A program made the translations under genes and the position numbers. A stretch of DNA of 64,000 bases, from positions 62,001-126,000 of the forward strand of contig JAAXWO010000003.1 of NCBI GenBank assembly GCA_013334965.1, given 5' to 3'. Position 1 is the stretch's first letter. The number at the start of each line of letters is the position of its first letter. Shown here piece by piece: positions 1 through 64,000 of the stretch. The notes under the pieces were generated by a model. That model was not told the origin of the DNA, did not search any database, and saw only the letters and a list, made by a program, of their open reading frames with translations. The stretch comes from Chlorobiaceae bacterium (GTDB lineage: Bacteria; Bacteroidota; Chlorobiia; Chlorobiales; Chlorobiaceae).

Positions 1-1
1 A

Positions 2-946
2 AACGTCAGGAACATGGTCTATCCGGTCATCAAACGGGCGGTCCAGCTGCACGATTTTTCCCCTGAGGCAACGTCATCCTTTTCAGGACAGGGTTTTTCA
101 CCGGTATCGGGTTTCTCCGGGGGAGCAGACAGGAGGCTCGAATTCCCTTCGTTCTCCGGTAAGGCATCAACCACCGGAGATCTCTACAGGAGCTACAGCC
201 AGGGGGCCTTCAGCCATTCCGCCGAATCCAACCCGCTGCCGGCCGCTGACCTTTTTCCGGGTCTTGCAGCTTCCAGCCCCTCGGTTGAAGAGCGCTATAC
301 GGTGAACGAGGTCGGCCTGACGCCATCTTCCGGCCAGCCGCCCCTCGACGATGATGCGAGCAGGCTGACGGCCGACAAGGAGCCGAAGATCTGGCAGCTT
401 CACAACAAGTATATCGTCTGCCAGATCAAGACCGGCCTGATGATCATCGACCAGCATGTCGCCCACGAACGGGTGCTTTATGAGCGGGCCATCGACGTCA
501 TGAACGAAGAGGTGCCGAACTCCCAGCAGCTCCTGTTTCCCCAGAAGATCGACCTCAAGGCCTGGCAGTACGAGATTTATGAAGAGATCAGCGAGGAGAT
601 CTACCGCCTCGGGTTCAACATCAGGCCGTTCGGCGGCATGAGCGTCATGATCGAAGGTGTGCCTCCTGACGTGCGTGACGGCACCGAGTCGACGATCCTG
701 CAGGACATGATCGCCGAGTACCAGGAGAACGCTTCGAAGCTGAAGCTCGAAAAGAGGGATAACCTCGCGAAGTCATACTCCTGCCGGAACGCCATCATGA
801 CCGGACAGAAGCTGAACGTCGACGAAATGAGAATGCTGATCGACAGGCTGTTCGCAACCCGCATGCCCTATGTCTGTCCCCATGGCAGGCCTGTCATCAT
901 CAGGCTTTCGCTGGATGAGCTTGACAGGATGTTCGGTCGGAAGTAA
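2..946 (+). CDS. mutL: DNA mismatch repair protein MutL, C-terminal part (5' truncated by window)
   Basis: The reading frame is open from the first bases of the window, so only the linker and C-terminal dimerisation/endonuclease domain are present and the N-terminal ATPase lies upstream. About 120 residues of Ser/Pro/Gly-rich linker precede the conserved domain, which opens with QLHNKYIVCQ. The segment DQHVAHERVLYE matches the metal-binding DQHA(X)2E(X)4E motif of nicking MutL proteins, with Val for the usual Ala. SCRNAIMTGQKL and the C-terminal CPHGRPVII are the other family signatures, so the endonuclease site looks complete. MutL couples MutS mismatch recognition to strand incision. A TGGAC-repeat spacer and tRNA-Arg follow on the same strand. 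Confidence 0.95.
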   Translation, partial: NVRNMVYPVIKRAVQLHDFSPEATSSFSGQGFSPVSGFSGGADRRLEFPSFSGKASTTGDLYRSYSQGAFSHSAESNPLPAADLFPGLAASSPSVEERYTVNEVGLTPSSGQPPLDDDASRLTADKEPKIWQLHNKYIVCQIKTGLMIIDQHVAHERVLYERAIDVMNEEVPNSQQLLFPQKIDLKAWQYEIYEEISEEIYRLGFNIRPFGGMSVMIEGVPPDVRDGTESTILQDMIAEYQENASKLKLEKRDNLAKSYSCRNAIMTGQKLNVDEMRMLIDRLFATRMPYVCPHGRPVIIRLSLDELDRMFGRK

Positions 947-949
947 GGG

Positions 950-1016
950 GGGGAATCTCGGGAATGTAAGAATGGACGTTATGGACTGAATGGACGGGAT
1001 GGACAAAAGAGAAAGA
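950..1016. repeat. TGGAC-type short repeat, copy 1
   Basis: This spacer between mutL and tRNA-Arg carries GAATGTAAGAATGGACG followed by several TGGAC units spaced 8-10 bp. The same motif cluster appears near 10843-10977 and 42075-42195. Unlike those copies, this one has no obvious inverted right half. Confidence 0.6.
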
Positions 1017-1110
1017 ACTTGCGCGACTGAGTTTATGCTGAGTACCTGTCGTTGTGGAGAATTTGTTTCTTTGCGCTCTTGTTCGTACATTAACGCCGAA
1101 AGGACTCCAT

Positions 1111-1183
1111 ACCCTTGTAGCTCAGAGGATAGAGCAGCAGTTTCCTAAACTGTTGGTCGGCAGTTCGAGTCTGCCCAAGGGTA
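1111..1183 (+). tRNA. tRNA-Arg (anticodon CCT)
   Basis: A complete 73-nt cloverleaf can be folded. The acceptor ACCCTTG pairs with CAAGGGT (1176-1182), with discriminator A1183. The anticodon loop TTCCTAA gives CCT, which reads AGG. The T arm contains GTTCGAGT. The CCA end is not encoded. Confidence 0.96.
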
Positions 1184-1215
1184 CTCCTCACCACTCATGA
1201 GGCCGTCCATACGGA

Positions 1216-1250
1216 AAAAAACAGCAGGGCTCAACCCTGCTGTTTTTTTT
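1216..1250. terminator. Rho-independent terminator, probably bidirectional
   Basis: A 9-bp stem (1221-1229 with 1235-1243) has a 5-nt loop, with A residues upstream and a run of T downstream. It can terminate tRNA-Arg on the plus strand and the cytochrome gene on the minus strand. Confidence 0.9.
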
Positions 1251-1280
1251 GTGCCTCGGCCGTTTTCGTGACGGAACCGG

Positions 1281-1715
1281 TCATTGCTTGATGCAATCTC
1301 CCCTTCCGGCTCCCGGTCCCTGACCCCATTTTCCGGAACTGTTCTGGTCCCATACCCATGTGGCTACGGCAGTCAACTCCCCGTCGCCCAGTGGAACGGG
1401 CGGCATCATGCCGAACCGTGCAATCGCCTGGGGATCGGCCAGCACCTTATCCTCAGATGGCGATTTTATGAATGCGGCCATCCGCTTTATTCCTTCAGAT
1501 CTTGAAGATATTTTCTGGTGATAACGCGCCGAAATCGGGATGATGGGAGGTGCGGATTTCGGCGGAGGCGCTACAGAGTGGCATACGCTGCAGTTTTTGT
1601 CGAAAACGGCCTTTCCGTCCACAGCCGCTGACGCGGTTTGCGAAAAGGCGCCGGACATCGGGCTCGACAGGCCCAGGAGAAGGCCGGACAGGAGAATTTT
1701 TTCTACATGGTTCAT
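1281..1715 (-). CDS. Periplasmic monohaem c-type cytochrome
   Basis: The 144-residue product has an N-terminal hydrophobic signal peptide (about residues 5-30). A single haem motif CSVCH follows at residues 42-46, and a candidate axial Met sits in FGMMPP (Met103/104), so this is a class I cytochrome c with His/Met ligation. It presumably carries electrons in the periplasm, plausibly towards the reaction centre cytochrome or a thiosulfate/sulfide pathway, but the sequence does not decide which. It does not look like one of the long multi-domain cytochromes. The gene stands alone, convergent with tRNA-Arg and sharing its terminator. No strong Shine-Dalgarno precedes the ATG, so the start is chosen on the signal peptide. 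Confidence 0.85.
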   Translation of the reverse strand: MNHVEKILLSGLLLGLSSPMSGAFSQTASAAVDGKAVFDKNCSVCHSVAPPPKSAPPIIPISARYHQKISSRSEGIKRMAAFIKSPSEDKVLADPQAIARFGMMPPVPLGDGELTAVATWVWDQNSSGKWGQGPGAGRGDCIKQ

Positions 1716-1941
1716 GGTTCGTTCGTTTCATGGGTTTCAGGATCGATGCTTAACATCAGCGTCTGTCATCACATTCAAAATGTAGCGAAATATTGAGGAT
1801 TAACATTTCCCGGCTCAGCTTTTCCCGGCATGTCGGGCAATGATGAAGCACCTGAATGGGCGACATTATTATTTTCGTGGAGAATCGTAAATAATTATAC
1901 TTTCTGGACAGATCAGCCAACAGGAACCCGACATTACCCCC

Positions 1942-2799
1942 ATGAAATTTCTCAGGAACGCCTTTCTGCTTCTTCTTCTCTTTCTCGTTGTCGACGTAGG
2001 CAGATATGCTGTTTATCCCGACGTTTCCAGTTTGGCCAGAACAAATCCCGACAAAACCGCATTCATGGAATACCGGGAGGCCCAGTGGCGTCATGATGGC
2101 CTTGAAAAATCCATCAGTAAGCGCTGGGTGCCGCTTAAAAAGGTTTCTCCGGCGCTGGTTAAGGCGATCCTCATCTCCGAGGACGACAAGTTCTGGAAGC
2201 ATGAGGGGTTCGACTACGAGGCCATTGAGAGCGCCGTAGAAAAAAACATGAAAGAGGGGAAATTCAAGTTCGGCGCGAGCACCATCAGCCAGCAGCTCGC
2301 GAAAAACCTCTACCTGTCACCGTCAAAGAATCCGATCAGGAAGCTCCAGGAGGCGATTCTCACCTGGAGAATCGAGCATACGCTTTCCAAGCGCCGCATC
2401 CTCGAACTCTATGTCAATATCGCTGAGTGGGGAGATGGTATTTTCGGTATCGAGGAGGCTGCGCGCCACTATTACGGCACCAGTGCGGCGGGGCTTTCGG
2501 CCAGCCAGGCATCAAGGCTTGCCGCTGTGCTGCCTAACCCGATCAGATATGTCCCGACCGGCTCTTCCCGCTTTGTGGCCGCCCGCTCGAAACGCATTTA
2601 TGCGATCATGGTGAAGCGCGGCGTCGTCGTTCCTGATTTTCAGGAGGTTATGGCGCCAGCAGACGGTCAGGGGGGCACTCCGGCCGATTCGATGGTCATC
2701 GGCGTTCCGCAGGAGATGATTGACGCAGCGTCAAAGCCCGACAGCTCCGGGGTGGAGGACGCAGACGGCACTCTCAGGCAAAAGGCTTCGAGGCAGTGA
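1942..2799 (+). CDS. mtgA: Monofunctional biosynthetic peptidoglycan transglycosylase
   Basis: The 285-residue product has one N-terminal membrane anchor (about residues 5-22) and a single GT51 glycosyltransferase domain. SEDDKFWKHEGFD carries the catalytic Glu, GASTISQQLAKNLYL is the second GT51 motif, and RKLQEAILTWRIEHTLSK and ILELYVNIAEWG follow. No transpeptidase domain is present, which distinguishes it from PBP1A at 49176-51452. The enzyme polymerises lipid II into glycan strands on the periplasmic face of the inner membrane. About 40 residues at the C terminus are low-complexity and lie outside the domain. The gene is transcribed alone. Confidence 0.92.
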   Translation: MKFLRNAFLLLLLFLVVDVGRYAVYPDVSSLARTNPDKTAFMEYREAQWRHDGLEKSISKRWVPLKKVSPALVKAILISEDDKFWKHEGFDYEAIESAVEKNMKEGKFKFGASTISQQLAKNLYLSPSKNPIRKLQEAILTWRIEHTLSKRRILELYVNIAEWGDGIFGIEEAARHYYGTSAAGLSASQASRLAAVLPNPIRYVPTGSSRFVAARSKRIYAIMVKRGVVVPDFQEVMAPADGQGGTPADSMVIGVPQEMIDAASKPDSSGVEDADGTLRQKASRQ

Positions 2800-2823
2800 C
2801 TTCCGCTGCAGGGGTAAAGAGCA

Positions 2824-2850
2824 AACCCGGCAACTTATGGTCACCGGGTT
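2824..2850. terminator. Weak hairpin between mtgA and rubredoxin
   Basis: A 7-bp stem AACCCGG/CCGGGTT with a 13-nt loop lies between these convergent genes. There is no T run, so it is at best a weak or factor-assisted terminator. Confidence 0.3.
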
Positions 2851-2915
2851 GATGCACTGTGGCTTGAGCCATATTTACCGGAAGTAGTCATTACCTGCTG
2901 CTGCCGGGTTCAGGT

Positions 2916-3074
2916 TCATGCCGGTTCAAAGAACGATTTGTCGACGCCGCATACCGGGCAAACCCAGTCATCAGGCAGATCTTCGAAAGCAGTACCCGGC
3001 TCTATGCCGTTTTCTGTATCGCCGACAGCGGGATCGTACTCATATCCACAAGGAACACAGACCCATTTACCCAT
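2916..3074 (-). CDS. rub: Rubredoxin
   Basis: This 52-residue protein was found by translating the minus strand directly. It has the two CPxCG-type knuckles that bind one iron: [10 protein letters not shown] near the N terminus and [13 protein letters not shown] near the C terminus, with [11 protein letters not shown] as the family hallmark. A good Shine-Dalgarno, GAGGAG, sits 8-9 bases before the ATG. Rubredoxins are soluble one-electron carriers; in green sulfur bacteria they can act beside ferredoxin, for example with pyruvate:ferredoxin oxidoreductase, or in oxygen and superoxide defence. The gene is divergent from the small membrane protein and no partner oxidoreductase is adjacent. Confidence 0.95.
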
Positions 3075-3308
3075 AATAGATATCTCCTCGATAAAGTTGT
3101 TTTACAAAACCATGACTGCCAAGAACATGACGGATGCGCATCCATGAGCTTCGCTCATCCGGAACATCTGTGCACTTTGCCGTGCTGTATTCATTAAAAG
3201 CATCGCAGAGACAAAAAGTTCAAATGGTTTTTCATGTGTGCACATCGATGCAGGTTCCGCCATAAAGATATGGAATGGAAGATTCCCAAAAAAAAGCAGG
3301 ACAACAGG

Positions 3309-3719
3309 ATGAAATGGACACGAGCGTTATCGGCATGGTTTGCGGTCATGTCGCTCGAATCGGTCAGCGGAACGCTTCGCAGGCTTTATCTCGTGCCGGT
3401 GGCCGGCGAACTCCGGTCGCACCAGATCGGCATGACCGTCGGCTGCATCATCATTTTTACCGTCACCTGGCTTGCCATCGACTGGATCGGAAGCCGTTCT
3501 TTCCGCATGCAGCTCAAGGTCGGGGCGTTATGGGTGTTCCTCACCATACTCTTTGAATCCGGTCTGGGGTTATTGTTTGGTTATAGTCCCGACAGGATCA
3601 TTGCCGACTACGATCTTTCCCGGGGCGGCCTGATGGGGATCGGCCTGCTCTTCCTGCTCTTCGCTCCAGCCCTAGCAGCCTCATTGCGCCATCATCTTCG
3701 CTACCGGAAGCCCGGTTGA
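3309..3719 (+). CDS. Small integral membrane protein of unknown function
   Basis: I do not recognise this family. From the ATG at 3309 the product is 136 residues with about four hydrophobic stretches: a first near the N terminus, then VGCIIIFTVTWLAIDWIG, VGALWVFLTILFESGLG and LMGIGLLFLLFAPALA. Loops are basic and the C terminus (RHHLRYRKPG) is probably cytoplasmic. An upstream in-frame start at 3273 or 3234 would add a basic, poorly conserved-looking leader, so the internal ATG preceded by an AGGA stretch is preferred. Its neighbours (divergent rubredoxin, convergent Memo-like gene) do not suggest a function. Confidence 0.6.
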   Translation: MKWTRALSAWFAVMSLESVSGTLRRLYLVPVAGELRSHQIGMTVGCIIIFTVTWLAIDWIGSRSFRMQLKVGALWVFLTILFESGLGLLFGYSPDRIIADYDLSRGGLMGIGLLFLLFAPALAASLRHHLRYRKPG

Positions 3720-3875
3720 ACGGTTCTTGATTCCTTATGGATCATGAGGATGCCGAGACGATGTCCGTGGCTCGTTCGCCAGCCGATTCCGTTCCCGGGA
3801 GTGGGTGGAGATGCTGCGCGGATGCGCTCAATCAGTGCAGGAGCATTTCCCCGGCTTTTTTCATGGTATCCCGGG

Positions 3876-4724
3876 TTAATAAAACGCGATCGCACCATAT
3901 CCAACCACCTCGGACCGGTCGTCGTGGACTGCGTCCCCGCTGTTCTGGTATGAGATCTCCTCGGCCTCCCATCCGGACCTCAGGCCGATTTCCAGCACCG
4001 TCTTGATCGCATCGGGGCTGCAGAAAGTTGATATCGCCCCGGCGATACGTCTTGTTCTCACTTCGTCTTCATGTCGTTCCAGCCCTTCGATATCCATTTT
4101 CACCATATGGTCGATGGTTTCGCGATCAATGGCGCTTGCGTTGCGGTACGATGGGTAGTGCGACAGGTCGGTGCTTGCAACGAGAAGGTCATCGGCGGTC
4201 ATGATCGAAAGCAGGTGATCGGCGGCCCTGCGGTAGATCTCCGGCGGGTTCTTGCCGAAAAGAAGCGGCAGTATCGAAACCCCGGGTTTCAGTGCAAACT
4301 GAAGAAACGGTAGCTGCACCTCCAGGACGTGATCGCAGTGGTGGGCGATGTCGAGTTTCCTGAACAGCCCGGGGTCGCGATCGATCAACATGCCTCCCAT
4401 ATCGTGGTCAATGGGAACCGTACCGAATGGGGAGCGCCATGTGTCGTGAAGATCGATGGCGATGCCTTCGAAAAGGTAGGAGTGGGCGTTCCCGAGAAGG
4501 ATGACCGTCCTGAAGCTGCGGCCTTCTACCGATTTATAGGCGTCGGCAGATACTTTGCCGCTGTACCGGTAGGCGGCGTGGGGCACGATGAGCGCTTTCG
4601 GCGTTTTCTTTCCTGCCCATTCGTTTGCGTTTTTGAACAGTTCGGTCAGCATCGCATCGAGTTGGCCGGCATCTGAAGGATAGAACTCCTCCGCAACGGC
4701 AGGATAACGCACTTTTGGTTTCAT
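3876..4724 (-). CDS. Memo-like protein (AmmeMemoRadiSam system protein B)
   Basis: The 282-residue product begins MKPKVRYPAVAEEFYPSDAG, the usual N terminus of the MEMO1 family. It carries VPHAAYRYSG, LGNAHSYL, HHCDHVLEVQLPFLQ and STDLSHYPSYR, whose His residues and Asp line the metal-type site of this fold, related to class III extradiol dioxygenases. The function of bacterial Memo proteins is not established; the family is named for its co-occurrence with an AMMECR1 protein and a radical SAM enzyme. Here the radical SAM partner lies 11 nt upstream on the same strand, after dapF. No AMMECR1 gene is visible nearby. The ATG at 4724 is preferred over the upstream GTG at 4766 because it matches the family N terminus. 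Confidence 0.85.
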   Translation of the reverse strand: MKPKVRYPAVAEEFYPSDAGQLDAMLTELFKNANEWAGKKTPKALIVPHAAYRYSGKVSADAYKSVEGRSFRTVILLGNAHSYLFEGIAIDLHDTWRSPFGTVPIDHDMGGMLIDRDPGLFRKLDIAHHCDHVLEVQLPFLQFALKPGVSILPLLFGKNPPEIYRRAADHLLSIMTADDLLVASTDLSHYPSYRNASAIDRETIDHMVKMDIEGLERHEDEVRTRRIAGAISTFCSPDAIKTVLEIGLRSGWEAEEISYQNSGDAVHDDRSEVVGYGAIAFY

Positions 4725-4735
4725 GGTCGGGAGGC

Positions 4736-5743
4736 TCAGTCTTTTATGGGTGAATGGGCATTGCACGAAGGGCAGCGTCCTCCGGAATCGAAGCGGATTG
4801 CAGCAGCGTTACCCAAGGTTCTGTGCCTCTGTACCAGCTTATGGCCGCAATGGGTGCAAAACGTGTCGTTGCTGCCGGCACCTGAATAGATGTATGACAA
4901 TCCAGCAGATTTCCCGATGGCTCGGGCCATTTCGAGAGCTGATACGCCCGCTGCAGGAGTCGCAGACATCTTCCATGAAATTTCAGGATAAAAAGGGATG
5001 ACGTGCCAGGGAACCTCAGGGCCAAGATCCTTCGCGATGAACCCGGCAAGCCGTTCAAGCATTTCGGGGGCATCTGAGTAGCCCGGAATGACCAGCGTGG
5101 TGATTTCAAGGTGAATGCCACCCCTGAAGATATGGCGGAGGTTGTCGAGCACCGGTTCAACCCGGGCTCCGCAGGTTCGCCGGTAAAACGCGTCGTCCAT
5201 CGACTTGAGGTCGATGTTGGTCGCGTCGAGCCAAGGGCTGACTGCGTCCAGGCAGTTGGGGGACATGTACCCGTTGCTGACCCAAATGGTCCTCAGCCCG
5301 GCGGCTTTTGCCAGCTTCATGGTTTCCAGCGCATATTCGGCAAAGATGGTCGGTTCGGTATAGGTGCAGGCGATCGATGCGCACCCGGCCTGCAGGGCGT
5401 TTTCAACGATCTTCTCGGGAGAGGTGACGGGAAGGCGTGCTTCATCCGGAATGCATTGGCTTATCTGCCAGTTCTGGCAGTTGCCGCAGGTGAAATTGCA
5501 CCCGGGAGTCCCGAACGACCAGGTTTTCGTGCCTGGCATGAAGTGATAAAGGGGTTTTTTCTCGACAGGGTCGCCGGCCTGCGCGATCGCATGGCCGAAA
5601 CTCAGGGAGTAGAGGCGCCCGTCAACGTTCCTGCGCACCCGGCACATCCCGGTCCGTCCCGCCCTGATGCGGCAGTAGTGCCGGCAGAGGTCGCACTGAA
5701 GCGTACCGTCTGCGGCCTCGTGATAGAATCCTGCCGCTTGCAT
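4736..5743 (-). CDS. AmmeMemoRadiSam system radical SAM enzyme
   Basis: The 335-residue product has the radical SAM cluster motif CNFTCGNC (CxxxCxxC) after a PGTKTWSFGTPG lead-in. An N-terminal cysteine set (LQCDLCRHYCRIRAGRTGMC) and a C-terminal zinc-ribbon-like pair (FCTHCGHKL and RCPSCNAH) flank it. This layout is that of PflA-like radical SAM proteins that pair with Memo (protein B). The substrate is unknown; the PflA resemblance suggests glycyl-radical activation or a small-molecule modification, which is inference. The start lies 3 nt after the dapF stop and the stop 11 nt before the Memo-like ATG, so the three genes probably form one mRNA. Confidence 0.88.
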   Translation of the reverse strand: MQAAGFYHEAADGTLQCDLCRHYCRIRAGRTGMCRVRRNVDGRLYSLSFGHAIAQAGDPVEKKPLYHFMPGTKTWSFGTPGCNFTCGNCQNWQISQCIPDEARLPVTSPEKIVENALQAGCASIACTYTEPTIFAEYALETMKLAKAAGLRTIWVSNGYMSPNCLDAVSPWLDATNIDLKSMDDAFYRRTCGARVEPVLDNLRHIFRGGIHLEITTLVIPGYSDAPEMLERLAGFIAKDLGPEVPWHVIPFYPEISWKMSATPAAGVSALEMARAIGKSAGLSYIYSGAGSNDTFCTHCGHKLVQRHRTLGNAAAIRFDSGGRCPSCNAHSPIKD

Positions 5744-5746
5744 CAG

Positions 5747-6550
5747 TCAATTGTCCTGTAAGGTAATGGTTCCCTGGTAAACGGTTTTTGCAGGGCCTTC
5801 AAGGTAGATCTCATCCATCTGTTCGTTGAATCCTACTTCGAGGATGTCGCCGCTCCTGACCTTTACCCTGATGGGCGAAGCGGATACCAGGCCCATCCTG
5901 TAGCTCATCAGCGCACTGGCGACGGCTCCTGTCCCGCAGGCGAGGGTCTCATCCTCCACGCCCCGTTCAAAGGTCCTCACGCTGATGCTGTCAGGCCCTG
6001 TCACTTCAAGGAAATTAACGTTTGTACCCTCAGGAAAATAGTCCTTTCTGTTCCTTATCGTTTTGCCTTCGGCGTAGACGTCCATATGGTCGAGGTCATC
6101 GGTATAAACGATGGTATGGGGCGACCCGGTATGGAGGTAGCTGCAGCTCCATGGGCCGATCTGCAGGTCGCTTCTGAAGTCAGTCGGCGGGTTCATGTGG
6201 AGCCTGACGCTCTCCTTGCCGGTCACGTCGGCCTCATACCGGTCAGGCCCGGCCTGAAACGCGTAACGCGTTCCGGCGGGACGGATTCCGATCAGGTATG
6301 CGAAGTAGACTGCGCAACGTCCGCCGTTTCCGCACATCGAACCGGGAAATCCGTCTGCGTTATGGTATTTCATCCTGAAATCTCCGTTTTCGGCAGCTTC
6401 GATGAGGATAAGTCCGTCAGCGCCGATCCCTGTCCGTCTTGTACACATTGCCCGGATCTGTTCATGGTCGAGGCTGATCACTCCTTGCATGTTGTCTATG
6501 ACGATGAAATCATTCCCGGCGCCTGACATTTTGGTGAAATTGATCTGCAT
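5747..6550 (-). CDS. dapF: Diaminopimelate epimerase
   Basis: The 267-residue product begins MQINFTKMSGAGNDF, the canonical start; a longer reading from 6670 adds 40 unconserved residues and is rejected. The two catalytic cysteines are in MCGNGGRC and LACGTGA, placed as in known DapF. The cofactor-independent enzyme converts LL-DAP to meso-DAP, the last step before lysine and the precursor of the peptidoglycan peptide. It is the first gene of a minus-strand set with the radical SAM and Memo-like genes. The mtgA gene for peptidoglycan is nearby but transcribed separately. Confidence 0.96.
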   Translation of the reverse strand: MQINFTKMSGAGNDFIVIDNMQGVISLDHEQIRAMCTRRTGIGADGLILIEAAENGDFRMKYHNADGFPGSMCGNGGRCAVYFAYLIGIRPAGTRYAFQAGPDRYEADVTGKESVRLHMNPPTDFRSDLQIGPWSCSYLHTGSPHTIVYTDDLDHMDVYAEGKTIRNRKDYFPEGTNVNFLEVTGPDSISVRTFERGVEDETLACGTGAVASALMSYRMGLVSASPIRVKVRSGDILEVGFNEQMDEIYLEGPAKTVYQGTITLQDN

Positions 6551-6897
6551 GCTGTTTATTTGAAACCTGTTTATACTGTTAATATCCACGGTCGTCAAGC
6601 TCCCTGACGCAGCGGCAAAAAATGTACGGGATGTCCGTAATGGCTTTCGCGCCGCGGGGAGAGAGGGCAAAAAACTTTACTATTAAATAAATTTTCTTAT
6701 TTTATTTACTACTGTTGCAGGGTAATTTTTTTACTAAATTAGCGTGCAAGACTGTTTTTTCCGGAATGTCTCCCGCCTCGTCATTCACCGGTGAACGTTG
6801 CCGATGATTGTCAGTTGGCCGATTTTAATGGAGATGCGTTACCGGTTTTTTCGGTTTCTTCAACCTGAAAATACGTCCAAACAAAGGAGAGAATACA
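6551..6897. promoter_or_regulatory. Divergent leader between dapF and pscA
   Basis: This 347-bp gene-free stretch has a very AT-rich core at about 6670-6745, in contrast to the GC-rich flanks, as expected of a strong promoter region for the reaction centre operon. I cannot assign -35 and -10 boxes with confidence. The Shine-Dalgarno AAAGGAG at 6883-6889 sits 8 nt before the pscA ATG. Confidence 0.5.
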
Positions 6898-9093
6898 ATG
6901 GCTGAACAAGTGAATCCCGCAGGGGTCAAGCCGAAGGGGACGGTGCCTCCTCCCAAGGGGAATGTGCCTGCTCCAAAGGCAAATGGCGCGCCAGGCGGAG
7001 CATCGGTCATTAAAGAGCAGGATGCCGCCAAGATGAGACGTTTTCTGTTTCAGCGAACAGAGACGCGCTCGACGAAGTGGTACCAGATTTTTGATACCGA
7101 AAAAGTCGATGACGAACAGGTCGTGGGAGGCCATCTGGCCCTTCTCGGCGTCCTGGGCTTCATTATGGCGATCTACTACCTCTCGGGCATCCAGGTATTC
7201 CCCTGGGGGGCTCCCGGTTTTCATGACAACTGGTTCTACCTGACCATCAAGCCGCGAATGGTTTCGCTCGGCATTGATACCTACAGCACAAAGACCAGCG
7301 ATCTCGAATTCGCTGCAACCAAGCTTATCGGCTGGGCGGCATTCCACTTCCTTTCCGGTTCCATTCTGCTTTTCGGCGGATGGAGACACTGGACGCACAA
7401 CCTGACCAATCCGTTTACAGGTCGTGCAGGCAACTTCCGTGACTTCAGGTTCCTTGGAGTTTTCGGTGACGCCGTGTTCAGCGGAACCAGCGCAAAGTCC
7501 TACAAGGAGGCGCTCGGGCCACACGCTGTCTACATGTCTCTGCTCTTCCTCGGCTGGGGCCTTCTGATGTGGCTCGTTCTCGGTTTTGCTCCGATCCCTG
7601 ATTTCCAGACGATCAATTCCGAAACGTTCATGTCGTTTGTCTGGTTTGTTGTCTTCTTCGCCCTGGGCATCTACTGGTGGAACAATCCCCCGAATGCAGC
7701 CATCCATCTTAACGATGACATGAAGGCCGCCTTCTCGGTCCACCTTACCGCAATCGGCTACATCAACATCGCGCTCGGCGTGATCGCTTTCGTAGCTTTC
7801 CAGCAGCCCTCGTTCGCTCCTTACTACAAAGAGCTCGACAAACTCGTCTTCTACATCTACGGTGAACCGTTCAACCGCGTAAGCTTCAACTTTGTTGAGC
7901 AGGGCGGCAAGGTCATCTCCGGTTCGAAAGAGTTCGCTGAGTTCGCTCCTTATGCAATCCTTCCAAGGAACGGCGAAGCGTTCGGTATGTCGAGGGTCGT
8001 GACCAACCTCATCACCTTCAACCATATCATCTGCGGTGTGCTTTATGTGTTCGCCGGTGTCTACCATGGCGGCCAGTACCTCCTCAAGATTCAGCTGAAC
8101 GGCATCTACAACCAGATCAAGTCCATCTGGATCACCAAGGGCCGCGACCAGGAAGTCCAGGTCAAGATCCTCGGTACCGTTATGGCACTCTGCTTCTCGA
8201 CCATGCTTTCCGTTTATGCGGTTATCGTATGGAACACGATCTGCGAGCTCAACATCTTCGGAACGAACATCATGATGTCGTTCTACTGGCTGAAACCGCT
8301 TCCGATTTTCCAGTGGATGTTTGCCGATCCGAGCATCAACGACTGGGTTATGGCCCACGTCATTACGGCAGGTTCGCTTTTCTCGCTGATCGCTCTCGTC
8401 CGTATCGCCTTCTTCGCCCACACATCTCCGCTGTGGGATGATCTCGGCCTCAAGAAGAACTCTTACTCTTTCCCTTGCCTTGGTCCGGTTTACGGCGGTA
8501 CCTGCGGCGTGTCCATCCAGGATCAGCTGTGGTTTGCCATGCTCTGGGGTGTCAAGGGTCTTTCGGCAGTCTGCTGGTACATTGACGGCGCATGGATCGC
8601 ATCGATGATGTATGGCGTACCTGCTGCAGATGCAAAGGCATGGGATTCGATCGCCCATCTGCATCATCACTATACGTCAGGTATCTTCTACTACTTCTGG
8701 ACAGAAACCGTGACGATCTTCTCGAGCTCGCACCTTTCGACCATTCTCATGATCGGTCACCTGGTGTGGTTCATCAGCTTCGCTGTATGGTTCGAGGATC
8801 GCGGTTCCCGTCTTGAAGGTGCAGACGTTCAGACGCGTACGATCCGCTGGCTCGGCAAGAAGTTCCTGAACAGAGATGTTTCGTTCAGGTTCCCTGTGCT
8901 GACGATTTCCGACTCGAAGCTTGCTGGTACGTTCCTGTACTTTGGCGGTACCTTCATGCTTGTGTTCCTGTTCATTGCCAACGGCTTCTATCAGACCAAC
9001 TCGCCGCTGCCTCCTCCGGTCTCCCATGCAGCAGCGTCAGGTCAGCAGATGCTGGCCCAGGTGGTGGATATGCTGATGAAACTGATTGCGTAA
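6898..9093 (+). CDS. pscA: Photosystem P840 reaction centre core protein PscA
   Basis: The 731-residue length is that of green sulfur bacterial PscA. It forms the homodimeric type I core that binds P840, the primary acceptor and FX. After a Lys/Pro/Gly-rich, membrane-exposed N terminus (about 45 residues) come many hydrophobic helices, consistent with 11 membrane spans. The FX motif FPCLGPVYGGTCGVS places the cluster cysteines at 527 and 536. His-rich helix segments such as HLHHHYTSGIFYYFW near residue 585 suit bacteriochlorophyll ligation. A strong Shine-Dalgarno precedes the ATG. pscB follows after 84 nt that contain a stable hairpin, so both are likely on one transcript with different protein yields. 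Confidence 0.99.
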   Translation: MAEQVNPAGVKPKGTVPPPKGNVPAPKANGAPGGASVIKEQDAAKMRRFLFQRTETRSTKWYQIFDTEKVDDEQVVGGHLALLGVLGFIMAIYYLSGIQVFPWGAPGFHDNWFYLTIKPRMVSLGIDTYSTKTSDLEFAATKLIGWAAFHFLSGSILLFGGWRHWTHNLTNPFTGRAGNFRDFRFLGVFGDAVFSGTSAKSYKEALGPHAVYMSLLFLGWGLLMWLVLGFAPIPDFQTINSETFMSFVWFVVFFALGIYWWNNPPNAAIHLNDDMKAAFSVHLTAIGYINIALGVIAFVAFQQPSFAPYYKELDKLVFYIYGEPFNRVSFNFVEQGGKVISGSKEFAEFAPYAILPRNGEAFGMSRVVTNLITFNHIICGVLYVFAGVYHGGQYLLKIQLNGIYNQIKSIWITKGRDQEVQVKILGTVMALCFSTMLSVYAVIVWNTICELNIFGTNIMMSFYWLKPLPIFQWMFADPSINDWVMAHVITAGSLFSLIALVRIAFFAHTSPLWDDLGLKKNSYSFPCLGPVYGGTCGVSIQDQLWFAMLWGVKGLSAVCWYIDGAWIASMMYGVPAADAKAWDSIAHLHHHYTSGIFYYFWTETVTIFSSSHLSTILMIGHLVWFISFAVWFEDRGSRLEGADVQTRTIRWLGKKFLNRDVSFRFPVLTISDSKLAGTFLYFGGTFMLVFLFIANGFYQTNSPLPPPVSHAAASGQQMLAQVVDMLMKLIA

Positions 9094-9103
9094 CATAACG
9101 GTA

Positions 9104-9125
9104 CGAAGGGGCGTCTGCCCCTTCG
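9104..9125 (+). promoter_or_regulatory. Intercistronic hairpin between pscA and pscB
   Basis: A perfect 9-bp stem (9104-9112 with 9117-9125) closes a GTCT tetraloop just after the pscA stop. No T run follows, so it looks like an mRNA-stabilising or partial-attenuation element rather than a full terminator. Confidence 0.6.
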
Positions 9126-9177
9126 ACCTTCTTGAGCAATAACGTTTACATGTAAAAAATTAGAGAGGGGGGTTTTT

Positions 9178-9945
9178 ATGGCCGAACCTGTAGAGAATAA
9201 AAACCAGGCACCTGAACCGGCAGCGAAAGCTGCTCCTAAAGGCGCTCCAGCTGCACCGAAAGCAGGTGCTCCAGCTGCTGCGCCAAAAGGACCGGCTGCA
9301 AAAGTGGCACCCAAAGGTGCTGCTCCTGCCGCAAAACAGTCTGGCAAACCAAGGCTCGAGCCGTTGAATGTGACGCTGGGACGCTCAGGCGTTCGACAGG
9401 AATCGGCTCTTCCTTATGTAAAACCGGCAGCCAAGCCCGCTCCGGGCGCAGCTCCAGCCGCCAAAGGCGCGCCCGCAGCAAAAGGTGCTCCGGCTGCAAA
9501 AGCAGCACCAGGCGCTCCCGCAGCCAAGGCAGCCCCTGGTGCACCGGCAGCGAAGGCAGCTCCAGCCGCACCGGCTGCAAAAGCTGCTCCAGCAGCAGCT
9601 CCTGCTGCACCAGTAGCGAAAGCTGCACCGCGAGCCAAGAAGCACTATTTCATTCTTGAAAATCTTTGTGTAGGCTGCGGTCTATGTCTTGACAAATGTC
9701 CGCCGAAGGTCAATGCCATTGGATACAAGTTCTATGGTGATGTTCAGGAAGGCGGATTCAGATGCTACATCGACCAGGTTGCATGTATTTCATGTTCCGC
9801 CTGCTTCTCAGGTGATGAATGTCCTTCAGGAGCTCTCGTAGAGGTGCTTCCGGATGGCGAAGTTCTCGATTTCAGCTTCACTCCGCCGGACAGACTTGAT
9901 TTCGATCTTCGTTTCCTGCACCGATTCCATCGTGAGGTCAGGTAA
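9178..9945 (+). CDS. pscB: Photosystem P840 reaction centre iron-sulfur protein PscB (FA/FB)
   Basis: The 255-residue product has two parts. The first ~155 residues are almost entirely Ala, Pro, Lys and Gly, with repeats such as APAAKAAPGAPAAKAAP. The C-terminal ~95 residues form a two-cluster ferredoxin with CVGCGLCLDKCP (Cys164, 167, 170, 174) and CISCSACFSGDECP (Cys203, 206, 209, 215). The second motif has five residues, not three, before its last Cys. PscB takes electrons from FX in PscA and passes them to ferredoxin. The basic, extended N terminus probably helps docking to the cytoplasmic face. It ends at a strong terminator and follows pscA in one operon. Confidence 0.99.
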   Translation: MAEPVENKNQAPEPAAKAAPKGAPAAPKAGAPAAAPKGPAAKVAPKGAAPAAKQSGKPRLEPLNVTLGRSGVRQESALPYVKPAAKPAPGAAPAAKGAPAAKGAPAAKAAPGAPAAKAAPGAPAAKAAPAAPAAKAAPAAAPAAPVAKAAPRAKKHYFILENLCVGCGLCLDKCPPKVNAIGYKFYGDVQEGGFRCYIDQVACISCSACFSGDECPSGALVEVLPDGEVLDFSFTPPDRLDFDLRFLHRFHREVR

Positions 9946-9974
9946 CAACACCTGAAGATCTGATACAATGAGAC

Positions 9975-10011
9975 AAAAAAGCATTGCTTTTTCCGAAGCA
10001 ATGCTTTTTTT
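9975..10011 (+). terminator. Terminator of the pscAB operon
   Basis: A 15-bp perfect stem (9975-9989 with 9996-10010) has a 6-nt loop and a T-rich 3' arm, the classic form of an intrinsic terminator. Confidence 0.93.
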
Positions 10012-10092
10012 ATTGTGCAGTCAATTCAAGACAAAACAACATCCAAGAGAGTGGAATATCAGAAACACCAACGTCATCATCCTTCTGATGAG

Positions 10093-10818
10093 ATGTCAGG
10101 GAGAGCGCTGGTCATTGTTCCGACCTACAACGAGGCGGACAATGTAGAAAACCTTCTTAACGCCATTCTTGACAGGTATGGTGCTGAGCTCGATATTCTC
10201 GTCATCGATGACAGCTCTCCGGACGGCACCGCATCGATCGTGAGAAGAATCAAGGAGAGGGAACCCCGTGTCAACCTTCTCGTAAGGCCGGGAAAACTCG
10301 GACTCGGAACTGCATATCTCATGGGGTTCCGATACGCACTTGATCAGGGATACGGACGTATCATCGAAATGGATGCCGATTTCTCTCACGATCCAGCCTC
10401 GATCGCGACCATGCTTGATGCCATAAAGGAGGCTGATCTCGTTATCGGTTCGCGATACATGAACAATACGGTCAATGTCGTCAACTGGCCCTTGTCGAGG
10501 CTCATTCTTTCAAAAGGCGCCAGCATCTATACGAGATTGATTACCGGTATGCCGGTCTCCGATCCCACTGGCGGCTTTAAATGTTTCCGCTCGGAAGTCC
10601 TTAAGGCCATAGACCTTGAAAGAGTCCATTCCCAGGGCTACTCGTTCCAGATAGAGATGAATTACCGCGCATGGAAAAAGCGCTTCAACATTCGTGAGAT
10701 TCCGATTGTGTTTGTAGACCGAAGCGTCGGAAAATCCAAGATGACACGGAAAAATATCTTTGAAGCTGCCTGGATGGTCTGGTGGCTGAAAATCCTGTCT
10801 GTGCTGCGGCTGTTGTAG
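10093..10818 (+). CDS. Polyprenol-phosphate mannosyltransferase-like family 2 glycosyltransferase
   Basis: The 241-residue product is a single GT2 (GT-A) domain of the dolichol-phosphate mannose synthase type. It has VIVPTYNEADN at the nucleotide-sugar site, IDDSSPDGTA, EMDADFSHDP as the DxD region, and SQGYSFQIEMNYRAW and DRSVGKSKM near the end. There is no C-terminal membrane domain, so it resembles single-domain enzymes that move a sugar from a nucleotide to a polyprenyl phosphate carrier. The actual sugar cannot be read from sequence. A GTG at 10015 would extend it into the pscB terminator, so the ATG at 10093 is preferred although its Shine-Dalgarno is weak. Confidence 0.85.
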   Translation: MSGRALVIVPTYNEADNVENLLNAILDRYGAELDILVIDDSSPDGTASIVRRIKEREPRVNLLVRPGKLGLGTAYLMGFRYALDQGYGRIIEMDADFSHDPASIATMLDAIKEADLVIGSRYMNNTVNVVNWPLSRLILSKGASIYTRLITGMPVSDPTGGFKCFRSEVLKAIDLERVHSQGYSFQIEMNYRAWKKRFNIREIPIVFVDRSVGKSKMTRKNIFEAAWMVWWLKILSVLRLL

Positions 10819-10842
10819 GAAAAAGAGGAAGGAAGGAGTGGG

Positions 10843-10977
10843 AGAATGGACGTCATGGACGGAATGGACGGAATTTATGGGCGAAGTTAAAATTTCAGGA
10901 GACGGGCGGAATTTCTTCTCTTGTCCATTCCGTCCATCTCCCATATTTGTCCATTCACTCCATCACGTCCATTTTCT
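10843..10977. repeat. TGGAC-type repeat, copy 2, with inverted halves
   Basis: Between two convergent genes, the left half holds TGGACG units (TGGACGGAATGGACGG) and the right half their complement (TCCATTCCGTCCATCTCCC), so the transcript can fold back on itself. It may work as a bidirectional terminator. Similar units occur near 950-1016 and 42075-42195. Confidence 0.65.
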
Positions 10978-10984
10978 TCCCTCC

Positions 10985-13072
10985 TCAGTGTTCGCTCTTC
11001 ACTTTTTCCCTTTCTGCGATCAGCTGGTTGGCGACGTCGGATGGCGCCTCCTCGTAGTGGTCGAAGTAATAGTTGTATCGCGCACGGCTCTGGGTAAGGC
11101 GTGTCAGTGCATGATGGAAGGTTGAGAGAGATGCCTGGGGAATAAGCGCCTTTATAATCTGGAACCTCAAATCTGAATCCATGCCGAGGATCTTTCCACG
11201 CTTGCTCGAAATATCACCGACGATCTCACCGGTAAACTGGTCTGGAGTCTGTACGACGAGCAGGTAGATCGGTTCGAGAATCAGTGGTTTCGCTTTTTCG
11301 CATGCGGCCTTGAATGCCATACCGGCAGCAATTTTGAAAGCGAATTCCGAGCTGTCAACAGGATGGAATGAGCCGTCGTAGACGACAGCCTTCATGTCGA
11401 CTACCGGGTAGCCGGCAAGAGGCCCTTCCAGGATAGATTCCCTGAGACCCTTTTCTACCGCCGGGATATAACGGGTGGGTACGACGCCGCCAACCACCTC
11501 GCTTGCAAATTCAAATCCGGAATCGCGGGGCTTCGGCTCGATGCGCACCCAAACATCGCCGTACTGGCCTCGTCCGCCAGACTGTTTCTTGTACTTCCCT
11601 TGCGCAGATGCGGCCAACCTGATGGTTTCCCTGTAGGGTATTCTTACTGACGAGACCTCGACCTTGACATTGAATTTGTTGAGGAGGCGATTGATGATAA
11701 TGTCGAGATGCGTTTCGCCGAGAGTTTTCAGGATCGTCTGGTTGAACTCCACGTCATGTTCGATGGCAAAGCTGGGATCTTCTTCGTGCAGGTGGTGCAG
11801 TCCGGCAGAGATTTTTTCTTCGTCGCCCTGGGCGACTGGGACTATTGCCGATGAGAGAACCGGTTCCGGGAAGATGATGGGGGATATCCTGCAGTCGATG
11901 CCTTTGTCTGCTAGGGTGTCGTTGGTATGGGAGTCCTTGAGTTTGACCACCATGCCGATATCGCCGGCGAGGAGCCTGTCGACGGGGATTTTCTTCTGGC
12001 CAAGCATCGTGTACACCTGACCGAGTTTTTCAAGCTGACCCGTCTGGGCGTCAACCAGTTCGTGTCCGCTTTCAATGTGGCCGGAATAGACGCGGATATA
12101 TGATATCTCACCGACTCGCGGTTCGGACATCGTCTTGAAGATAAACGCGATCGTCGGTCCGTCCGGGTCCGGTTGCAGGAGTTTTTCGTCGTTCTTGACC
12201 GTGCAGTACGCGTGTTCGGGCCCGCGTTCGATCGGCGAAGGACAGAGGTTGACTATTGCGTTGAGGAGGCGTTCGGTTCCGATGAGATGGAGTGGGGAGG
12301 TGCAGAAGACAGGGAAGAGCGTCCTGGTCACCAGCGCCGATTTTATGCCGGCCCTGAGCTCGTCTTCGGTAAGATTTCCGATCTCGAAGAACCGGTTCAT
12401 CAGCTCCTCATCTGTTTCAGCAACCGCTTCGACCAGCTGTTGATGAAGGTCTTCGGCCTGTTTCCGGTAAAGGTCGTGGATCTCGGTGACCACCATGCTG
12501 CCTGGTTTGTCCGGGCTGAATTCAAGCTGCTTCATCATCAGCACATCGATCAGGATATGGTGTCCCAGACCGGCATCGACCGGGAATTGAATCGGCGTTA
12601 CCATATGCCCGAAATGGTCGCGAAGCGAGTCAAGGGTGGAATTGAAGTCCGCACGTTCAGCATCGAGCCTGGTAAGCACGAACATGGTCGGTTTGTAATA
12701 CTCTTTCGTGTACTCCCAGACGGTGTCGGTACCGACTTCGACGCCTGTGGCTGCGTTGACTGCAACCAGCACCGTATCAGCCACGCGCATGGCAGACTTC
12801 ACGTCACCGTGAAAATCGAGGAGTCCGGGAGTATCGATGATATTGATTTTTTTCTCATTCCAGAACCCGTGTATCAGGCTGGTGTTCAGGCTGTGCTTCC
12901 TTTCCGTTTCGTCGGCGGCATAATCTGAAAGAGTCGTGCCGTCATCGATGCTGCCGAGTCGGGTGATAGTCCCCATGCTCAGGGCCAGGGACTCGCACAG
13001 CATGGTTTTACCTGTTCCGGAATGGCCGGTTACGACAATGTTCCTTAAAAGATCCGTTGGAACAACTTGCAT
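10985..13072 (-). CDS. Elongation factor G-like GTPase (paralogue, not the canonical fusA)
   Basis: The 695-residue product has the domain order of EF-G. The P-loop is GHSGTGKT and G3 is DTPGLLDF, followed by domain II and the EF-G IV/V region (GGRGQYGDVWVRIEPKP, then LEPIYLLVVQTP). The G4 motif, normally NKxD, reads TRLD (in FVLTRLDAERAD), and the P-loop lacks the usual AHxDxGKT. These are features of the EF-G-like side family rather than the translocase in the str operon. Its role, possibly accessory to ribosome function or recycling, is unknown. A strong Shine-Dalgarno, AAGGAG, supports the start. It stands alone and diverges from enolase. Confidence 0.85.
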   Translation of the reverse strand: MQVVPTDLLRNIVVTGHSGTGKTMLCESLALSMGTITRLGSIDDGTTLSDYAADETERKHSLNTSLIHGFWNEKKINIIDTPGLLDFHGDVKSAMRVADTVLVAVNAATGVEVGTDTVWEYTKEYYKPTMFVLTRLDAERADFNSTLDSLRDHFGHMVTPIQFPVDAGLGHHILIDVLMMKQLEFSPDKPGSMVVTEIHDLYRKQAEDLHQQLVEAVAETDEELMNRFFEIGNLTEDELRAGIKSALVTRTLFPVFCTSPLHLIGTERLLNAIVNLCPSPIERGPEHAYCTVKNDEKLLQPDPDGPTIAFIFKTMSEPRVGEISYIRVYSGHIESGHELVDAQTGQLEKLGQVYTMLGQKKIPVDRLLAGDIGMVVKLKDSHTNDTLADKGIDCRISPIIFPEPVLSSAIVPVAQGDEEKISAGLHHLHEEDPSFAIEHDVEFNQTILKTLGETHLDIIINRLLNKFNVKVEVSSVRIPYRETIRLAASAQGKYKKQSGGRGQYGDVWVRIEPKPRDSGFEFASEVVGGVVPTRYIPAVEKGLRESILEGPLAGYPVVDMKAVVYDGSFHPVDSSEFAFKIAAGMAFKAACEKAKPLILEPIYLLVVQTPDQFTGEIVGDISSKRGKILGMDSDLRFQIIKALIPQASLSTFHHALTRLTQSRARYNYYFDHYEEAPSDVANQLIAEREKVKSEH

Positions 13073-13305
13073 CTCAGTACTCCTTTTTTAATTAGTGGTG
13101 ACAGAGCCGTCTGCTTTCACCAGTTCCTTGAGCCGGACGCCCATGCAGGGCTTCAGTCAACGGCAGCATTCAAAAAATTACATAAAAAATCTTGTATTAA
13201 GTGTCGCTGCAATAACGAAAAGGTACTTCGGTGTACATTAAAATGCGCTATCGTTGCCAGAACAATGCTTGCCATTCCTTATCTTTTCCTTCTGTTCGTC
13301 AATAA

Positions 13306-14659
<1,354 letters not shown>

Positions 14660-14760
14660 CCGTAAAAAAGGTTCATGAGGCAGCCGGCACGTCGATCGAT
14701 CGGTTGACATCCGAAGAGTCGAGCGACGTGCCATACGCACAACGTTATTCCAGCAGGATC

Positions 14761-15066
14761 ATGACAAAATATCTTACGGAGATATGGGACTATATCCGGT
14801 TAAACCCGAAGAAATTCGTCATTCAGGCGGTATTGGCCCTGATTGCGCTCTGGTTCATTTTCGGTGATTTTGGGCTGGTTACCCGTGTCGGCATGGAACT
14901 GGAACATCGCCAGCTCGAAAAGCGCCAGGCGGAGGAGCAGAAGAAGATCGTCGCCCAGCAGAACATGATTCAGCATGCCGATCATCCAGACAGTATCGAA
15001 AAGGCTGCCCGGGAGAGATACAATTTCCGGAAGAAAGGGGAGACTGTTTTCATCATCAAGCCTTAG
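14761..15066 (+). CDS. DivIC/FtsB-like septum formation initiator protein
   Basis: The 101-residue product has a short cytoplasmic N terminus, one membrane span (FVIQAVLALIALWFIFG), then a charged coiled coil rich in Glu, Gln, Lys and Arg, and a C-terminal ARERYNFRKKGE segment. This is the architecture and closing motif of the FtsB/DivIC family, which links FtsL and FtsQ in the divisome. The ATG at 14761, with AGCAGGA before it, is preferred over an in-frame TTG at 14704. It follows enolase, as ftsB does in many bacteria, but a terminator separates them. Confidence 0.85.
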   Translation: MTKYLTEIWDYIRLNPKKFVIQAVLALIALWFIFGDFGLVTRVGMELEHRQLEKRQAEEQKKIVAQQNMIQHADHPDSIEKAARERYNFRKKGETVFIIKP

Positions 15067-15100
15067 ACGGGAATTTTTTCCTGATGTATTTAAAAAGCGG

Positions 15101-15134
15101 AACGGTCCGGGATTGACTCCTGGGCCGTTTTTTG
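15101..15134 (+). terminator. Terminator after the DivIC-like gene
   Basis: A 12-bp stem with two G-U pairs (15101-15112 with 15118-15129), a 5-nt loop and a T run. Confidence 0.88.
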
Positions 15135-15281
15135 CGTACACCGTGCCACGGTAAGTCACGTGATGTCGGATTAAAGGCTGCCCTGCAGCACATCGAGACC
15201 GGACGGCTTTTATTTGTGACGGCCATTGCCTACCTTCAAAAACATTGTGCCTTCTTGTTTTCAACCTCAACGAGCGACTTC

Positions 15282-17366
15282 ATGTCCTTAGAGATCAGTA
15301 CCGCCGGTCATGGCATCGATTATCCCGTGCCGGTATACGGTTATCGCCGACGTTTTACCCGGGAGGTGGCTTTTGGCGAGATCGCTCTCGGCGGATACCA
15401 GCCGATCAGGGTCGAGTCCATGACCACCACCCATACCATGGATACTGTGGCGACGGTCGCCCAGTGCCGGCGTCTGTACGAAGCGGGCTGCGAGATCATC
15501 AGACTTACGGTGCCGACAGAAAAGGATGCGGAAAACCTGAAGAATATCCGTGAGCAGCTTCGTCGCGACGGTATTCGGACGCCCCTGGTGGCAGATATCC
15601 ATTTTTCTGCCAGGGCGGCCATGAAAGCCGTGGAGTTTGTTGAAAACATCCGCGTCAACCCGGGCAACTATGCTACCGGCGCCAAGTTCACCAGCGACGA
15701 CTATACCGACGAAGAGTACATGGCCGAGCTGGACAAGGTTCGTACGGAGTTTGCTCCGCTGGTCAGGAAGGCAAAGGAGCTGGGGGTTTCGATGCGTATC
15801 GGCACCAATCACGGCTCCCTGTCGGACAGGACCGTGAGCCGTTTCGGGAATTCTCCCGAAGGCATGGTGGAGGCGGCCCTGGAGTTTGCTCGGCTATGCG
15901 AGGAAGAGCAGTACCATGACGTGCTGTTTTCCATGAAATCGTCGAACGTCAGGGTCATGATCCAGGCCTATCGGCTGCTTGTCGCAAGGGCGGATGCCGA
16001 ACTGAAATACGCATACCCGCTGCATCTTGGCGTGACCGAAGCCGGTGATGGCGACGAAGGGCGCATCAAGTCGGCCATGGGTATCGGCGCACTGCTCGAA
16101 GACGGCCTGGGCGACACCATTCGCGTTTCCCTGACAGAAGATCCTGTCAATGAGGTGCCGGTAGGTTTCGCGATCGTCAGGAAGTATAACGACTATCATC
16201 TCGTCAGGGGCGACAATGCGCACCTGCCTGTCAAACACGTCGTGGAGCATGGCCGCAAGGCCGCTGCTCACGGGATGTTGCCGTTCGAACCGTTCAGCTA
16301 TGCAAGACGGGCCTCCTGCAGGATCGATGGTGCAGGGTATCCGATAGGTGGCGACACCCTGCCGAGGGTTGAAACGGCTGCGACCGCCTCGATTGCCGAC
16401 CCGGAGGGCTTAAAGGCGGAGATCCTGCGGCGCCTCGACCCTGAAAGACCGGTCGACTCGATTCGTTCGGAATTTGTCGGCATCAGTATCGGCAGCGTCG
16501 AGGATCTTCCGGTACTTGAACAGCTTCTGGCCTCACTTGGCGGGCTTCGCGACCGTATTGTGGTCTCTACAGCCGATACAGCCCTCTTTTCGTGGCTCCT
16601 TCCGATGGTTTCGAGGGCACGGCTCGATATCGTGGAAGGTGAAAGCCTCGGCGCCGATCTGTTCGATGCGATCCAGGGCCCCGGAGCTGCCGTTGAACTC
16701 TGTTTTATCCACGAGAACTCTTCGGAAAATGTGCCCGCAGAGATTCTCTCGCACCTGGCCGCAAAGCTGAAGGCCAAAGGGGTGCAGCGCGTACTCCTCT
16801 CCGTCATGTCGAACAGGCCGCTCTACCCCGTCAGGAAGCTGGCTCTCGAACTGAAAAAATCGGGTATCGACTACCCGGTGGCCGTGAGATATCGCCAGCG
16901 GGTGGGTGACCGGTCAGCAGTGCTGATCGAGAGCGCGATCCAGACCGGAACGCTTTTCTGCGACGGTATCGGCGACCTGCTCGCGTTTGAGACAGGCCTG
17001 CCTGCCGATCAGGAGGTGGCTATCGCGTTCAATATCCTTCAGGCAGCGAGGATCCGTATGTCGAAAACCGAGTTTATCTCCTGCCCCGGTTGCGGGAGGA
17101 CCTATTTTGAACTCGAAAAGACCACGGCCCTGATCAAACAGCGCGTCTCCCATCTTAAAGGGCTTAAGATCGGCATTATGGGCTGCATTGTCAACGGTCC
17201 CGGAGAGATGGCCGACGCCGATTTCGGTTATGTCGGTTCGGGCAAAGGGCGCGTCAGCCTTTATGTAGGCAGGGAGTGCGTCGAAGAGAACATGCTCGAA
17301 GAGGCTGCGCTGGAGCGCCTGATCGAGCTGATCAGACAGAACGGAAAATGGGTGGACCCGGCATGA
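15282..17366 (+). CDS. ispG: 4-hydroxy-3-methylbut-2-en-1-yl diphosphate synthase, large three-domain form
   Basis: The 694-residue product is the long IspG found in Chlorobi, Bacteroidetes and plants: an N-terminal TIM barrel (about residues 20-290), an inserted middle domain (about 350-580), and the C-terminal [4Fe-4S] domain with FISCPGCGRTYFELE and GIMGCIVNGPGE. The enzyme makes HMBPP from MEcPP in the MEP pathway, feeding carotenoids, the bacteriochlorophyll tail and quinones. The ATG at 15282 is chosen because the upstream extension (to 15132) is unconserved in look and lies in the leader. The stop overlaps the SDR start by ATGA, so the two genes are translationally coupled. Confidence 0.97.
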   Translation: MSLEISTAGHGIDYPVPVYGYRRRFTREVAFGEIALGGYQPIRVESMTTTHTMDTVATVAQCRRLYEAGCEIIRLTVPTEKDAENLKNIREQLRRDGIRTPLVADIHFSARAAMKAVEFVENIRVNPGNYATGAKFTSDDYTDEEYMAELDKVRTEFAPLVRKAKELGVSMRIGTNHGSLSDRTVSRFGNSPEGMVEAALEFARLCEEEQYHDVLFSMKSSNVRVMIQAYRLLVARADAELKYAYPLHLGVTEAGDGDEGRIKSAMGIGALLEDGLGDTIRVSLTEDPVNEVPVGFAIVRKYNDYHLVRGDNAHLPVKHVVEHGRKAAAHGMLPFEPFSYARRASCRIDGAGYPIGGDTLPRVETAATASIADPEGLKAEILRRLDPERPVDSIRSEFVGISIGSVEDLPVLEQLLASLGGLRDRIVVSTADTALFSWLLPMVSRARLDIVEGESLGADLFDAIQGPGAAVELCFIHENSSENVPAEILSHLAAKLKAKGVQRVLLSVMSNRPLYPVRKLALELKKSGIDYPVAVRYRQRVGDRSAVLIESAIQTGTLFCDGIGDLLAFETGLPADQEVAIAFNILQAARIRMSKTEFISCPGCGRTYFELEKTTALIKQRVSHLKGLKIGIMGCIVNGPGEMADADFGYVGSGKGRVSLYVGRECVEENMLEEAALERLIELIRQNGKWVDPA

Positions 17367-18142
17367 ACGTTTACACGCTGATAACCGGGGCCTCCACTGG
17401 AATCGGTAAGGCCCTGGCCGCAGATTTCGCCGCTTCCGGCGACAATCTTGTCCTCGTGGCCCGATCGAGGGATCGCCTTGAGGAGCTTGCCGCAGAGCTT
17501 CATCGGAAGCATGGCGTGGATGTGCGGGTCTGCAGCCAGGACCTTGGGCGAGCGGAAGGGCCGGCAAGTGTGTTCGCCTTTTGTGCAGACGAACGACTTG
17601 TCATCGACAAGCTTGTCAACTGCGCAGGATTTTCCGTCGCCGGCAAATTTGCCGTCATGCCTCCGGAGGAGCTTCACCAGATGGCGATGGTCAATATGGT
17701 TGCCGTCGGCGGCCTGACCCGTCTGTTTCTTCCGGCCATGATAGGCCGTGGCCGGGGGGCGGTGGTCAACATAGCTTCATTGGCCGGATTCCAGGGGGTG
17801 CCGGGCATGGCCTACTACTCCGCCACCAAGGCATTCGTGGTCAACCTCACCGAAGCGCTGACCGAAGAGCTTCGCGGCACAGGCGTCCGCATTTATGCCG
17901 TCTGTCCCGGATTTATCGATAACGACCAGTTTTACAACAGGGCAGGTCACGACAGGAGCAGGATCATCACCCCGATATCGAGCCTGAGCGTCGTGGTCAA
18001 GGCTGTTCGCCGTGGCCTTGCCGGAGCCTCCATCCATGAGCTTCCGACCCTGTTCGACCGGATGATGGTTTTTTCCCAGCGGCTTGTTCCAAGGAGCCTG
18101 GTGGTCAGAATTGCCGGTATTTTTGCAGGTGCGAAGGAATAA
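17363..18142 (+). CDS. Short-chain dehydrogenase/reductase
   Basis: The 259-residue product is a classical SDR. The cofactor motif TGASTGIG is near the N terminus, with R residues after beta-2 (ARSRDR) suggesting NADPH. NCAG, the catalytic Ser in NIASLAG, and YYSATK for the Tyr/Lys pair follow. The C terminus resembles the SDR subgroup with a hydrophobic, membrane-associating tail. The substrate cannot be told from sequence. It starts inside the ispG stop (ATGA), a layout that suggests co-expression but does not prove a role in isoprenoid metabolism. Confidence 0.9.
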   Translation: MNVYTLITGASTGIGKALAADFAASGDNLVLVARSRDRLEELAAELHRKHGVDVRVCSQDLGRAEGPASVFAFCADERLVIDKLVNCAGFSVAGKFAVMPPEELHQMAMVNMVAVGGLTRLFLPAMIGRGRGAVVNIASLAGFQGVPGMAYYSATKAFVVNLTEALTEELRGTGVRIYAVCPGFIDNDQFYNRAGHDRSRIITPISSLSVVVKAVRRGLAGASIHELPTLFDRMMVFSQRLVPRSLVVRIAGIFAGAKE

Positions 18143-18177
18143 ATATGAATTATTGAACTTTAGAGACATTTTTTTCT

Positions 18178-18205
18178 TTGCATTTTTCAAGCCGGAAATT
18201 ATATT
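18178..18205 (+). promoter_or_regulatory. Candidate sigma-70-type promoter for the tRNA-secE-rpoBC cluster
   Basis: TTGCAT at 18178-18183 and TATATT at 18200-18205 are 16 nt apart, about 25 nt before tRNA-Thr. The spacing and position fit a strong promoter. There is no experimental support. Confidence 0.5.
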
Positions 18206-18229
18206 ACCAGCCCTGTATTTTTATGAGCT

Positions 18230-18302
18230 GCTGGTGTAGCTCAATTGGTAGAGCAGCTGATTTGTAATCAGCAGGTTGCGGGTTCGAGTCCCATCACCAG
18301 CT
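18230..18302 (+). tRNA. tRNA-Thr (anticodon TGT)
   Basis: A 73-nt cloverleaf. GCTGGTG pairs with CACCAGC, with discriminator T18302. The anticodon loop TTTGTAA gives TGT, reading ACA. CCA is not encoded. Confidence 0.96.
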
Positions 18303-18316
18303 CGTAGTACATGCAT

Positions 18317-18399
18317 GGGTAGGTAGCGAAGCGGTCAAACGCAGCAGACTGTAAATCTGTCGACATATGTCTTCGGAGGTTCGAATCCCCCCCTACCCA
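18317..18399 (+). tRNA. tRNA-Tyr (anticodon GTA)
   Basis: An 83-nt class II tRNA with a long variable arm. GGGTAGG pairs with CCTACCC, with discriminator A18399. The anticodon loop CTGTAAA gives GTA. Confidence 0.96.
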
Positions 18400-18419
18400 C
18401 TGTTTTTTGTTGATGACAA

Positions 18420-18492
<73 letters not shown>

Positions 18493-18515
18493 CCGGTTCC
18501 TGGAGGAGTTGTTAT

Positions 18516-18588
18516 ACGTCAGTAGCTCAATTGGTAGAGCAGCGGTCTCCAAAACCGCAGGTTGGGGGTTCGATTCCCTCCTGACGTG
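18516..18588 (+). tRNA. tRNA-Trp (anticodon CCA)
   Basis: A 73-nt cloverleaf. ACGTCAG pairs with CTGACGT, with discriminator G18588. The anticodon loop CTCCAAA gives CCA. It immediately precedes secE, as in many bacteria. Confidence 0.96.
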
Positions 18589-18640
18589 CAGGCAGGCTGG
18601 GTTCAAAAGCTGTTCACGATTATTACCTCGTTGGTCAATC

Positions 18641-18832
18641 ATGAAGAAATATATAGATAACGCTGGAAAGTACTATCGTGACGTCTTGAGCGAGATGCGC
18701 AAGGTGTCATGGCCGACGCAGGAAGAGGTGAAAGATATGACAGTCGTTGTGTTGACGGTCTCAGGTATCCTTGCGTTGTTTACCTTCGCAGTGGACTGGG
18801 TGATCAACGCGGCGATGGGGCAATTATTGTAA
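18641..18832 (+). CDS. secE: Preprotein translocase subunit SecE
   Basis: The 63-residue single-span form has a conserved amphipathic stretch (YYRDVLSEMRKVSWPTQEEV) followed by one membrane helix (MTVVVLTVSGILALFTFAVDW interrupted at either end). SecE clamps SecY in the translocon. The upstream frame runs through tRNA-Trp, so the ATG at 18641 is the true start. It is followed at 25 nt by nusG, the classic secE-nusG-L11 operon order. Confidence 0.95.
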   Translation: MKKYIDNAGKYYRDVLSEMRKVSWPTQEEVKDMTVVVLTVSGILALFTFAVDWVINAAMGQLL

Positions 18833-18857
18833 GACTAAGGACTTCGAGGTATTGAGC

Positions 18858-19433
18858 ATGAGCGCCAAAAAAAAGGTGATTGAAGAGCAGCATCCTCCGC
18901 AACTCCACTGGTATGCCCTCAGGATCTATTCCGGCCATGAGCGTAAGGTCAAGGAAGGCATTGAGATGGAAGCGGAACGGTATGGTCTGACTGAGAAGAT
19001 CAAACAGGTCTACATTCCCTACGAGCGTTTTGTTGAGGTCAAGAACGGCAAGAAGAGAAGCCTCACCAAGAACGCATTTCCCGGTTATGTTCTGCTTGAG
19101 GCTGTGCTCGACAAGCAGACAAGGAACCTGATCATGGATATTCCATCGGTCATGGGATTTCTTGGAGTGGACGACAATCCCACCCCGCTTCGTCCCGACG
19201 AAGTAGAAAAAATTCTCGTACCTGAAGGCACCATCGAGCATCGTTCGGTTGTCGAAGCCCCGTTCAGGGTCGGAGACTCCGTCAAGGTTATCGACGGCCC
19301 GTTCAGCTCGCTTAACGGCATTGTTCACGAGGTCTGCACTGAAAGGATGAAGGTCAAGGTCATGATCAACTTCTTCGGCAGAAGCACGCCTACCGAACTG
19401 GATTTCTCCCAGGTGAAATCGGTTTCGCAATAA
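18858..19433 (+). CDS. nusG: Transcription termination/antitermination factor NusG
   Basis: The 191-residue product has the NGN domain (WYALRIYSGHERKVKEGIE, then FPGYVLLEA) and a C-terminal KOW motif (VGDSVKVIDGPFSSLNGIVHEV). It binds RNA polymerase, promotes elongation and couples it to Rho or the ribosome. The ATG at 18858 with GAGGT upstream is preferred over the in-frame TTG two codons earlier. The gene lies between secE and rplK. Confidence 0.97.
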   Translation: MSAKKKVIEEQHPPQLHWYALRIYSGHERKVKEGIEMEAERYGLTEKIKQVYIPYERFVEVKNGKKRSLTKNAFPGYVLLEAVLDKQTRNLIMDIPSVMGFLGVDDNPTPLRPDEVEKILVPEGTIEHRSVVEAPFRVGDSVKVIDGPFSSLNGIVHEVCTERMKVKVMINFFGRSTPTELDFSQVKSVSQ

Positions 19434-19477
19434 CAGAGTTCAAGTTTTTATTCAAGCTGTTGAAAGAGAGATAGAAT

Positions 19478-19903
19478 ATGGCAAAAAAGGTAGTAGGGTT
19501 CATCAAGTTGCAAATTCCTGCAGGAGCCGCGAATCCTGCCCCCCCCGTCGGTCCTGCACTGGGCCAGAAAGGGGTCAACATCATGGAGTTCTGCAAGCAG
19601 TTCAATGCCAAGACCCAGTCTGAGGCAGGAATGATCACGCCGGTCGTGATCACGGTCTATTCCGACAAGTCGTTCACGTTCGTCACCAAGACTCCTCCGG
19701 CAGCTGTGCTCCTCCTCAAGGAAGCAAAGCTTCAGAAGGGTTCCGGCGAGCCGAACCGCAACAAGGTCGGTACGGTCACGATGGAGCAGGTCCGCAGGAT
19801 CGCCGAGCTGAAAAGGCCCGACCTCAACGCAATCGATATCGATGGCGCAGCACAGATGGTCATGGGTACAGCTCGCAGCATGGGTATCATCGTCGAAGGC
19901 TGA
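19478..19903 (+). CDS. rplK: Ribosomal protein L11
   Basis: The 141-residue product is typical in length. It contains the proline-rich N-terminal switch ([20 protein letters not shown]), [14 protein letters not shown], and a C-terminal rRNA-binding domain. L11 forms the GTPase-associated centre with 23S rRNA and L10. A Shine-Dalgarno GAAAGAGAG precedes the ATG. It heads the L11-L1-L10-L12 set. Confidence 0.98.
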
Positions 19904-19968
19904 TAGACGAGAAAGTTTTTTTTACCGTGGGAGGCCTGACAAGCCGCTTTCATAACCACTAATACATA

Positions 19969-20664
19969 ATGTCAATGGCTGGAAAGAATTACAAGAGCGC
20001 TACCGCAAAGGTGAACCGCACTCAGGAGTATGAGATTGCGGAAGCTGTAGAGAAAGTAAAAGAGATCACCACCGCAAAATTTGACGCGACCATCGATATC
20101 GCCATGAAGCTGGGAGTCGATCCCCGCCATGCCGACCAGGTTGTTCGCGGCACGGTCATGCTCCCGCATGGTACCGGTAAAACTGTTTCCGTCCTCGTTG
20201 TCTGCAAAGACGCCAAAGCTGAAGAAGCTCGCGAAGCAGGCGCCGATTTCGTCGGTTTCGAAGAGTACATCGAAAAGATCCAGGCTGGATGGACGGGCGT
20301 CGACGTGATCGTCGCTACTCCTGACGTCATGGGTCAGCTCGGTAAAGTTGCCAAGATCCTCGGCCCACGCGGCCTGATGCCGAACCCGAAGTCGGGTACG
20401 GTCACCATGGACGTCGCCAAGGCTGTCCGCGAGGTTAAAGCCGGTAAAATCGAATTCAGGGTTGACAAGGCAGGCAATATCCACGCACCCGTTGGAAAAG
20501 TATCGTTCGACAGTGACAAGCTGGTAAGCAACATCACCAGCTTCATCAAGGAAGTGGTCCGCCTGAAGCCGTCGGCTGCAAAAGGCCAGTACGTTCAGGG
20601 CATCACCGTTTCGAGCACCATGTCCCCGGGCGTGAAGGTGAAAAGGGAAAAATTTGTTGCCTAA
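19969..20664 (+). CDS. rplA: Ribosomal protein L1
   Basis: The 231-residue product is a full-length L1. [20 protein letters not shown] and [13 protein letters not shown] lie in domain [16 protein letters not shown] in the conserved loop, and the C-terminal strand region closes domain I. L1 builds the mobile L1 stalk at the E site and in many bacteria represses its own L11-L1 mRNA. There are two in-frame ATGs two codons apart; either could be used. Confidence 0.98.
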
Positions 20665-20685
20665 CAATAAACGATTTTACACGAT

Positions 20686-21207
20686 ATGATGAAGCGAGAT
20701 AAAAAAGAGCAGATTGCTCAGGAAATAGCTGGTAAGATCGAGAGGTCGCAGGGCATCTATTTCACCGAATTCCAGGGCCTGGACGTTGCCAAGATGGGTC
20801 AGCTCCGCGGCGAATTCAGGAAAGCCGGCATCGAGTTCAAGGTTGTCAAGAACACCCTGATCAAGAAAGCGCTGAAGAACGTCGCTGACGCCGATAAACT
20901 GGCCAGCGGGTTGAAGAACACCACGGCGGTGGCTTTCGGTTACGACGATCCGGTCGCTCCTGCAAAGATCATCAAGAGGTTCAGCAAGGATAACGACGCC
21001 CTCAAGTTCAAGATGGCGACGATCGACGGTGTTGTTTTTGGCCCGGATTCACTTCCGCTGCTTTCCGAAATGCTCAGCAAGACGGAAAACGTCGGTCGTG
21101 CTGCAGGCCTGATCAACAACGTGATCAGTTCTGTACCGATGGTTGTCAACGCGGTGATGAGAAACCTCGTTTCCGTGATCGACCAGGTCGGAAAGCAGAA
21201 ACAATAA
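20686..21207 (+). CDS. rplJ: Ribosomal protein L10
   Basis: The 173-residue product has the L10 N-terminal domain (GIYFTEFQGLDVAKMGQLR, then EFKVVKNTLIKKAL) and a C-terminal helix that recruits L7/L12 dimers. It anchors the L12 stalk on the ribosome. Only 21 nt separate it from rplA, so there is no room for the long L10 leader seen in Escherichia coli; autoregulation would have to act elsewhere. Confidence 0.97.
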   Translation: MMKRDKKEQIAQEIAGKIERSQGIYFTEFQGLDVAKMGQLRGEFRKAGIEFKVVKNTLIKKALKNVADADKLASGLKNTTAVAFGYDDPVAPAKIIKRFSKDNDALKFKMATIDGVVFGPDSLPLLSEMLSKTENVGRAAGLINNVISSVPMVVNAVMRNLVSVIDQVGKQKQ

Positions 21208-21259
21208 TTTACGCACTCAAAGCTTCTATATTATTTAATTCAAACACAGAGAGGAAATA

Positions 21260-21637
21260 ATGTCATCTATCGCAAATCTTGTAGAAGAGATTGGTAAACT
21301 TACGCTTACCGAAGCTTCTGAGTTGGTGAAAGCTCTGGAGGAGAAATTCGGTGTGAGCGCAGCTCCTGCCGTATTCGCAGGCGCAGTCGCAGCCGCTCCT
21401 TCCGAAGCTGCCGCAGTCGAAGAGAAGACCGAGTTTGACGTCGTCCTGAAATCAGGCGGTGCCAACAAGATCAACGTCATCAAGGTTGTCCGTGCTCTCA
21501 CCGGCCTGGGCCTGAAAGAAGCCAAGGATCTCGTTGACGGCGCTCCGAAGACCGTTAAGGAAGCAGTCTCCAAGGACGAAGCTGAAAAGATCGCTAAAGA
21601 GCTGAAAGAAGCTGGCGCAGAAGTCGAGCTTGCTTGA
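21260..21637 (+). CDS. rplL: Ribosomal protein L7/L12
   Basis: The 125-residue product has an N-terminal dimerisation helix, an Ala-rich hinge (about residues 37-53), and the factor-binding C-terminal domain ([36 protein letters not shown]). It is the multicopy stalk protein that recruits translation factors. AGAGAGG precedes the ATG. A hairpin lies downstream before rpoB. Confidence 0.98.
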
Positions 21638-21663
21638 TCTTTCCGAAGGCTGAAATAGTGACG

Positions 21664-21690
21664 AGCTCCGTGTCGATCCGGGACGGAGCT
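21664..21690 (+). promoter_or_regulatory. Hairpin in the rplL-rpoB spacer (candidate attenuator or processing site)
   Basis: The stem AGCTCCGT/ACGGAGCT (21664-21671 with 21683-21690) has an 11-nt loop and a weakly T-rich tail. In other bacteria this spacer holds a partial terminator that sets rpoBC level relative to ribosomal proteins; that role here is inference. Confidence 0.5.
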
Positions 21691-21830
21691 TTGTCCGTTT
21701 GTGGAAATAAATTCTGATGATTTCCGGCCGGCTGAAATGTCGCCGACAGGATCTCCACTCCGGTATGAGTATTTACGGATCCCTGTTATGAATATACTGT
21801 TAAGTACTCCCTGCAATAGATAAAAGCGAG

Positions 21831-24800
21831 GTGCATGTGAAATTGGCTGATGCAACACCAACACCCTGTATTGACTTTTCAAAGATCCAGAGTATCATAG
21901 AACCCCCCGATCTTCTCAAGGTACAGTTAGATTCATTCCATAATTTTATACAGGATAGCGTTCCGCTTGCAAAGCGCAGGGATCAGGGTCTTGAAAAAGT
22001 CCTCAGGAGCGCCTTTCCGATTACCGATACCAGAGGTCTCTATCTTCTGGAATATATTTCGTACAGCTTCGACAAGCCTAAATACACGGTTGAGGAGTGT
22101 ATTGAGCGTGGCTTGACCTACGATGTTTCCCTCAAGATCAAACTGAAGCTCTCCTACAAGGATGAAGCCGACGAGGCTGACTGGAAGGAGACCATCCAGC
22201 AGGAGGTTTACCTCGGCAGGATCCCATATATGACCGAACGCGGCACATTCATCGTCAATGGAGCCGAACGTGTCGTTGTAGCCCAGCTGCACCGCTCTCC
22301 GGGCGTTGTGTTCAGCGAGGCGGTACATCCGAACGGCAAGAAGATGTATTCGGCCAAGATTGTTCCGACCCGCGGTTCATGGATTGAGTTCCAGACCGAC
22401 ATCAACAACCAGATCTACGTCTATATCGACCAGAAGAAGAACTTCCTGGTCACTGCATTGCTTCGTGCGATCGGTTTCGCCAAGGACGAGGACATCCTCG
22501 GACTGTTCGACATGGTCGAAGAGGTCGAGATCTCTTCCAAGAGTTCGAAGCGCGAGCAGCTCATCGGCCAGTATCTCGCATCGGATATCATCGACATGCA
22601 GACCGGCGAGGTCGTCAGTGCCAGGTCCGCCATCACCGAAGATATCATGGACCAGATCGTTGCTGCCGGCTACAAGAAGATCAAGGTGATCAAGGCGGTC
22701 AACCCCGACAAGGGGATCGACAAGTCCGTCATCATCAACACGATCCTCAACGACAGCTCTGCGACAGAGGAGCAGGCGCTCGAAATAGTCTACGAAGAGC
22801 TTCGTGCGAACGAAGCCCCCGACATCGATGCGGCAAGAAGCTTCCTTGAGCGCACCTTCTTCAACCAGAAGAAATACGATCTCGGCGATGTGGGGCGTTA
22901 CCGCATCCAGAAGAAGCTGCAGAACGAACTTTCGGAGTTCAACAGCTACCTTCCTGAAAGACCTGAACTCAAGGAGCTTTCAGATTCCATTTACGAAAGG
23001 ATTCTCCAGACGATCCGCACCTACTCGGAAGAGCCGATCGGTGACGACATCCTCGTGCTGACCCACTACGACATCATCGCGGTCATCAACTACCTGATCA
23101 AACTGGTCAACGGCATGGCAGAGGTCGACGACGTCGATCACCTTGCCAACAGGCGCGTACGGTCGGTCGGTGAGCAGCTTGCCGCGCAGTTCGTGATCGG
23201 CCTTGCCAGGATGGGCAAGAACGTCCGCGAGAAACTCAACTCACGCGACTCCGACAAGATCGCTCCGGCTGACCTGATCAACGCCAGGACCGTGTCGAGC
23301 GTCGTATCGAGCTTCTTCGCCACAAGCCAGCTCTCACAGTTCATGGACCAGACCAACCCTCTGGCCGAAATGACCAACAAGCGCAGGGTATCTGCCCTTG
23401 GCCCAGGAGGTCTTACCCGTGAGCGCGCAGGTTTCGAGGTTCGTGACGTCCACTATACCCATTACGGCCGCCTCTGTCCGATTGAAACCCCTGAAGGTCC
23501 GAACATCGGTCTTATCTCATCGCTTTCGGTCTACGCTGAAATCAACGACAAGGGATTCATCCAGACGCCTTACCGTCTTGTTGAAAAGGGTCTGGTCACC
23601 GACACGGTGCTCATGCTCTCCGCAGAAGACGAAGAGAACAAGATCACGGTGCCTGTCAGCATTCAGCTGGACGCCAACAACAGGATCGCCGCTGAATCGG
23701 TTCAGGCAAGGACCAAGGGCGACTACCCGCTCGTGCTTGCCGAAGACGTCAACTACATGGACGTCTCCCCGGTCCAGATCGTCAGTGCGGCTGCCGCGCT
23801 GATCCCGTTCCTGGAGCACGATGACGGTAACCGAGCCCTGATGGGTGCGAACATGCAGCGCCAGGCCGTGCCACTCCTGATCTCCGATGCTCCGGTCGTC
23901 GGCACCGGCATGGAGGCAATGGTCGCCCGCGATTCGCGTGCGGTTATCCTTGCAGAAGGTCCCGGCGTGGTCCAGAGCGTCACAGCCGAGCGTATCGAGA
24001 TCCGTTACGATATCGATCCGGAAAACGCGACAGTATCGCTTCTTGATCCCGACGAAGGCGTCAAGATCTACAAGCTTATTAAATTCAAGCGCTCCAACCA
24101 GGATACCTGCATTTCGCAGCGTCCGCTGGTGCGCAACGGCCAGAGGATCGACAAGGGCGACGTCCTTGCAGACAGCTCTTCGACTGACAACGGTGAACTG
24201 GCCCTCGGAAAGAACGTGCTCGTGGCCTTCATGCCATGGCGTGGGTACAACTTCGAGGATGCCATCATCCTGAGCGAGAGGCTCGTTTATGACGATGTCT
24301 TTACCTCAATCCACGTTCACGAGTTCGAATCGAACGTACGCGACACCAAACGGGGCGAAGAGCAGTTCACCCGAGACATCTACAATGTCAGCGAGGACGC
24401 TCTCAGGAACCTCGACGAGAACGGTATCGTCCGCATCGGCGCTGAAGTCAAGGAGCGTGACATCCTGGTCGGCAAGATCACGCCGAAAGGCGAAAGCGAT
24501 CCGACGCCGGAAGAGAAGCTGCTCCGCGCGATATTCGGCGACAAGTCCAGCGACGTCAAGGACGCCTCGATGCATGTGCCTGCCGGAATGAAGGGCATTG
24601 TCATCAAGACAAAGCTTTTCAGCCGCAAGAAAAAGATCGGCATGGACGTCAAAGAGAAGCTCGAAGCTGTCGACAAGCAGTTTGACATCAGGGAAGCTGA
24701 TCTCCGCAGGCGTTTCGCCCGCTGGATGAAACAGCATCTCGACGGCAAGAAAAGTGCGCTCATCCAGACCGACAAGGGCAAGGTGCTCGTTCCCGAGGGA

Positions 24801-25748
24801 ACGGTCATCGACGAAGCCCTGCTGGCGAAGTTCAACGGATTGCCGTTCCTCGAATCGATCGATGTGACCAAAGGGATCGTTTCGGGAGCGAAAAACAATG
24901 AAAACGTCGTTCGCCTGATCAGGGAATACCGCCTTAAGCTGAAAGACCTGTCGGACGAGCGTGATAACGAGAAGTACAAGATCAACGTAGGCGACGAGTT
25001 GCCCCCCGGCATCGAAGAGCTTGCCAAGGTCTATATCGCCCAGAAGAGGAAGATCCAGGTAGGTGACAAGATGGCAGGCCGCCACGGTAACAAGGGTGTT
25101 GTCGGCAAGATTCTCCCGATCGAGGACATGCCGTTCATGGAAGACGGAACCCCGGTCGACATCGTGCTGAACCCGCTTGGTGTGCCGAGCCGTATGAACA
25201 TCGGACAGCTTTACGAAACCTCGCTCGGATGGGCAGGCAAAACGTTGGGTGTCAAGTTCAAGACTCCGATTTTCAACGGTGCCACCTACGCCGAGGTTCA
25301 GGAACAGCTCGTTAAGGCAGGACTTCCTGGCCACGGCAAAGTCAAATTGTTCGACGGTCGAACCGGCGAGCAGTTCCATGACGAAGTCACCGTCGGTTAT
25401 ATCTATATGCTGAAGCTGAGCCACCTTGTCGATGACAAGATCCATGCCAGGTCGATCGGTCCATATTCGCTCATCACCCAGCAGCCGCTTGGTGGCAAGG
25501 CGCAGTTCGGCGGCCAGAGATTCGGTGAAATGGAGGTCTGGGCTCTTGAAGCATATGGTGCTGCAAATATTCTTCGCGAGATGCTCACGGTCAAATCCGA
25601 TGACGTCATCGGCAGGAACAAAACCTATGAAGCAATCGTCAAGGGCCAGAATCTGCCGGAACCCGGAACACCTGAATCGTTCAACGTCCTTGTCAGGGAG
25701 TTGCAGGGTCTTGGCCTTGAGATAAGAATAGACGACAGAGTGCCTTAG
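21831..25748 (+). CDS. rpoB: DNA-directed RNA polymerase subunit beta
   Basis: The ~1305-residue product is a complete beta subunit. The rifampicin region has [20 protein letters not shown] with [20 protein letters not shown], and [20 protein letters not shown] follows. [14 protein letters not shown] and [20 protein letters not shown] near the C terminus build the catalytic channel. The start is not ATG: GTG codons at 21831 and 21837 and a TTG at 21843 are in frame, and the GAGG at 21828-21831 best suits GTG 21837. The rifampicin-site residues seen are the common sensitive type. It is cotranscribed with rpoC. Confidence 0.98.
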
Positions 25749-25766
25749 TATGTGAAACAGGCAGAC

Positions 25767-25804
25767 GGCGCGTCCCGGCGATGATGACATCCCAGGGACG
25801 CGCC
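25767..25804 (+). promoter_or_regulatory. Hairpin in the rpoB-rpoC spacer
   Basis: A 10-bp perfect GC-rich stem, GGCGCGTCCC/GGGACGCGCC, closes an 18-nt loop between the two genes with no T run. It is likely an mRNA processing or stability element. Confidence 0.5.
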
Positions 25805-25863
25805 CATGAGTGCATAATAAGTATCAAGGCTAATTTCAAGGTTGTTTAACAGGGATATCGACC

Positions 25864-28800
25864 ATGATATTTTCACAGGGATCATCGCCGCTTAAAGGTG
25901 ATTTTTCAAAGATCAAGTTCAGCATAGCATCGCCGGAAAGCATTCTTGCCCATTCTCGTGGCGAGGTGCTCAAGCCGGAAACCATCAACTACCGTACCTT
26001 CAAGCCGGAACGTGATGGTCTGATGTGCGAAAAGATATTCGGTCCTACCAAGGACTGGGAGTGCTACTGCGGCAAATACAAGAGGGTCCGTTACAAAGGG
26101 ATCATCTGCGACCGCTGTGGCGTCGAAGTTACCACCAAGAGCGTACGCCGTGAGCGCATGGGACATATATCCCTTGCCGTGCCGGTCGTCCACACCTGGT
26201 TTTTCCGCTCGGTGCCGAGCAAGATCGGCGCGTTGCTTGATCTCTCCACAAAAGAGCTCGAGCGCATTATCTACTACGAAGTCTACGTGGTCATCAACCC
26301 TGGTGAACCCGGCGAAAAGCAGGGCATCAAGAAGTTCGACCGCCTGACCGAGGAGCAGTATTTCCAGATTATAACAGAATACGAAGAGAACCAGGACCTC
26401 GACGATTCCGATTCGGCAAAGTTCGTGGCAAAGATGGGCGGCGAAGCCATCCACATGCTGCTGAAAGGTCTGAATCTCGAAGAGATCGCCGTCAACCTTC
26501 GCAAAGTGCTCAAGGAGAGCGGTTCTGAACAGAAGAGGGCCGATGCGCTCAAGCGTCTCAAGGTCGTTGAAGCGTTCAGGAAGAGCTACGAACCGCAGAA
26601 ACGTACCAGGAAAAAGTCAACAGGACTGTTTCCCGAGGACGATATGCCCGAGCCTTACATCTACGAAGGCAACAAACCTGAATATATGGTGATGGAGGTC
26701 GTTCCGGTCATTCCTCCGGAGCTGCGCCCGCTGGTGCCGCTCGAAGGCGGCCGTTTCGCCACATCCGATCTCAACGACCTGTACCGCAGGGTGATCATCC
26801 GCAACAACAGGTTGAAAAAGCTGATAGACATCCGCGCACCTGAGGTCATTCTGCGCAACGAAAAACGTATGCTGCAGGAGGCTGTGGACGCACTGTTCGA
26901 CAACTCACGCAAGGCAAACGCAGTCAAGACCGGCGAGTCCAACAGGCCGCTCAAGTCCCTGTCAGACGCCCTCAAGGGCAAGCAGGGCCGATTCCGCCAG
27001 AACCTGCTCGGTAAGCGCGTCGACTACTCCGGTCGTTCGGTTATCGTTGTTGGCCCGGAGCTCCAGCTGCACCAGTGCGGTCTTCCGAAGAGCATGGCCA
27101 TCGAGCTTTTCCAGCCGTTCGTCATTCGTCGCCTGGTTGAGCGCGGTATCGCCAAATCGGTTAAATCGGCAAAGAAGCTGATCGACAAGAAAGATCCTAT
27201 TGTCTGGGACGTCCTTGAGAAGGTCATCGACGGTCGCCCGGTTCTGCTGAACCGCGCTCCGACCCTGCACAGACTCGGTATCCAGGCTTTCCAGCCGGTG
27301 CTGATCGAAGGCAAGGCTATCCAGATCCATCCTCTTGTCTGTACGGCGTTCAACGCTGACTTCGACGGTGACCAGATGGCCGTTCACGTGCCGCTGTCCC
27401 AGGAGGCCCAGCTTGAGGCTGCGCTTCTGATGCTTTCATCGCACAACCTCATTCTTCCGCAGTCCGGTAAACCGGTCACCGTTCCTTCGCAGGACATGGT
27501 GCTCGGCATGTACTACCTGACGAAATCGCGTCCCGGCGACAGGGGTGAAGGCCAGATATTCTACTCGATGGAGGAGGTTATCATCGCCTACAACGAACAG
27601 CGGGTAGGGCTGCATGCCCAGATCTTTATCAAGTATGACGGAAAGATCGACCAGAAGTTCGATCCGGTCCGCCTGCTTGAGATGCTGCCTGAAGACCAGG
27701 TCGAAAAGAAAGCCTGGCTGAAGTCGCAGATAGAGAAGAAACAGATTCTCGTCACGACGGTGGGCAGGGTCATTTTCAACGTTCACGTTCCCAAGAAGAT
27801 CGGCTTCATCAACAAGCTGATCAACAAGAAGGTTGCAAAGGAGCTGATTTCGCATCTTTCGAGCGAGGTGGGCAACGTTGAAACCGCACGCTTCCTCGAC
27901 AACATCAAGGAGGTCGGCTTCAACTACGCCATGAGGGGCGGCCTTTCCATCGGCCTGTCAGACGCCATCGTTCCGGAAACGAAAGCACGTCACATCAAGA
28001 ACGCCCAGCGTGACAGCGCCAAGGTCATCAAGGAGTACAACCGCGGAACGCTCACGGACAACGAACGTTACAACCAGATCGTCGACGTATGGCAGAAGAC
28101 TTCCAACCTTGTCGCCGACGAGTCATACGAGAAGCTCAAGAAGGACAGGGAAGGCTTCAACCCGCTCTACATGATGCTTGATTCAGGTGCCCGAGGCTCA
28201 AGGGAGCAGGTAAGGCAGCTGACAGGTATGAGGGGTCTTATCGCCCGTCCGCAGAAATCGATGTCCGGCCAGCCGGGTGAGATCATCGAGAACCCGATTA
28301 TCTCCAACCTCAAGGAGGGGCTTACGGTCCTTGAGTACTTCATCTCGACGCACGGCGCCCGTAAGGGTCTTTCCGATACCTCGCTCAAGACGGCTGACGC
28401 AGGTTACCTGACCAGGCGACTGCACGACGTCGCACAGGACGTGATCGTCACCATTGACGACTGCGGTACGACCCGTGGCCTCCATGTCGAGCGTAACATC
28501 GAAGAGGAGACCAGCGGCCAGATCAAGTTCCGTGAAAAGATCAAGGGACGCGTCGCTGCACGCGATATCGTCGATGTCATTACCGACAATGTCGTCGTCA
28601 AGTCAGGTGAGATCATCACCGAAGAGCTTGCCGACATCATTCAGGACACGGCAGGCGTTGAAGAGGCGGAAATCCGTTCGGTGCTCACCTGCGAATCAAA
28701 GCAGGGTATCTGCTCGAAGTGCTACGGCACAAACCTCTCGGTCCACAAGCTGGTCGAGATCGGTGAGGCTGTCGGCGTTATCGCTGCGCAGTCCATCGGT

Positions 28801-30351
28801 GAGCCTGGTACACAGCTGACGCTTCGTACCTTCCACCAGGGTGGTGCGGCACAGGGCGGCATCTCGGAAACCGAAACCAAAGCCTTCTACGAAGGTCAGG
28901 TCGAGCTCGAGGACGTCAAAAGCGTCGAACACAGCATCATCACCGAGGACGGTGTCGAAGAGACCCGCCAGATCGTCATCCAGAAGAACGGTAAGCTCAA
29001 CATCATTGACTCGGATTCGGGCAAGGTGCTGAAACGCTATGTCGTTCCTCACGGTGCGCACATCAACGTGATTCATGGCCAGATCGTGAAGAAAGACCAG
29101 GTACTGTTCAGCAGTGAGCCGAACAGCACGCAGATCATCGCCGAAATGCACGGTATCGCACGGTTCGTCGATATCGAAAAGGGTGTCACCTACAAGGAAG
29201 AGGTCGATCCGCAGACTGGTTTTGCGCAGCACACCATCATCAACTGGCGTTCGAAGCTCCGCGCATCAGAAACGCGTGAACCGAGGATCGTTATCATGAC
29301 AGAAGCGGGCGAGATCAGGAAAACCTATCCGGTGCCGATCAAGTCCAACCTTTACGTCGAAGACGGACAGGCGGTCAACCCCGGCGACATCATTGCCAAG
29401 GTTCCGCGGAACCTCGACCGTGTCGGCGGCGATATCACGGCCGGTCTTCCAAAGGTTACCGAACTGTTCGAAGCCCGTATCCCGACCGATCCGGCCATCG
29501 TGTCCGAAATTGACGGTTACGTCAGCTTCGGTTCACAGCGCAGGAGCAGCAAGGAGATCAAGGTCAAGAACGACTTCGGTGAAGAGAAAGTATATTACGT
29601 CCAGGTCGGTAAGCACGTGCTTGCCACCGAGGGCGACGAAGTGCACGCCGGTGATCCGATGACCGACGGCGCAGTTTCACCTCAGGATATCCTCCGTATC
29701 CAGGGTCCTAACGCTGTTCAGCAGTACCTGGTCAACGAGATCCAGAAGGTTTACCAGATCAACGCAGGCGTCGAAATCAACGACAAGCACCTTGAGGTGA
29801 TCGTCCGCCAGATGCTGCAGAAAGTCCGCGTGGAAGAGCCGGGTGATACCGAGCTTCTGCCGGGCGACCTGATCGACAGGAGCGCCTTCATCGAGGCTAA
29901 CGAAGCTGTTGCAGAGAAGGTCAGGGTGACCGACAAGGGAGATGCTCCGGCCAGGATCATCGAAGGCCAGCTCTACAAGCAGCGCGACATCACCAAGCTG
30001 AACCGCGAACTCCGCAGGAACAGCAAGGCGCTGGTCGCAATCGAGCCCGCCCTTCAGGCGACATCGCATCCCGTGCTGCTTGGCATTACCAGCGCAGCGC
30101 TGCAGACAGAGAGCGTGATCTCCGCGGCATCGTTCCAGGAGACCACGAAGGTGCTGACCGATGCAGCAGTCGCAGGCAAGATCGATTACCTCGGCGGCCT
30201 CAAGGAGAACGTCATTGTCGGCAAGCTCATTCCTGCAGGTACCGGCCTTCGCAAATACCGCGCCATCAGGCTCCGCTCCAATGGCCTTCAGCCCGCTGAA
30301 GCCATCGAAGCTCCTGTTGTCGAAGAGGAAGACGGTTCAGACGAAGAATAA
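25864..30351 (+). CDS. rpoC: DNA-directed RNA polymerase subunit beta'
   Basis: The 1495-residue product is complete. It has the N-terminal zinc site ([20 protein letters not shown]), the catalytic Mg motif NADFDGDQM, the bridge and trigger-loop region ([19 protein letters not shown], then [12 protein letters not shown]), and the second zinc site ([15 protein letters not shown]). A beta'-specific insert of some 200 residues near the trigger loop region is followed by the conserved C-terminal end and an acidic tail (EEEDGSDEE). It forms the active centre clamp with beta. Transcription ends at the hairpin at 30391-30430. Confidence 0.98.
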
Positions 30352-30390
30352 GCCCTGAACGCTTCTCAGCTGCCTTAAACAGTATCATTA

Positions 30391-30430
30391 AAAGCCGCCT
30401 CATCCCGCAAAGATGAGGCGGCTTTGTTTT
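30391..30430 (+). terminator. Terminator of the rpoBC operon
   Basis: A 14-bp perfect stem (30391-30404 with 30412-30425) with a 7-nt loop and a T-rich tail. Confidence 0.93.
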
Positions 30431-30564
30431 TACGCAGAAATGGAACCAAGGTCATACACCTTCGTTGCATTTTCAGGTTGGTAGCCGGACCGGAAAATGA
30501 TAATGGCTGCAGCACATTTACCCCTCCTGAATACTTTATGTGCCTATGGTTTTTGCAATTGTAA

Positions 30565-30600
30565 TAAAAAAGGAGGCTGCCACTGGCAGCCTCCTTTTGA
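30565..30600 (-). terminator. Terminator of the accBC operon
   Basis: A stem of at least 13 bp (30568-30580 with 30586-30598) around a short loop. Read on the minus strand it ends in a T run, as expected after accC. Confidence 0.9.
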
Positions 30601-30622
30601 AGAACAGCAAAAACACCTGCTC

Positions 30623-31966
30623 TTATTTCTTTTCGAATCTGAAGCTTTCGAGGAAGCTGGTATCGAACTCGCCGCTCTGGAATACAGGATCGTGCATCAC
30701 CTGTTTGTGGAACGGGATGGTCGTCTTGATTCCGACGACAATGAACTCATCCAGCGCTCTCGACATGCGTGCGATGGCCTCCTCCCTGGTGTGGGCGGTG
30801 ACGATCAGTTTGCCGATCATCGAGTCGTAGTTCGAGGGCACGACGTAGCTCGCATAGCAGTGCGAATCGACGCGTACGCCAGGACCGCCAGGAGTATGGA
30901 AAACCTGAAGTTCTCCCGGGGATGGCCTGAACATGTGTTCAGGATCCTCAGCGTTGATGCGGCACTCGATGGAGTGGCCCCTGGGGACGAATTTCTTGCC
31001 GGCGAGGCTTCCCCCTGCGGCGATAAGGATCTGCTCCCTTACGAGGTCTACATCGTAGCGCTGTTCGGTTACCGGGTGTTCTACCTGGATACGGGTGTTC
31101 ATCTCCATGAAGTAGAACTTCTTGTGCCTGTCGACCAGGAACTCGATCGTACCCGCACCTTCGTAGTTGATCGCCTTGGCAGCTGCGACAGCTGCAGCGC
31201 CCATTTCAGCACGGAGCTCTTCGCTGACCACCGGAGACGGAGTCTCCTCGATGAGCTTCTGGTGGCGCCTCTGTACCGTGCAGTCGCGTTCGCCGAGGTG
31301 GATCACGTTGCCATGCTGGTCGGCAAGAATCTGGATCTCGATGTGGCGGGGATTTTCGAGGTATTTCTCGATGTAGACGCCGCTGTTTCCGAAAGCCATG
31401 CCAGCTTCGTTCTGGGCTGTCTTGAGGTTCTTCTCCAACTGGCTCTCTTCATGAACAACGCGCATGCCTTTGCCGCCGCCGCCTGCGGTCGGCTTGATGA
31501 TTACCGGATAACCGACTTTCCTTGCGATCTCAATGGCATGGGAGACGTCTTCGACAAGGCCGGGACTTCCCGGGACGACAGGGACGCCTGCAGCGATCAT
31601 GGTCGCCTTGGCCGTATTCTTGTCGCCCATCTTGTTGATCATTTCGGCCGATGGACCGATGAATTTTATGTTCGAGGAGTGGCAGACATCGGAAAAATCC
31701 GCGTTTTCTGCAAGGAACCCGTACCCGGGGTGAATGGCGTCGGAATTGGTAACCTCAGCAGCTGCGATGATTCTCGGCATGTTCAGGTAACTCTCCCTGG
31801 AGAGCGGAGGACCGATGCAGACTGCCTCATCGGCATACTTGACATGGAGGGAATCTACGTCGACGGTCGAATATACGGCCACCGAAGCGATCCCCATCTC
31901 ACGGCATGCATGCATGACCCGTAATGCGATTTCCCCTCGGTTCGCTATGAGTATTTTTTTGAACAA
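30623..31966 (-). CDS. accC: Acetyl-CoA carboxylase, biotin carboxylase subunit
   Basis: The 447-residue ATP-grasp enzyme carboxylates the biotin on AccB using bicarbonate. It starts [17 protein letters not shown], the standard AccC N terminus, but from a TTG codon (31964-31966). The glycine-rich ATP loop is [13 protein letters not shown], and [15 protein letters not shown] carries the catalytic Glu and Arg. It lies 20 nt downstream of accB and the pair ends at a strong terminator. accA is on the other strand about 1.7 kb away; accD is not in the window. Confidence 0.97.
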
Positions 31967-31986
31967 GGTGTAATACGGATTGAATG

Positions 31987-32439
31987 TTATGGCTTGACTC
32001 GGAACAGTACCTGATTGTACTCGACAGGCTGGCCGTTTTCGACGAGAATTTCGACGATGGTTCCCGAGACTTCCGCCTCGATTTCGTTCATCAGCTTCAT
32101 GGCTTCAATGATACAGAGCACATCACCGTTTTTAACTTTGTCGCCTACTTTAACGAACGGATCGGAGTCCGGCGAAGCCGCACGATAGAAGGTGCCGACA
32201 ATGGGAGAGCGTACTTCGAGAAGGTCGCTGGCAACAACCGGGGCAGCAACTGGAGCCGGAGCGACCGCCAGTGGCTGGCCGGCCGGTACGGCAGGCGGAG
32301 CGGCTACCGGTAATACAGCCTGGACTTTCGAGCTGTTTCGTCTCAACGTTATTTCTGTCTGGCCCTCTTTGATGATCACTTCATCAAGTGCCGAAACGTT
32401 GACGACCTCGATAAGCTGCTGGATTTCCTTGAGATTCAT
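31987..32439 (-). CDS. accB: Biotin carboxyl carrier protein of acetyl-CoA carboxylase
   Basis: The 150-residue product has a short N-terminal region, an Ala/Pro linker (about residues 42-70), and the biotinyl domain with [16 protein letters not shown], in which the Lys of EAMKLM is the biotin site. It carries carboxybiotin between AccC and the AccAD transferase for fatty acid synthesis. accC follows at 20 nt on the same strand and efp lies 53 nt upstream. Confidence 0.96.
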
Positions 32440-32492
32440 GATTGTGGACTTAAAGTTTTACGCGCTATTCACTAAACGACATGCAAAAATAA

Positions 32493-33059
32493 TCACTTTT
32501 TAACTCTTTCCATGTATTCTCCGCTTCGGGTATCGATACGGATGACGCTTCCTGTCTGGATGAACATCGGGACGCTGACCTCTGCACCGGTTTCGACGAC
32601 GGCCGGTTTGGTGCCGCTCGTGGCGCGGTCATCCTTGCTCGCCGGGCTGGTTTCGATGACTTCGAGTTCGACGAAGGTCGGCAGTTCGACTTCGAGGATT
32701 GATCCGTCGTCTGCGAAGACTATGTCAACCATGACCTCTTCCTTGATGAAACGGGCTGCGGAGCCGAGTGCCACTTCAGGAACATGGATCTGGTCGAAGG
32801 TATCGATATCCATCATGACGTAATCGCTGCCGTCGCGGTAGAGGTACTGGTACTTCTTCCTTTCGGTGATGATAAGGTCGACCTGTTCACTGGCGCTGAA
32901 GCGGTACTCGACGTTGCGACCGGTCTTGAGGTTTTTCATGTTGGCCTGGTAAAAGGCACGCAAGTTTCCTGGCGTACGGTGTGTGAGGCTTTCGATGCTG
33001 TGGGGTTCACCTTTCCAGCGGATGATGGAGCCTCTTGACACATTGCTGATTGATACCAT
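32493..33059 (-). CDS. efp: Elongation factor P, with Asn at the loop-tip position
   Basis: The 188-residue length is typical, with KOW-like, OB and C-terminal domains and the closing signature [20 protein letters not shown] relieves ribosome stalling at polyproline. The tip loop reads TPGNLRAF; aligned without gaps to the Escherichia coli PGKGQAF, the residue that is Lys34 there is Asn32 here, with Arg two positions on. No lysyl or rhamnosyl modification would fit this directly. The start at 33059 ([13 protein letters not shown]) is chosen over an upstream frame that encodes a hydrophobic leader from the intergenic region. It is immediately upstream of accBC on the same strand. Confidence 0.95.
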
Positions 33060-33294
33060 GAGCTGAAGAATCGGATAAGCGACAACAGGACATTTATTCC
33101 TGAATATCAATGTTGAAAAGATAACGAATGCCAATATACTAAAGGGGGTTCTGAATAGCAATGATGGGCTGTAACCCCGCGGTACGCTTGTTTAAAAACA
33201 AATTGGATGTTTGTTTCTCAGTCTTTAAATTGAATTATTGTAGTAATTAGGAATCAACGCACTGTTTTCCTCCACCAATAAATCAATTCTTTTT

Positions 33295-33570
33295 ATGTCA
33301 AAAGCTGAATTAGTAGAAAAAATTGCATCACAGGCTGGTTTGACGAAGGCTGATGCTGAGAGGGCGGTCAATGCATTCATCAATGTCGTGACATCTACTT
33401 TGAAGGGCGGAGATGACGTGACTCTGGTGGGTTTTGGTACTTTTACCACTGGTGACAGGGCTGCTCGTCAGGGCCGCAATCCCCAGACCGGCAACACGAT
33501 CACCATTGCTGCCAAGAAAGTGGTCAAGTTCAAACCCGGCAAAGCACTGAAGGAAGAGGTTGGCGGATAA
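33295..33570 (+). CDS. hup: HU-type histone-like DNA-binding protein
   Basis: The 91-residue product is a full HU/IHF fold. [22 protein letters not shown] forms the helical base, [20 protein letters not shown] the start of the DNA-binding arm, and [12 protein letters not shown] the C terminus. HU bends and compacts DNA. It is divergent from efp with a 235-bp shared upstream region and has its own terminator before accA. Confidence 0.95.
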
Positions 33571-33609
33571 TTTGTTGTCTGAACAGATCAACGCAATCGT
33601 ATTGTTTAC

Positions 33610-33649
33610 AAAGTCCATCATTAGCATCTGCAGTGATGGACTTTTTTTA
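33610..33649 (+). terminator. Terminator after hup
   Basis: A 10-bp stem AAGTCCATCA/TGATGGACTT (33611-33620 with 33634-33643) followed by T residues. accA begins 18 nt further on. Confidence 0.85.
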
Positions 33650-33666
33650 TCAGGAGTATTCAAATT

Positions 33667-34671
33667 ATGGCTGGCAAAGTAGTTCTCGATTTTGAAAAAC
33701 CCCTTTTTGAGCTTGAAGAAAAGCTCAATGAAATGAGGGTTTACCTGAAAACAGCATCCCTTGACTCCTCGAAAGAGGGGGCTGAGGTCTTGAGCCGTGA
33801 GATCGAAACTCTCGAAGCAAAAGTTGATTCGTTGCGAAAAACGATCTACAGGAACCTGACCCGCTGGCAGAAGGTGCAGCTGGCCCGTCATCCCGAACGG
33901 CCCTATACGCTTGATTACATTTACATGATGATGAAGGATTTCGTCGAGTTGTCCGGGGATCGTCATTTCGGCGACGACAAGGCTATCATCGGCGGATTTG
34001 CCCGTCTTGAAGATCCTGAATCGGGGTTCGGACAAAGCGTCATGGTGATAGGCCACCAGAAAGGACGCGATACCAAATCGAATCTGTATCGCAATTTCGG
34101 CATGGCCCAACCGGAGGGATACCGGAAGGCGCTTCGACTCATGAAGCTTGCTGAAAAATTCGGGAAACCCGTCATTACGCTTATCGACACTCCCGGTGCG
34201 TTTCCCGGCCTGGAAGCCGAAGAGCGCGGCCAGGCGGAGGCCATAGCAAGGAACCTTTATGAAATGGCGGCCTTGAAGGTGCCGATCATCTGTGTCATCA
34301 TCGGCGAAGGCGCCAGCGGCGGAGCCATCGGCATCGGCGTCGGCGACCGGATACTGATGGCCGAGAATGCCTGGTACTCGGTGATCTCTCCTGAGAGCTG
34401 CTCCTCGATTCTCTGGAGAAGCTGGAACTACAAGGAGCAGGCTGCCGAATCGCTCAAGCTTACTGCGGATGACCTTTTGGGGCAGGGAATCATCGACCGT
34501 ATCGTTCCTGAACCTCTTGGAGGCGCACACCGCAACCCGGAATCCATGGCTTCGACGCTGAAATCGATCATTATCGAAGAGTTGCAGGGGTTGTTGAAAA
34601 AAGAGAAGGCAACCCTGGTTGACGAAAGGGTCGCCAAATTCTCTTCGATGGGAGTCTGGACGGAGGAGTAA
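33667..34671 (+). CDS. accA: Acetyl-CoA carboxylase, carboxyltransferase subunit alpha
   Basis: The 334-residue product is a full AccA. The N-terminal helices ([14 protein letters not shown]) are followed by the crotonase-like core with [37 protein letters not shown], and the oxyanion-forming [15 protein letters not shown]. With AccD it transfers the carboxyl group from biotin to acetyl-CoA to give malonyl-CoA. A good Shine-Dalgarno (CAGGAG) precedes the ATG. It converges with korAB across a shared terminator. Confidence 0.97.
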
Positions 34672-34702
34672 CGGGGACTCCTCCCGCACGGCAATTGGTC
34701 AT

Positions 34703-34742
34703 AAAAAAAGCAGCCCCATGCTATCATGAGGCTGCTTTTTTT
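34703..34742. terminator. Bidirectional terminator between accA and korB
   Basis: A 13-bp outer stem (34703-34715 with 34730-34742) includes a run of A on one side and T on the other, with a further CATG pair inside, so it works for both convergent genes. Confidence 0.9.
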
Positions 34743-34772
34743 GTGCTTTTCGCAAACGCGATGGCTGTCGGC

Positions 34773-35819
34773 TTATTTGATGACGTAAGAGTTGTCGCCT
34801 TTCAGCAACTCCTCAAGCGTGCCTTCCCCGTTTTCCTGGGCCATGGTGATCTGGGCCGTGAGTGCATCTTCGTAGGTGAGCCTGTCTTCGGCATAGAAAA
34901 CGCCGAACGGTCTCGGCAGGAAGTTCTCGACTGTTAGCGGATCGTCGAAGAAGCGGGCGAGGAGATTGGCCTTGAAAGTGTCTCGTTCGTCATGGATCCA
35001 GAGGTCGCTTTCCGACACGTCGCCTTTGAAGAGGTCGACGACTGTCGGCGTCGACCCGTCAAGCCGGATACCCTTCTGGCGGAACTTGCCGAACACCAGC
35101 GGCATTCCATGCTCGACATATACCGTTGACTCGTCCTTGTTCTCCTGTCCTGCAAAGGCCTGGAAGGCGCTGTTGTTGAAGATCGGGCAGTTCTGGTAGA
35201 TTTCAACCAGCGAGGTTCCCTTGTGCGAGGCCGCACGGTGCAGTATGGAGCGAAGCACCTTGCCGTCGCGGTCCATGGCACGGGCGAAGAAGGTACCGCC
35301 GGCTCCGAGCGTCAATGTTGCCGTGTTGAACGGGTGGTCGATAACGCCGTTCGGGGATGTCACGGTTTTCAGGCCTACCTTGGTCGTCGGTGAGTACTGT
35401 CCTTTGGTGAGACCGTAAATCTCGTTGTTGAACAGCACCACGTTCAGGTCGATATTCCTGCGCAGGGTATGGATGAAGTGATTGCCGCCGATGGACAGCG
35501 CATCACCGTCTCCTGTCGCGACCCATACGCTCAGTTCCGGGCGGGAGGTTTTCAGGCCGGAGGCTATCGGCAGGGCGCGTCCGTGGATGCCATGTACGCC
35601 GTAGGTCGCCATGTAATAGGGCAGACGTGACGAACAGCCGATGCCTGAAATGAAGACGATCTCTTCCGGCGGGATGCCCAGGTCAGGCATCACGTTTTTC
35701 AACTGCTGGAGGACAGCATGGTCACCACATCCGGGGCACCATTTCGGTTCCTGGTCCGATGCGAAATCCTTTGCTGTAAGAACCGGCCGTGAAGCCATTG
35801 ATGTATCGATATCGGTCAT
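34773..35819 (-). CDS. korB: 2-oxoglutarate:ferredoxin oxidoreductase, beta subunit
   Basis: The 348-residue product is the thiamine diphosphate subunit of a 2-oxoacid:ferredoxin oxidoreductase. [15 protein letters not shown] and [11 protein letters not shown] supply cysteines for the [4Fe-4S] cluster, and [12 protein letters not shown] begins the TPP motif with [15 protein letters not shown]. Adjacent korA lies 3 nt upstream. In green sulfur bacteria this enzyme carboxylates succinyl-CoA to 2-oxoglutarate, an essential step of the reductive TCA cycle. The 2-oxoglutarate specificity is inferred from family similarity and context rather than a diagnostic residue. Confidence 0.95.
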
Positions 35820-35822
35820 GTG

Positions 35823-37703
35823 TCAATGCTCCTTGATAAGATCAGTGATTTTTTCCAGAATTTCCATTTCGTTGAACGGCAAGCCTTTCACCTTGGTGAA
35901 GCTTACTGGTGCGAACAGGTACTTGTCCCTGATCAGATGGACGAGCTGCCCGTAGTTGTTCTCGGGAATCAGCACAGTTTTGTAGTTGCCCATGAGCTCG
36001 CCGAGGTTTTTCGGGAACGGGTTCAGGTAGCGCAGGTGTGCGTGAGCCACGCTAAGACCCTTTGCCAGAGCCTGTTCGACGGCGGTTTTGATGGCGCCGT
36101 ATGAAGAACCCCATCCGAGGATCAGCAGGTCGCCTTTCTCAGGCCCGTTGTCGAGTGTCTGCAACGGGATGCTGTCGGCGATCTTTTCGATCTTTTCAGC
36201 GCGGAGCCTGGTCATCAGCTCATGGTTGTCCGGATCTGTCGACACATGGCCGGTCTCATGCTGTTTTTCGAGGCCGCCGATGCGGTGTTCGAGTCCCCTG
36301 GTTCCCGGGATTGCCCACGGACGCACATGACGCTCGTCGCGTTTGTAGGGAAGGAACGGCGGGTCGTCCGCATTTCTTTCCGGTGAGAAACGGGGGTTGA
36401 TGTCGCTGAGGTTCCCTGCGGACTCGACCTGCCAGGGCTCGGAGCTGAGCGCGAGGTAACCGTCGGTCAGGCACATCACCGGGGTCATGTGTTCGATGGC
36501 GATCCTTGACGCCTCGTAAGTGGTATAGAAGCAGTCCACGGGCGAGTAGGCAGCCACGATCGGCATCGGGGCTTCACCATGGCGTCCGTACATGGCCATC
36601 ATCAGGTCGGACTGCTCAGGCTTGGTCGGCAGACCGGTCGACGGGCCGCCGCGCTGGACGTTGATGACGACCAGCGGCAGTTCGAGCATGACAGCAAGGC
36701 CAAGGGCTTCGGTTTTCAGGGCAAGGCCCGGGCCTGAGGTGTTGGTCGCAGCCAGTGCGCCACCGTATGCGGCGCCGATGGAGGTGAGGACGCCGGCGAT
36801 TTCGTCTTCCGCCTGGAAAGTCTTGACTCCCCATTTCTTCATTTTCGCCAGGGTCTGCAGGATCTCGGTAGCCGGAGTGATCGGGTATGAACCGAGGAAA
36901 AGCTCGAGCCCCGCTTTTTTTGCAGCAGCCGTCAGGCCGATTGCACAGGCTTCGTTGCCGGTAACGCGGCGGTAGGTGCCGTGCTGTTTGGTCGGCGATA
37001 TATCGAAGCGTCCGAGGTTTGCGAAAATTTCGGTTTCGTCACCGAAGAAGTAGCCGCCTTTTATCGCCCTGATGTTTGCCTCGGCGATGGTTGCATTCTT
37101 GCCGAACTTGGCATGAAGCATATCGACCGTCGTTTCGATCGGGAGACTGTAGAGCCAGTAGAGCAGGCCGAGGATGAACATGTTCTTGCAGCGGTCGATC
37201 TCCTTGTTGCTCAGGCCGGTATCCTTCAGCGCCTCCCTGGTCAGTTGAAGTACGGGCACCGGGAACACGATATAGTTGCTCAACGTCCCGTCTTCGATGG
37301 GGTTGGCGCCCTCCGGGTAACCGGACAGCTTAAGGTTCTTCTCGTCGAACCCGTCAGTACAGGCGATGATGATGCCGCCGCGGTGCAGGTCCTTGAGGTT
37401 CGCTTTCAACGCCGCGGCGTTCATGGCGACCATGACGTCAAACTTGGCGCCAGGGGTGTAGACCGGCTTGCTGCCGAACTGGAGCTGGAAACCTGAAACG
37501 CCAGCGATGGTTCCGGCAGGGGCGCGGATTTCCGAAGGGAAGTTGGGGAAGGTATTCAGGTCGGCGCCGTAGACCGCCACCGTATTGGCAAACTGGGTGC
37601 CGGTCAACTGCATGCCGTCACCGGAATCTCCTGCAAAAAGAACGGATACGCTGGTTTTGGGCGTGACCGTAAATTTGCTGGTTGAACTGATAGGTTCACT
37701 CAT
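35823..37703 (-). CDS. korA: 2-oxoglutarate:ferredoxin oxidoreductase, fused gamma-alpha subunit
   Basis: The 626-residue product fuses the gamma domain ([18 protein letters not shown], about residues 20-200) to the alpha pyrimidine-binding domain ([20 protein letters not shown], then [20 protein letters not shown] and [17 protein letters not shown]) and a C-terminal transketolase-like domain. It pairs with korB to form the ferredoxin-dependent 2-oxoglutarate synthase of the rTCA cycle, using reduced ferredoxin made by the reaction centre. The two genes are 3 nt apart. No Shine-Dalgarno is obvious before the ATG at 37703. Confidence 0.95.
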
Positions 37704-37912
37704 AGCAATATTGTTATTGGCTTGACGAATTAGTAAGCGGCGCTAAATTACCCCTGCCAATGAAACATCACTTTCTGGAGATAGTGCTGTGGCTGATGGA
37801 GAAATCTACGAACCGGTGGGTATGAGAAGACAATAAAAACCCAGTGCAGTCTTCTGCATTAAAATTAATATAATCGTAACGTCGGGTTGATGCAATAGGT
37901 CGGAGGATCAAC

Positions 37913-38170
37913 CTATGATTTTTTTTCGATGACGATGTTGTTTTCCTTGAGATATTCCTGCCACTCGTTTTCCTGCCTGACCGGGCACTGGTCGTTCAGG
38001 TCGCAGATGTCGCAACGCATCAGGCCGTAAATCTGGTCCATCCAGCAACCCGTCGTGCTTTTGGGCACCTCATTGACATAGTTGGGATTGGCCATCGTTT
38101 TCCTGACCCCGATATCCATCAGGTCGAGGATATCCTTTCTCTTTTTCTCGTTCTCTATTCCCCAGCTCAT
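37913..38170 (-). CDS. Small cysteine-containing protein of unknown function
   Basis: I do not recognise this 85-residue protein. It begins MSWGIENEKKRKDILDLMD with AAGGA well placed upstream of the ATG. It is strongly charged and has four Cys residues, with TTGCWMDQ followed by MRCDICDLNDQCPV, a spacing that could bind a metal or an Fe-S cluster. It lies 209 bp upstream of korA on the same strand, so a link to the 2-oxoglutarate synthase or to oxidative or metal handling is possible but unproven. A longer reading from 38299 is rejected because its extra residues lie in the alaS-divergent leader. Confidence 0.7.
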   Translation of the reverse strand: MSWGIENEKKRKDILDLMDIGVRKTMANPNYVNEVPKSTTGCWMDQIYGLMRCDICDLNDQCPVRQENEWQEYLKENNIVIEKKS

Positions 38171-38467
38171 GGCATAATTCCTTTTTGCTGTTGACAATGG
38201 GTATCTGAAGCTTCGTGGCCCACAAGGGTGCAACTGATCGTTCATCATTAAATATAGTTCTTTTTTTAAAAGTTCATCTGCGGACAGCCGCCATGTCACT
38301 GTTTCCCGGTCACCGGAGGGCGGGGAAAAATCACTGGCATCGGGGACGAAAAAAGATTAAATTTGGGGCCATAAACGCCGTGCTGCGCGCGGTGCCCATG
38401 ATACACCCATTCAACCAATGGCTCCCCGGTCAAATGACGCGAGATGGAGCCGCAAGCGATTGATCCA

Positions 38468-41125
38468 ATGAATTCAAGAGAAATACGGCAGTCTTTTCTG
38501 GACTTTTTTGCGGCGAAGGAACACCGGATCGTCCGTTCGGCCCCGGTCATACCAGCCGAAGACCCAACGCTTCTGTTCACCAACGCAGGGATGAACCAGT
38601 TCAAGGATGTGTTTCTCGGCAAAGGCACGAGGGAGTACGTCCGTGCGGCAGACACCCAGAAGTGCATCAGGGCCTCCGGCAAGCACAACGACCTCGAAGA
38701 TGTGGGGCGAGACACTTACCACCACACCTTTTTCGAGATGCTCGGCAACTGGTCGTTCGGCGACTACTACAAGCATGAGGCTATCCGCTGGGCCTGGGAG
38801 CTGTTGACCGAGGTGTGGAAGCTTCCGAAGGAGAGGCTTTACGCGACTGTTTACCACGACGACGAGGAGAGCTTCGAAATCTGGAAGAAGGAGACCGACA
38901 TCTACCCGTCACATATCCTGAAGTTCGGCGACAAGGACAACTTCTGGGAGATGGGTGAGACCGGCCCTTGCGGACCCTGCTCCGAAATCCATATCGACCT
39001 GACTCCCGACGGAACGGGGGGCGATCTCGTCAATGCCGGCGACTATCGTGTCATAGAACTCTGGAACCTCGTGTTCATCCAGTACAACCGTGGCGTCGAC
39101 GGGCAGCTTGAACCGCTTCCCCAGAAGCATGTCGACACCGGCATGGGCTTTGAACGCGTCACTGCCGTCATGCAGGGCAAATCCTCGAACTACGACAGCG
39201 ATGTCTTCACCCCGCTTTTCGACCGGATCACCGAGCTGACCGGGGTCTCTTATACGGCCTCGCTCGACAGCGCCACCGATATCGCCATGAGGGTGATCGC
39301 CGACCATTCGCGCACCTTGACGTTTGCCCTTTCAGACGGGGCCATGCCCAGCAACGAAGGGCGCGGTTACGTCCTGCGGCGCATTCTTCGCAGGGCCCTG
39401 CGCTATGCAGGCACTCTCGGCTGTCATGAACCGATCATGTACAAAATGGTCGGCGTGCTTGCCGATACGATGGGGGATGTGTTCCCCGAGCTTCACCGGC
39501 AGCGGCCCACGGTTGAAAAGATCATCAGGGCAGAAGAGGAGAGCTTCCTCGCCACCCTCGGTCGCGGAACCGAAATATTCAACGAAGTCGTCGCCGGCAT
39601 GAGGGACTCCGGAAGTACGGTCATCAACGGCACGGACGCATTCCGCCTCTACGACACCTTCGGGTTCCCGCTCGACCTGACCAGGCTTATGGCTGCAGAA
39701 GTCGGGTTGGGTATCGACGAACAGGGCTTCGAGCACAGCATGCAGGAGCAGAAATCACGTGCCCGACTGGACAGGAAAGACAAAATGCAGGTGCAGGAGG
39801 ACGGTGGTTCGTGGCAATGGTTTGCTGAGGAGCAGCCAACGGTGTTCGTCGGTTATGATTCGCTGGAGATCCAGGCATCGCTCGCTGCAGCAAGGGTCAA
39901 CGGCGACAAGCTCCTGCTTGTTCTCGACCGCACCCCCTTCTACGCGGAGAGCGGCGGACAGGTCGGTGATCGTGGAACCATCGAAACCGACGGGTACCGT
40001 TTTGAAGTTTGCGACACCCGCAAGGATGGCGAACTCATCGTCCATGTCGTTTCGGCTGCGCACGACAAGATTCGCGACTGCGACGTCGCACCGGCAGACG
40101 TCGAACCTGGCGGCCCTGTTTCCGCTGAAGCATCGGTCGATCGGGTCTCCCGCGTCGCCACCGAACGGAACCATACCGCCACCCATCTTCTGCATGCAGC
40201 CCTTCGCAAAGTGCTCGGTGAGCATGTGCAGCAGAAAGGTTCGCTGGTGACGCCGGAACGTCTCCGTTTCGATTTCAGCCACTTTTCGAGGGTCAGCCCC
40301 GAAGAGCTCGAACAGGTCGAACATGAGGTCAACTCCCAGATCCGCAAGGCAGCCGGCATCAACAAGCACGCCGATGTGCCTTACGAAGATGCGCTCGCTC
40401 TCGGCGCGCTCGCCTTTTTCGGCGATAAATATGCCGACCGTGTACGTGTGATCGAGGTTCCCGGCATCTCGATCGAACTTTGCGGTGGCACCCACGTCGG
40501 CAATATCGGCCAGATCGGCATGGTCAAGGTCGTCAGCGAATCGTCGGTCGCTTCGGGCGTTCGACGCATCGAGGCCCTTACCGGTCGCGCTGCCGAGACT
40601 CTGCTCTGGAAAGAGTACCACGATCTCCAGGAGATCAGGCAGCTCCTGAAGCTCAAGGGCGACGAGGCTCCTGCGCCGAAAATCCATGACCTGCTCGAAG
40701 AGCGCAAAACGCTCGAAAAGCAGCTTCAGGAGAGTCGGCTCGCGAGCCTGCTCGACCGGCTTGCCGCATCTCTTGCGGGCGGAGAGGAGGTCAAGGGGTG
40801 CCGTATCATGACCGAACGGATGGATGGAGTCAGCGGAGACGATCTCCGTCAGGCGGGCCTGGCCCTTCGTGACCGGGTTCCCTGTGCGGTCGGACTGCTC
40901 TGCAGCGTCGACGACGGCAAAGTCTCGCTGGTCGGGTTCGCATCCGACGATGCGGTCAGGGTGTTGAAGCTCGACGCAGGCAAACTGGTGCGCGAAGCTG
41001 CGGCATGCGTCAAGGGAGGCGGAGGCGGCAAGCCCGAGCTGGCCACAGCGGGCGGCAAGGAGCCCGCAGGGATCGACAAGGCGATCGAAACATTTGTTGC
41101 GGCGGTGAAGGCCGTGCTTCAGTAA
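38468..41125 (+). CDS. alaS: Alanyl-tRNA synthetase
   Basis: The 885-residue product starts [19 protein letters not shown], like other AlaRS; an in-frame ATG eight codons earlier is possible. Class II motif 1/2 features ([35 protein letters not shown]-type segment), the editing domain ([18 protein letters not shown] with HxxxH, and CGGTHVGN) and a C-terminal dimerisation domain (C-Ala) are all present. It charges tRNA-Ala and clears mischarged Ser and Gly. It is divergent from the small cysteine protein and followed by ferredoxin genes. Confidence 0.97.
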
Positions 41126-41145
41126 TGAGGGTGCAGTAACCGCTT

Positions 41146-41640
41146 ATGCTTGTACTTGATTGCTTTTTCGGACGTTGCTCCAAACCTTCATGCGACGGGT
41201 GCCCGTTGCGACCCGTCCGTTCCATGCGGCTTGCGCTCAAGTCGCGCAAGATGGATAAGTGCGACGATTCAGCCGTCGACACAACCGGGACATGGAAGAA
41301 AGATGCAGAGGCGGCGCTTCCGTCCAGGTCGGTGGACGTCAGTCTGGCTACTGCAAAAAAACGGAAGCGGCTTCTTGCTCCGAGGGAGGAGATCGCCTGG
41401 TTCCCGACGATTGAACCCGCCCTCTGCAATGGGTGCGGCGACTGCAAGATTCTTTGCAAACCGGGGGTATTCGAGCTGGGAGAGCCCGACCCGACAGGGA
41501 TCCACCGCCCGAAGCTGATCGTGGCGCAACCATACAACTGCCTTGTGCTCTGCAACCGGTGCGTGCCCATCTGCACCTCCGGAGCGATCAAGCTGCCCCG
41601 AAAAGAGGATTTCGAGCGTTTTGTGGAGTATGTCGATTAA
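41146..41640 (+). CDS. Two-cluster ferredoxin-like protein with N-terminal Cys extension
   Basis: The 164-residue reading opens with [20 protein letters not shown], a Cys-rich stretch, then a charged linker. After the lead-in [17 protein letters not shown] comes an 8-Cys ferredoxin-like core: [14 protein letters not shown] and [11 protein letters not shown]. The start is uncertain; a Met at 41254 would remove the Cys-rich extension. The core is closely similar to the gene at 41745-42062. It may be an electron carrier for the ferredoxin-linked metabolism of this organism, but no partner is next to it. Confidence 0.8.
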
Positions 41641-41645
41641 GATTT

Positions 41646-41680
41646 CGTGACGCGAGACGCGTTACGCGTTTCTCGTGTGT
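41646..41680. repeat. GACGCGA-type heptamer palindrome between the ferredoxin genes
   Basis: ACGCGAGACGCG, a short spacer, then CGCG and TCTCGTGT form an imperfect hairpin. The words are those of the large arrays at 56986-57230 and 57624-57976, so this looks like a solo copy of that family. Confidence 0.55.
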
Positions 41681-41744
41681 TGTCGGATGGATCTGAGGAA
41701 CAGCGGGATGTCCTGTATTTTTCCAGCGAAAACGTGGGGAGGAG

Positions 41745-42062
41745 ATGATGAACAGTTCTCAGACACCGCCGAAAAAACGGAAGCGGCTCTTGGCTCCGAG
41801 GGAGGAGATCGCCTGGTTTCCTGAGATCGACGTATCAAACTGCAGCGGATGCGGTGATTGTGCAGATTTCTGCAAACCTGGTGTTTTTGAGCCGGGAAAT
41901 GTCGATCCCGCCGCGAAAGTGCTGCTCCGCCCGAGGATGACGGTTGCTTACCCCTACAACTGCATTGTTCTCTGCACCCGGTGCCTTCCCGTCTGCCCAT
42001 CAGGGGCGATCACCCTTCCAGTCAAAGAGGATTTCGACCGTTTTGTGGAGTATGTCGACTGA
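41745..42062 (+). CDS. Two-cluster ferredoxin-like protein, tandem paralogue
   Basis: The 105-residue product is a close relative of the upstream gene. It shares the basic lead-in [17 protein letters not shown] and the ending [11 protein letters not shown]. Its Cys motifs are [14 protein letters not shown] and [13 protein letters not shown], able to bind two clusters. A good GGGAGGAG Shine-Dalgarno precedes the ATG. The two genes probably arose by tandem duplication. It converges with serB across a TGGAC repeat. Confidence 0.85.
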
Positions 42063-42074
42063 GGGAAGAAGAGA

Positions 42075-42195
42075 ATGGGAGAATGCAGGATGGACGAATG
42101 TAAGAAATGGACTGAATGGACTGAATGGACTGAATGGACGTCCAGGAGAAGAGCGGGGATACTATCCTTTTGCATTTGTCCATGCCGTCCATTCT
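42075..42195. repeat. TGGAC-type repeat, copy 3, with inverted halves
   Basis: The left half has GAATGTAAGAAATGGAC followed by three and a half copies of TGGACTGAA; the right half carries GTCCATGCCGTCCATTC as its partial complement. It sits between convergent genes, as copy 2 does. Confidence 0.65.
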
Positions 42196-42202
42196 TCTCT
42201 CC

Positions 42203-43426
42203 TCACACTGCCAGCGCATCTCGGTCCCTGAAACCCATCAGATAGAGGATGGCGTCGAGGCCGAGGGTTGAGATCGCCTGCTTCGCCGTTTCCCTTACGA
42301 TCGGTTTTGCCCTGAATGCGATGCCCAGCCCCGCCTTGCCGAGCATCGGGAGGTCGTTTGCCCCGTCTCCCACCGCTACGGTCTGCTCAAGCCTTATGTT
42401 CTCTGTCCGGGCGATCTCCTCAAGCAGCTCCGCTTTCCGCCTGCCGTCAACCACCTTGCCGATCACCTTTCCGGTCATCTTTCCGCCGACGATTTCGAGT
42501 TCGTTGGCGAAGACGTAATCGATATTGAGCTTCTGCTGCAGGTAGCGTCCGAAATAGGTGAAGCCGCCAGACAGGATCGCCGTCTTGAAGCCGAGCCGGT
42601 GCAGGTTGAGGAACAGGTGTTCTGCACCTTCAGTCAGCTGCAGGCGTTCTGCTACCTTCTGTAGCACACTCTCTTCAAGTCCAGCAAGCGTTGCCACCCT
42701 TTTTTTCAGGCTTTCGGTGAAATCAAGCTCTCCGCGCATCGCCTGCTCGGTGACAGCAGAGACAAGCTCCCCCGATCCGGCCTCAATCGCGAGCTCATCG
42801 ATCACTTCCGAAGTGATAAGGGTCGAATCCATGTCGAACACCACCAGACGGCGCGTCCTGCGGAAGATGTTGTCCTCCTGGAAGGCGATATCGACCCCCT
42901 GGCTGTCGGTGATGTCGAGCAGCTCTGCCCGGAACCCCTCTTCGCTGTCCGGCGAACCGCGGAGTGAAAATTCGATGCAGGCCTTGGTTTTTCCGGGATC
43001 GTGCTCGTCTTCGAGCGGCAGGCGTCCTGATAGCCTGCTGATGGTGTCGATGTTGAAGCCGTGGTTCGTCACCAGTGCAGTAACCCTTTCGATATGCTCC
43101 GAGGTGATTTTCCTGCCGAGCAGCGAGAGAAGGTATCGGGGCTTGCCCTGTTCACCGACCCACTTGTGGTAATCGCGGGTCGAGATCGGGGAGAAATCTA
43201 TCTCGATGCCGAGGGTGTGGGCCGTGAAAAGCAGGTCCTTGAGGATCGGCGATGAGGCTGACTCCTTCGGAACTTCGATAAGCATGCCGAGCGAGAGATG
43301 GTTATGGATCACCGACTGACCGATATCGAGCACGGGAATGCCGTATTTGGCAAGCACGCCGGTTATGGTAGCCGTCAGACCGGGTTTGTCCGTGCCTGAA
43401 ATGGTAATGAGCAGCAGTTCTCTCAC
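42203..43426 (-). CDS. serB: Phosphoserine phosphatase with two N-terminal ACT domains
   Basis: The 407-residue product begins with an ACT-type domain (LLLITISGTDKPGLTATITG) and a second ACT-like region, then the HAD phosphatase. FDMDSTLITSEVIDELA holds the nucleophile, LSGGFTYFGRYLQ motif II, and AVGDGANDLPMLGKAGLGIA motifs III/IV. It performs the last step of serine synthesis. The ACT pair suggests amino-acid feedback control. The start codon is GTG (43424-43426). It is convergent with the ferredoxin gene. Confidence 0.95.
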   Translation of the reverse strand: MRELLLITISGTDKPGLTATITGVLAKYGIPVLDIGQSVIHNHLSLGMLIEVPKESASSPILKDLLFTAHTLGIEIDFSPISTRDYHKWVGEQGKPRYLLSLLGRKITSEHIERVTALVTNHGFNIDTISRLSGRLPLEDEHDPGKTKACIEFSLRGSPDSEEGFRAELLDITDSQGVDIAFQEDNIFRRTRRLVVFDMDSTLITSEVIDELAIEAGSGELVSAVTEQAMRGELDFTESLKKRVATLAGLEESVLQKVAERLQLTEGAEHLFLNLHRLGFKTAILSGGFTYFGRYLQQKLNIDYVFANELEIVGGKMTGKVIGKVVDGRRKAELLEEIARTENIRLEQTVAVGDGANDLPMLGKAGLGIAFRAKPIVRETAKQAISTLGLDAILYLMGFRDRDALAV

Positions 43427-43858
43427 GCTTTATGGAGGTTATTTTACAGATCGCCGGAACGTCGTTGATAACAATGACAGAAAAAATACAGGAAGGCAAG
43501 ATAAATACAAATTTCAACCCATCACTCCTTCAATCGACGAATGACAAAAGATGAGTTCGCCCGTTGAGCAGGAGGTGCCGTAAAAAAATGTCGAAGCCTG
43601 AGTTACCATGAAATGTTCTGTTAACGTTTTCAGGCGTAAAGCCTTCAGTTGTCCAGTACTCCATCCACACATCCAATGATATTGTCCCATTATTTCCATT
43701 TGTACGTAATTGTGTTACGTTAACAAAACATACGTGGTTATTCCCTTGTGCCGGGATGTATGAAACTCCTGCCGGCACATCAGCATTGACCAACCTGCCC
43801 AAGGTAATGACGCGCCGGTTGATCCAGCATATTGAATCATTCAAACGAGGACCCTTTC
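43427..43858. other. Gene-poor spacer between serB and the methyltransferase
   Basis: This stretch of about 430 bp is more AT-rich and carries only a minus-strand frame at 43530-43844 (104 codons, TTG start, no ribosome site). Its translation looks protein-like but I recognise nothing in it; it may be a remnant. Confidence 0.4.
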
Positions 43859-44833
43859 ATGATATGCAGGATATGCTCTAATGCCCTTAACAATAAAGAA
43901 TACATTGCTCGCGAGATGATGTTCGGGTACAGGGACGAATTCATATACTTTCAGTGCTCTTCATGCGGTTGCCTGCAGATAAGTGAATATCCTGAAAAAG
44001 TGGAGACGTGGTATGGCGGTGATTATTACTCATATCAGTTCAAGGCATCGAAACGCAACCGGATACAACAGGCGTTAAGAAACAGGAGGGATTTCTACAC
44101 GATCACGCGAAAAGGTCTGTTGGGGAAACTGCTGAGCATCAAGGGTGAAGATATACGGTTGAGCAAATACGCCGCTGCGCTCACAGATAAAAACAAAAGC
44201 ATTCTTGATCTCGGTTGTGGTTCAGGCTCCCTGTTGCGTAAACTGCATGATTTGTCATTCCATAATCTTACCGGTGCCGATCCTTTCATTGAAGGGGATA
44301 TTCATATCGCTGACAACTTTGTGATCCACAAAAAAGATATAGACCAGATATCCGGTAAGTACGATTTCATCATCTGCAGTCATTCACTGGAGCATATGCC
44401 CGACCAGGCAAAAGTGTTCAGGAACATATCCCGGATCTTATCGGAAAACGGGGTCTGTTTCATAGCAATACCGGTCTGTTCCTCATATGCCTGGGAGAAC
44501 TATGGCGTCAACTGGGTGCAGCTTGATGCGCCGAGACACTATTACCTTCACTCGGTGAAGAGCCTGCGTTTAGTCGCTGAAAACGCAGGACTCGAAGTCA
44601 TCAGGATCGTCTTTGATTCATCGGAATTCCAGTTCACCGGAAGCGAAGGGTACCTCAAGGATATCCCATTGAGAGATGAAAGAACCGGCTCCCTGTTTAC
44701 CAGAGGGCAGCTCTCCCGATTTCGCAGAAAGGCGGAAGAGCTGAACGCCAGCGAGCGCGGCGATCAGGCCATTTTTTATCTGAAGCACTCCGCTTCAGCA
44801 GCCGAAAAGAGTACCGGCATGTCGTTAAAATAA
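43859..44833 (+). CDS. SAM-dependent methyltransferase with N-terminal zinc-ribbon-like segment
   Basis: The 324-residue product has an N-terminal CRICSN and CSSCGC pair that could bind zinc, then a class I methyltransferase domain with motif I at ILDLGCGSGSLL and ICSHSLEHMPDQ as the post-motif. The layout matches C-methyltransferase-like proteins seen in nucleotide-sugar or natural product pathways, but no sugar genes are adjacent. The ATG at 43859 with GAGG upstream is preferred over the in-frame TTG at 43832. Base composition is somewhat lower in GC than the neighbours, suggesting possible transfer. Confidence 0.82.
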   Translation: MICRICSNALNNKEYIAREMMFGYRDEFIYFQCSSCGCLQISEYPEKVETWYGGDYYSYQFKASKRNRIQQALRNRRDFYTITRKGLLGKLLSIKGEDIRLSKYAAALTDKNKSILDLGCGSGSLLRKLHDLSFHNLTGADPFIEGDIHIADNFVIHKKDIDQISGKYDFIICSHSLEHMPDQAKVFRNISRILSENGVCFIAIPVCSSYAWENYGVNWVQLDAPRHYYLHSVKSLRLVAENAGLEVIRIVFDSSEFQFTGSEGYLKDIPLRDERTGSLFTRGQLSRFRRKAEELNASERGDQAIFYLKHSASAAEKSTGMSLK

Positions 44834-45057
44834 CGGTACCGATTCAACCCTGTTGTTTGCCCTGGCCCACTTCCGTCCCGATGCCGGGCAATCATTTGTC
44901 CTGAGTGGTGCGGAGGAAGTGGAGATTCATAGGTATATCTGCAGGAATTGACGAAATTCATGCCACATCATCGATCACTCACCGGAATGCGGGGTGCGAT
45001 GGGATGGGCGCTCAATTCTGTGCTTGGCTAAAATCAATCCTGTTTGGGGTGAGTGTT

Positions 45058-45585
45058 ATGAAATCCGACCTGATCGACAATCTTTTTGACGGTTACCGGG
45101 ATGTGCTCGGACCTGATTACGACGCATACCGGAACCATTGCCTTCGGGTGTTCAATTTCTGTCTTAGACTCACACGTGGCAAGCCTGTTGCTGAAGAGAA
45201 AATTGCGATAGCCGCATTCTTTCATGACATCGGCATCTGGACTGACAAAACCCTCGACTACATTGTGCCCTCGCAGGAACACGCTGCCGCATATCTCAAA
45301 AAGAGCGGCAAGGCGGAATGGATTGATGAGATAACGGCCATGATCGGAGAACACCACAAACTGAGCGCCTACAAGGAAAATCCCGAATGGCTTGTTGAGG
45401 CCTTCAGGAAATCCGACATGGTCGATTTGTCCGGGGGCATGATCCGGTTCAAAATGTCAGATAAGTTTTTCAACGATGTCCTTGAGGAGTTCCCGTACGA
45501 GGGATTCCATAAAATGCTGCTTCAGCTGCTTGTTGAGCGCCTCAAAACCAGGCCGTTCAACCTGCTGCCGATGGTGAAGCTGTAG
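45058..45585 (+). CDS. HD domain phosphohydrolase-like protein
   Basis: The 175-residue product has the HD metal-binding pattern: HCLRVFNFCL, FFHDIGIW with the HD pair, and a later EHAAAYL and EHHKLSAY. This is the superfamily of metal-dependent phosphohydrolases that act on nucleotides or second messengers; the substrate is unknown. The ATG at 45058 is chosen for the GGGGTGAG upstream and because the upstream extension to 44905 is noncoding in look. A hairpin follows at 45652-45690. Confidence 0.8.
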   Translation: MKSDLIDNLFDGYRDVLGPDYDAYRNHCLRVFNFCLRLTRGKPVAEEKIAIAAFFHDIGIWTDKTLDYIVPSQEHAAAYLKKSGKAEWIDEITAMIGEHHKLSAYKENPEWLVEAFRKSDMVDLSGGMIRFKMSDKFFNDVLEEFPYEGFHKMLLQLLVERLKTRPFNLLPMVKL

Positions 45586-45651
45586 GTATCCTCACGAGCA
45601 GGGCAAACGGCTTCCGTCATATTCGACAGTTTGCGGGAGCGTTGCGGGTAA

Positions 45652-45690
45652 AACATCGAAGGCCCTTGTAAAATAAGGGTCTTCGATGTT
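45652..45690 (+). terminator. Hairpin after the HD gene
   Basis: A 16-bp stem with one G-T pair (45652-45667 with 45675-45690) and a 7-nt loop, with only a short T-rich tail. Confidence 0.75.
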
Positions 45691-45763
45691 TCTTGAGAAA
45701 AAGGGCTCCATAAAACGTTGATTATTCCTGCTTGTTCATGTCCATAGGTTTGCCTGTATATAT

Positions 45764-45812
45764 CGCAGTCCGTGCGGTTGATGCCCCTGAGCCCGATGAT
45801 GCGGCTCGAAAC
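45764..45812 (-). pseudogene. Fragment resembling the 3' end of guaA
   Basis: On the minus strand this reads APHVSSRIIGLRGINRTDCDI, close to the GuaA C-terminal stretch [19 protein letters not shown] encoded at about 47630-47700. There is one in-frame 3-nt deletion, and the frame is closed by a stop just upstream. The fragment is in the same orientation as guaA, 1.8 kb away, and is probably a decayed partial duplication. Confidence 0.5.
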
Positions 45813-45918
45813 GTGCGGGGCGCCTCCTTAGGGCGCATTCCCTCGCCCTGTCGGACTTGCCGACCAGCTGGAAGAGTTCGGATCCGGGGAATCAAAATAA
45901 TCAGTTCTTAAATTATTA

Positions 45919-47418
45919 ATGTTCCGCCAGTCGTCCATATCTTGCAGTATGAATAAGTTTGTCAGGTACATCCTTTTCTACCTCGCAGGCATGCTTCTGT
46001 TGCTGCCGTTCTGGATAATCGGCACTTTCGGTAACGGGGTCACTGTCGAGCAGATCATCTTCCACCTGCGCTCTGGCATTGAGGCCGTCGAAGCCATCGA
46101 CCGCACATTGAAGGTCAGCTTCGTGCAGCATGTTCTGGCCATGCCGTTGCTTTTCCCCCTTATTGCGGCCATCATCTCCATAGCCGCAGCCCGTTTCGCC
46201 AGGGGCAGGTCGGCCATCGTCGAAAAACTGCTCGGCATCTCCTGCTTCCTGCTTCTTCTGTCCGGATCGGCATACTTTGTCTATAAGCTGCACATTCCCC
46301 AGTACATTGCATCGCGATTCGGGCGCGACATCTTTTCAGGGCTTTACGCCGACCCCTCGAAACAGCGCTTCACGCCCCCGGCAAAAAAGAAAAATCTGGT
46401 CCTTATCTATGTGGAGTCGCTCGAGACCGACCTTTCGGCCATCAGACCGCGCAACATCAACGCCATCAGGGAGATCGAGGAGCTTCCGGGCTACAAGGTG
46501 AAGGAGTTCCTCCAGGCACCGGGAACCGGATGGAGTATCGCCGGCATCCTCTCCAGCCAGAGCGGAGTGCCGCTCAAGCCATTCTACTACAATATCAAGG
46601 CAGAGGGCAATTTCATGGGCAATTTCGCACAGAAGGGGTTATGTCCCAACCTGGTCTGCGTGAGCGACATCCTGTCCAGAAACGGATATACCCAGTACTT
46701 CCTGACCGGACCTGACCTCAAGTTTGCGGACATGGACAAGTTTTTTTCCAGTCATCATTACAACTATGCCATAGGTCGCGACGAATGGCTGAAGCGTGGC
46801 GTGGACAAAAGCCTGTTCACCACCTGGGGCGAGGGCATCCAGGATGATACCCTGTTTGACGAGGCTTACAGGATCATCATGACCGAAAGGGCCATGAAAC
46901 GGCCGTTCGTCGTCTCCCTGATTACCGTCGACACACATTGCCCCGACGGTTTTCCGTCGCCAAGGTGCAACAGTGACGAGGCAAATTCGAGCTTCACGGG
47001 TGCGTTCCGCTACACATCGAGGCAACTGGCCGCCATGGTAAGGAAGCTCATGGATGAAGGCGTGCTCGAGGATACGGAGATCATCATCATGGGTGACCAC
47101 CTCTTCATGGCAAACGACGAACAGATCCGGGACAACCTCTCCAGCGACCGTCGTATCTACTTCAAGATGATTACCGCCGACAAGCCTAATCCGAACCGCG
47201 ATACGATGACCCATTTCGACATCGCGCCGACCATCCTTGACCTTCTGGGCATGCGGAAGAACCCTGAGGAGCATTTCGGCCTGGGCATCTCGCTCTTCTC
47301 GAAAATTACGCCGGAGAAGTACAGCAGCCACCTGAAGCAGGTGATGAGCGACGAGATCCTCAGCCCCTCCATCGTCTACGACCGGTTCTGGAATACGCAC
47401 CGTGAAGCTGGAATGTAA
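45919..47418 (+). CDS. Membrane-bound sulfatase-fold protein, OpgB/LtaS-like phosphoglycerol transferase
   Basis: The 499-residue product has several N-terminal membrane helices (about residues 15-35, 70-90 and 100-125), then a periplasmic alkaline phosphatase-like domain. IYVESLETD and MGDHLFMAND supply metal ligands, and APGTGWSIAGILSSQ provides the Thr nucleophile typical of LTA synthase and phosphoglycerol transferase I. Such enzymes move phosphoglycerol from lipid to glucans or polymers. The substrate is not known here. An alternative ATG at 45949 is possible. It converges with guaA across a long hairpin. Confidence 0.82.
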   Translation: MFRQSSISCSMNKFVRYILFYLAGMLLLLPFWIIGTFGNGVTVEQIIFHLRSGIEAVEAIDRTLKVSFVQHVLAMPLLFPLIAAIISIAAARFARGRSAIVEKLLGISCFLLLLSGSAYFVYKLHIPQYIASRFGRDIFSGLYADPSKQRFTPPAKKKNLVLIYVESLETDLSAIRPRNINAIREIEELPGYKVKEFLQAPGTGWSIAGILSSQSGVPLKPFYYNIKAEGNFMGNFAQKGLCPNLVCVSDILSRNGYTQYFLTGPDLKFADMDKFFSSHHYNYAIGRDEWLKRGVDKSLFTTWGEGIQDDTLFDEAYRIIMTERAMKRPFVVSLITVDTHCPDGFPSPRCNSDEANSSFTGAFRYTSRQLAAMVRKLMDEGVLEDTEIIIMGDHLFMANDEQIRDNLSSDRRIYFKMITADKPNPNRDTMTHFDIAPTILDLLGMRKNPEEHFGLGISLFSKITPEKYSSHLKQVMSDEILSPSIVYDRFWNTHREAGM

Positions 47419-47488
47419 AAGCCGTCATCATCGCCATGCAACCAGCCTGGGTGCGTTGTTGAACAGGTGAAATATTTCCTGTCATGAT

Positions 47489-47551
47489 ACCGTAGAAAAG
47501 CAAAGGACTGAACCTCGATCTGCGAGATTCAGTCCTTTGCTTTTCTACGGT
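47489..47551. terminator. Very long bidirectional hairpin terminator
   Basis: A perfect 24-bp stem (47489-47512 with 47528-47551), with a further CTCG/CGAG inner stem, lies between the convergent sulfatase-fold gene and guaA. Confidence 0.9.
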
Positions 47552-47591
47552 GTTTATCAGGAGGGCGATAAATGCTGAAGGGAATCCAGCA

Positions 47592-49145
47592 TCACTCCCA
47601 CTCGATTGTGGCCGGTGGTTTTGACGAGATGTCGTAAGCCACGCGATTGATGCCCCTGACCTCGTTGATGATGCGGTTCGAGACGCGGGCCAGGAAGTCG
47701 TGCGGCAGCGGCGCCCAATCGGCGGTCATACCGTCGGTCGACTCGACTGCGCGCAGGGCGAGCACGTTCTCGTAGGTTCGTTTGTCGCCCATCACGCCGA
47801 CCGACTGCACCGGCAGCAGCACCGAGAACGCCTGCCACACCTTCTGGTACAGTCCGCTGGACTTCAGCTCCTCGATGTAAATTTCATCGGCGTCGCGAAG
47901 GATGTCGAGCCGCTCCTTGCTCAGCGAACCGAGCACGCGGACGGCCAGGCCGGGACCGGGGAACGGGTGGCGCATGAGGATATCCTCGGCGATGCCGAGT
48001 TCTCGGCCTACGGCGCGCACTTCGTCCTTGAAAAGCTCGCGAAGCGGCTCGATCAGCTTGAGCTTCATGCGTTTCGGCAGTCCGCCGACGTTGTGGTGCG
48101 ACTTGATGGTCTGCGACGGACCGTTGACGCTGACGCTCTCGATGACGTCGGGATAGAGGGTTCCCTGGACGAGGAACTTCTCGTCATGGATGTTCTCCTC
48201 GAAAACGCGGATGAAGGTTCGGCCGATGATCTTGCGTTTCTTCTCAGGAGAAGCCACCCCTTTCAGGCGGCCCATAAAGAGATCCGAAGCGTCGGCGAGC
48301 GTGACCTTGAGGCCGAGCGGCTTGAGGAAGCTCATCACCTTCTCTGATTCGTTCTTGCGAAGCAGGCCGTTGTCCACGAAAACGCAGTGCAGCTGCTTGC
48401 CAATGGCCTTGCTGACCAGTACGGCCGCCACCGTTGAGTCCACACCGCCGCTGATGCCGCATACGACCGTCGAGTTGCCCGCCTGTCTCCTGATCTCTTC
48501 GATCTGGTGTTCGATGAAGCTCTTCGGCGACCAGTCGGGAGTGATGCCTGCGATGTCGATGAGGAAGTTCGAAAGGAGCTGCTTGCCGTAGAGCGAGTGC
48601 TGGACTTCCGGGTGGAACTGCAGGCCGTAAACCCTGAGGGCGGCTTTGCTGCCATAGGTTTCGATGGCGCACATCTCTGCGTTCTCTGAACTGGCCGTTA
48701 CGCGGAATCCCTCGGGCAGGCGGGTCACCTTGTCGCCGTGGCTCATCCAGACGTCTGAATCCGGGATGTCGCGGAACAGCATGCTCTCATGGCCCTCCTC
48801 ATGGCTGACCAGCATCCTGGCGCGGCCGAACTCCTGCTTGGACGAGCTCTCGACGTTGCCTCCGAAATGTTTGGCGATGGCCTGCAGGCCATAGCAGATG
48901 CCGAGCACAGGCACGCCGAGGTTGAAGATTCCGGGATCGGGCATGAAGGCCGATTCGTCGTATACGCTGTTCGGTCCTCCCGAGAGGATGATCGCTTTCG
49001 GCTGGTGTTCCCTGATGGCGTCGGCAGTCGTGTGGTAGGGAAGTATTTCAGAGTAGATGCCGATCTCCCTGATCCGCCTGGCGATGAGCTGTGTATATTG
49101 CGATCCGAAATCGAGGACGATGACCGATTGAAGGGATGTTGCCAT
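47592..49145 (-). CDS. guaA: GMP synthase (glutamine-hydrolysing)
   Basis: The 517-residue product has the class I glutaminase ([28 protein letters not shown] with the Cys, and QFHPEVQHS) and the ATP pyrophosphatase ([15 protein letters not shown]), ending in the dimerisation domain with [16 protein letters not shown]. It converts XMP to GMP. All catalytic residues are present. Codon bias is strong and the gene is single; the PBP1A gene lies 30 nt upstream in the reading sense... on the same strand, beyond its stop no operon is certain. Confidence 0.97.
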
Positions 49146-49175
49146 GATAGTCGTTGAAATCAGGTAATGAGTTGC

Positions 49176-51452
49176 TTAAAACTTTTTGTCAGGCGTTGCG
49201 GCCGGCATCTGCGGCATCTGCGGCTTCGGAGAGCCCGTAGTGTCCTTGGGAGCGACGGCTCCGAGGTCTACCGGTTTGCCGCCGGTAAACTCTCCTGCCT
49301 GGTATCTGGCCAGGCCTTTCGGCGTGAAATATTCAACATTTACGCTTTTGCTGAACAGGTCCGACGGCTCGCTCACATTCCCCATCGGGACGGCGACGAC
49401 GGTTTCCGGCATGGAGAAATATCGGTTTTCAAGTTTCAGCGCAGGGTCGGCATAACAGCGTTTCATGAAGTTCGCCCAGACCGGCATGGCCGCCCTTGCG
49501 CCCTGTCCGTACTCCATCGACGTGAAATGGATCCTTTCGTCGTCGAATCCTGTCCAGACCACGGCAAGAAGCTGGGGGGTAAAGCCGGCGAACCAGGCGT
49601 CCCTCATGTCCTGCGTCGTGCCTGTTTTACCCGCAGCCTCGATATCGAAACCGTATCTGGCCCTAAGGCCGATAGCAGTACCTCTGTCGACGACATCCTT
49701 GAGCATGGAGACCATGACGTAGTTCGTCGTGGGATCGATGGCGAAATGGGTGCTTGGCTTATGTTCCGCGATGGCGCGTCCGTTTTTGTCCAGAACCTTG
49801 AGGACGGAAAGGGGTTCGCTCCAGAAGCCGTTGTTGGCGAAGGTGGAGAATGCTCCGGCCAGTTCGAGCGGGGAAACCTCAGCTGTGCCGAGGGCGATCG
49901 AAAGGTTGGGAGGCATCGGCGAGCTGATGCCCATGCGTCTGGCATAGCTGATGATTTCTGTCGGGCTCAGGTATTCATAGGCAAGCCTTACCGTAACCTG
50001 GTTCAGGGAGTGGGCCAGGGCGTCGCGAAGCGTCGTCATGCCTCCTGACTGGCCTTCAGAGTTTCGGGGCGACCAGATGGTTCCGTTTGCGTTTCTCAGG
50101 GCCAGCGGCTGGTCGAGAATCCTGAAGTTTGCCGGAATGCCCTTGTCGATTGCCGCCGTATAGACGAACGGCTTGAAGGTCGATCCTGGCTGGCGCTTGG
50201 CCTGCCAGACATGGTCGAACTGGTACCTGTAGTCGTCAGGTCCGGAATTGCTGCCGCCGACCCATGCCTTGACATGGCCGTTCGTCGGGTCAAGAGCTAC
50301 CAGGGCGACCTGTATCCTTGTTTTTTCGTGAAGGAGATTGTTCAGCCACTCCGTATCGGCCCTCAGACGGGCAAGAGCCACATCCGGTGCGACGCCGTCT
50401 TCGTTGACCATCTCCTTGTACCTCGGACTTTCCCTGATGAGCTGTGTTTTGAGGGACTCCGTCCATCTCCAGCTTCTGTCGAACTCACCCTGCAATACGG
50501 CAGCCTGTGCGGCGACGGCTTCCTGGGCATACTGCTGCATCCTGCTGTCGAGGGTGGTCTGGATGGTAAGGCCGTCACGATAAACGTTTATGTCCTCGAG
50601 CATCGAGGTTGGCTTGACGGTCTGGCGGATATATTCGGTGAAGTAAGGTGCGAGCCCCTGGTGGTTCACAGGAGTGTAATGCAGCACGACCGGAGTTCTT
50701 TTTGCCGTCAGCGCCTGTGCAGGAGTGATGAAGCCCTCTTTTTCCATCAGCGAGATGATCAGGTTCCTGCGGGCAAGCGCAGATGACGGATTCTTGGATG
50801 GATCGTAGGCAGTCGGGTTTTTCAGCGTCGCAATCAGGGTGGCGCTTTCGGGGATCGTCAGCTGGCTGGCGGGTTTCCCGAAATAGGTGTATGCCGCCGC
50901 TTCGATACCGTAGGCCCCGGAACCGAAATAGACCGTGTTCAGGTAGAGCGCAAGGATCTCGTTTTTCGTGTAGGTCCGCTCAAGCTGTACGGCCGTGATC
51001 AGCTCTTTTGCCTTGCGGCTCACCGTGCGCTCCTGGGTCAGGAACAGGTTTTTTGCAAGCTGCTGGGTGATGGTGCTGGCACCGTGCCAGCGGGTTCGCC
51101 CTTTGATGATGTTCTCTCCGATGGCAAGGAATACCCGACGTACATCGACGCCCCAATGGTCATAGAAGGCGACGTCTTCGGTCGCGATGAGCGCCGAAGT
51201 GGTCCATCTCGAAATAGATTTGAGCGGGACGAAAGTCCTGTTTTTCAGGAAAAACTTGTGGAGGAGCACCCCGTCTTCCGAATAGACCAGCGAGGCAAGT
51301 TCGGGTCTGGGGTTTTCGAGATCCTTGAGGCTTGGAAGGCCCCGGAACATGTTGACGCCGAACAATGTTCCGGCGCCGAGGACAAAAAGGAGGAACAGTC
51401 CGACAATTTTCATTTGCCTGTTATTGCTTTTCGGTATCACGTTGACAAACAT
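49176..51452 (-). CDS. Penicillin-binding protein 1A (bifunctional transglycosylase/transpeptidase)
   Basis: The 758-residue product has one N-terminal anchor, a GT51 domain (ATEDVAFYDHWGVD, GASTITQQLAKNLFL, ALYLNTVYFGSGAYGIE) and a transpeptidase domain with SxxK in PGSTFKPFVY, SxN in SLNQ and KTG in GKTGTTQD. It builds and cross-links peptidoglycan in the periplasm. Its Pro-rich C terminus (PKPQMPQMPAATPDKKF) is unconserved in look. A second ATG at 51413 is an alternative start. It is upstream of guaA on the same strand. Confidence 0.95.
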   Translation of the reverse strand: MFVNVIPKSNNRQMKIVGLFLLFVLGAGTLFGVNMFRGLPSLKDLENPRPELASLVYSEDGVLLHKFFLKNRTFVPLKSISRWTTSALIATEDVAFYDHWGVDVRRVFLAIGENIIKGRTRWHGASTITQQLAKNLFLTQERTVSRKAKELITAVQLERTYTKNEILALYLNTVYFGSGAYGIEAAAYTYFGKPASQLTIPESATLIATLKNPTAYDPSKNPSSALARRNLIISLMEKEGFITPAQALTAKRTPVVLHYTPVNHQGLAPYFTEYIRQTVKPTSMLEDINVYRDGLTIQTTLDSRMQQYAQEAVAAQAAVLQGEFDRSWRWTESLKTQLIRESPRYKEMVNEDGVAPDVALARLRADTEWLNNLLHEKTRIQVALVALDPTNGHVKAWVGGSNSGPDDYRYQFDHVWQAKRQPGSTFKPFVYTAAIDKGIPANFRILDQPLALRNANGTIWSPRNSEGQSGGMTTLRDALAHSLNQVTVRLAYEYLSPTEIISYARRMGISSPMPPNLSIALGTAEVSPLELAGAFSTFANNGFWSEPLSVLKVLDKNGRAIAEHKPSTHFAIDPTTNYVMVSMLKDVVDRGTAIGLRARYGFDIEAAGKTGTTQDMRDAWFAGFTPQLLAVVWTGFDDERIHFTSMEYGQGARAAMPVWANFMKRCYADPALKLENRYFSMPETVVAVPMGNVSEPSDLFSKSVNVEYFTPKGLARYQAGEFTGGKPVDLGAVAPKDTTGSPKPQMPQMPAATPDKKF

Positions 51453-51494
51453 TCGTTAAGGTTGAGCACAACGGTTCTTTGCTTTGCATTCGTA

Positions 51495-52418
51495 TCATGG
51501 GATCTGTGTCCTGTCACTCAATTGGGCCGATGGCTGGCTCTTTTTATAAAAATGTTGAGCAAAATCAAAATGTTTTTTCAGCTCTTCGACAAATCGCCCG
51601 GTATCCTCGAGCATAGGGAGGTGGCCGAGGCTCATGAACTGCACCAGCCTTGTCGGCGAATCTGTTGACGCCTTACGCTTTTCGAACAGGGTGACGGTAC
51701 CTTCCGGAGGGATGGTATGGTCGGCCATGCCAACGCAGCACAGCACCGGTGAAGCGATGGCGAGCACGTTGCGGGTGTATGTCCTCAGCGCTTCGGGATC
51801 GATCGAAAACTTGCCGACGGCGTTGGTTGCAGCCTTGTCGGAAGAGGTGAAATCCTCGATGATGATGTCGCTGTACTCCTTGCTGATCTGGCCGGTTGCC
51901 GCACGCTTGATGAAGAGCGACCGGAGCGGCTCGAAGAGGAAGATGTTCCTGAAATTCATCGACACGTCGATCAGCCCTCCGAGGAACATCAGGCCCAGCG
52001 AGGTGAAGGCGGTCTCCTCGAAAATGCCGCAGGCGAGTATCGTTGATGAAAGCAGTGCGTCGCGGTAACGGAGGCTGAGCTCCGTAGCGACCATGCCTCC
52101 CATCGAATGACCGATGATATGCAGGTTCCTTGACCGGTCAAGGCCCAGATGTTCGATCAGTTCTCCGGCTTCATTGGCAAATCCCTGGATGGTGAAATCG
52201 GGCCTGAACCCTTCGATCGAACTTCTTCCTGTGCCGCTCTGGTCGTACGAGATACACCGGAAATCCGGTTTGAGGAGGTCGATTGCCGGTTTCCAGTATC
52301 GGGAGGAGATTGCCCACCCGTTGACGAAGATGACCGCCGGCTTGTCTTTACTGGATGGATCCTCTTCAGCCGTGTCATGGTAGAAGAGCCGGCATCGGGA
52401 CGTTGTAAGGTAACTCAT
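51495..52418 (-). CDS. Alpha/beta hydrolase
   Basis: The 307-residue product is an alpha/beta-hydrolase fold with the nucleophile elbow IGHSMGGMV, an oxyanion region near VFVNGWA-type IFVNGWAIS, an acid near SPVLCCVGMADHTIPPEGT and the catalytic His in SLGHLPMLED. The substrate is unknown; such proteins range from esterases to C-C bond hydrolases. It is 42 nt upstream of PBP1A on the same strand and divergent from the DedA gene. Confidence 0.85.
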   Translation of the reverse strand: MSYLTTSRCRLFYHDTAEEDPSSKDKPAVIFVNGWAISSRYWKPAIDLLKPDFRCISYDQSGTGRSSIEGFRPDFTIQGFANEAGELIEHLGLDRSRNLHIIGHSMGGMVATELSLRYRDALLSSTILACGIFEETAFTSLGLMFLGGLIDVSMNFRNIFLFEPLRSLFIKRAATGQISKEYSDIIIEDFTSSDKAATNAVGKFSIDPEALRTYTRNVLAIASPVLCCVGMADHTIPPEGTVTLFEKRKASTDSPTRLVQFMSLGHLPMLEDTGRFVEELKKHFDFAQHFYKKSQPSAQLSDRTQIP

Positions 52419-52629
52419 GGCCCGCAGTGTTTATGCTATAACAGAAATACAAATATACCATTATAAAGCTGAATCCCATTTCGGCCCATCTCCTGAACCT
52501 CTGCATGGGTCTTACTGCCATTTGTCCGTGGCGTGGGGAATACGTACTTTTGCTCTCGTCCTGTTGCGCCTCCGGGGGGGGACGAAAATCGAGGACCGTG
52601 AACACACCATATACATTTTCTGAAAAGCC

Positions 52630-53283
52630 ATGGAGCTCCTGTCGAAACTCATCGATCTTATCCTGCATATTGACAAGCATTTGCAGCTTCTCGCCTCCGA
52701 ATATGGCCTATGGCTGTACGCGATCCTTTTTGCAATCGTATTCTGTGAGACCGGGTTTGTGGTTCTGCCTCTTCTGCCCGGAGACTCGCTGCTGTTCGCA
52801 GCAGGCTCCCTGGCTTCGATGCCCATGTCACAACTGAACCCCCATATACTCTTCGCCATATTTTCCTGCGCGGCCATTCTCGGCGACACACTCAATTACT
52901 GGATCGGCCACAAGCTCGGGCCGAAGGTATTCCAGTACGAGAAATCGAGGTTCTTCAACCCGGAGCATCTGAAGAAGACGAATGCCTTTTTCGCCCGGTA
53001 CGGCGGTAAAACGGTCATTATAGCCCGTTTTATACCTGTTGTCAGAACGTTCGCCCCGTTTGTGGCAGGAGTAGGCGCCATGTCCTATTCGAGGTTCATC
53101 GTTTACAATATCATCGGAGGCCTGCTCTGGGTCGGTCTCTTCAGCTACAGCGGCTTCTACTTCGGCCAGCTCCCGTTTGTACAGTCGAACTTCAAGTTGC
53201 TGATCATTGCCATTATCCTGATTTCACTCCTGCCCCCTGTCGTCGAATACCTGAAGCACCGATTAGCCGCTGACAAGCTTTAG
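52630..53283 (+). CDS. DedA family membrane protein
   Basis: The 217-residue product shows about five membrane helices and the DedA core: FCETGFVVLPLLPGDSLLF, an acidic ILGDTLNYWIGHKLG segment, FFARYGGKTVIIARFIPVVR, and AGVGAMSYSRFIVYNIIGG. DedA proteins are implicated in moving undecaprenyl phosphate or phospholipids across the inner membrane. It is divergent from the hydrolase and followed by tRNA-Pro. Confidence 0.92.
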   Translation: MELLSKLIDLILHIDKHLQLLASEYGLWLYAILFAIVFCETGFVVLPLLPGDSLLFAAGSLASMPMSQLNPHILFAIFSCAAILGDTLNYWIGHKLGPKVFQYEKSRFFNPEHLKKTNAFFARYGGKTVIIARFIPVVRTFAPFVAGVGAMSYSRFIVYNIIGGLLWVGLFSYSGFYFGQLPFVQSNFKLLIIAIILISLLPPVVEYLKHRLAADKL

Positions 53284-53361
53284 GCGGTCTCAAGGTGGTG
53301 GTGAAAAATAATTATGGTAATTTCCCGAATCTTCTTATAATTAGCTCCTTTTCCCGTTTAT

Positions 53362-53435
53362 CGGCGTATAGCGCAGCCTGGTAGCGCACTTCCTTGGGGT
53401 GGAAGGGGTCGTGGGTTCGAATCCCGCTACGCCGA
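53362..53435 (+). tRNA. tRNA-Pro (anticodon GGG)
   Basis: A 74-nt cloverleaf. CGGCGTA pairs with TACGCCG (53428-53434), with discriminator A53435. The anticodon loop TTGGGGT gives GGG, reading CCC. Confidence 0.95.
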
Positions 53436-53551
53436 CTCTCGTATCCCCTCTTCACGGTTTCGTATCGTCCCCTTTTCTACAGAAGTTCCCCGTTTTTGGT
53501 ATTTTCGGTATCGTCTTTTAATGGAGTTGACCCATATAAAGGAGATCGATT

Positions 53552-54028
53552 ATGGACTTCGGATGCCAGTTCGTTTGTGAACTCAGGGAGCTGTCGCCAG
53601 CCCCGGCCCTTATGATCCGCATGCATACCTCGATGCACGACATCGCCAGGCTGTTTGATGCCGGATATCGCGAAATCGTCGCTCTGCTTGCAACGCAGGG
53701 CAGGAAACCCGCAGGCGCGCCATTTGCCCGTTACTTCAATATGGACTCGAAGATGATCGACATTGAATTCGGCTTTCCTGTCGAGAGCGACGTCCAGGGC
53801 GGCGGAAGGATTGCTGTCGGAGCCACCCCCTGCGGTAAGGCTGTAACCAGCCTCTTCATCGGTCCCTATAACGAGATTGAGCCGGCCTACGACGCCCTCA
53901 TGAAATGGGCTGACGACAACGGATACTCACCCAGCGGTGAAGCCTACGAGATCTATCTGAACGATCCGACCTCAATACCGTCCGACCAGCTCAGGACTCA
54001 GGTACACCTGATGCTTCGCGAGTCTTGA
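53552..54028 (+). CDS. GyrI-like small-molecule-binding (effector-binding) domain protein
   Basis: The 158-residue product is a stand-alone domain of the GyrI/BmrR effector-binding type, with FARYFNMD, EFGFPVESDVQGGGRI, ATPCGKAVTSLFIGPYNEIEPAYDALMKWADDNGY and a C-terminal EIYLNDP. There is no DNA-binding domain. AAAGGAG precedes the ATG. Stand-alone forms bind or hydrolyse hydrophobic compounds; the ligand is unknown. Confidence 0.8.
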   Translation: MDFGCQFVCELRELSPAPALMIRMHTSMHDIARLFDAGYREIVALLATQGRKPAGAPFARYFNMDSKMIDIEFGFPVESDVQGGGRIAVGATPCGKAVTSLFIGPYNEIEPAYDALMKWADDNGYSPSGEAYEIYLNDPTSIPSDQLRTQVHLMLRES

Positions 54029-54237
54029 TTTTCCGGCGCATCTGAAACCTGTAAAAAACAGTGGCCTCAACCTGACTGTTGAGACAGTCCATACGGCCGT
54101 TCCTGCTTTTTTATAAAACCGGCTCTTACGATGCCAGAGACAGCTCCTTATGCTCGAAACGGGGAATTGTCTTGCGCTTCATCGGGTTGACTAAAAGAGA
54201 ACCGCACTCTTCCAAACCCTACAGGTGAAGCATACAT

Positions 54238-55713
54238 ATGGATATCCAGGATCTGCATTGCATCGTTATCGGCGCAGGGACAGGCGGTCTTGCCGCCGGT
54301 GCGCTGCTTGCCCGCAAAGGTGCGCAGGTGACCCTTCTTGAAATGCAGGACTATCCCGGCGGCTGTGCCGGCACATTTTCTTTGGGCGGATACCGGTTCG
54401 ACGCCGGAGCGACGATCGGATGCGGATTTCATGAGGGCGGTCCCATGGATGCGCTCGGACGTGAGCTCGACATCTCCTGGCCGGTCAAGCTCGAACCGGT
54501 CGCCTGGCAGTATCGCCATCGAGACCTGAGCCTCGACCTGACCCTTACTCGCACTGCAGTTCTTGACCGTTTTCCCCGTTCTGCCGCTTTCTGGAAAGAG
54601 CAGTCGATGCTTGCCGAGCTACTCTGGAAGCTCTCATACGGAGGGCTCTCCTGGCCTGTGGCTTCACCCCGTGACCTCGCCAACCTTGCCCAAAAGGCCG
54701 TCACCGCGTTTCCCGGTACGGCGCGCCTGCTGAAATTCGCCACAATGACCGCCCTCGAATGGCTTGAATCTCATGGTCTCAATACTGACGGGCAGTTCGT
54801 CCGTTTCATCGACGCCCAGCTTCTCGTCTCCGTCCAGACCACGTCGCGTTTCGCCAATGCCGTCAATGCGGCCATAGCCCTCGACCTTCCGGTTTCGGGA
54901 GCCTCAAGGATCGATGGCGGTATCGGCAGGATCCCTGAGCTGCTGGCGGACTCGATCGAACGATACGGCGGAGCGGTGCTTTACGGCAAAAAGGTGGATC
55001 GCATCGACAGCATCCGCAGGGAGGTGCTCGGCGTCGAGACAACCGATGGCGACGCCCTTGCCGCCGACCTTGTCATCGCCAACCTTACGCCCGACTCACT
55101 GGCGCTCCTGGAAGGCCGCACACCGGAACCGGCGGTCGAAACGCTGCCGCCGCGCTGGGGCGCCTTCACTCTCTATCTCGGCGTCGATTCGGCCGCTTTC
55201 TCTCTGCCGGGGATAAACCATGTTCAGATAACGGCTTCCGAAGGCGAACTTGGGGAGGGGCGAAGCATATTCGTCTCGATCTCACCGGAGGACGATCCGA
55301 CGCGGTCGCCCGATGGGCTGCGGGCGGTCACCATATCGACCCACACCCGTCCCGGACCATGGTTCGAAGCTCTGGCCCAAAGCCGCCAGTCCTATCAGGA
55401 AATGAAGGAGCGGTATACCAGCGAAGTGCTCAGCCTGCTGAAAGAGCAGTTACCTGAAGCGGCAGGTGCAATCCGTTCCATCACAGCGGGCACACCGGTC
55501 ACCTGGGAGCGGTGGACCGGCCGCAGGGGCGGCTACGTCGGCGGCTATCCCCAGACTTCGCTCTTCGACGTCAGGAGCCCATCAAGCAATTACGACAACC
55601 TCTTTTTCGTCGGAGACTCGATCTTTCCCGGCCAGTCCATGCCAGGGGTGGTCACCGGGGCCAGAAGATGCGTCGAGCTGGCGCTCAGGAGATATGGCAA
55701 AAAAGGAGGATGA
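54238..55713 (+). CDS. FAD-dependent oxidoreductase of the carotenoid desaturase/isomerase superfamily
   Basis: The 491-residue product has an N-terminal dinucleotide fold (CIVIGAGTGGLAAGALLARKG, ending in EMQDYPGG), a middle substrate domain and the C-terminal FAD motif (FFVGDSIFPGQSMPGVVTGA). This architecture is shared by phytoene desaturases, CrtH-type isomerases and retinol saturase. Which carotenoid step, if any, it performs cannot be decided by eye. It lies 16 nt upstream of the radical SAM gene on the same strand and may be cotranscribed. Confidence 0.83.
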   Translation: MDIQDLHCIVIGAGTGGLAAGALLARKGAQVTLLEMQDYPGGCAGTFSLGGYRFDAGATIGCGFHEGGPMDALGRELDISWPVKLEPVAWQYRHRDLSLDLTLTRTAVLDRFPRSAAFWKEQSMLAELLWKLSYGGLSWPVASPRDLANLAQKAVTAFPGTARLLKFATMTALEWLESHGLNTDGQFVRFIDAQLLVSVQTTSRFANAVNAAIALDLPVSGASRIDGGIGRIPELLADSIERYGGAVLYGKKVDRIDSIRREVLGVETTDGDALAADLVIANLTPDSLALLEGRTPEPAVETLPPRWGAFTLYLGVDSAAFSLPGINHVQITASEGELGEGRSIFVSISPEDDPTRSPDGLRAVTISTHTRPGPWFEALAQSRQSYQEMKERYTSEVLSLLKEQLPEAAGAIRSITAGTPVTWERWTGRRGGYVGGYPQTSLFDVRSPSSNYDNLFFVGDSIFPGQSMPGVVTGARRCVELALRRYGKKGG

Positions 55714-55729
55714 CTCGTTATATTGATTC

Positions 55730-56989
55730 ATGGACATCCAGGAAAAACTCCAGATCCTTTCGGGAGCCGCAAGGTACGACGCTTCATGCGCTTCGAGCGG
55801 CAGCAGCCGCGAGGGGAGTCCGCGCGGTACCGGCAACACGTCGCAGGGGGGCATCTGCCACTCATGGTCGGACGACGGCCGCTGCATCTCCCTCCTGAAA
55901 ATCCTGTTGTCCAACGATTGCCGCTACGACTGCGCCTACTGCGTCAACCGCTCATCGAATCCCATGCCGAGAGCATCCTTCACGGCAAGGGAGGTCGTCG
56001 ACCTCACCATGGATTTCTATCGCCGGAACTATATCGAAGGTCTCTTCCTCAGTTCCGCAGTCATGAAGGGACCCGACCAGACGATGGAGGAGATGGTTCG
56101 TGTCGCCGAAATCCTCAGGAACGAGGAGCGTTTCGGCGGCTACATCCACCTGAAGGTCATTCCCGGAAGCAGCCCTGAGCTGGTCCGGCGAGCCGGGCTT
56201 GCCGCCGACAGGATCAGCGTCAACATCGAGTTGCCGTCGAGCGAATCGCTGCATCGGCTCGCTCCGCAAAAACGCAGGGAGTCGATACTCGAACCGATGA
56301 AGCTCATCGGCGGCCAGATCGGCACAAGCCTGGTCGAACGGAGAAAAAGCAGGAACGCGCCACGCTTCGCACCGGCCGGGCAGAGCACCCAGATGATCAT
56401 CGGCGCCAGCCCGGAAACCGATTTCCAGATCCTCAAGCTCTCCCAGGGGCTCTACAACCGGATGAACCTCAAGCGCGTCTACTACTCCGCCTTTGTGCCG
56501 GTCAACGACGACAACCGCTTGCCGGTTCTGGCCTCGCCGCCGCTCCTTCGCGAGCATCGACTCTACCAGGCCGACTGGCTGTTGCGATTCTACGGTTTTT
56601 CAGCAGAGGAGATCCTCTCCGACGACGCGCCGGACCTCGACGAATCGTTCGATCCCAAGACCGCCTGGGCCCTGCGCCATCCGGAGTTTTTCCCGGTCGA
56701 GATCAACCGCGCAGACTACGGCACGCTGCTCCGAGTGCCAGGTATCGGAGTTACATCGGCCAAACGCATCATAGCCGCCCGCCGTTTCTCGCTCATCACC
56801 CCCGATGGCATGAAGAAGATCGGAGTGGTCATGAAACGGGCAAAATATTTCATCACCTGCTCCGGGCGACCCTTCGAAAAAACCGACCAGCAACCTGCCC
56901 GTCTTCGCCAGAGGCTTCTGCTCGGCGACGGGAGCGAGTCGGCGACAGCACTGGCACCGGCACCGAGGCAGATGGTTTTGTTTTCGTGA
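55730..56989 (+). CDS. Putative DNA modification/repair radical SAM protein
   Basis: The 419-residue product has the radical SAM motif in NDCRYDCAYCVNR and a helix-hairpin-helix (LLRVPGIGVTSAKRIIAARR) near the C terminus, a DNA-binding element. This pair of domains defines the family that partners a UDG-link protein, thought to act in DNA modification or repair. Its usual partner is found at 57995-58735, separated by the heptamer-repeat island. It begins 16 nt after the FAD oxidoreductase. The stop codon lies in the first heptamer of the array. Confidence 0.87.
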   Translation: MDIQEKLQILSGAARYDASCASSGSSREGSPRGTGNTSQGGICHSWSDDGRCISLLKILLSNDCRYDCAYCVNRSSNPMPRASFTAREVVDLTMDFYRRNYIEGLFLSSAVMKGPDQTMEEMVRVAEILRNEERFGGYIHLKVIPGSSPELVRRAGLAADRISVNIELPSSESLHRLAPQKRRESILEPMKLIGGQIGTSLVERRKSRNAPRFAPAGQSTQMIIGASPETDFQILKLSQGLYNRMNLKRVYYSAFVPVNDDNRLPVLASPPLLREHRLYQADWLLRFYGFSAEEILSDDAPDLDESFDPKTAWALRHPEFFPVEINRADYGTLLRVPGIGVTSAKRIIAARRFSLITPDGMKKIGVVMKRAKYFITCSGRPFEKTDQQPARLRQRLLLGDGSESATALAPAPRQMVLFS

Positions 56990-57230
56990 CGCGTGACGCG
57001 TAACACGTGACACGTGACACGTAACACGAGACGCGAGATGCGAGACGCGAGATGCGAGATGCGAGACGCGAGATGCGAGACGCGAGATGCGAGACGCGAG
57101 ATGCGAGACGCGAGATGCGAGACGCGAGATGCGAGACGCGAGATGCGAGACGCGAGACGCGAGACGCGAGACGCGAGATGCGAGACGCGAGACGCGAGAT
57201 GCGAGACGTGAGACGCGAGACAGGAGACGT
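56986..57230. repeat. Left heptamer tandem array (about 35 units)
   Basis: Thirty-five contiguous 7-bp units run from 56986 to 57230. Six units of the GTGACGC/GTAACAC type come first, then 29 of GAGACGC or GAGATGC, often alternating. The array is open in all three forward frames and produces repetitive, non-gene-like translations (MRDARCET-like). Its outer end matches the inverted outer end of the right array. Confidence 0.9.
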
Positions 57231-57256
57231 GAATAAATGTAACTGTATTAAGGTTT

Positions 57257-57619
57257 ATGATTTCTCATAAGGAATTGGATGTATGGAAGCAATCCATGTC
57301 ATTTGTCGAAAGGATTTATGCTTTTACCCGATGTTTCCCCGATGAAGAGAAATTTGGTCTGACTTCACAATTAAGGAGAGCATCGGTTTCGATACCATCA
57401 AATATTTCGGAGGGTGCGGCTCGGCAGGGGAAGAAAGAATTCGAACATTTTCTGTACATAGCACTCGGATCCGCAGCGGAAGTGGAGACACAGCTTGAAC
57501 TGGTTTGCAGACTTGGTTTTGCTTCAGAGTCGACAGTATCCATTGAACAAGAAAATCTTTGAAGGATCCGGCAAATGCTTCTGGGGATGATCCGCCATCT
57601 CAAGAGAGCCGATACCTGA
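57257..57619 (+). pseudogene. Four-helix-bundle protein (23S rRNA IVS-type), interrupted by an in-frame stop
   Basis: The translation follows the four-helix-bundle protein family first seen in 23S rRNA intervening sequences: ISHKELDVWKQSM, GLTSQLRRASVSIPSNISEG and KEFEHFLYIALGSAAEVETQL. The ORF stops at TGA 57560-57562, but the same frame continues as RIRQMLLGMIRHLKRADT, the usual C terminus, to TGA 57617-57619. The full gene is 120 codons, so one nonsense codon truncates it after residue 101. The truncated protein may retain part of the bundle. It sits between two inverted heptamer arrays. Confidence 0.85.
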
Positions 57620-57623
57620 AACG

Positions 57624-57976
57624 TCTCACGCGTCCCGTTTCCGTAGTCCCAAGTCACGCGTCCCGTGTTACGCGTCCCGTTTCCGTAGTCCCAAGTCACG
57701 CGTCCCGTGTTACGCGACCCGTTTCCGTAGTCCCAAGTCACGCGTCCCGTGTTACGCGACCCGTTTCCGTAGTCCCAAGTCACGCGTCCCGTGTTACGCG
57801 ACCCGTTTCCGTAGTCCCAAGTCACGCGTCCCGTGTTACGCGACCCGTTTCCGTAGTCCCAAGTCACGCGTCCCGTGTTCCGCGTCCCGTTTCCGTAGTC
57901 CCTAGTCACGCGTCCCGTGTCACGCGTCACGTTTCCCTAGTCCCTAGTCACGCGTCACGTTTTCCCTGTCACTCGT
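57624..57976. repeat. Right 42-bp tandem array
   Basis: Eight phases spaced exactly 42 bp are marked by GTCCCAA or GTCCCTA at 57646, 57688, 57730, 57772, 57814, 57856, 57898 and 57940. Each unit is six heptamers (for example GTCACGC, GTCCCGT, GTTACGC). The heptamers are the reverse complements of the left array's GTGACGC/GTAACAC class. No CRISPR-like spacers are present. It ends 18 nt before the next gene. Confidence 0.9.
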
Positions 57977-57994
57977 CATTATATAATTTTACCT

Positions 57995-58735
57995 ATGCCC
58001 AGATTTCTCTACGACGGCACTCCTGAAGGCCTCGTGTCGGCGATAGCCGAAATCCTCGATAGCGGGGCAGATCCAAAAAAGGCAGTGATCGTTGCAAGGC
58101 AGGACACGCTCTTCGAAGAGGGGTTGTTCATCCGTACAGACCCTACCAGCGTAGACGCACTATTTTCAAAGCTTCGGCAGCGGGCTCCCGATGCCGTGCA
58201 TACCCTCTGGTACTTTACGATGGCTGAAACCACGGAGATGGAGACCAGCCTGCTTCGTTACATTACCCTCGCCTTCGAGCATGGCGACCGCATCAACGGG
58301 CACCTCACCGATTCCGACGTCAAGGCCATCGTCAGTACTGCCCGCAAGGCTGGCAGGGAGCTGCATCGCATGAAAGGGCTGCTCCGGTTCGAACAGCTCC
58401 GCGACGGCACCTACCTTGCCAGGATGGAGCCCGACCACGACGTCATCCAGCCCCTCGCGCACCATTTCAGCCGCCGCCTGCGAGCCCAGGTCTGGTACAT
58501 CTACGACGTGAAGCGGCACAGCGCCGCATACTGGGACGGCAGGGAGCTCAGTTTCGGTACCCTCGAACAGTTCAGCAAGCCGGAGCTCTCCGAAGAGGAG
58601 AAAGCGGTGCAGCAGAGGTGGCAGGCCTTCTTCAGGACCATAGCCATCCCGGAGCGCAAAAACCCCCGCCTCCAGAAATCCAACATGCCCGCCAAATACT
58701 GGAAGTACCTCACCGAGAAGCAGGCGGAGGGGTAG
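57995..58735 (+). CDS. UDG-link (DUF4130-like) DNA metabolism protein, partner of the radical SAM gene
   Basis: The 246-residue product begins MPRFLYDGTPEGLVSAI, has the FEQLRDGTYLARMEPDHD and HFSRRLRAQVWYIYDVKRH segments, and ends MPAKYWKYLTEKQAEG. This matches the small family that pairs with the radical SAM/HhH protein and in other genomes may be fused to a uracil-DNA glycosylase domain, which is absent here. The pair probably acts on DNA bases, by inference. The two genes are normally adjacent; here the heptamer island separates them by about 1 kb. Its last 98 bp are duplicated at 59584-59681. Confidence 0.8.
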   Translation: MPRFLYDGTPEGLVSAIAEILDSGADPKKAVIVARQDTLFEEGLFIRTDPTSVDALFSKLRQRAPDAVHTLWYFTMAETTEMETSLLRYITLAFEHGDRINGHLTDSDVKAIVSTARKAGRELHRMKGLLRFEQLRDGTYLARMEPDHDVIQPLAHHFSRRLRAQVWYIYDVKRHSAAYWDGRELSFGTLEQFSKPELSEEEKAVQQRWQAFFRTIAIPERKNPRLQKSNMPAKYWKYLTEKQAEG

Positions 58736-58736
58736 G
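58638..58736. repeat. Direct repeat, left copy (3' end of UDG-link gene)
   Basis: This 99-bp end of the UDG-link gene is repeated at 59584-59681 with only a few differences. The two copies bracket the Fic module. Confidence 0.85.
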
Positions 58737-58738
58737 AC

Positions 58739-59349
58739 ATGCCACCGGTCAGCACGAAATATCACGCATCAGACGCGAATGAGTATGAACCCGGTTCCCG
58801 TAATCGTGTTCTGAGAAATCTGCTGGGATTGAAAACAAAAAAGGGGTTTGATGCTCAAGAGATAAAGGGGTACGAAAAAGCCTATCAATTTGTAGTCAAT
58901 AAGTTCAGAGTGGACCAGTGTCTTCATGTACAGACATTGACGCGATCCATAAACAGTTTTTCGAGCAGTTATATCCATGGGCGGGGCAACACAGAAGCGT
59001 AAATCTGACAAAAGAGGGATTTACTTTTCCTTCGGCACAATTTCTGGAAAATACGCTATACACCTTTGAAAAAGAGGTTCTGGCGCCAAACACTCCTTGC
59101 TCAGGTTCTGTGGAGGAAGTGCTGAACAAGATTGCCAATGTGCATCTGGAACTGCTGTTCATTCACCCATACAGGGAGGGGAACGGTCGTACAGCAAGAC
59201 TTGTGGCTACCTTGATGGCTTTGCAGGCAGGATATGAGGGATTTGACTGGAGTTTGGTGGACAAGCGGGTTGACGAGTATGTAAATGCCATTCAGACTTT
59301 AGACGTGGCGCTTATGGCTACTCTTCTTGTCGCTGCGCTGGTGCGCTGA
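58739..59349 (+). pseudogene. Fic/DOC family AMPylase-type protein, frameshifted
   Basis: The N-terminal frame (58739-59002) reads NEYEPGSRNRVLRNLLGL and KGYEKAYQFVVNKFRVDQ, the usual Fic N-terminal helices. Homology then moves to another frame from about 58918: DIDAIHKQFFEQLYPWAGQ and the catalytic motif IHPYREGNGRTARL. The frame change at about 58915-58930 needs a 1-nt insertion or 2-nt deletion, so the gene is broken unless recoded. Fic proteins transfer AMP to target proteins; the intact motif would be active. A convergent ORF with an SxxxEG motif overlaps its 3' end. Confidence 0.8.
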
Positions 59350-59505
59350 GCTTTCTGCTTTATGGGATTTGTCCAGAACTGCTTTAGCATTGTTCACCCC
59401 TTCAATTTTTGACGAGGTTACCACTTCACGGTACATCATCTCCCTGAAGCCCTCTTTTGTCTGGAGCTTTGGATGTGCCTGAATGAGTGTGAAGTTTCGG
59501 CTCAT
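59299..59505 (-). CDS. Small ORF with Fic-inhibition-like SxxxEG motif (possible antitoxin)
   Basis: The 68-residue product reads MSRNFTLIQAHPKLQTKEGF then REVVTSSKIEGVNNAK. SSKIEG fits the (S/T)xxxE(G/N) helix by which antitoxins such as VbhA, or the N-terminal segment of class II Fic proteins, block the Fic active site. It is transcribed against the Fic gene and overlaps its last 51 bp. It could be an antitoxin or a leftover Fic_N fragment. Its Shine-Dalgarno is weak, so expression is uncertain. Confidence 0.45.
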   Translation of the reverse strand: MSRNFTLIQAHPKLQTKEGFREMMYREVVTSSKIEGVNNAKAVLDKSHKAESSAHQRSDKKSSHKRHV

Positions 59506-59583
59506 GAGTTTGATCCGTTATTGTTATTCTTTCAATGTACTAAGCACTATCAGAACGTCCAACCTTTGTAGCTCGTATTCGAG

Positions 59584-59681
59584 CCATAGCCATTTCATAG
59601 CGCAAGAACCCCCGCCTCCAGAAATCGAACATGCCCGCCAAATACTGGAAATACCTCACCGAGAAGCAGGCGGAGGGTTAG
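59584..59681 (+). pseudogene. Duplicated 3' fragment of the UDG-link gene
   Basis: Nearly identical to 58638-58736 (for example AACATGCCCGCCAAATACTGG), it has no start of its own and marks the far end of the Fic module. Confidence 0.85.
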
Positions 59682-59697
59682 TATATTTGCCTACGGA

Positions 59698-60495
59698 TTA
59701 TCGTTCCGCGACGATAAAGATGCGGTGGAACATGAGGTCGATCATGCCGTCGTTATCGGCCTGACGCTCGAATGCCTGATGGATGCCGTCGAGGAAGGCG
59801 GCTTCGAACCCTTCGGGCCACTCTCCATTGTAACATGCCGGGTCGAGGTACCCTGCCCTGGCGCCGGAACAGAACACGTCGAATGCCTGTTGCGGCGTCC
59901 TGAGGCTGCGCGACTCTTCGATAGTGCAGAACAGGACCCTGAACCCGGCCTGTTCGAAGAGTGATCGGTACTCATTTTCAGTTTCGAGGAAGAACCAGGG
60001 TGGCCGGAACCCTGAAAAAACCTTGCCGATCTCCGGATTCTCACTACACGTTTCGATTGCAGCGATAAATGCCGGGCAGTAGTCATGCCTTGCCGGTGCC
60101 TGTATGCCTATCCTTCCGCCTGGGCGAAGCGCCGTTCTCGCGTTGTCCAGGAAACGGGCAGGATTCCTGAACCACTGGAATGCGGAGTTGCAGTAGACGA
60201 TGTCGAACTCCTCCCGGAAGGCGATGCCTTCGGCGTCCATCTTCACGAAGCTGGTACGTTGATTGCTGAAAGCCTCGGATGCCACGCGCACCATTTCGCC
60301 GGAGGGGTCTATTCCTGTCACCTCGCCTGTTGTCCTTTTTGCCAGTTCAGCGGTGAGGTTTCCGGTACCGCATCCCACGTCGAGGATGTCAGCACTTTGC
60401 GGGATGTCGAGCAGCTCGATCAGCTTTGCTCCGGCCGAAGCCTGTACCAGAGAGGTCTGCCGGTAACGCGAGGCGATTTGGTCGAATCTTTCCAT
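59698..60495 (-). CDS. Class I SAM-dependent methyltransferase
   Basis: The 265-residue product has motif I (ADILDVGCGTGNLTAELAK), an acidic loop GIDPSGEMV, VKMDAEGIAF and YCNSAFQWF, all typical of class I small-molecule methyltransferases (trans-aconitate or ubiquinone methyltransferase-like). The substrate is unknown. It lies on the minus strand next to the Fic module and the MntA/HepT pair. Confidence 0.87.
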   Translation of the reverse strand: MERFDQIASRYRQTSLVQASAGAKLIELLDIPQSADILDVGCGTGNLTAELAKRTTGEVTGIDPSGEMVRVASEAFSNQRTSFVKMDAEGIAFREEFDIVYCNSAFQWFRNPARFLDNARTALRPGGRIGIQAPARHDYCPAFIAAIETCSENPEIGKVFSGFRPPWFFLETENEYRSLFEQAGFRVLFCTIEESRSLRTPQQAFDVFCSGARAGYLDPACYNGEWPEGFEAAFLDGIHQAFERQADNDGMIDLMFHRIFIVAER

Positions 60496-60740
60496 GGATA
60501 GTTGAGCTTTATTTTTCGTTGACCAGCCGGTCTAAAAGTATAAATGTGCCATTTTTATGCAATGTTGAGCATCGAAATGATACACATACATCTTTGAGTG
60601 TCGTTCATATGCGAGGAGTAAGTCAATTGAATCTTGAGTAAATTCAGCGGGATTCCGTGTTTCTGATGCTAATTTGGAGAATAGGCCATAGGACTTGATA
60701 TTTATAAGGTAATGGTATGGAATGAGAAGAAGAGTAACCG

Positions 60741-61136
60741 ATGTCCCAAACTATCGACCAACAGCTCAGGGAAATTCTGGAGCGACACGGAGCCCTTCGA
60801 CTTGCCCTGTTGTTTGGCTCTATGGCTAAAGGTACGTTTCATCGCGAAAGCGATCTGGACATAGCGGTCGGTGCATTGCGGCCTCTCAAAGTGCAGGAAA
60901 AGATCGTATTGGTCGAAGAGCTTGCCGAGGCATTTGGCCGGCCGGTTGATCTGGTTGATTTGTCGACCGTTGGCGAGCCTTTGCTTGGGCAGATACTGTC
61001 AGGGGGACGGAGAATTCTCGGAGATGATGCCAGCTATGCCGACCTGGTGCTCAAGCATCTTTATAACCAGGCGGATTTCGTGCCTTATCAGAAAAGAATC
61101 CTTCAGCTAAGGAGATCTGCATGGATTGGTCAGTGA
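60741..61136 (+). CDS. mntA: MntA-type nucleotidyltransferase antitoxin
   Basis: The 131-residue product has the minimal nucleotidyltransferase motif GSMAKGTFHRESDLDIAV (GS-X10-DxD) and looks intact. In HEPN-MNT type VII toxin-antitoxin pairs, MntA oligoAMPylates HepT to neutralise it. The HepT reading frame starts inside its 3' end (overlap 61121-61136) with AAGGAG before its ATG. Confidence 0.88.
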   Translation: MSQTIDQQLREILERHGALRLALLFGSMAKGTFHRESDLDIAVGALRPLKVQEKIVLVEELAEAFGRPVDLVDLSTVGEPLLGQILSGGRRILGDDASYADLVLKHLYNQADFVPYQKRILQLRRSAWIGQ

Positions 61137-61543
61137 TTGAACAGAAGCTTGAGTCATTGCGCCGCGCCATCCGTCGAGTCGAAGATAAATGTCCCGACAG
61201 TATCGAGGCATAGGTCAACGATTACGATGCCCAGGATATTCTGACCCTGAATCTCACCAGGGCGGTACAACTGTGCGTGGATATCGGCACCCATCTTATC
61301 GGTTCCCTGGATGTTCCTCCTCCGGATACCATGGGCAAAACATTTGACGTGTTGTGTCAAGCTGGTATTATCAGCATCGATCTGGCATCACGTTTGAAAA
61401 AAGCGGTTGGTTTTCGCAACATTGCTGTCCATAACTATGAGGCGGTGATCTGGTCAATTGTTTTTGCAGTTGCCTGAGAACATCTTCAGGATTATGAAGG
61501 GTTTGCAAAAGCGATAATCAACAGGTATGGTCAGGAACATTAA
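61121..61543 (+). pseudogene. hepT: HepT (HEPN ribonuclease toxin) with two in-frame stop codons
   Basis: Read in one frame, the 140-codon gene gives a complete HepT: MDWSVIEQKLESLRRAI, then VNDYDAQDILTLNLTRAVQL, KTFDVLCQAGII, and the catalytic RxxxxH in GFRNIAVHNY. It contains TAG at 61211-61213 (codon 31) and TGA at 61475-61477 (codon 119), and ends at TAA 61541-61543. No frameshift is needed. The toxin should therefore be inactive although its antitoxin is intact. Its start overlaps mntA by 16 nt. Confidence 0.85.
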
Positions 61544-61797
61544 AGCCGAAACCATAAACCTTTATCAATCGACTGGTTGCCACAGCACTATGCTTCGGTC
61601 GTAATTATTGAAGTGCAGGCATAAAGCTTTGCGGGTATCTGCATATCATCCCTCCTTGGCGAAAAGAGCTCCCTGAATTTCCTGAAAATTGACGGCTTTA
61701 CACCACCAAAGATGCTGGTTGACGCGGAGCTATATTGCTCCCGAATCGGTATTTTGTAAAAGGAGGACGCATTTCAGGAACCATCCGAAAAAAACGC

Positions 61798-63249
61798 ATG
61801 GCCATACTCGCCATCGACCAGGGCACGACCGGCACCACCTGCATGGTGTACGACGAATCGGGAAACGTGCCCGCAAGGGCTTACCGCGAACTGACGCAGA
61901 TCTATCCCCGCGCCGGATGGGTCGAGCACGATCCGGAAGAGATATGGAGGACGGTGGCCGACTGCGTGGCCCAGGTCAGGGCAGCCTGGGCCGGCAGTAT
62001 CGACGCGGTCGGCATCACCAACCAGCGCGAGACCACCGTTGTCTGGGATCGCAGGACGGGCAGGCCGGTGCACAACGCCATCGTCTGGCAGTGCCGACGC
62101 ACCAGCGAACTCTGCAGCCGTTACTCCGGAGAGGCGAAGCCCATACGGGAGATGACCGGACTGCCGGTTGACGCCTATTTCAGTGCCACCAAGATACGCT
62201 GGATCCTCGACAACGTCACGGGGGTCGACGCCGATGAGCTGCTGTTCGGCACGATTGACTCATGGCTCATCTGGAAGCTGACAGGCGGCCGGGTGCATGC
62301 GACCGATGTCACCAACGCCTCCCGAACGCTCCTGTTCGACATTCGTGAGCGGCGCTGGGACCCGGGGCTTGCCGCCCTGTTCGGCGTGCCCGAATCCATG
62401 CTTCCGGAGGTGAGACCTTCGATAGGCGGGTTCGGCACGGTAAACGCCATTCGTGAGCTGGATGGAGTGCCGATCGCAGGCGTTGCCGGAGACCAGCAGG
62501 CGGCCCTGTTCGGCCAGTGCTGTTTTGAGCCGGGATCGGTCAAGAACACCTACGGAACCGGTTGCTTCATGATGATGAACACCGGACAGGATTTCGTTCG
62601 TTCGGGCAACGGGCTGCTGACGACCCTCGCTCTCGACGGTTCTGGTCAGCCATGTTACGCCGTTGAAGGCTCCGTTTTCATAGGCGGGGCGGTGATGCAG
62701 TGGTTGCGCGACGGGTTGCGGATGATCGGCGACGCCGCGGAGTCGGAGCAGATGGCCGAATCGGTCGGCTCGAACGGCGGCGTCTACATGGTGCCTGCCT
62801 TCGTGGGACTCGGCGCGCCGCATTGGAACATGGATGCGCGAGGCACCATCGTAGGCCTGACGCGCGGAACATCAAGAGAGCATATAGTGAGGGCTGCGCT
62901 CGAATCGATCGCGTTCCAGTCGTACGACGTGTTCCGGGCGATGGCTGCCGACACGGGAATCGAGCCGCAGGGGCTGACGGTCGATGGAGGCGCAGTAAAG
63001 AACGGATTCCTCATGCAGTTCCAGTCCGACCTGCTCGACATTCCGGTGTTCAAGCCCCGGAACATCGAATCGACCGCGCTTGGAGCGGCGTGCCTTGCCG
63101 GTTTGCAGACGGGAGTCTGGAGCTCGTCAGCCGATCTCCGGGCATTGAACCAGGTGGACGCCACATTCAGGCCATCGATGAATAAGGAGGACAGGGAGAT
63201 GCTGCTCGAAGGTTGGCGCAAGGCGATCCGGCAGACGCTTGCCGAGTGA
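61798..63249 (+). CDS. glpK: Glycerol kinase
   Basis: The 483-residue product begins MAILAIDQGTTGTTCMVYDE and has the sugar kinase phosphate 1/2 motifs, GITNQRETTVVWD and YGTGCFMMMNTG, plus GLTVDGGAVKNGFLMQFQSD. It phosphorylates glycerol to glycerol-3-phosphate. A strong AGGAGG (61760-61765) lies 32 nt before this ATG; an in-frame ATT at 61771 would be ideally spaced. No glpF or glpD is adjacent, so the role may be lipid glycerol recycling. Confidence 0.93.
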   Translation: MAILAIDQGTTGTTCMVYDESGNVPARAYRELTQIYPRAGWVEHDPEEIWRTVADCVAQVRAAWAGSIDAVGITNQRETTVVWDRRTGRPVHNAIVWQCRRTSELCSRYSGEAKPIREMTGLPVDAYFSATKIRWILDNVTGVDADELLFGTIDSWLIWKLTGGRVHATDVTNASRTLLFDIRERRWDPGLAALFGVPESMLPEVRPSIGGFGTVNAIRELDGVPIAGVAGDQQAALFGQCCFEPGSVKNTYGTGCFMMMNTGQDFVRSGNGLLTTLALDGSGQPCYAVEGSVFIGGAVMQWLRDGLRMIGDAAESEQMAESVGSNGGVYMVPAFVGLGAPHWNMDARGTIVGLTRGTSREHIVRAALESIAFQSYDVFRAMAADTGIEPQGLTVDGGAVKNGFLMQFQSDLLDIPVFKPRNIESTALGAACLAGLQTGVWSSSADLRALNQVDATFRPSMNKEDREMLLEGWRKAIRQTLAE

Positions 63250-63376
63250 TTTCCTAGGATGATGGCAGATAATCATAGAGGGAATTATTGATTAAGCTAA
63301 ATCATTGTTATAAAAAAGTATGCTGAAGATATTGGAGTGAAGTCCCAGGAGTATTTGTATCTCTTTTTCTCTATCT

Positions 63377-63496
63377 CCCCGGGTTAAACCCCTCCTGAAT
63401 GTAGGAGGTTAAAACCCGGGGCAACTGAATGTAAGATATCTGAATGTCCGTCGGGCTAAAGGCCATCCTGAATGTGGGAGATCAACAGCCGGGGCA
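63377..63496. repeat. Pair of REP-like hairpins
   Basis: CCCCGGGTT pairs with AACCCGGGG (63377-63385 with 63413-63421) and CCTCC with GGAGG inside. A second, degenerate copy of the same design follows at about 63450-63496 (CATCCTGAATGTGGGAG core). They fill the gap between glpK and the CWC-type gene. Confidence 0.65.
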
Positions 63497-63505
63497 ATAA
63501 ACCTA

Positions 63506-63727
63506 ATGAATACCATGGCCAGACATACCCGACCCCATGAGGGCGTACCGGAAACCGTAACCTGCCCGATGTGCGGGAAGGAGTTCACCTGCGGACTTTC
63601 CAAATTATGCTGGTGCGCTACTTTGCCTATGTCCGACAAGGTTCGTGCCTGGCTTGCCGAACGTTACGAAACCTGTGTCTGCATGACATGCCTTATGAAA
63701 CTGATCGAGGATGATCAGAAAGGATGA
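63506..63727 (+). CDS. Cysteine-rich CWC-type small protein
   Basis: The 73-residue product has VTCPMCGKEFTCGLSKLCWC and a later CVCMTC, a pattern like the cysteine-rich CWC family, probably zinc-binding. Its function is unknown. Two nearby in-frame Met codons (63506 and 63515) could start it, and no clear Shine-Dalgarno is seen. Confidence 0.7.
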   Translation: MNTMARHTRPHEGVPETVTCPMCGKEFTCGLSKLCWCATLPMSDKVRAWLAERYETCVCMTCLMKLIEDDQKG

Positions 63728-64000
63728 TGCTGATCGACCGGCGTGATGCTCCAGGGCGTTTTGCCTCTTTCCATCGAATCGATCATCCGGACAGGGTGGC
63801 CACCTCCTTCCCCTCATCGAATTGTTTGTCAGACTCCTCTGCCTTCAGGGATCAGGGTTTTCTCCGCTCTTGATCGCCGTATCACCTGAACAAAAAACCT
63901 GGCAGGCTTATTACATGCCGGGAAATGCCGTCAGGTTGTCCGCATAAACCCCGTATGTTCGTTATATTGCCTGTGGTTTCGCCTTGAAGGCGATGTATCG

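Follow-up and report, generated by a model that had tools for sequence, protein, structure and literature searches.

A DUF4130 gene in the window (the whole stretch of DNA that was analysed, 64 kb in length) is followed by an 848-bp insert and then by a partial second copy of its own 3' end. This is a known layout, found here with new types of cargo and in a new host group, and it can be explained in outline. The favored explanation, to which we assign a probability of about 0.6, is insertion with a long target duplication, probably produced by recombination between two alleles, one with cargo and one without. At the DUF4130 locus, insertion rather than an ancestral structure is supported because one related genome (G016) has a single gene end without an insert and in another (G028) different cargo occupies the same junction. 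The joining step is one that we infer, and it would apply to the window locus by analogy with other genes at which the same architecture is present.

The host gene (57995-58735, forward strand) is intact and encodes a putative DNA repair protein of the TIGR03915 family (E 6.6e-74) with a match to DUF4130 (PF13566, E 3.8e-51). Copy 1 of the repeat (58638-58735, forward strand) is its exact native 3' end, stop codon included, and copy 2 (59584-59681, forward strand) is a partial second version of that gene end that has an in-frame stop (TAG) close to its left edge. The two form a direct repeat of 98 bp in which 90 of 98 positions are identical (91.8%; 8 mismatches), bearing out the initial claim of the sequence-only reading that some 98 bp of the upstream gene's 3' end recur beyond a Fic module. 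Self-BLAST of the 64-kb window gives the repeat an expectation value of about 1e-34, so it is not a chance similarity, and in the source genome it occurs at two places only, both at this locus. The copies lie 946 bp apart, and the module between them (58736-59583) begins directly after the host stop codon; it is absent in G016 (L044) and replaced by other cargo in G028 (L033). Downstream of copy 2 is a gene convergent to the host gene (59698-60495, reverse strand) for a class I SAM methyltransferase (PF13649, E 2.9e-24), which is the native downstream neighbor, adjoining DUF4130 in G016 and following copy 2 in G028.

The surroundings of the locus contain other repeats. Upstream of the host gene, a four-helix gene of the 23S rRNA intervening-sequence type (57257-57562) lies between arrays of 14-bp and 42-bp units (56985-57963) that are partly inverted relative to each other, and together these separate the radical-SAM and DUF4130 genes, which are close neighbors in relatives. 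Three places in the window (961-1004, 10835-10874 and 42096-42139) also carry a dispersed repeat about 40 bp long, with 85-86% identity between them.

The content of the insert is only partly as first described, in that the Fic match holds but the expected single open Fic frame does not. The Fic-family toxin gene (58739-59349, forward strand) is spread over two frames (58739-59002 and 58918-59349), of which the second matches PF02661 (E 5.4e-16), and the motif HPYREGNGR is preserved. Identities of 72-73% and 55-65% are observed to the Fic ORFs in G044 and G031. Because homology to intact Fic proteins crosses from the first frame into the second, one frameshift is placed near 58921-58930, and it may be an assembly error. 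The insert also holds a reverse-strand ORF of 68 amino acids (59299-59505), missing from the sequence-only reading, which is convergent to Fic and overlaps its 3' end. The same convergent pair is found in G044 and G031, the small ORF stands beside a decayed Fic gene in G065, and it persists in other relatives where Fic has decayed or gone. Among 394 genomes of the phylum it was detected in eight, all of them Chlorobiaceae, and no Pfam or NCBIfam model matched it. Antitoxins that inhibit Fic proteins carry the motif (S/T)xxxE(G/N); the inhibitory-helix-like SSKIEG of the small ORF fits this motif, and to judge from its sequence the ORF is a putative antitoxin to the neighboring Fic protein. The convergent layout or its remnants were also seen at loci L048, L049, L051 and L305-L308, and the small ORF is present alone on plasmid pPAES01 of Prosthecochloris aestuarii. 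Comparison of the 848-bp insert with plasmids gave no match.

Class I Fic-antitoxin pairs, VbhT/VbhA among them, combine a short Fic protein that bears an HPxxEGNGR-type motif with a separate small protein containing (S/T)xxxE(G/N). The pair in the window resembles them in its HPYREGNGR sequence (class motif HPFx(D/E)GN(G/K)R), its PF02661 match and its separate small ORF with SSKIEG; NF045983 matched only weakly. It differs from them in that the antitoxin-like ORF of the source genome, G044 and G031 is convergent and 3'-overlapping rather than upstream and co-directional, and, unlike VbhA-type antitoxins, the small ORF matches no curated model.

It had been suggested from the sequence alone that strains with one copy of the 98-bp sequence and no Fic gene, and the same junction with other cargo, should be sought, and both were found. 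In G016 (L044/L006), the same methyltransferase gene lies about 40 bp beyond the DUF4130 gene, with one gene-end copy and no insert. In the sister species G028 (L033), where the host protein is 91% identical, 118 bp of the gene end are present twice (92% identity) and enclose some 860 bp of unrelated sequence. This sequence contains two co-directional ORFs, the first of which has a weak TumA match (E 0.006), and the second of which is found nowhere else in the family and is unnamed by Pfam and NCBIfam; given the weak match, we tentatively take the cassette to be TumA/TumE-like. The junctions at the stop codon agree within a few bases (TAG-GACAT in the source genome, TAG-GATAT in G028), and the right flank is shared. 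An adjacent second copy of the DUF4130 gene end is present only in these two of 86 Chlorobiaceae genomes, and no relative has the Fic gene of the window at this place.

The occurrence of different cargo in sister species, at nearly the same stop-codon junction and with the same right flank, may also suggest that a single ancestral duplication preceded the split of the source genome and G028, and that homologous recombination at the fixed repeats later swapped the cargo. We regard this as a possible account of the sister pair, although not the probable one, and it is compatible with the favored model for the first event. The left ends of copy 2 differ between the two species (98 versus 118 bp), and a tree of the 98-bp sequences, itself weakly supported, does not place the two first copies together and the two second copies together; moreover, an ancestral duplication explains neither how the first duplication arose nor the cases at other genes. 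Tandem duplication and replacement, as suggested earlier, is still in play for the sister pair. The clade-specific ending KQAEG* is shared by all four copies in these two species, which places the source of any contributing foreign allele within that clade.

The other origin proposed by the sequence-only reading, insertion in the manner of integrative elements, is not supported. A site-specific element that restores the 3' end of its target gene would account for insertion exactly at a gene end and for the displacement of a partial copy, both familiar from attachment sites in tRNA genes and trmE. However, no recombinase gene was found in the DUF4130 inserts of the source genome or G028, the two cargos are unrelated, no tRNA was found at the locus, and an inverted-repeat scan of the window locus detected none at the insert ends. 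The same architecture also recurs at several target genes, among which no shared core was noticed by eye, with duplications that vary from 98 to 254 bp and with one case at a 5' end. Such an element is very improbable as the source of these inserts.

The additional cases came from comparing every retrieved locus with itself and from doing likewise for 2.05 Mb of sequence (the window, and stretches taken at even spacing or at contig ends in G008, G024, G012 and the source genome), and with them the layout is spread over seven target genes. At their 3' ends, panB is duplicated over 111 bp around BrnA (L064), an HTH gene over 166 bp (97% identity) around HigBA (L126, G044), a gene for a family-5 peptide-binding solute-binding protein (SBP) over 254 bp around HigBA (L137=L169, G024), a DUF2442-like gene over 153 bp around MntA-HepT (L179) and ppc over 191 bp around a UbiA-family gene (L206, G024). 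The assignments to panB (L064) and DUF2442 (L179) are presumptive. A 5'-end version, in which 166 bp of engB are duplicated around a small ORF, is found in the source genome itself (L232). The cargo is often, but not always, a toxin-antitoxin module, and no integrase (by the families of the inserts) or terminal inverted repeat (by the scan at the window locus) is evident in the gene-end cases. No gene-end case was detected in 400 kb each of G008 and G012, and BrnT loci lacked a flanking gene-end duplication.

These loci bear on whether the two copies of a gene end began as one allele or as two. A comparison of the copies in G024 by codon position (first/second/third) gives 6/2/20 differences for SBP and 4/2/16 for ppc, a pattern like that of differences between orthologs. 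Pooled (10/4/36), with 36 of 50 differences at third positions and four of 50 at second positions, this distribution has a P value of 0.002-0.03, depending on the assumed share, under local duplication with a neutral copy 2, for a pair of genes chosen post hoc as the two longest 3'-end cases. Copy 2 of SBP in G024 also groups with the single-copy gene of another species, G012 (90.4% identity, versus 88.9% to copy 1; local support 0.948). Taken together, the third-position bias and the affinity of SBP copy 2 favor the joining of cargo-bearing and cargo-free alleles. Both kinds of allele coexist in the genus, since cargo without a duplication is present in some species and no cargo in others: HigB and HigA lie behind the SBP gene in G034 and G004, and HigB in G032, with no second copy within the stretch examined, and UbiA lies behind ppc in G032, likewise with no second copy within the stretch examined, in addition to other species without such cargo. 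On these sequence comparisons, the SBP and ppc copies in G024 appear to differ as coding alleles of separate lineages do, which argues against their origin from one allele.

A local insertion with target duplication would give the same product structure, with cargo joined during repair or replication between sister copies that had broken some 100 bp from each other; the two copies would be identical at birth, and copy 2 would subsequently decay. Several loci are in keeping with this. Differences at panB (2/5/4) and engB (5/8/14) reveal no clear coding constraint, the HTH copies in G044 are 97% identical, and the ppc copies in G002 are 97.8% alike and group together, which fits a recent local duplication or gene conversion. 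In G000, tandem partial copies of the mnmE 3' end, about 98% identical and without cargo, lie behind that gene (L235, 1-2473, on contig C14). At the DUF4130 locus, early-stop and non-synonymous changes are concentrated toward the left of copy 2 both in the source genome and in G028. Set against these observations are the pooled third-position bias of SBP and ppc in G024 and the grouping of SBP copy 2 with another species, and as a general account local duplication is rather unlikely. For panB, engB, the G044 HTH gene and the G002 ppc it fits at least as well as the favored model, and both routes may operate. In the source genome itself, the DUF4130 copies show 2/0/6 differences by codon position, which is not significant under local duplication with a neutral copy 2 (P about 0.1-0.18), and the evidence for alleles of different lineages is only suggestive at the window locus.

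In the favored model, recombination of two alleles, which is also the most economical, a small toxin-antitoxin module would be set directly behind the DUF4130 stop codon, and a second gene 3' end would be left beyond it. One partner, either a chromosome or imported DNA, would carry the gene with cargo, and the other would be a chromosome with the gene and its downstream region but no cargo. One joint would be homologous, in or near the gene, and the other illegitimate, fusing the cargo's outer edge to a site that lies about 100-250 bp within the gene of the cargo-free allele, whose gene end would then become copy 2. No dedicated recombinase would be required; survivors would be those that keep the whole host gene, so that the duplication would cover the gene end, and homologous recombination between the flanking repeats could afterwards remove or swap the cargo. 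Chlorobiaceae can take up DNA, and Chlorobaculum tepidum is naturally transformable, with which the literature matches are consistent.

Insertion with a long target duplication was reportedly described by Nobusato et al. in 2000. In restriction-modification systems, inserts are known to be flanked by target duplications that are long (about 100 bp) and variable in length (PMC3874152; PMC1643837). The present loci share with them long direct duplications of variable length around the cargo (98, 118, 111, 166, 254, 153 and 191 bp), a related genome with a single copy and no insert (G016), and inserts without transposase or integrase, with no terminal inverted repeats at the window locus. The known cases concern restriction-modification genes, chiefly in Helicobacter pylori, an association that is common in published cases but does not define the structure, whereas the cargo in Chlorobiaceae consists of Fic with its antitoxin-like ORF, the two-ORF TumA-like pair, HigBA, BrnA, MntA-HepT, UbiA and small ORFs; unlike in the known cases, the two copies sometimes differ in the way that alleles from separate lineages do. 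Homology-facilitated illegitimate recombination, in which, as proposed here, one joint is homologous and the other illegitimate, takes place in naturally competent bacteria and also during conjugation (PMC3240628), and in pneumococcus, transformation generates partial duplications from DNA that is taken up (PMC3784515). The pneumococcal duplications span about 100-900 kb and need pre-existing repeats (PMC3784515), and both systems were laboratory events, whereas the process here is reconstructed from finished products. Among the papers searched, none was found on the gene-end duplication pattern in Chlorobiaceae.

The settling of small addiction modules without mobility genes of their own in chromosomes is poorly explained, and the present loci extend the pattern from restriction-modification genes to toxin-antitoxin modules. 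An empty site, a junction occupied by either of two cargos, cargo both accompanied and unaccompanied by a duplication, and further target genes together make the joining mechanism testable. A gene tail beside such a module would be read as a scar rather than as a pseudogene of a separate gene. A broader proposition, that green sulfur bacteria undergo recurrent, integrase-free cassette insertion directed to gene ends, with toxin-antitoxin modules and small genes placed behind stop codons and the gene end rebuilt, is unlikely; if true, it would turn the 3' ends of genes into sites at which addiction modules are exchanged.

Several repeats resembling the gene-end cases were set aside: a dispersed repeat (L127), a low-complexity sequence (L165), and repeats within long genes or paralogues (L170, L234). 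The 59-bp repeats around a Fic gene in G029 (L057, 1291-1349 and 2440-2498) were not counted because they belong to a dispersed intergenic repeat; a related one surrounds another ORF in G056 (L070, 168-282 and 1646-1760). A further look-alike (L129, 56-3137, on contig C123 of G059) is, by its reverse transcriptase, template repeat and variable repeat, presumably a diversity-generating retroelement. A TIR-type target gene carries the variable repeat at its 3' end, and a HigBA pair lies in between.
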